DNA of 21,751 bases from a virus: positions 1-21,751 of IMG/VR virus record IMGVR_UViG_3300044630_003211. One strand, given 5' to 3'. This document shows positions 1 to 21,751 of the stretch, in pieces (the stretch's first letter is position 1; the number at the start of each line of letters is the position of its first letter). Under the pieces are notes generated by a model. The model was given only the letters and a program-made list of their open reading frames with translations. It searched no databases and had not been told where the DNA came from. The position numbers and the translations under genes were made by a program.

Positions 1-2905
1 TATTCATTTCAGTACTCTTTTGCTTTAAGAATTCAGGATCTATATCTTTTAATCCCGGCTCAGTTTCAATTGTTGTTCCTGCTATCTTACCATCTTTCTC
101 AACACCCTTTTCATTTTTAGGTGGTGGGGTTTCTATTGGAGTAAACTTACCAGGAACATCAGTACCATCAGTCTTTTTAGCTGCAGGTTGCTCAGCCGGC
201 TTTTCAGTTGATGTAGTTGGTTGTTGTACCGGTTCTTCTTTTGAAGATGTTGCAGCTGCTTTTGCTCTTTGAGTAGCTTTTTTAACTGCTCTTGGAGGAA
301 GTTCTTGTACCGTTATCTTTTCACCATTTTGTAAAGTACCTGTAATTGATTTTTCAAATAGTGCAAATACATCTTCGTTTAAAGAATTCTCAAATGCCAT
401 TTCAACCACCGATTCGGTTCTTACATATTTTGCAGGACCATTTGGTTTATCGGAATAATATCCACCACCAATAGAATATAATGAACCACCGCTATCAGTT
501 TTAGCTTCTTTGCCCGGCTTCTCTTTTTTTATATCATCCTTAGTTGCTTTTGGAGTTTCTTCCGGCTTAGTTGGTTCTTCTTTTGGTTTATCCTCAGGCT
601 TATCTTTTGGTTTAGTATCAGTTGGAGTTTCCTCAGGTTTTTTTGCTGAAGGTTGTTCCGGCTTAGTATCAGTTGGAGTTTCCTCAGGTTTAGCTGGTTC
701 TTCTTTTGGTTTATCTTCCGGCTTATCTTCTGGTTTAGTATCAGTTGGTTGCTCAGGTTTTTGTTGTGATTTCATTCTCTGTCTTCTCATATCAACATGC
801 GAATTACCAACCGGTGCAATTACTGTATATCCAGCATCTTCTGCTTCTTTAATTTTTCTATCTAATTCTTTTTGACGGAAACCATTATAAGCCTGTTGGC
901 CTTTCATAATTTCATTATCACCCATTTTACCCTCATCGTTATAATTTAACTCATAAAGGTCTTTCTTTTGTGCATCCGTTAAATTATTCCAATCAACCTC
1001 ACCATCAAATTGTGAACTTCCACCTTTTTTAGCTTGGTCTATAATCCATTGTTTACCTTCATCATCTAAATAATCTTCAGGCTTTAGATTATCACCTTGT
1101 CCAACCATATTAGTCCAAATAGATGCTCTAGATTTTGATGGGCTACCTAATTCTTTTTCTATTTCTTTATATACTTGAGATTTATCATCTTCTATATTTG
1201 CATTTTCATCCCAACTACTTTCTTCTGCATTATCAAAGTGTCCTTTTACTCCATCTCTAATTTCAGCTTGCTCTCCACCAAATTGAATATTACCATCCTT
1301 ATCTTTACTCATACCACCTTCACCCACAAACATTACTTTTGTATCTTTAGGTAGTTTTTGTATTTGCTCAATGGTTTGCTTTGTACTTTCAAGTTCACCA
1401 CCATGCTCTACACCAATAATCAATGAACCATTTGGAGTTGTATCAACATCTAAATCTTCTTGATTACCATTTTCATCTTTAGTAGTTTTTCTTTTCTTTA
1501 AATTAGATGCTGCTTTTGTAGTTTGTTCTTTGGTTTTTTCCTTTTTTGCGTTTTGCTTTATTTTTTCTCTAACATCTTTTGTAGCTTTTACTTGATTTAA
1601 TAAGTCCGGGTCCATTTTATCCCAATCAAGTCCTGTATTTGCAAATAGTTCAGGATGTTTAGCTTGTAATCTTTTTAAAGATTCTATATCATTTGCATCA
1701 CTTTCTGCTTTATCTAATAAGTCATATAAATCAGAAGTTGCTTTATCTATCTTTGTTTCTTCGGGCTCATCACCTAATGCAGCTGGTGCTGGTGGTTCTT
1801 CACCATCTTTAGGTTCTTCTCCATCTGCTGGTGGGGTTGTATCGGGCTTTGATGGCTCGTTTGCTGGCGGTTCTTCATTAGGGCCGGCTTCAGGTCCTTT
1901 TGGTTCGTCATCTCCCCATTTTGCAGAAGTTCTTTCACCACCATCACTATCTGGATATGGAATATCGGCTTTATATGGTTCTCCATATTTTTCCTCATAC
2001 TCTTTTTTTCTTGCAAGGAAATTTTCTGCTGCAGCATCTGCGATTTCTTTATCACCACCCTTGCTTGCGTTTCTCATTTCCTTTTCCACCTTATGCTGTG
2101 CGTATTCAGTATTAGCTTTATCAGCTGCTTTATCATCACCACTCTTTTGAGCATCATGCATTTTTTTCTCCGCATCAGTTATGGCTGTATCTAATTGAGT
2201 ATCACTCATAGCATGTAGTGAATCATCATATCCTTTTTTCTTTGCTTCTTCCTTATCCTTTGCTACTTTATCAGCCTTATTTTTAAAATCTTCAGGACTT
2301 CCAGGAGTTGGTTCTTTTTCAGCTTCACTATCCTCTTTATCCTTTTGTGCTAATTTTTCACTAGCAGCTTTTTCTCTATCTAAACGAGCTCCCATAGCAG
2401 GGTCTGCTTTTGGGTCAAACATTGCTGCTGCTTTTTTCTTTTTTTCATCTTCAGCTGCAGCTCCACCTTCTTTACCATCTTCACCTTCTTTACCTTTTGC
2501 ATCTTCTGGTGGTTTAGCCTTACCATCTTTCTCCGCACCTAATTCCTGATTCATTGTTTCTCTTTCAGGACTTCCTTCCGGTGGTAATGTTGCTTCTGCA
2601 GCCTTTCTACCAGGGGAATCTTCAGGCTGTCTTAATAAATTACCAACAATACCTTCTTTATCTTCACCACTAGCACTTTTATATCTAACTTTTTTATTAA
2701 GTGCTGGATTTGTAAACCCGCCAGCTTCTGCTTCATTCAAGCTTTGTAATATTTCAGATTTAACATGACCCAAACCCATTTCGTTTAACACAATTTCCAA
2801 TTCTTTTACATGCATTGGATTTTTTGGGTTTGGCATTCCATCATTTACTCTGTATGCCCAATCAGCTACTATTTCGTTTATTAATTCAGATAAATTCATA
2901 TTCAT
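1..2905 (-). CDS. Giant Pro/Glu/Lys-rich phage protein with a candidate TIKI/ChaN/EreA-like domain (3' end outside window)
   Basis: An open frame of 968 codons runs from an ATG at 2905 off the left edge without a stop. The start overlaps the stop of the endonuclease gene (TAATG), which suggests translational coupling; a second ATG lies two codons later. Residues 1-95 form a compact domain (HVKELEIVLNEMGLGHV, then NPALNKKVRYKSASG). Residues 100-480 are low-complexity, highly charged and likely coiled or disordered. Residues about 492-710 look folded: GVEHGG with His501, FVGEGG with Glu529, and VGNSHVDM with His703. This G-x-E-H ... E ... G-x-x-H spacing recalls the TIKI/TraB/ChaN/EreA hydrolase superfamily, which is an inference from motifs only. 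Residues 715-795 are KPEE/TPTDTK repeats, followed by SIGGGYYSD and EMAFENSLNED segments. It may be a virion-associated or injected protein. The function is unknown. Confidence 0.8.
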   Translation of the reverse strand, partial: MNMNLSELINEIVADWAYRVNDGMPNPKNPMHVKELEIVLNEMGLGHVKSEILQSLNEAEAGGFTNPALNKKVRYKSASGEDKEGIVGNLLRQPEDSPGRKAAEATLPPEGSPERETMNQELGAEKDGKAKPPEDAKGKEGEDGKEGGAAAEDEKKKKAAAMFDPKADPAMGARLDREKAASEKLAQKDKEDSEAEKEPTPGSPEDFKNKADKVAKDKEEAKKKGYDDSLHAMSDTQLDTAITDAEKKMHDAQKSGDDKAADKANTEYAQHKVEKEMRNASKGGDKEIADAAAENFLARKKEYEEKYGEPYKADIPYPDSDGGERTSAKWGDDEPKGPEAGPNEEPPANEPSKPDTTPPADGEEPKDGEEPPAPAALGDEPEETKIDKATSDLYDLLDKAESDANDIESLKRLQAKHPELFANTGLDWDKMDPDLLNQVKATKDVREKIKQNAKKEKTKEQTTKAASNLKKRKTTKDENGNQEDLDVDTTPNGSLIIGVEHGGELESTKQTIEQIQKLPKDTKVMFVGEGGMSKDKDGNIQFGGEQAEIRDGVKGHFDNAEESSWDENANIEDDKSQVYKEIEKELGSPSKSRASIWTNMVGQGDNLKPEDYLDDEGKQWIIDQAKKGGSSQFDGEVDWNNLTDAQKKDLYELNYNDEGKMGDNEIMKGQQAYNGFRQKELDRKIKEAEDAGYTVIAPVGNSHVDMRRQRMKSQQKPEQPTDTKPEDKPEDKPKEEPAKPEETPTDTKPEQPSAKKPEETPTDTKPKDKPEDKPKEEPTKPEETPKATKDDIKKEKPGKEAKTDSGGSLYSIGGGYYSDKPNGPAKYVRTESVVEMAFENSLNEDVFALFEKSITGTLQNGEKITVQELPPRAVKKATQRAKAAATSSKEEPVQQPTTSTEKPAEQPAAKKTDGTDVPGKFTPIETPPPKNEKGVEKDGKIAGTTIETEPGLKDIDPEFLKQKSTEMN
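551..748 (-). repeat. Imperfect internal repeat encoding KPEE/TPTDTKPE linkers
   Basis: Two near-identical 55-bp copies lie at 571-625 and 694-748, a period of 123 bp (41 codons). A perfect 28-bp repeat also occurs at 613-640 and 664-691. Periods are multiples of three, so the frame is preserved and the protein gains Pro/Glu/Lys/Thr linker. This looks like slippage or recombination within a disordered linker of the giant protein. Confidence 0.8.
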
Positions 2906-3507
2906 TAAAATTTGTGGTCTTTTGCTTCACATAGCATTTCCAATTCTTCCCAAGAAAATTTAGGTTTTTCATTTAGAAATACATAACATTTCCATTTCTT
3001 TTGTTTTTCAAAATAGATGTGTTTTTGTAAATGCGATGGAATTGCTGCTCCAGTTCCTACTCTCTTTGCAGGAGTATCAAAGAATGTTTTTATTAGTACT
3101 GTAATGTTTTCGGTATCATCCCATTTACGGATTTGTTCTTCTAACATTCTCCACTCACCTCTATTAAGATATTTGTCCTGCATTATACAATTTAAGTAAG
3201 AAAACGTTTGTTTTAGATTTTCCATATTGTCAGAAAATGTTGCAGCTGGTGCACCATGTCCTTTATCGTATATGTTTGCTTTATAATCTTCCGCATCTGA
3301 TGTTTTGATATTCACTTCCTTATAAAAATCCATAGCTCCTCTATTTACATTTGTAGGACGGTTAATTGAACGGTATTTAATAACTAAGGGTTGTTCTAAT
3401 GATTGTGAGTATAAAACCTCAAACACATTGTTTTTAATTCTTACATTCTGTCCAAAAGAAATCAAAGAAAGGATTAAAAAACTAAAAAGGATAACGATTT
3501 TCTTCAT
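2905..3507 (-). CDS. Secreted DNA/RNA non-specific endonuclease (NUC1/His-Me finger family)
   Basis: The 200-aa product starts with a clear signal peptide: Lys-Lys, a hydrophobic core over residues 4-17, and a likely cut near SFG-Q20. There is no lipobox Cys. The mature part carries the family signature: DKGHGAP at 81-87 (variant of DRGHlaP, catalytic His84), LNCIMQ at 105-110 (Asn106 is the expected metal ligand), then LNRGEW at 114-119 followed by the E-rich helix LEEQIRKW. GTGAAIPSHLQKHIY (151-165) matches the family's vPshfwK segment. Members cut DNA and RNA without sequence preference using Mg2+. The signal peptide implies export to periplasm or outside, unusual for a phage DNA-metabolism enzyme; roles could be nucleotide scavenging or destroying incoming DNA. 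It has its own promoter-like motif 24 nt upstream, and its stop overlaps the next start. Confidence 0.85.
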   Translation of the reverse strand: MKKIVILFSFLILSLISFGQNVRIKNNVFEVLYSQSLEQPLVIKYRSINRPTNVNRGAMDFYKEVNIKTSDAEDYKANIYDKGHGAPAATFSDNMENLKQTFSYLNCIMQDKYLNRGEWRMLEEQIRKWDDTENITVLIKTFFDTPAKRVGTGAAIPSHLQKHIYFEKQKKWKCYVFLNEKPKFSWEELEMLCEAKDHKF

Positions 3508-3531
3508 ATTATAGCATGTTTTTGTATATAC

Positions 3532-3540
3532 TATAAATAT
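3532..3540 (-). promoter_or_regulatory. Late-promoter-like motif ATATTTATA
   Basis: The coding strand reads ATATTTATA, ending 24 nt before the ATG of the endonuclease gene, with an A-rich stretch (ATACAAAAA) just downstream. It is one of nine similar sites in this window, all but one of them close upstream of genes. Confidence 0.5.
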
Positions 3541-3546
3541 GGGTTC

Positions 3547-4833
3547 TTATAGTTTTCCGTAATCCAAACCCCAACTAGCCTTAACAGGAAAACCACTTCC
3601 TTCAATGATTTCCTTCAATCCCTTAATCAAACTCTTATCAATATCAGTCGGAACATCAAAAAGAAACGAGTCATAGGTATATAAACAAAAGTTAATACCA
3701 CTCCCCTTAATGTAATCCAATATCTTTCTCATAACCTCAATATTCATCTCAGTCTCAACGGCCTGTAATAAGTAGTTGAATACCTTTTGTGCATTTGGTT
3801 GTTCTATCCAACTTAATGGAATTTCTCTATAAGGTGTTTGTAAGTATCCGTCCTTTTGTACTTCAATCCATAAGTTATCAATGTAATCAGCTACCGCATT
3901 GAAATATGGTATCTTACGAAAATCATCATCGATACCACCATAAAGTAATTGGAACGTAATTCCCTTCGATTCATCCACACTACATCCATATTGTTGGGCT
4001 AACCACTCATGCACACTGGTTGTTGGAAGTTCGAAATTCACCAACTTACCAATCAATCGAGGGTGATATGCGTTATAATCCATTTGTAGGAATATACCAT
4101 CGGAAACGAAACATTCTCTACTACCATCGGTTTTGTTTAGGGCGGCATAGTTCACACCACCATGTCTATTAGATGGTCTACCTGTCACCGTAAATGGATT
4201 GTATTCCGTAAACACTAAATTATCGGGTGAAAGCTGTTTAGTGGCTTGAGGCCATCTATCAGTAAATTTTTTCCCATCGACACGGATTCCGAATTGTTCA
4301 ATATCTGAAAGGGTTGGTATAAACACTTCATTGTACCACTTAAGAGTAGTAGTGTAAGGTTCATTATGGAAGTACTTACCGAATTGCGGTTCTATCACTT
4401 CTACAATCTTCATTAGAGGAAGGGATTGTATCAAGTCATCTCTATACCCTTTGTGAGTTAGGGTTGAAAGGAGAGGATTTAAAGGGGCTTCATAATCAAT
4501 TACCTTTGCTTCCTTTCTAAAGTATGCCGAATCTACATCATATAGATTTACCGAAACATTAAGAGTATGTAATATCTTTTTCTTTTGGAATACCCACTTT
4601 TGTCCGTTGGTATTAAGTACCGTCTCTATTTCTTCATTAGATAGCGATAGAGCGTCTGTATGTTTATGTGGTAATATGTATAACCCATCGGAACATCGTA
4701 CAACTACGAGCGAAAGAGAAGTGTTTAACGGATGCTTACTATTATCTACCCACAATGGATACCAAATAGATACTTCCGTTTCCAGCTTTTGTTTTAATTC
4801 ATTAATTTCCTCAATAGACTCAACAATATTCAT
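3547..4833 (-). CDS. Minimal family A DNA polymerase-like protein
   Basis: Using the ATG at 4833 (MNIVESIEE) gives 428 aa. An in-frame ATG at 4869 lies inside the upstream terminator and is less likely. The C-terminal half shows Pol I palm/fingers motifs in order: TVTGRPSNR (215-223), equivalent to the TGRLSS region; motif A LQMDYNAYHPR with Asp252; motif B ESKGITFQLLYGG (288-300) with the Lys, Phe and Tyr-Gly of the O-helix; motif C YTYDSFLFDV with Asp388. The usual motif C His-Asp-Glu is Tyr-Asp-Ser, and the first O-helix Arg is missing. FGIRVDGKKF (181-190) matches the element before the palm. The N-terminal 150 residues could be a degenerate 3'-5' exonuclease-like domain without visible catalytic acids, and there is little room for a normal thumb. 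Both metal-binding Asp residues remain, so activity is possible. T4 itself uses a family B polymerase. Confidence 0.75.
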   Translation of the reverse strand: MNIVESIEEINELKQKLETEVSIWYPLWVDNSKHPLNTSLSLVVVRCSDGLYILPHKHTDALSLSNEEIETVLNTNGQKWVFQKKKILHTLNVSVNLYDVDSAYFRKEAKVIDYEAPLNPLLSTLTHKGYRDDLIQSLPLMKIVEVIEPQFGKYFHNEPYTTTLKWYNEVFIPTLSDIEQFGIRVDGKKFTDRWPQATKQLSPDNLVFTEYNPFTVTGRPSNRHGGVNYAALNKTDGSRECFVSDGIFLQMDYNAYHPRLIGKLVNFELPTTSVHEWLAQQYGCSVDESKGITFQLLYGGIDDDFRKIPYFNAVADYIDNLWIEVQKDGYLQTPYREIPLSWIEQPNAQKVFNYLLQAVETEMNIEVMRKILDYIKGSGINFCLYTYDSFLFDVPTDIDKSLIKGLKEIIEGSGFPVKASWGLDYGKL

Positions 4834-4838
4834 AGATA

Positions 4839-4870
4839 CAAAGATACAAAAAAAATCCCAAACTACCAAA
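4839..4870 (-). promoter_or_regulatory. Possible Bacteroidota-type promoter (TTTG ... TATCTTTG)
   Basis: On the minus strand TTTG (4870-4867) lies 20 bp before TATCTTTG (4846-4839), fitting the Bacteroidota housekeeping pattern TTTG / TAnnTTTG. The -7-like element ends 5 nt before the polymerase-like ATG, so a transcript would be nearly leaderless. It overlaps the tmRNA terminator, so the match could be chance. Confidence 0.3.
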
Positions 4871-4890
4871 TTAATGTAGAATGGGATTTT
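4848..4890 (-). terminator. Rho-independent terminator after the tmRNA
   Basis: On the minus strand AAAATCCCA pairs with TGGGATTTT, and inside it CTAC pairs with GTAG around a 9-nt loop. A run of eight T follows. The first stem base is the A of the tmRNA CCA end, so termination is directly coupled to the mature 3' end. Confidence 0.85.
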
Positions 4891-5275
4891 GGTGGAGATG
4901 AGGGGAATCGAACCCCTGTCTTACAAAGTAATCATAATACCAGCATATCACACGTTTAGGTAAAGTTTAATCTTATTCACTTTCCAAAATAATTGGGGCC
5001 GTATGGTTAGTACAGCTTTCCACCAACCTATCAGTTTTTAAGAGCCGATAGGTAGAGCTCCGTTTTGTTCACTTCTATTTAAATGTTCCACGAGTGATGC
5101 GGAATGAACTAAGCAGCGTATGCGTACTCAGAAGCCCCAATGAATTCCATCATAGAATCAAAGGTCATAGTTGACATTTCGTCAGTTATTGTTTTGTACA
5201 GATTTAAAGACATCTAGCACTTCTGTCTACGTGTGGTACTACCATTCTCATTGCAATCAAGTCCATGGCATCCCC
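4890..5275 (-). ncRNA. ssrA: tmRNA (transfer-messenger RNA), phage-encoded
   Basis: This is a one-piece tmRNA of 386 nt with encoded CCA. It rescues stalled ribosomes and tags the unfinished protein for proteolysis. The acceptor stem pairs GGGGAUG at 5275-5269 with CAUCUCC at 4900-4894 (one G-U), then discriminator A and CCA. The T arm is AGGGG-TTCGATT-CCCCT. The D-like region carries UGGACUUGA, matching UGGAUUCGA of E. coli. Long-range helix P2 is supported by 5229-5235 pairing with 4949-4955 and a further 8-bp run next to it. A hairpin/pseudoknot region precedes the tag at about 5195-5232. A clean H-type pseudoknot follows it (stem 1 5057-5060/5042-5045; stem 2 5047-5053/5026-5032). Phage-type genes lie on both sides on the same strand, so it belongs to the phage genome. 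A promoter motif lies 9 nt upstream and a terminator abuts the 3' end. Confidence 0.95.
5109..5183 (-). other. tmRNA tag reading frame, about 24 codons
   Basis: The frame ends in GCT GCT TAG and stays open back past nt 93 of the tmRNA. By position (E. coli resumes at nt 90) and by the AAAACAATAACT linker just upstream, the resume codon is most likely GAC at 5183. The tag would be the charged Ala, then DEMSTM ..., ending GASEYAYAA. That is 25 residues against about 10 in most bacteria. The YAYAA end resembles the YALAA degron of ClpXP. A resume at ACT one codon earlier, or at GGG (5138) giving only GASEYAYAA, is possible but places the codon less well relative to the first pseudoknot. Confidence 0.65.
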
Positions 5276-5284
5276 ATATAATTA

Positions 5285-5293
5285 TGTAAATAT
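5285..5293 (-). promoter_or_regulatory. Late-promoter-like motif ATATTTACA before the tmRNA
   Basis: A one-base variant of ATATTTATA ends 9 nt before the first base of the mature tmRNA. If it is a -10-type element, transcription would begin at or just before the mature 5' end. This spacing is the best clue in the window to where the start lies relative to the motif. Confidence 0.45.
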
Positions 5294-5305
5294 ACGAATA
5301 ATTTG

Positions 5306-5674
5306 TTACAGTACCAAATCTTTCTTCTTTTTAAATTGAAGTAAATTTGGAAGATATGATTGTATTAGTGGTATCTTATCAACAATAGTCTTTATTGATT
5401 TAAAATTACATTCTTTTATTTCTGCATCAGTTCCTTTTACTTTCCAATCTAAAGATGCGGCTGTATAAAATGCATTTCCTAAAAACTTTTTGTATCCTAT
5501 ATAATCAACTTCAGTTATTCTAGAATTAGTATCATTTGCTTTTTGAATAAAATATCTTACAATATATCCCCTATCATAATCCAAATCAGTTAAGGTTGGT
5601 ATATGTGCTGATATTATTCTTTCATCAAAAGTACTACCTATATTTGATACTGTGTTATATCTGTTTAAATCCAT
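5306..5674 (-). CDS. Hypothetical protein, last gene of the baseplate operon
   Basis: The 122-aa product has no family I recognise. It is soluble, with no signal peptide or membrane segment, an N-terminal part rich in polar residues (MDLNRYNTVSNIG) and a basic tail (QFKKKKDLVL). It begins 11 nt after the stop of the hub protein with no promoter motif between them, so it is most likely co-transcribed and perhaps a small baseplate component. This is inferred from position only. Confidence 0.75.
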   Translation of the reverse strand: MDLNRYNTVSNIGSTFDERIISAHIPTLTDLDYDRGYIVRYFIQKANDTNSRITEVDYIGYKKFLGNAFYTAASLDWKVKGTDAEIKECNFKSIKTIVDKIPLIQSYLPNLLQFKKKKDLVL

Positions 5675-5685
5675 TTTATATTATA

Positions 5686-7974
5686 TTATCTTTGTAATCT
5701 AAAGCCACCTTCTATTTCAGTTTTCCAAATCATATCAGTAATTGTATGTTTTACAGATGTTACTTGAAAAAATCCAGTTTGTTCATATGCTTTTGGAATA
5801 CCATTTACTGCAAACTTATCACCTCTTTTAATACCACTCACACCATGTATAGTAAAACTAAATTTAATTGGCATTAATGCAGATACTCCATTTTCTTCTT
5901 TAACAACATCATTACCATTTTTTAATGATTCAAATACTAACTGGTCATTATATGCAGTAATATATGTCATTTCTTCTAATGTTTTTCCAAAATCAGAACT
6001 TGCAATCAAATCAATTTTTGGTGCATACCCAATTTTACTTAAAAACATTTGCATTGCCTTTTCTTTAGCTTTTTCAGCTGCTTCACTTTTTTCTTTTGCA
6101 GTAGGAGTTTTTGTAGTTCCCTTATCTGCTGGTTTAGCTTGCTTTCCCTCAATACTTTTTAAAACCAAATCATCCGAATCCGTAAAAAGTCCTTTTTTCT
6201 TTTTACTATTTACCTGAGGTTGACTTCCGTTTACTTTTTGTCCTAATCTATTTCCAATAATTTGATTCATCTTTGCACCACTAATATCTAAATCCAATGA
6301 AGCATCCATAAAAATAGAATTTGAACCAGCTACATCAAATCTATATGGAGTTCCAGATGTTTGTGGATTTACATTCATATCAACTACACATAATTCAGTA
6401 GAGCCATCCGATGAGTTTTGTTCTTGTATTTGAAAATCCCATACTCCACCAGCTGCTCCAGATATACCATTAAGAATTTGATATAATGCATCTTTTATAG
6501 AAAAGTTTTTAGTTTCTAATATACCTTTAACAAATTGCATATTAACATAAAGGTCTTCTAAAAATCCATAAGAAAGTGCGGGCTTATTTAACCCCACAAA
6601 TGTACCATCATCTCCGAATTGAATTTGTCCTCTACTTGCAACACTACCATTTGCTATTGCTTCATCGTATGGAAATCTAACCTTTGTAGTACCATCGGTA
6701 ACTGAATTATCAATTACGTTTGTAAAATCGGTTTGAGCTTGGTTTTCTGATGCTTGTAGTAATGAAAACTTTGGTGTTTGTGGATTTGGTATGAACAATT
6801 TATTTTTATCAGTACTAAATATTTTTGGAAATGCAAAACACACAGTGTTTTTTGTATTTACTCTAACACTAACTAATTTATTTCCAACTTTAAATGCCTG
6901 AAATCCTATTTTACTTAAAACTTCAGATAATACTGAAAATCTTATAAATCCACTATCTCCAATAAGTTCAGTACCTTCTGGTAAATCTACTTTTTTTGCA
7001 TCACCACCTTTATCTGCTGTACTTGCCCCACCTCCAAATGTAAATCCAAAAAAACTAGTTCCTTTTAGTTTTGAATTCATTTCAGCTTTTACATTTTCAT
7101 CTACGTTTATATAGTTTAATGTTGATGCAAAATTAACATCTTTTAATAATTCAGTAACTTCAAGACTTTGTTTATTGGATGGTAAATTATTAAATGCCAT
7201 CATAAACCTTTGCTTGCCAACATCTTGTTCAGATGATATATCAGATGATTCATAAGCCTCTGCTTTATTAGTAGTTGTTTCTTCTTTACCTTCGGTATTA
7301 TCAGCTGCATTAAGAAATGCTGGCAGTTCTGTAAATCCTGTACACTTTACAGTTATTGTCCATTCTTGTCCTGTCATTGAAACACTACCACCTGTTATAA
7401 ATCCTAAATAATTATCATAGTGTCCGCCAGATGCTTTTCTTTTCTTATTAACAACTTGAAATGATTGATTTTCACCAACACTATCTCCCGTTAATCTTTG
7501 CTTATATTGAGATACTCCTTTATTTGTATTCCATCCCCATTCTAAAAATATAGTATATCCAGGCTCCAAATAATACTTACACATTGTATCCAATTGTGCT
7601 CTTGTATAACAAGTTATAGAAAATGTTGCTTTTCTAGAAATATTCCCAGCTCCCTCATCAACTTCAATTGAAGTTATATTTGGTTTAGGTCTATATCCAT
7701 GAAACTCACCAGATGGTGAAATAAAATTTCCATACCAAGTAGTACCAACTGTACCACTCATTGTATCATTACCATATATTGAGCCTGCTCCACCACGTGG
7801 GTCACCAAATAAAGAAAAGTTTGGATTAGATATTATTTGACAACCACCGCCTACACCAGACGCTACCCTAACCCAAGCATTTAAGTTAGACACTCTCATA
7901 GTATCTCCTTTTCTAAGGGCTAGTTCTTTTTGAACGTAATCTGCGATGTTGGAAAAATTTGGAAACGCTGACAT
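5686..7974 (-). CDS. Baseplate hub protein (late-control-D/gp27-like)
   Basis: The 762-aa product sits directly after a LysM-like baseplate gene, the usual place of the hub/spike in contractile tails. Residues about 95-160 contain PKPNITSIEVDEG and a segment ending PGYTIFLEWGWN, a pattern I associate with hub-type virion proteins of T4-like phages. A low-complexity Lys/Thr/Ala linker lies near 590-640. The C-terminus (GVSGIKRGDKFAV, then GFFQVTSVKHTI and a Trp-Lys-Thr motif) resembles the final beta domain of late control D proteins (G-sG-pGd-F ... fqV--v-H ... W-T). It likely forms the central hub attaching the spike to the tube. No lysozyme domain is visible. Start ATG is 9 nt after the previous stop. 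Confidence 0.7.
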   Translation of the reverse strand: MSAFPNFSNIADYVQKELALRKGDTMRVSNLNAWVRVASGVGGGCQIISNPNFSLFGDPRGGAGSIYGNDTMSGTVGTTWYGNFISPSGEFHGYRPKPNITSIEVDEGAGNISRKATFSITCYTRAQLDTMCKYYLEPGYTIFLEWGWNTNKGVSQYKQRLTGDSVGENQSFQVVNKKRKASGGHYDNYLGFITGGSVSMTGQEWTITVKCTGFTELPAFLNAADNTEGKEETTTNKAEAYESSDISSEQDVGKQRFMMAFNNLPSNKQSLEVTELLKDVNFASTLNYINVDENVKAEMNSKLKGTSFFGFTFGGGASTADKGGDAKKVDLPEGTELIGDSGFIRFSVLSEVLSKIGFQAFKVGNKLVSVRVNTKNTVCFAFPKIFSTDKNKLFIPNPQTPKFSLLQASENQAQTDFTNVIDNSVTDGTTKVRFPYDEAIANGSVASRGQIQFGDDGTFVGLNKPALSYGFLEDLYVNMQFVKGILETKNFSIKDALYQILNGISGAAGGVWDFQIQEQNSSDGSTELCVVDMNVNPQTSGTPYRFDVAGSNSIFMDASLDLDISGAKMNQIIGNRLGQKVNGSQPQVNSKKKKGLFTDSDDLVLKSIEGKQAKPADKGTTKTPTAKEKSEAAEKAKEKAMQMFLSKIGYAPKIDLIASSDFGKTLEEMTYITAYNDQLVFESLKNGNDVVKEENGVSALMPIKFSFTIHGVSGIKRGDKFAVNGIPKAYEQTGFFQVTSVKHTITDMIWKTEIEGGFRLQR

Positions 7975-7983
7975 AAACTTTAT

Positions 7984-8277
7984 TTAATTATTTGTAAAAT
8001 CGGTTACTATTTGTATATAGTTTAATGGAATTCTTAATATTGTTTCTTCTGGGAATCCTAATGGTGCATCATGTATATTATTTGCTGATGCGATTATCCA
8101 CCAAAGGGTTGGGTCTTGATAATATTGAAATGCTAATGTATCCAATCTATCACCTAATTCGGTCATTACATAGACATCATCATCTCTCAATGGAATATTA
8201 GGATATATTTTTGGTCTATATACCTCTCTACCATCGTGGGTTTTTTTAGTTTCTAATTCGTAATATCTACTTTCCAT
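7984..8277 (-). CDS. LysM-like small baseplate protein (gp53 / tail protein X-like)
   Basis: The 97-aa product has one LysM-like module: GDRLDTLAFQYYQDPTLWWIIA followed by SANNI and a closing LRIP. This is the form seen in T4 gp53 and in P2-type tail protein X, which link hub, tube initiator and wedges. T4 gp53 is about twice as long, so the small X-type is the closer fit by size. It starts 4 nt after the stop of the 928-aa gene and precedes the hub gene, matching the conserved order of tube-end protein, LysM protein, hub. Confidence 0.75.
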   Translation of the reverse strand: MESRYYELETKKTHDGREVYRPKIYPNIPLRDDDVYVMTELGDRLDTLAFQYYQDPTLWWIIASANNIHDAPLGFPEETILRIPLNYIQIVTDFTNN

Positions 8278-8281
8278 ATCT

Positions 8282-11068
8282 TTAAGTTATATTATCACTT
8301 TTTTCATAGAACTTTCCATCTACATAAAAACCTTGCATTTTTCCTGTTTTAATCAATGATTGCTTTACAGCCTCAACTCCTGTATATCTTTCTACAATTT
8401 CCTTTTGCTGCCCCATCGGCCCATCCCAATAAGAATAAGTATATCCAAATGTACTAACGTATCCTTGCGTTTGTATAAGTTTTCCATTAGCATATATTTT
8501 TCCTTCATATCCATCGCCAGTATCCCTTGCTTCAATTTTATATGTTGGTGGTGGTTCTACTTTTGGTACTGCTGCGTTTTCCAAACCAGAATTTGTTTGT
8601 GTTGCTGTTGTTGCTTGAGCAGGATTATTAACAGGTGCAGTTGCTGACACAGCATCAACCTTTGGGGTAGTTGTATTAATAGATGCCTCAGCTTGTGCGG
8701 TACTTTCTTTATTATTTGAGTCAGCTGCAGCTTCTATTGAAGTTGCTGTATTTTCTGTTGTAAACGTTGATGATGTTTCTTTACCACTTTTATCTTTTCC
8801 TTTTCTAATTTCTCTAGGTAATTTATCAAATCCATATAAATAACCATCCTTTGTATTTGATTTTGATTCCACAAAGTTTAATGTTACACTAACATCTATT
8901 ATTTTTGGTAATTTGTAATTATCTAAAGATGTTGATTCCCCATTCAATTTGAATGATTCATTATCAGCCATACCCATAGCAGCAACAGGTCCAACTTCCC
9001 AAGTACTATTATCATCAACAGTATATGAAAGTTGTGCAATAAAACATTCTTTATTTTTATATAAATTTCCAATTGTAACTCTAAGGAATGGTGCAAGTAC
9101 TGCTATATTTCCTGCATATCCCTGTGGGTATGCTAATGATGTCAAAAAGTTTAATCTTTGCCAAGCTGCTATATGTTGTAATGGTGTAGTTGAATATACT
9201 TTAAAATTAAAAGATACACTTCTTTCTATACCAGTATAAGTCCAATATGGAAATGGTGAACCAATAAATTTAGCCGAATCCCAACTTGGTGTTGTAGTTT
9301 CTGTAATACCAGATAAAGTTGCTCTGAAGTTTACTGATTGCTTTTTTGCAATTGATGTAAATTTTAAAGTTATAAAATCATAATCATCCAATGTATCAGG
9401 CCCTATTTTTAATTCACTACCAGCATATTGAGTTTTTTCATTTACAAAATCAGTTTTACCACTACTATCAATACCATATTTTGTTTTTAAAGTTACTTTA
9501 GGAGTTTGTGCATCTTTTAATGATGAATAAGTACTAATAGTAACTCCCGGTCTTTCAGCTGATGTTGCGCTTGTACTCATATCGGCAGTTGCTGCGGTTA
9601 GTGCTGCTAACTTAGATGATAAATCATTTCTTAATGCAACATCATCCTGCGATGAATCAACCGTCTCTGAATATTTTGTTTTACCATCGTGCTTAGATTC
9701 TACTCCGGCCGCTATTGCTTTTTCATCCTTTGCAGCCAAATTTTGTTGTCCTTCTTTTCTACCTTCGGATAACTTAGCAGTTGCATCTTTTGTTGTTGAA
9801 TCTAATGTTTCTTTGGTAGATGCAAATGGATTTTTAACTGGTAATGTTTTACCTGTTAATGATATATCAGGAGCTACTTCCGGAACACCTGGTTTAGCTA
9901 CGGCCGCACCTTTAGATTTAGATTCATCATTAGCAGTATTTAATCCATCTAATTTGGATGATAAATCGTTTCTTAATTTAATATCATCCGATTTAGCATC
10001 TATTGTAGATGAATATGTAATATTAGCATCTTTAGCTCCTGCAGGTGTATCTTTTTTTGTATCGCCTATTTTTGTTTTACCATCCGATATTGCTTGTTGT
10101 CCTTGCTTTTGGGCCTCTGCTAATTTTGTTTTTCCACTTTCAACTGCTGTTTTAAATTTATCACTAACACTTGAAAATAATCCACCAGGATTTGGAATAT
10201 CCAATCCTTTTGATTTTGGTACTAACTCATCTATTTTTTTATTAACACGGGGGCCGCCACCTAATGCTTTTGTTTCTTGTGCAACTAAAATAGATGAAAG
10301 GTCATTTCTTTTAAAATAATCTTCATCAGTTGGACTTATAGTATCTGAATATTTTCCGAAACTATCGTATTGTACTTCTTGGTCACTTTTACCTGCTAAG
10401 TTTTGTGCACCCTGCTTAGGTGCTCCAAATAATTTTTTCTTTATTTCACCTTTAAGTAAATTTATACCTGCTCCCAATAATTGATTACCAATTTGCTTAG
10501 GAGTTCCTCTTGCACTATTCTTTAAAACTTGTCCAACTAAATTACCTTTAGAATCTCCTTTAATTTTAGCAAGAGTAATCATCGTATCAGGTTCTTTACC
10601 TGCTTTGAAATCTGCGTTTAATGAAATCTTTGTTGGTATAGTTGATTCAGGAAAAGCAATACCTAATTTACCAGCAATTTTTAATCCAAAATCTTCTGCT
10701 TTTTTAAGGAAGTTACCAACAATACCAGCATCTTGTGGGTTATTGGAATTTACACTATCCTTCATTATTTCAACTAGTCTAGTTGATTTTTTTTGAAATT
10801 TAAATATATCAGTACCATATATTAAAGGTGCTGATAATGTATTTATTATTCGTAATCCACTTGTTTCTTCTTCTAATCTAGTTTCACCTTTGGTTGTTGA
10901 TATTTTTCGTCTAATTGCAGTTGCTGCGTTAAAAGATGGTTGTAATAATACCGTAGTGTTCGCACTTATAGGTAAATCCTTACTATTGCGGATATCATAT
11001 TTCTGCTCCGCTGTTTTACCATCGGCTAACACTTTGGTCTTAAATAATTCTTCTATTGTCTTACCCAT
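8282..11068 (-). CDS. Large baseplate / tail-tube-end protein with three internal repeats
   Basis: The 928-aa product lies between the tape measure and the LysM protein. Residues 1-200 are folded, and 200-500 are charged linkers with three copies of a module ending RNDLSS (about 236-258, 349-371, 463-485). Residues about 560-760 form the best-conserved part, with FPYWTYTGIERSVSF, AWQRLNFLTSLAYPQGYAG and LAPFLRVTIGNLY, then a beta segment ending STWEVGP. Such a domain is typical of tube-initiator or baseplate hub-proximal proteins (T4 gp48/gp54 position), an assignment based mainly on synteny. Residues 770-850 are Ser/Thr/Ala-rich; the C-terminus is a small Tyr/Gly-rich domain. The start is 2 nt after the tape measure stop, indicating tight coupling. 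Confidence 0.7.
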   Translation of the reverse strand: MGKTIEELFKTKVLADGKTAEQKYDIRNSKDLPISANTTVLLQPSFNAATAIRRKISTTKGETRLEEETSGLRIINTLSAPLIYGTDIFKFQKKSTRLVEIMKDSVNSNNPQDAGIVGNFLKKAEDFGLKIAGKLGIAFPESTIPTKISLNADFKAGKEPDTMITLAKIKGDSKGNLVGQVLKNSARGTPKQIGNQLLGAGINLLKGEIKKKLFGAPKQGAQNLAGKSDQEVQYDSFGKYSDTISPTDEDYFKRNDLSSILVAQETKALGGGPRVNKKIDELVPKSKGLDIPNPGGLFSSVSDKFKTAVESGKTKLAEAQKQGQQAISDGKTKIGDTKKDTPAGAKDANITYSSTIDAKSDDIKLRNDLSSKLDGLNTANDESKSKGAAVAKPGVPEVAPDISLTGKTLPVKNPFASTKETLDSTTKDATAKLSEGRKEGQQNLAAKDEKAIAAGVESKHDGKTKYSETVDSSQDDVALRNDLSSKLAALTAATADMSTSATSAERPGVTISTYSSLKDAQTPKVTLKTKYGIDSSGKTDFVNEKTQYAGSELKIGPDTLDDYDFITLKFTSIAKKQSVNFRATLSGITETTTPSWDSAKFIGSPFPYWTYTGIERSVSFNFKVYSTTPLQHIAAWQRLNFLTSLAYPQGYAGNIAVLAPFLRVTIGNLYKNKECFIAQLSYTVDDNSTWEVGPVAAMGMADNESFKLNGESTSLDNYKLPKIIDVSVTLNFVESKSNTKDGYLYGFDKLPREIRKGKDKSGKETSSTFTTENTATSIEAAADSNNKESTAQAEASINTTTPKVDAVSATAPVNNPAQATTATQTNSGLENAAVPKVEPPPTYKIEARDTGDGYEGKIYANGKLIQTQGYVSTFGYTYSYWDGPMGQQKEIVERYTGVEAVKQSLIKTGKMQGFYVDGKFYEKSDNIT
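9600..10370 (-). repeat. Three protein-level repeats (RNDLSS modules) at about 113-residue period
   Basis: FGKYSDTISPTDEDYFKRND, ITYSSTIDAKSDDIKLRND and KTKYSETVDSSQDDVALRND each run into LSS. They are separated by 112-114 residues of Lys/Gly/Gln-rich linker containing related KEGQQ or KQGQQ segments. The pattern YS-T(I/V)-D(D/E)--RNDLSS indicates internal triplication, with DNA identity already degraded. Confidence 0.75.
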
Positions 11069-11070
11069 CG

Positions 11071-13665
11071 TTATCTTTTACCATATGAATTTGAACTACC
11101 CTTATCAACTATTGCTGATACTTTTGATGTAACTTTTTGTCCGTCCATATTAACGGATATTTTACCAGCATTTAAATCTGCTCTTAAACCTTTTATTTCT
11201 TCAATCAATTGAGCCGTACTATCAGTCTTACCTTCACCACCACCTTCTCCACCACCTCCAAATAAGCTAGATAATCCACCCAATGCCATCAAAACAGGAA
11301 GTGCAAGTAAACCACTAATAGCAACCAATGCTAATGCACCTGCTAACATAGTTAATGCACCTGCTAATCCTAAAATTGGCATGTAATCTATTTGAGATAC
11401 TGCTGATATTTGTTCCATTATAGCTGGTAGTGTTGCGGATATTGCACCGAATCCACTACCTATTAAATTCATACCAGTTCCAAATACTATCAATGCTGCA
11501 CCTAAAACAGCTATACCCAATGCACCAGCTAATACAAATGGTAATATTAAACCAAGTCCAGCAGCTGCTACACCAAATAAAACCAATCCAGCTGCTGCAG
11601 CTAATACAGAATCTATATTTAATCCTTGTATTAAACTCATAGCAAATGCAAATGGTATCAATGCTGCGCCTAATATTGCTATTGCTATTGCTCCTTGTAT
11701 CATAGAACCACTTGCTTTTGATAATACATATGCAATACCAGCCAATCCAACCAATCCAACCAATCCCTTACCAACATCTTCCCACTTAACCGTTGCAAAC
11801 TCTTGGAATGCTTTAGCAGATACATAAAGTGCTGCTGCTAATATTAATAATGCAGCTGCTCCTTTAATTAAATCACCTGCTTTTATCTTTCCAAATTTAT
11901 TAGCTTGGTCAGCTCCCCCACCACCAGGTGCTGGAGTTGTTGCAGTAGATGGAGTTTTAGCTGCAGCTGCTGCGTTTCTTTGTGCAAGTAATTCTTTTCC
12001 TTTTGAAAAACTACCACCAGCAAATTGAGATGCAGAATCACCAGGACCACCTTTACCCATAATTTTACTAGCTGCCGCTTTAACCATATTTTTTACAAAC
12101 TCTGCCGATGATTTTACAATACCACCCATATTAATTCCCAACCCACTTAATCCAGTTCCCATTTGGCCAATTGCAATTAAACTACTACCAAATCCTTTAG
12201 CAACACCAGCCAATGGTCCTGTTACAAATGCAGTAGTTCCTTCCCAAAATGCGCTCCATTTAGAATTACTACCTTCACCAATATCAGATATTTTATCTGC
12301 ATTGGTTGCCATTTTTTGGAATTCATCAACTGATAATCCCAATAACTCTGCCGCTTTTCTCTTTTGGAAGATATCCATTTTATTGAATGCTTCTATACCA
12401 CCCAATTCATCCAAAGTTGATTTTACAGCTCCGTTAATATCTCCCTCATATGCCAAACCCCTTGCTCTATCTAAGTTAAGTTGCTTACCCATCATTGCAC
12501 CCAGTTCCATCTCAGCGTTAATAGATGTTTCAAAATCTAAAAGGGAATCGGTTACTTTGGTCATTGCATCCATACTAACACCCATCTTAGCTGCTGCTAC
12601 CGCTGCTTTAGATATATTCAATCCACCATCCTTACCATATTCAGCAAATGCTTTTGTTGAACCAGCTACATCCTTCATTAAGGAATCAATTGGAACACCA
12701 GCCGCTTTACCCATTGATTTTGTAGCTGCTGCCATATCCATAGCAGTTGAAGCAGAACCTTCGTTCATTCTTGCAAAGTTACCAACTACATTTGCAGCTT
12801 CAGCACCACTAATACCCATATTAGTTGCCATTAAATTGGCATTCAACTGAGTACTAAATGATACATCTTTTAATCCACCAAATTCTTTTGATAATCCCTT
12901 TGCAGTTTCTTCTGCATCCTTAAATGCAAAACCTAAAGCAAATGTTGATATTTGTGCTGAATCCACGTATCCTCCAAAACTTCTAACACTCTTACCCCAC
13001 GCCTCCAAACCATACCCAGCACCAAGTATTGCAGCTCCTAAAGCTCCCTTAACATTAGATGTTAATAAACTTGCAGTTTCTAATATACCACCTATTGTAT
13101 CTTTTATACCATCATATACAGCTAATTGCTTTCCTAAAAAATCTTTTTGAGCCTTAGTCATTTTACCAAGACTAGCTGCCATTTTATTTTGGTCTGCTAA
13201 ATTTTCAAGAATAACTTTATCTGTTTCACTTATAGTGCCTAATGTACCTTTTAAATCATCATATTCTTTTTTCAATGCAGCATGTCCCGCCACATCATCC
13301 AATGTTAATTGTGCTATATCACTATTGATATCAGCCATTTTATTTAATACTTGAGTTTGTTCAAGTGTTAATGTATTGGATGTAAGAGTATTTTTAATTC
13401 TATCTCTTTCAAATTTATTTAGATTTTGGTACAAACCACTTATACTACTTACTGACTTTTCAGCGTTCTTAAGACCATCTAGTCTATCTTGATTTATTTT
13501 TTTAATTTCCTTTCCAGCATCTGATATTATTTTTTCCTGCTCCTTCAGTGCTGCAGTCATATCTCGATTTAGACGTAAACCTTCTGCTAACAAACGATTA
13601 TGCTCAGCTTCTGCGTTTGATATTTTCAGTAAGGCTGCTGCTTTTTTATTTTCTAAATCGGCCAT
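11071..13665 (-). CDS. Tape measure protein
   Basis: The 864-aa product has the classic layout. Residues 1-190 are an alpha-helical, charged coiled-coil. Residues 195-480 are Ala/Gly/Met-rich helices, including MGISGAEAANVVGNFARM and NADKISDIGEG. A Pro/Gly/Ala linker lies at 570-595. Residues 600-802 are a very hydrophobic region of several membrane-like helices, and a polar tail follows a GGGGEGGGEG hinge. Tape measures set tail length and are ejected, with their hydrophobic parts often acting at the inner membrane. It is placed after the small proteins that follow the tail tube and before the baseplate genes, as expected. It starts 8 nt after the stop of the 71-aa gene and shares its promoter. 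Confidence 0.9.
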   Translation of the reverse strand: MADLENKKAAALLKISNAEAEHNRLLAEGLRLNRDMTAALKEQEKIISDAGKEIKKINQDRLDGLKNAEKSVSSISGLYQNLNKFERDRIKNTLTSNTLTLEQTQVLNKMADINSDIAQLTLDDVAGHAALKKEYDDLKGTLGTISETDKVILENLADQNKMAASLGKMTKAQKDFLGKQLAVYDGIKDTIGGILETASLLTSNVKGALGAAILGAGYGLEAWGKSVRSFGGYVDSAQISTFALGFAFKDAEETAKGLSKEFGGLKDVSFSTQLNANLMATNMGISGAEAANVVGNFARMNEGSASTAMDMAAATKSMGKAAGVPIDSLMKDVAGSTKAFAEYGKDGGLNISKAAVAAAKMGVSMDAMTKVTDSLLDFETSINAEMELGAMMGKQLNLDRARGLAYEGDINGAVKSTLDELGGIEAFNKMDIFQKRKAAELLGLSVDEFQKMATNADKISDIGEGSNSKWSAFWEGTTAFVTGPLAGVAKGFGSSLIAIGQMGTGLSGLGINMGGIVKSSAEFVKNMVKAAASKIMGKGGPGDSASQFAGGSFSKGKELLAQRNAAAAAKTPSTATTPAPGGGGADQANKFGKIKAGDLIKGAAALLILAAALYVSAKAFQEFATVKWEDVGKGLVGLVGLAGIAYVLSKASGSMIQGAIAIAILGAALIPFAFAMSLIQGLNIDSVLAAAAGLVLFGVAAAGLGLILPFVLAGALGIAVLGAALIVFGTGMNLIGSGFGAISATLPAIMEQISAVSQIDYMPILGLAGALTMLAGALALVAISGLLALPVLMALGGLSSLFGGGGEGGGEGKTDSTAQLIEEIKGLRADLNAGKISVNMDGQKVTSKVSAIVDKGSSNSYGKR

Positions 13666-13673
13666 TTATAGAA

Positions 13674-13889
13674 TTATTTTGAATACTTTTGTATTAATTT
13701 ATTAAGAGTATCACTTTCTTTTTCAATTCTTTCCATAGCATCAATTACATCCGGTGGAAATTTGTTTTGTTTTGCCTGGTCTAATGCTTTATTTATTGCA
13801 TTTTGTTTTAATCCATCAAAAAATGCATCAGTAAATTTTTTAGCTGAACTGAATAGACCCTCTTTAATTGGTTGTTTTTCTTTAGACAT
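13674..13889 (-). CDS. Small helical protein upstream of the tape measure
   Basis: The 71-aa product begins at the ATG at 13889 (MSKEKQPIKEG). I chose this over the in-frame ATG at 13901 because GGAG lies 6 nt before it, one of the few clear Shine-Dalgarno sites here, and the promoter motif is then 20 nt away instead of 8. The product is charged and helical (FTDAFFDGLKQNAINKALD; ERIEKESDTLNKLIQKYSK). I do not recognise a family. Its position, first gene of the tape-measure operon, suggests a tail assembly or tape-measure-associated factor. Confidence 0.75.
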   Translation of the reverse strand: MSKEKQPIKEGLFSSAKKFTDAFFDGLKQNAINKALDQAKQNKFPPDVIDAMERIEKESDTLNKLIQKYSK

Positions 13890-13909
13890 AGTTTTCTCCA
13901 TTTATATTG

Positions 13910-13918
13910 TATAAATAT
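13910..13918 (-). promoter_or_regulatory. Late-promoter-like motif ATATTTATA before the tape-measure operon
   Basis: A full match to the motif lies 8 nt downstream of a terminator and 20 nt before the chosen start of the 71-aa gene. It is the only such site upstream of the run of genes down to 5306, so it probably drives that whole operon. Confidence 0.55.
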
Positions 13919-13926
13919 TGGATAAT

Positions 13927-13957
13927 AAAAAAGTGAGGATTAACGCATCCTCACTTT
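13927..13957 (-). terminator. Rho-independent terminator overlapping the stop of the gp26-region downstream frame
   Basis: On the minus strand AAAGTGAGGAT pairs perfectly with ATCCTCACTTT around loop GCGTTA and runs into TTTTTT. The loop contains the TAA stop of the 13940-14188 frame, so the last codons of that frame form the stem. Confidence 0.9.
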
Positions 13958-14188
13958 CGATTTATTTTGAGCTTTTTTATATTCCTCAGCTTCTTTTTTC
14001 TTCATTTCAACCAATTTATTGAAATAAAACCTTCTCAAATATACAGGCATATGGTAAACTTCAGACCAAGTAAATCCATTACTGAATTGAACCATTTCCC
14101 AAATTTGCGAATGTAATTGTATTCTATAATCAAGCGGAAGGGTAAAAAAAGTTAATCCCGAAGGGTATATCAAGCGCCTCCGTTTCAC
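13940..14188 (-). CDS. Downstream frame of the gp26 region, probably made as a frameshift fusion (gp51-like candidate)
   Basis: This frame of up to 82 codons overlaps the end of the gp26-like gene by 59 nt in the +1 (equivalently -2) frame. Its earliest start is a GTG with no Shine-Dalgarno. The first ATG falls after the conserved-looking segment LPLDYRIQLHSQIW, so independent initiation would have to use GTG or TTG. The body has an aromatic helical core (FTWSEVYHMPVYLRRFYFNKL) and a Lys/Glu-rich tail, the profile of tail assembly chaperone second domains. It lies between tube and tape measure, where phages place the frameshifted chaperone pair (lambda G/GT). In T4 the corresponding genes are 26 and 51, encoded separately. 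Confidence 0.7.
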   Translation of the reverse strand: MKRRRLIYPSGLTFFTLPLDYRIQLHSQIWEMVQFSNGFTWSEVYHMPVYLRRFYFNKLVEMKKKEAEEYKKAQNKSKVRMR

Positions 14189-14939
14189 CAGTTATTTGTG
14201 ATGTAAATTGGAATGTCAAATCCATATCAGGACTCATTTCCTTAACATGCTTTCTAAACGCCTTAGTATCTTTTGCTAAGAATGCATTATATACCCATCT
14301 ATTGATAAATCCTCTATCAGTATTACCATCAACAGATGTAATCATATACTTCAATCTAGTTGTTACATCATATTGAGTAGATGAGTTTTTGTTTAATTTT
14401 TCTAAAGCCTGAGTTTCTTTTGTTATCTCTTGCTCATCACCATGTGTAAGTAATTTAAATTCAATTTCTTTACCACTTGAAGGTAATATGAATTTATATG
14501 AATTATTAGAATTTAATACTTCCGTATCAATATCTTTTGTTTGCACTTTACCTAAATCAATAGTTACTGCTTGCTTTTCTAAAGTAAAAGGGTCAGTCAT
14601 TTCTATCTCATAATCAGCGCCATATCCTAAAATACGAGTTGCTAAAAGAATAGCGTTCTTATCACCAATGTAAATATCATTTGGATTTACACCTGGTTCA
14701 ACCACAACCGATTCAAATAACTTATCCAATACAATACCTTTTTTAATAAGGTTTTGGGATGCAAGAATATCTTCTTCTCTTGCTGTCATATACTTTATCT
14801 CACAAGTACCCTTTCTTAATGGATGTCCTTCAGGATATACTAATCCTTGAGATGGTAATTCAATGGTTTCGGTTGGGAAATCATTTTGTTTTGGTGCGGT
14901 TTGCATTTGCACCTTAGTTGTATTTGTCATTTCTGCCAT
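14130..14939 (-). CDS. gp26: Baseplate hub assembly protein, gp26-like (T4_baseplate family)
   Basis: The 269-aa product has the family's N-terminal signature: ETIELPSQGLVYPEGHPL (about 24-41), IKYMTAREEDILASQNLIKKG (about 49-69) with VLDKLFESV, then IGDKNAILLATRILGYGADY (about 98-117). I know this pattern from gp26 baseplate-hub proteins of T4-like phages of marine bacteria. It helps assemble the hub and tape measure and is probably a chaperone rather than a virion structure. It has its own terminator upstream and a promoter motif 24 nt before the ATG. The last codons run through a seven-T stretch into INFFYPSA and a TGA, while another frame continues past it. Confidence 0.75.
   Translation of the reverse strand: MAEMTNTTKVQMQTAPKQNDFPTETIELPSQGLVYPEGHPLRKGTCEIKYMTAREEDILASQNLIKKGIVLDKLFESVVVEPGVNPNDIYIGDKNAILLATRILGYGADYEIEMTDPFTLEKQAVTIDLGKVQTKDIDTEVLNSNNSYKFILPSSGKEIEFKLLTHGDEQEITKETQALEKLNKNSSTQYDVTTRLKYMITSVDGNTDRGFINRWVYNAFLAKDTKAFRKHVKEMSPDMDLTFQFTSQITGETEALDIPFGINFFYPSA
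14144..14150 (-). other. Candidate programmed frameshift site, T7 run
   Basis: On the minus strand the zero frame reads AAC TTT TTT TAC. Moving tRNA-Phe one base forward keeps perfect TTT pairing and continues ACC CTT CCG into the 13940-14188 frame, giving a 332-aa fusion. A -2 slip gives the same with one extra Phe. Transcriptional slippage on the T7 is a third route. The zero-frame stop is 12 nt downstream. Confidence 0.5.
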
Positions 14940-14963
14940 AACGTTGTTTATTTTGTTTGTATA

Positions 14964-14972
14964 TATAAATAC
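14964..14972 (-). promoter_or_regulatory. Late-promoter-like motif GTATTTATA
   Basis: A one-base variant of the ATATTTATA motif ends 24 nt before the gp26-like ATG, followed by ATACAAA as at two other sites. It lies shortly downstream of the tail-tube terminator. Confidence 0.5.
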
Positions 14973-14998
14973 ATAGAAATTAAAAAAATAGAAAGCAC

Positions 14999-15027
14999 AA
15001 AAAAGGGGATTCTTTTGAAATCCCCTT
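14999..15027 (-). terminator. Rho-independent terminator after the tail tube gene
   Basis: On the minus strand AAGGGGATT pairs with AATCCCCTT across a 7-nt loop and is followed by six T. It sits about 18 nt after the tail-tube stop and separates it from the gp26-like gene. Confidence 0.9.
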
Positions 15028-15045
15028 ATTTTTATTATTTTTAGA

Positions 15046-15534
15046 TTAGAATTCTAAGATTGCGTAATCATAAGATAGTGTTAATTCGATTGTTGCAACT
15101 TCATTTGAATCGAATGATAAATCTCCAAAGTTTGCTTGAGAGATAAATGCACCTTTCAATTTCCATTGTTCAATCTTATCACCAACTGGTCCTAATAAAT
15201 AGAAATCAACATCTTTCTTATAGAAATCAGCGTATCCATCTCTACCAGTAATTGATTCATGTCCTAAACGAATCCACTCCATTACCGCTTGTGCTCCAGA
15301 AGGAACGATTGGGTCATAAAGTGTGATAGTGATATCTTGCCACTCACCTTTACCTTTCAACTTTCTCTTTACGTTGATATGGTCTAAAGTTACGGTTTCA
15401 AATTGAATTGTAGGTCTATTTGCTGCCTTTACAAGATATGAAGGGATATTATCTATCTCCATCACATATCTATTTTTCATCTTCGGTTCGAAGTTCGTAT
15501 AGAACATCTTATCAAACTCTAATATTTCTGCCAT
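15046..15534 (-). CDS. gp19: Tail tube protein (gp19-like)
   Basis: The 162-aa product is essentially the length of T4 gp19 (163 aa) and follows the sheath gene as in T4. Features of the family are the N-terminal NRYVMEIDNIPSYLVKAANRP, the basic hairpin INVKRKLKGKGEW, ITITLYDPIVPSGAQAVMEW, and a C-terminal beta strand ELTLSYDYAILEF. It stacks in hexameric rings to form the inner tube through which DNA passes. AAGGA lies about 8 nt before the ATG and a promoter motif 23 nt upstream; a strong terminator follows, so it can be made alone in large amounts. Confidence 0.93.
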   Translation of the reverse strand: MAEILEFDKMFYTNFEPKMKNRYVMEIDNIPSYLVKAANRPTIQFETVTLDHINVKRKLKGKGEWQDITITLYDPIVPSGAQAVMEWIRLGHESITGRDGYADFYKKDVDFYLLGPVGDKIEQWKLKGAFISQANFGDLSFDSNEVATIELTLSYDYAILEF

Positions 15535-15557
15535 TTTTTATTCCTTTTATTTGTATT

Positions 15558-15566
15558 AATAAATAT
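15558..15566 (-). promoter_or_regulatory. Late-promoter-like motif ATATTTATT
   Basis: A variant with T at the last position ends 23 nt before the tail-tube ATG, followed by AATACAAA. It lies between the sheath stop and the tube start, allowing separate tube transcription. Confidence 0.5.
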
Positions 15567-15586
15567 CTACTTTATTGATTTTCGTA

Positions 15587-17908
15587 TTATGCGTTAAAAC
15601 TTGCTCCAGTTGGTAAGATGTTGAAATCTATTACGATAAATTCCGCTGTCTTAGCCGGTTGTAAGAAAATTTGTCCTGCTAATATGTTTCTATCAATTAC
15701 ATCAGGTGTATTGTTTGATTCATCCATTACAACTCTAAATGCGTATAAACCTTGTCTTTGTTGAACTGCCTCTAAGTAAGGGTTCACAGTGTTTAAGAAT
15801 CTTGCTCTAGTTGTTGCTGTGTTTTGTTCGAACACTAAGAAACGAGATGTAGATGCTATAAACTTCTTAAGAGTGATAAGTAATCTTCTAACATTGATTC
15901 TATCTAAAGCTGATGCTTTATCTTGCAATGTCTTCTGTCCGAATGCTACAATACCTTGTCCAGGGAATGCTGCGATTGGATTTACTTTATTCTCATATAG
16001 AGTATCTCTTTCAGAATGTGTTAATCTATTCAATACTGAAACTGCTCCACTAATACCACCTCTATTCAAACCAGCAGGTGCGAACCATTCTGCTGCTAAT
16101 CTATCGTTTGCAGCGAATACAGCCGGCATCAATACTGATGGAGGTACACTCATTAATTTGTTACTATTAGTATCAACTGTCTTAACCCAAGGGTAGTAAG
16201 TTCCAACGTAGTTAGAATCTACTGAATTTGCTTCTTCAGTTGCTTCAGTAATTGTTGCAGTTGCTGCCACAAAATCAGCGATGTAGAAACAATCTTGTCT
16301 ATCTTCAACCATATCAATTACTTTTGTAGTAATAGATGGGTGTAAAGAACGAATGATACCAGGAGTTACAACTAAGTTAATATCGTATTCATCTGCATTT
16401 GATACAGCGTTAATTGCTTTTGTATATGCAATTGAACCATTAGTTGAGTTATTTGAACAATTAAATCCTTGCGTATTTGCTCCAGTTATAGATGTACCTA
16501 AGTTAATTTTTACAGTTGGTGCGTTACCATCAAAACCTTCTTGGAATCCTAATATAAATTGTCTTTTAACCATATCAGTTGATGCTGAACCGGTCATTAC
16601 ATATGATAATTGAGAATCAAATGCGAAATCAACGTTTGCTCCAACCAATGCTCCAACAGGAATTGGTTTTAAGTATTGTTTGTTATCATCAGATACACCA
16701 ACAGTCTCAAAATCAAATCCAGAATAATATACAGGAGATGATGATGTGTTATTTGCTGAACCAGTTTGGTAAACTACCGCAGGTACTTTATTTGTATCTG
16801 CTACATTTGTTACTATTGGGTTTGTATATGCTCCATGTCCAAATGGTGCCGATGAAATTGGGAATGAACCCGCCTCAGCTACTACTACTCTTACATATTT
16901 TGATTTGTTTGAGTAATCTCCATTTTCAGTTATCTTACCATTGTTATCAATCGTATTCCATCTATCACCAATTCTTCTAGCTATATAGTTAGGAGAAGCA
17001 GGGTCTAAGTTTACATTATTAAATGTTTCAACTACACTCTTTCTCTTATCAGTGTCACTATATCCTCTTACAGTTACAGTGAATACAGAATAATCAGTTG
17101 CTCCATCTTCACCAGCTGCTTTTACGTTTGAAATACCAATCTTAAACTTAGTGTTATATGGAGTACCATGTCCTAAAGTTACAAACTTAAATAAATCATA
17201 TCTTACGTTGTTGTTATCTTTTTGAGATTTAACATATGGAGTTTCTGCTGAAGATATATCACCATATACTTGAGATGGTAATGCGGATGCTGATACATAT
17301 GTACCACCATACAAACCTGCAGCGACGTTAGTGTAATTAGTTGTTGCTATATTTTTAAAATAAGCGTAAGTATATGCTGTTTTAGCTCCGAATGGAGAAG
17401 AACCAAATGTATCTACTACATCGTTAGTAGCAGTTTCTAAAATAGAAGCCGATACAAATCCAAATGAAGAAGATAATACAAAAGAGCCAGATGCAAATCC
17501 AGGTCCAGATAAAGTTGCAGTTGGTGTTTGAAATCCTACTGCCTCATCACCAGTTTCGGTTGAATATAAAACTCCAATAAGTTTTTCTCCAATGCCCAAT
17601 CCACCAGATGCAAATATACCAACAGGTAAATTTTGAGTATAACCACCAATACCACCAACTCTTACGATGGTAGCACTTCCAGCTTCTCTTAAATAGTTTT
17701 GTACTGCATATTCAGTATAATAAGTTCCATCAGGAGTTCCGAAGATATCTTCGAATTCTGATTGCGTTCTAACAATAGTTGGAACAAATGCAGGTCCTTG
17801 CTTAAAAGGTCCTATAAATGCTGCTCCAATTTCACCAACTCCTTGCGCTAGGAAGGAAAGGTCATTTTCTCTTGTGAATACGCCGGGTGATACGATTCTT
17901 TCTGCCAT
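15587..17908 (-). CDS. gp18: Contractile tail sheath protein (gp18-like)
   Basis: The 773-aa product has the sheath hallmarks. The N-terminus IVSPGVFTRENDLSF begins the protease-resistant core and inter-subunit arm, followed by IGAAFIGPFKQGPAFVPTIV and FEDIFGTPDGTYYTEYAVQNYL. The C-terminal half has LNRGGISGAVSVLNRLTHSERD, KKFIASTSRFLVFEQNTATT and the final domain VVMDESNNTPDVIDRNIL ... FIVIDFNILPTGASF. Residues about 110-500 form a long Ser/Thr/Gly-rich insertion, and the protein is over 100 residues longer than T4 gp18 (659 aa). Sheath subunits wrap the tube and contract on infection. It has its own promoter motif about 59 nt upstream, just past a terminator. Confidence 0.95.
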   Translation of the reverse strand: MAERIVSPGVFTRENDLSFLAQGVGEIGAAFIGPFKQGPAFVPTIVRTQSEFEDIFGTPDGTYYTEYAVQNYLREAGSATIVRVGGIGGYTQNLPVGIFASGGLGIGEKLIGVLYSTETGDEAVGFQTPTATLSGPGFASGSFVLSSSFGFVSASILETATNDVVDTFGSSPFGAKTAYTYAYFKNIATTNYTNVAAGLYGGTYVSASALPSQVYGDISSAETPYVKSQKDNNNVRYDLFKFVTLGHGTPYNTKFKIGISNVKAAGEDGATDYSVFTVTVRGYSDTDKRKSVVETFNNVNLDPASPNYIARRIGDRWNTIDNNGKITENGDYSNKSKYVRVVVAEAGSFPISSAPFGHGAYTNPIVTNVADTNKVPAVVYQTGSANNTSSSPVYYSGFDFETVGVSDDNKQYLKPIPVGALVGANVDFAFDSQLSYVMTGSASTDMVKRQFILGFQEGFDGNAPTVKINLGTSITGANTQGFNCSNNSTNGSIAYTKAINAVSNADEYDINLVVTPGIIRSLHPSITTKVIDMVEDRQDCFYIADFVAATATITEATEEANSVDSNYVGTYYPWVKTVDTNSNKLMSVPPSVLMPAVFAANDRLAAEWFAPAGLNRGGISGAVSVLNRLTHSERDTLYENKVNPIAAFPGQGIVAFGQKTLQDKASALDRINVRRLLITLKKFIASTSRFLVFEQNTATTRARFLNTVNPYLEAVQQRQGLYAFRVVMDESNNTPDVIDRNILAGQIFLQPAKTAEFIVIDFNILPTGASFNA

Positions 17909-17967
17909 TTTATTTTTCGAATTTGTATTTTAAGTTTGTAATTAAGAAAATCCAATATAATTACTTA

Positions 17968-17976
17968 TATAAATAT
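17968..17976 (-). promoter_or_regulatory. Late-promoter-like motif ATATTTATA before the sheath gene
   Basis: A full match lies 4 nt downstream of a hairpin terminator and 59 nt before the sheath ATG, the longest leader in the window. The leader is AT-rich without a clear Shine-Dalgarno site. Confidence 0.5.
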
Positions 17977-17980
17977 AAAG

Positions 17981-18029
17981 AAAATGTCCAAAACACAAAT
18001 TTGTTTATAAATCTGCACTTTGGACATTT
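17981..18029 (-). terminator. Terminator hairpin between the 132-aa gene and the sheath gene
   Basis: On the minus strand AAATGTCCAAA pairs with TTTGGACATTT. An inner helix (CAGATTT with AAATTTG, one G-U) forms around loop ATAAAC. The T tract after the stem is short (TTTTC), so efficiency is uncertain, though the stem is long and perfect. Confidence 0.7.
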
Positions 18030-18046
18030 AAAGTTAATATTTTTAA

Positions 18047-18445
18047 TTAAACCACTAAAGAACCAGTAGGTTCTATCGATGAACCTGATGTAGGTGACCA
18101 AGGTAAATTAACTGCCTCAACGCTACTAATAATAGATGTTTTTTCTTTTATTTGTGTGTTGATTCTATCTGATATATGGTCCCAATAGTTAGTTGCTCTA
18201 TTTGAGCCACTTACATATCCTTTAATCCAATCCAATACAATTTCTTCTGTCAATTCATTGTATGGTACAAAATTATCAGGATTAATTTGGTCTAATGTAA
18301 ACGGAGTTGCTCCAGTAAATAAACCATCGTTTCCATTTTCATCTATTCCTTTAACTTCCCATCTAGTACCAATTATAGCGTTATCTACACTATCATTGGT
18401 TGTTTTTTTAATTTGAGTTATTTTCCACTCGTATGTTAATGCCAT
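18047..18445 (-). CDS. Small virion protein of the MALTYEWKI (DUF7936-like) type
   Basis: The 132-aa product begins MALTYEWKITQIKK and contains IGTRWEVKGIDENGNDGLF, then NFVPYNELTEEIVLDWIKGYV. The arrangement of Y-x-W at the N-terminus, a central W(E/x)V-G-D-G and the helix PY-ELTEE-VL-W is one I associate with small conserved structural proteins of T4-like phages in marine and soil bacteria (a DUF7936-like family; no molecular function known to me). Its place just before the sheath gene fits a tail or fibre-network component. A promoter motif variant lies 13 nt upstream and a terminator follows. Confidence 0.75.
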   Translation of the reverse strand: MALTYEWKITQIKKTTNDSVDNAIIGTRWEVKGIDENGNDGLFTGATPFTLDQINPDNFVPYNELTEEIVLDWIKGYVSGSNRATNYWDHISDRINTQIKEKTSIISSVEAVNLPWSPTSGSSIEPTGSLVV

Positions 18446-18458
18446 AGTATTTCTTTTT

Positions 18459-18467
18459 AATAAATAT
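18459..18467 (-). promoter_or_regulatory. Late-promoter-like motif ATATTTATT
   Basis: The motif variant ends 13 nt before the ATG of the 132-aa gene. The surrounding AATAAATATTTATT is near-palindromic, so orientation cannot be judged from it alone. Confidence 0.4.
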
Positions 18468-18481
18468 TTATTTTTTCAAAA

Positions 18482-18772
18482 TTATGATAATGTGTGATTA
18501 ATTACTACTAATTCAAATTCATCACACATCTTTTCAGCCAAATAAGTATTGCTACCACTCCATGCATTTAATACATTGGTTGGTACATCCCATATTCCAC
18601 TATTTATAATAGTATCAGGAACTGCATCAGATTCTCTATTCGGGTCTCTGAATCTTAATTCATATCTTAGTCTACAATCATCCTTTCCTAAATCGTAACT
18701 CAGAATATTGGTTAAAACAACATTAATTGTTTTTCCAAATAAGTTTTTATTTTGTATTGTTGTTAGTATCAT
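18482..18772 (-). CDS. Hypothetical phage protein, 96 aa
   Basis: The ATG at 18772 gives MILTTIQNKN. An upstream TTG at 18805 would overlap the previous stop and add a hydrophobic 11-residue stretch encoded by the promoter-like motif, so I prefer the ATG. The product has no signal peptide or recognised family. Visible features are LRYELRFRDPNRESD and WDVPTNVLNAWSGSNTYLAE followed by an acidic CDEFELVVI strand. Position within the fibre-to-sheath cluster suggests a minor virion or fibre-attachment protein. Confidence 0.7.
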   Translation of the reverse strand: MILTTIQNKNLFGKTINVVLTNILSYDLGKDDCRLRYELRFRDPNRESDAVPDTIINSGIWDVPTNVLNAWSGSNTYLAEKMCDEFELVVINHTLS

Positions 18773-18776
18773 TGTG

Positions 18777-18785
18777 TATAAATAT
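18777..18785 (-). promoter_or_regulatory. Late-promoter-like motif ATATTTATA, only 4 nt from a start codon
   Basis: A full match to the motif ends 4 nt before the ATG at 18772. If it is a working promoter the message would be leaderless or start inside the gene; otherwise the gene is read from the upstream transcript. Confidence 0.35.
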
Positions 18786-18798
18786 TTAATTATAAAGA

Positions 18799-19224
18799 TT
18801 AACAATCTTCTAATTCAGATGCTGATGATATAACATTTCTATCTTTTAAATCTTCTACTAATTTTGCTTTCAAAAGTGGATATGCTTGTGCAAATATATC
18901 TGCACCTTGTAGAGATGAAAAATCAGCTACTGTTTTTTGATAAGACCTGCCATCAATTACTTCTGTTATAGATGCTGTCATTGGAATAGAATGCCAATGT
19001 GGTATTGCATCTACTTTTGCAAGAAATCTTTCATGAATAGGAGAACCAACTCTAGAAGCTATCGATGTTTCTATTAAATTAGCTTCTTCTTCACTCTTAA
19101 ATACATTAACGTATAATTCAAGAGCTCCTTTGTTTCTATCTACAACATAACGATAAATTCTTACATAAGCTTCGTCTGTAACACCTTGAGATGTTCCTAT
19201 CGTTGTATTAATTTTAATTGCCAT
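18799..19224 (-). CDS. Hypothetical phage protein, 141 aa, downstream of the tail fibre
   Basis: The product begins MAIKINTTIGTSQG and has AYVRIYRYVVDRNKGALELYVNVF followed by FKSEEEAN, a beta-rich pattern seen in small virion proteins of T4-like phages. It ends with an amphipathic helix (AQAYPLLKAKLVEDL). It lacks a signal peptide or catalytic motif. I do not recognise the family with certainty. The promoter motif is 19 nt upstream. Confidence 0.75.
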   Translation of the reverse strand: MAIKINTTIGTSQGVTDEAYVRIYRYVVDRNKGALELYVNVFKSEEEANLIETSIASRVGSPIHERFLAKVDAIPHWHSIPMTASITEVIDGRSYQKTVADFSSLQGADIFAQAYPLLKAKLVEDLKDRNVISSASELEDC

Positions 19225-19243
19225 AGTTATTCTATTTTATATA

Positions 19244-19252
19244 TATAAATAT
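19244..19252 (-). promoter_or_regulatory. Late-promoter-like motif ATATTTATA after the tail fibre gene
   Basis: A full match ends 19 nt before the ATG of the 141-aa gene, inside a TATATA-rich gap. No terminator hairpin is visible between the fibre stop and this site. Confidence 0.5.
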
Positions 19253-19259
19253 ATGGTTT

Positions 19260-19583
19260 TTATTCAAAACTCATTTTTTCTTTTAATTCTTTTAATTCTT
19301 TTTTAGTTTCATCCAATTCAGCTTTTAATTCTTTGATAGCTTCTAACAATAATGCTGGAATACCTCTATCTCTAACTGCCAAATAACCATCTTCACCTGC
19401 TCTTACTAAATCAGGAACAACATCTTCTATTTCCTGAGCTATGAATCCAATATCATGTCTTAACTTAGTTGTTTCATATTCATCAGTTCCCTCTCTCCAA
19501 TCATATTCAACCCCTCTCATTTTCATTACTTTCTCTAATGAATTTTGTAAAGGTTTTATATTTTCTTTTAATCTGATATCCGA
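19260..19583 (-). other. Self-cleaved chaperone segment of the tail fibre
   Basis: The segment from the expected cleavage Ser in GSP-SDIRLKEN to the stop encodes 107 residues: the S74 fold plus a heptad-repeat tail. In known members it is released after fibre trimerisation, so it would be absent from the mature virion. Confidence 0.8.
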
Positions 19584-21751
19584 AGGAGAACCATATGCAA
19601 TAATGTTGTTAGATGCAATAATCTGCCCATCATATCTCAATGCAATCGTAGCACCACCACCTCTATTACCAGTGTGAATTCTTAAACCATATGAAGCTCT
19701 TAATGCTAAGTAACCATCATTCAAGTCACACAGGTCACCATCATCCGATACCCAAACACCACCACCACCATAGTTATCAAAGTTTGAACGAAGTACATAA
19801 GGTACACCAAATGTTGTAGCTCCATCTGCATCCGCGTACCATCTTGGCCATCTAGAAGACCAACCACCTAAACGGAATACGTTATCACCATCCAATCCTA
19901 AGTTAATAGCGTAGTATCCACCTTTATGGTAAGACATGAATGCACCATTGTTACCAGTAGTGTAAGCCTGTAATGTTGATGAATCCGTTGAAGTTCCGTA
20001 ATATGCTCTATTGTATAAGAAATAAATTCTACCATCAACAGTATCACCACCTCTAGCAATTGCCCAGTTAGAGTAGTTACCACTATCCAACATACCTCTC
20101 CATCCAGTGAATGAAGACCAAGTATTTCTAAAGTACATTGTTGATACAGGTCCACTTGCTAACTGCCATCCATATCCACAACCATATCCACAAGTATAGT
20201 GAGCTGCTTGAACCCCTACCCAGTGTGAAGTTCCCGGAGGTTGGTTGCCCGGATTAGACCAAGTATCAAAGAATCCACTACCCCAGTTCCAAACGTTGTT
20301 TAAATCTTCAGTACCCCATCCCATTGAACCAATCCAATAGTTACTATCTCCAGTGTAGTTATTTCTACGGAAGTTACCTTTACCTGTCAAACCGATTCTC
20401 ATTTTAGAGTAATCATCAGTTCCCTGCCATCTAGTAGTTCCGTTTCCATCAAAGTAGAATGATGTATCGTTTGAATCGTAGAATATAGGTGCTCTTGAAC
20501 TACCAGCCATTTCAGTATATCCACGATCAATACTAAAGTAAGAATTTCTAATCCATCTCCACACCCAACTATATGAGTTATCATGCAAACCAGTAGTATT
20601 ACCACCATTATTATAATCATGCATTAATGTAATCTGAGAACCAATGCCCCATCCGTTCCAACCATTACGACCACTACCCATTGTAGTTACAGTTCCATAT
20701 GGATTTCCCTGATTTTCAGGAGAAACAAATCCTCTACCATATGGTTGCCAATACATACCCTGTGATGTATTCTGTCTAAACCAATCGTTTATATATACGT
20801 TTGTAAATGTAGGTGAACCATCAGTTCTTACCGATTGATTAAGATGACTACTCATCCAACCTAAATATCCTAACCAAAGGTCACCACTTCTATTGATATA
20901 TGCTCTTTCCGCACCACTATCAGTTCTGAATATAAAGTATCCAGATGATTGGTGTTGGAAGTACATATGCGTACTATGCCATTGAATCTTATTATATTCA
21001 CCTTGCCATCCACCCATATCACTATACAACATATAACCAGGTTGGATATAGTGATTGTTTGAGTTTACAAAGTTCAATCTTGATGTACCAGTAGGGTCTG
21101 ATCTGTATCCGGTATCATTTGTATCATACCAAATAGTTGCATACATATCACCACCAGTTCCGTAATATGTGTTACTTAACCATCTATTTTCCATAATGAT
21201 TCTTCTACCATTTAAGTAAGAATCATCTACGTTGAAATAGAAGTTAGAAAGATTAGTATAAATGTGAGCATGTCCAGTGTTTGCAGGTCCAAATTGAATC
21301 CAACCAGATGGAGTATTATGTCTATAACCCCAATCACCACCTGCGAAATAATAACCACCATCACCATAATCCATTGATGATAAACGAGAACGTCCATTAG
21401 GATTTGCAAAGAATGCAGTATTTTCAGAATCATAAAATATTGGTGCTCTAAATGAACTTGCTTCAGATGTGTGGTCACTATATGTGTACAATCTAGCATT
21501 ACCATTATATTGAGTTTGGAAACCAGGATTAGAACTACCACCATCAACCGTAGTTGAGTTTGCTATTATAAAACCACCTCTAATAAGGATAGAATCATCC
21601 GCATCGTTTTCAGTTCTAATAACTAATCTAGAAGTTTCACCACTTACACCATTTGTTGCAGTTTCATAATAAATTTGTGCACCATCCGATGGATAGTTTA
21701 CACCACTTCTAAAATCAATAGTAGCTCTACCATATGTACTACTTGCTAATA
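19260..21751 (-). CDS. Tail fibre protein with C-terminal peptidase_S74 chaperone domain (5' end outside window)
   Basis: The frame is open from the right edge and 829 complete codons are visible; an in-frame TTG at 21491 is not the real start. The N-terminal visible part (FRSGVNYPSDGAQIYYETAT ... SRLVIRTENDADD) is beta-rich. The middle holds at least three copies of a fibre motif: APIFYDSENTAFFANPNGRS, TIWYDTNDTGYRSDPTGTSR and APIFYDSNDTSFYFDGNGTT. The rest is Gly/Trp/Tyr/Asn-rich. The C-terminal 107 residues are an intramolecular chaperone: SDIRLKENIKPL with the Ser-Lys dyad, then HDIGFIAQEIEDVVPDLV and a final coiled coil of Lys/Glu/Leu heptads. In this family the chaperone drives trimerisation and then cuts itself off just before the Ser (codon 19583-19581). 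The protein probably binds the host surface. Confidence 0.92.
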   Translation of the reverse strand, partial: LASSTYGRATIDFRSGVNYPSDGAQIYYETATNGVSGETSRLVIRTENDADDSILIRGGFIIANSTTVDGGSSNPGFQTQYNGNARLYTYSDHTSEASSFRAPIFYDSENTAFFANPNGRSRLSSMDYGDGGYYFAGGDWGYRHNTPSGWIQFGPANTGHAHIYTNLSNFYFNVDDSYLNGRRIIMENRWLSNTYYGTGGDMYATIWYDTNDTGYRSDPTGTSRLNFVNSNNHYIQPGYMLYSDMGGWQGEYNKIQWHSTHMYFQHQSSGYFIFRTDSGAERAYINRSGDLWLGYLGWMSSHLNQSVRTDGSPTFTNVYINDWFRQNTSQGMYWQPYGRGFVSPENQGNPYGTVTTMGSGRNGWNGWGIGSQITLMHDYNNGGNTTGLHDNSYSWVWRWIRNSYFSIDRGYTEMAGSSRAPIFYDSNDTSFYFDGNGTTRWQGTDDYSKMRIGLTGKGNFRRNNYTGDSNYWIGSMGWGTEDLNNVWNWGSGFFDTWSNPGNQPPGTSHWVGVQAAHYTCGYGCGYGWQLASGPVSTMYFRNTWSSFTGWRGMLDSGNYSNWAIARGGDTVDGRIYFLYNRAYYGTSTDSSTLQAYTTGNNGAFMSYHKGGYYAINLGLDGDNVFRLGGWSSRWPRWYADADGATTFGVPYVLRSNFDNYGGGGVWVSDDGDLCDLNDGYLALRASYGLRIHTGNRGGGATIALRYDGQIIASNNIIAYGSPSDIRLKENIKPLQNSLEKVMKMRGVEYDWREGTDEYETTKLRHDIGFIAQEIEDVVPDLVRAGEDGYLAVRDRGIPALLLEAIKELKAELDETKKELKELKEKMSFE

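What the first reader, a model, noticed from the sequence alone, without database searches (positions are those of the whole stretch)
4890..5275. Phage-borne tmRNA with an apparently extended (about 25-residue) proteolysis tag
All core tmRNA parts can be paired by eye: acceptor stem, T arm, P2, a pseudoknot region and encoded CCA. The gene lies between phage tail-type genes and a phage replication-type gene. With the resume codon at nt 93, as geometry predicts, the tag frame has 24 codons without a stop and ends in YAYAA. Typical bacterial tags are 8-14 codons. Some phage tmRNAs, for example in mycobacteriophages, are known to carry long tags, so the phage copy may alter how host or phage proteins are marked, or replace the host tmRNA after takeover.
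Basis: partly seen in the sequence, partly recalled or inferred. Interest (0 to 1): 0.8.

Follow-up and report, generated by a model that had tools for sequence, protein, structure and literature searches.

The report
Phage tmRNA with long conserved tag
A family of large aquatic phages, probably infecting Bacteroidota, carries its own ribosome-rescue RNA whose degradation tag is more than twice as long as those of likely hosts because of a conserved extra peptide segment, which suggests the phages change how unfinished proteins are marked in infected cells.

Summary
Window 4890-5275 (-) is a complete one-piece tmRNA. Translation resumes at GAC (5183), not GGG (5138), giving a 24-codon tag, DEMSTMTFDSMMEFIGASEYAYAA, besides the tRNA-borne Ala.

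Of 74 phage loci found through the neighbouring polymerase-like gene, 66 carry a homologous tag; seven of the other eight are cut off there. Tags located without using their own motif are all 23-26 residues (82 of 94 loci gave one). The segment evolves as protein: third codon positions vary most, pN/pS is 0.34-0.44.

The tag looks like a Bacteroidota tag (60 of 61 read: 8-10 residues) with about 14-16 residues inserted before the YAxAA end. A one-pattern scan of bacterial genome contigs found none encoding it. No SmpB was found in 12 phage records, so host SmpB is presumably used. A Bacteroidota-type promoter motif precedes 53 of 73 distinct copies.

Phage tmRNAs are known, and long tags occur in Mollicutes and other bacteria, so this is a new variant of a known kind. 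I favour the insert being a second recognition element for a protease or adaptor; the partner is unknown.

The parts
4890..5275 (-). tmRNA gene (one-piece, encoded CCA)
   Evidence: ARAGORN; RF00023 89.1 bits, full length
5269..5275 (-). acceptor stem 5' strand GGGGATG
   Evidence: RF00023 alignment
4890..4900 (-). acceptor stem 3' strand CATCTCC, discriminator A, CCA; G3.U70 alanine identity pair
   Evidence: RF00023 alignment; identity rule recalled
4901..4917 (-). T arm AGGGG-TTCGATT-CCCCT
   Evidence: RF00023 alignment
5184..5188 (-). frame-setting element TAACT just upstream of the resume codon; A at -4 = 5187
   Evidence: read; 184 of 184 tag hits keep A at -4 (19 of them read by eye); role from PMC2481249
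5109..5183 (-). tag reading frame: 24 codons (resume codon GAC) and stop TAG
   Evidence: conservation
5130..5177 (-). inserted tag segment MSTMTFDSMMEFIGAS (tag residues 3-18), absent from the Bacteroidota tags read
   Evidence: relatives' alignment against host tags; pN/pS 0.34
5112..5129 (-). host-like tag end EYAYAA, the presumed C-terminal degron
   Evidence: comparison with Bacteroidota tags
5288..5318 (-). Bacteroidota-type promoter motif TTTG-N20-TATATTT, 12 nt before the tmRNA start
   Evidence: motif in 53 of 73 distinct upstream sequences, shuffled mean 2.3; consensus recalled
3547..4869 (-). downstream neighbour, DNA-polymerase-like ORF (true start probably the ATG at 4833)
   Evidence: phrog_17 E 3.2e-12; sequence
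5306..5674 (-). upstream neighbour, 122-aa ORF without family match

Best explanation
A working phage tmRNA, transcribed from its own host-type promoter, is charged with Ala and, with host SmpB, enters ribosomes stalled on broken mRNAs during infection. It then adds Ala plus a 24-residue tag. The last residues (EYAYAA) act as an ordinary SsrA-like degron for a host AAA+ protease. The inserted 16 residues form a second, sequence-specific recognition element, probably a short amphipathic helix capped by Thr7, that docks tagged chains on a protease domain or adaptor (host Lon, or the ClpXP machinery). Clearance of aborted products is thereby made independent of, or faster than, the host's own tag. 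Shown by sequence and comparison: the gene, the resume codon, the long tag, its coding-type conservation, the promoter motif. Inferred: charging, use of host SmpB, degradation, and the docking role.
For: Full-length RF00023 match and ARAGORN call. Tag in 66 of 74 loci found through a neighbouring gene. Located by upstream element and Ala end only, without the motif, 82 of 94 neighbour-gene loci (window included) gave a tag, 82 of 82 being of this family and 23-26 residues long; in their 24 distinct sequences E, S and M (alignment columns 3, 5, 13, counted from 0) never vary and F, G, A (columns 15, 17, 18) vary in 3. In the wider set of 54 distinct sequences (41 peptides; found with a motif that itself fixes part of columns 4-10), insert pN/pS is 0.34, whole-tag mean pairwise difference 0.18/0.14/0.43 at codon positions 1/2/3, and in the insert frame +1 has a stop in 54 of 54 and frame +2 in 22 of 54. 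Motif-free set: pN/pS 0.44, positions 0.15/0.16/0.35. C-terminal A-A in 52 of 54. Bacteroidota tags are short and share the end. No SmpB in 12 records. Promoter motif. Weak AlphaFold helix over tag residues 8-23. A precedent for a long tag adapted to another protease is Mycoplasma with Lon (known to me from titles seen as references, and recall).
Against: No partner found: six AAA+ ORFs tested in four large contigs of the family look like a clamp loader, CbbQ/phrog_249-like or unknown ATPases; the CbbQ-like ones also match phage 'ATP-dependent protease' families weakly (E 1e-9 to 1e-14), which I read as shared AAA domain. One family contig (G005) has a ClpP-like ORF 3.5 kb from its tmRNA, but it matches head maturation proteases best. 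Lon and FtsH were not sought with their own models. Resemblance to Mollicutes tags is weak (z 2.3, 3 of 100 shuffles reach it), and other long tags score about as well (z 1.9 and 1.8). The helix prediction is of low confidence (mean pLDDT 62.6; six non-tag residues had to be included). The end is about as constrained as the insert (pN/pS 0.37 against 0.34). SmpB could lie in unsequenced parts. No other ORF with the motif was seen in two contigs, so there is no phage-side clue to a receptor.
Confidence: 0.45

Rival explanations
1. Linker model: the insert only lengthens the tail so that the degron reaches the protease or gives an unstructured start for unfolding; its exact sequence matters little.
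For: Tag length is kept at 23-26; a minority of near-identical tmRNAs have clearly different tag sequences (8 of 74 close pairs with tag divergence of 15% or more).
Against: Certain residues never or rarely vary even in the motif-free set, and pN/pS is 0.34-0.44; a pure spacer should drift more.
Confidence: 0.2
2. Redirection: the insert is a phage address label that steers tagged fragments to something other than the host's usual protease (for example a phage-made receptor), or slows their turnover.
For: Tag family found in viral contigs and not in bacterial ones. Some other long-tag phages encode a ClpA-like unfoldase (strong phrog_4871 match in 3 of 7 such IMG/VR records and in LR756508.1; the model also rings in all 14 control genomes), and one has SmpB beside its tmRNA, so phages can own parts of the pathway.
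Against: No such receptor recognised in the window's own family; the C-terminal A-A is retained in 52 of 54 tags.
Confidence: 0.2
3. Resume at GGG (5138): the true tag is a 9-residue GASEYAYAA and the upstream codons are non-coding RNA.
For: GASEYAYAA resembles the GExNYALAA tags of Bacteroidota. For some relatives ARAGORN starts at the next codon, Ala (e.g. L079, L133, L142, L157).
Against: Coding-type substitution upstream of that codon; frame-setting A at -4 of GAC in 184 of 184 hits; CM alignment; the L022 group has MESFDYAVAA with no Gly there.
Confidence: 0.03
4. A decayed or passenger host gene with no selected role in the phage.
For: Rfam score 89.1 bits is below the 60 Bacteroidota matches over the cut-off (105.6-197.6 bits), though one Flavobacteriales-order genome scores 82.4.
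Against: Conserved promoter motif, frame, tag and gene position in dozens of phage loci.
Confidence: 0.03

Closest known systems
Phage-encoded tmRNAs (mycobacteriophages such as Bxz1, Bacillus phage G; huge phages)
   Same: tmRNA on a large phage; listed in PMC4131195 (passages) and reported for huge phages, together with SmpB, in PMC7162821 (passages). Phage G's tag by ARAGORN is 13 residues.
   Different: Different phage group (tail-sheath phage, probable Bacteroidota hosts) and a conserved inserted tag motif. Long mycobacteriophage tags are recalled only and could not be checked.
Mollicutes extended tmRNA tags read by Lon (Gur and Sauer 2008; Ge and Karzai 2009)
   Same: ARAGORN tags of 20-32 residues in 29 of 30 called here (the other, 11 residues, looks misread), often an aromatic or Met block before a YAFA-like end.
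   Different: Phage ends in A-A in 52 of 54 sequences; resemblance weak; Lon use not tested. The two primary papers were seen only as references; one was not held.
Bacteroidota tmRNA tags (GENNYALAA type)
   Same: GE/DE-like start and YAxAA end. The window's tRNA-like domain scores best against two Flavobacteriales-order tmRNAs among 120 bacterial ones.
   Different: Host tags 8-10 residues in 60 of 61, without the insert. Kinship is weak and mixed: by blastn the window's best hit is L433 (organism not shown), and some other family members score best against other phyla.
Melnitz-type marine phage tmRNA (PMC9004378)
   Same: Phage tmRNA in an aquatic myophage; survey there: 402 of 18,146 phage genomes carry a tmRNA (passages).
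   Different: Two-piece permuted form with glutamine riboswitch; here one-piece with a Bacteroidota-type promoter motif.

Membership tests
tmRNA (RF00023) | tRNA-like domain with acceptor stem, T arm, encoded or added CCA | tested here: met
   full-length match above the gathering score
tmRNA (RF00023) | Alanine identity pair G3.U70 | tested here: met
   read from the acceptor strands for the window; the count over relatives is not usable because the search pattern fixed that base
tmRNA (RF00023) | Tag reading frame with stop, resume codon 11-12 nt after pseudoknot 1 and A at -4 | tested here: met
   geometry from PMC2481249 (passages)
tmRNA (RF00023) | Four pseudoknots | tested here: inconclusive
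   the CM aligns through the region with low posterior digits in parts
tmRNA (RF00023) | SmpB partner available | tested here: inconclusive
   none in 12 phage records, which may be fragments; host presumed to supply it
Permuted two-piece tmRNA | Tag downstream, tRNA halves permuted | tested here: not met
   linear order
Mollicutes-type extended, Lon-read tag | Tag of about 20-32 residues | tested here: met
Mollicutes-type extended, Lon-read tag | AFA-type end replacing ALAA | tested here: not met
   A-A end in 52 of 54 distinct sequences; two end in ATFA
Mollicutes-type extended, Lon-read tag | Degradation by Lon through several tag segments | not testable with these tools
   needs biochemistry

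The most novel reading that the evidence does not exclude
Large phages have repeatedly rebuilt the trans-translation tag into a longer two-part signal, so that during infection aborted proteins are read by a phage-chosen route. In this family a roughly 16-residue docking motif has been inserted into the Bacteroidota tag and is sometimes exchanged as a cassette, while other lineages bring their own SmpB or ClpA-like unfoldase.
Probability: 0.2. Interest if true: 0.78.

Novelty: new variant of a known kind. Interest (0 to 1): 0.56.

Why it matters
Why phages carry tmRNAs is open. A long tag segment conserved across many phages, missing from likely host tags, gives a defined peptide with which to ask which protease or adaptor reads it, and whether phages retune host protein quality control. 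It also warns that ARAGORN misplaces the tag in some phage tmRNAs, so tag surveys that rely on it may understate such cases. A new two-part degron could be useful as a tool.

Tried and rejected
Short tag starting at GGG: rejected. ARAGORN's short tags near nt 202-241 in some relatives (e.g. L009, L026, L073): rejected as misplacements, since the frame at nt 93 gives the long tag there too. 'Long tags are a phage hallmark': not supported by a matched survey. SmpB or a ClpA-like unfoldase in this family: not found (SmpB 0 of 12 records; phrog_4871 only weak AAA-domain matches in 6 of 11; ORFs read). ClpP-like ORFs in 3 of 14 records: one is in a family contig (G005); it and the one of Mel-JY01 match head maturation proteases best, that of LR756508.1 matches an 'ATP-dependent protease' family slightly better than a head protease. 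Tag motif elsewhere in phage proteins: none among 636 ORFs of two contigs cut in 20-kb pieces. Kinship with Mollicutes tags: weak. Independent peptide from the internal ATGs: rejected, as 30 of 54 tags have Leu at the first of them. Tag in the 'phages' collection: no match; a 36-residue positive control was found at E 3e-17, though a 23-residue query has less power. Sigma-70 and hairpin scan near the gene: no excess over shuffles.

Cassette exchange of the tag: only partly supported; among 74 pairs of 41 distinct tmRNAs with at most 6% divergence elsewhere, mean tag divergence was 0.059 against 0.030, 8 pairs at 0.15 or more, and in 11 the tag exceeded every other stretch.

Limits of counts. 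The 184 tag hits include overlapping loci of the same contigs and loci found through the tag itself, and the regular expression used fixes part of the motif; the counts free of this are 66 of 74 (regular expression, but the one intact locus it missed, L027, has no tmRNA there) and 82 of 94 (which kept the longest frame ending in Ala). Bacteroidota tags come from the 30 best-scoring loci of each of two searches (61 and 40 genomes, some shared) plus L444; the weaker-scoring tmRNAs were not read. The row list was cut in display; one search recounts it.

Full report
What is there. ARAGORN finds one tmRNA in the window, 4890-5275 on the minus strand, and it is the only Rfam match at gathering score (RF00023, 89.1 bits, E 9.9e-34, full length). 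The alignment shows the acceptor stem GGGGATG/CATCTCC with G3.U70, a T arm with TTCGATT loop and encoded CCA. The model's resume-codon columns fall on GAC at 5183. The 12 bases before it are AAAACAATAACT, with A at -4 (sequence). In E. coli the resume codon lies 12 nt after pseudoknot 1, and A86, four bases upstream, sets the frame (PMC2481249, passages). The tag is 24 codons and a TAG stop, so 25 residues are added counting the tRNA-borne Ala (inference from the known mechanism).

Where it is. The window is a virus record of 21,751 bases. Its genes include tail sheath, tail tube, tape measure, baseplate and tail fibre matches. A DNA-polymerase-like ORF lies downstream of the tmRNA (phrog_17; no Pfam match). 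Relatives of that ORF gave 74 loci. Contigs of the group reach 274 kb; of two contigs searched for tRNAs, the 274-kb one carries 26 and the 237-kb one 21, besides the tmRNA. Named relatives by the polymerase-like ORF (six records) are Flavobacterium phage immuto, Microcystis phage Mel-JY01 and the 484-kb LR756508.1, at 25-32% identity. The first two have no tmRNA over the cut-off, the third has.

The long tag is real. Of the 74 loci, 66 encode a homologous tag; seven of the other eight begin inside the tmRNA or the polymerase match, and one (L027) has no tmRNA at that place. ARAGORN misplaced the tag in several loci, but the nt-93 frame reads, for example, DVELSTWNFEDAMAFVGAYDYAVAA. A tag search of viral contigs found 152 stretches, of which the best 80 were kept. 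In all, 184 tag hits in overlapping loci gave 54 distinct DNA sequences and 41 peptides of 23-26 residues. Without any upstream condition, 184 of 184 have A at -4: 165 fit a strict element, 18 read ACAACT and one TTAACT.

Selection. In those 54 sequences, mean pairwise differences at codon positions 1, 2, 3 are 0.18, 0.14, 0.43; pN/pS is 0.34 in the insert and 0.37 in the end. Shifted frames of the insert have stops in 54 of 54 and 22 of 54, the remaining 32 having a ratio of 1.77. The expression that found these tags fixes part of the motif, so I repeated the count on neighbour-gene loci, locating the tag only by upstream element and Ala end. Then 82 of 94 loci gave a tag, 82 of 82 were of this family and 23-26 residues long, and 24 distinct sequences gave pN/pS 0.44 with 0.15/0.16/0.35 by position. 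These are pooled pairwise values, not corrected for relatedness.

Against the likely host. The tag was not confirmed in bacterial genome contigs: 41 stretches matched the one peptide pattern used, none was a relative by tblastn. In 61 Bacteroidota tmRNAs read here, 60 tags have 8-10 residues, GENNYALAA being commonest (12); one 14-residue call looks like an ARAGORN misplacement. The phage tag thus reads as a Bacteroidota tag with about 14-16 extra residues between a GE/DE-like start and the YAxAA end (inference). A TTTG-N18-22-TAnnTT[TA] motif lies upstream in 53 of 73 distinct upstream sequences (mean 2.3, maximum 6 in 200 shuffles); I recall this as the Bacteroidota promoter type. The motif is absent from several of the more distant members in that list. 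The tRNA-like domain of the window scores closest to two Flavobacteriales-order tmRNAs, but other comparisons are mixed. So the host is probably a member of the Bacteroidota.

Are long tags special to phages? No. Seven of the 20 viral ones belong to the present family. Among the bacterial ones whose titles were shown are candidate phyla and Mollicutes. What is special is the particular conserved segment in this phage group.

How it may work. The insert has E, S, T, T, F, M, F at invariant or nearly invariant columns, a pattern that fits a Thr-capped amphipathic helix. AlphaFold gives a helix over tag residues 8-23 at low confidence (mean pLDDT 62.6). The C-terminal A-A is kept in 52 of 54. Since no SmpB was found in 12 phage records, host SmpB would be needed. 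Since the six AAA+ ORFs tested look like a clamp loader, CbbQ-like or unknown ATPases, with only weak matches to phage 'ATP-dependent protease' families, host proteases would probably be needed too. I favour a two-part degron, as in Mycoplasma, where a long tag is said to be read by Lon (titles seen as references; recall). Sequence resemblance to 28 distinct Mollicutes tags is only weak (z 2.3, 3 of 100 shuffles; other long tags z 1.9 and 1.8).

Other phages. LR756508.1 has a tmRNA whose frame after the ATAACT element is 36 codons, a second tmRNA hit of 112 nt without mRNA part, a ClpA-like gene and a ClpP-like gene of uncertain role. A phage contig with portal and terminase (G108) carries a tmRNA with a 21-residue ARAGORN tag, an SmpB gene beside it and a ClpA-like gene. 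These show that phages can own more of the pathway, but do not show it for the window's family.

Novelty. Phage tmRNAs are known (PMC4131195; PMC7162821; PMC9004378; passages only). Ten library searches showed, in titles and abstract starts, no description of this tag family; the library holds only open-licence papers, so this is weak evidence. Verdict: new variant of a known kind.

Noticed in passing
L178:1501-1947 (LR756508.1:92434-92880): tmRNA of a 484-kb phage whose frame after ATAACT reads 36 codons (GVNNADYESAGFTAEDFAQMDGESLYHGSERKPAAV); ARAGORN calls an 8-residue tag instead.
   Followed up: partly
L180:1501-1612 (LR756508.1:414804-414915): A second RF00023 hit of 112 nt (58.2 bits) in the same phage with no mRNA-like part, like the tRNA-like-domain-only form reported for phage DS6A (PMC4131195).
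   Followed up: no
L218 / L544:14550-17704 (contig G108): Phage contig (portal, terminase) with ClpA-like AAA+ gene, M42/M20-type peptidase, tmRNA with 21-residue ARAGORN tag and adjacent SmpB gene.
   Followed up: partly
L535 (G109:C1:55804-57864): ClpA-like frame in a 118-kb contig with one TGA and one TAG inside; the same contig encodes a TonB-type outer membrane protein near the tmRNA, so it may be recoded, mis-assembled or not a phage.
   Followed up: no
L173, L174, L168: Variant tag ends...GADEATFA (reminiscent of Mollicutes AFA ends) and ...GAEDYAYQMAA.
   Followed up: no
G005:C1:28929-29441: ClpP-like ORF 3.5 kb from the tmRNA of a contig of this tag family; best PHROG match is a head maturation protease.
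   Followed up: partly
window 4839-4889: Just after the tmRNA: AAATCCCA...TGGGATTTTTTTT (possible terminator with a long loop, not found by the scan) overlapping TTTG-N20-TATCTTTG, a promoter-like motif before the polymerase-like gene.
   Followed up: no
L209, L251, L313: Three further viral contigs with unrelated ARAGORN tags of 31, 24 and 28 residues; sheath and terminase genes in the first, a baseplate gene in the second.
   Followed up: partly
window 2-2905, 5686-7974, 8282-11068: Three large ORFs (968, 762 and 928 aa) with no PHROG match at E 0.001.
   Followed up: no
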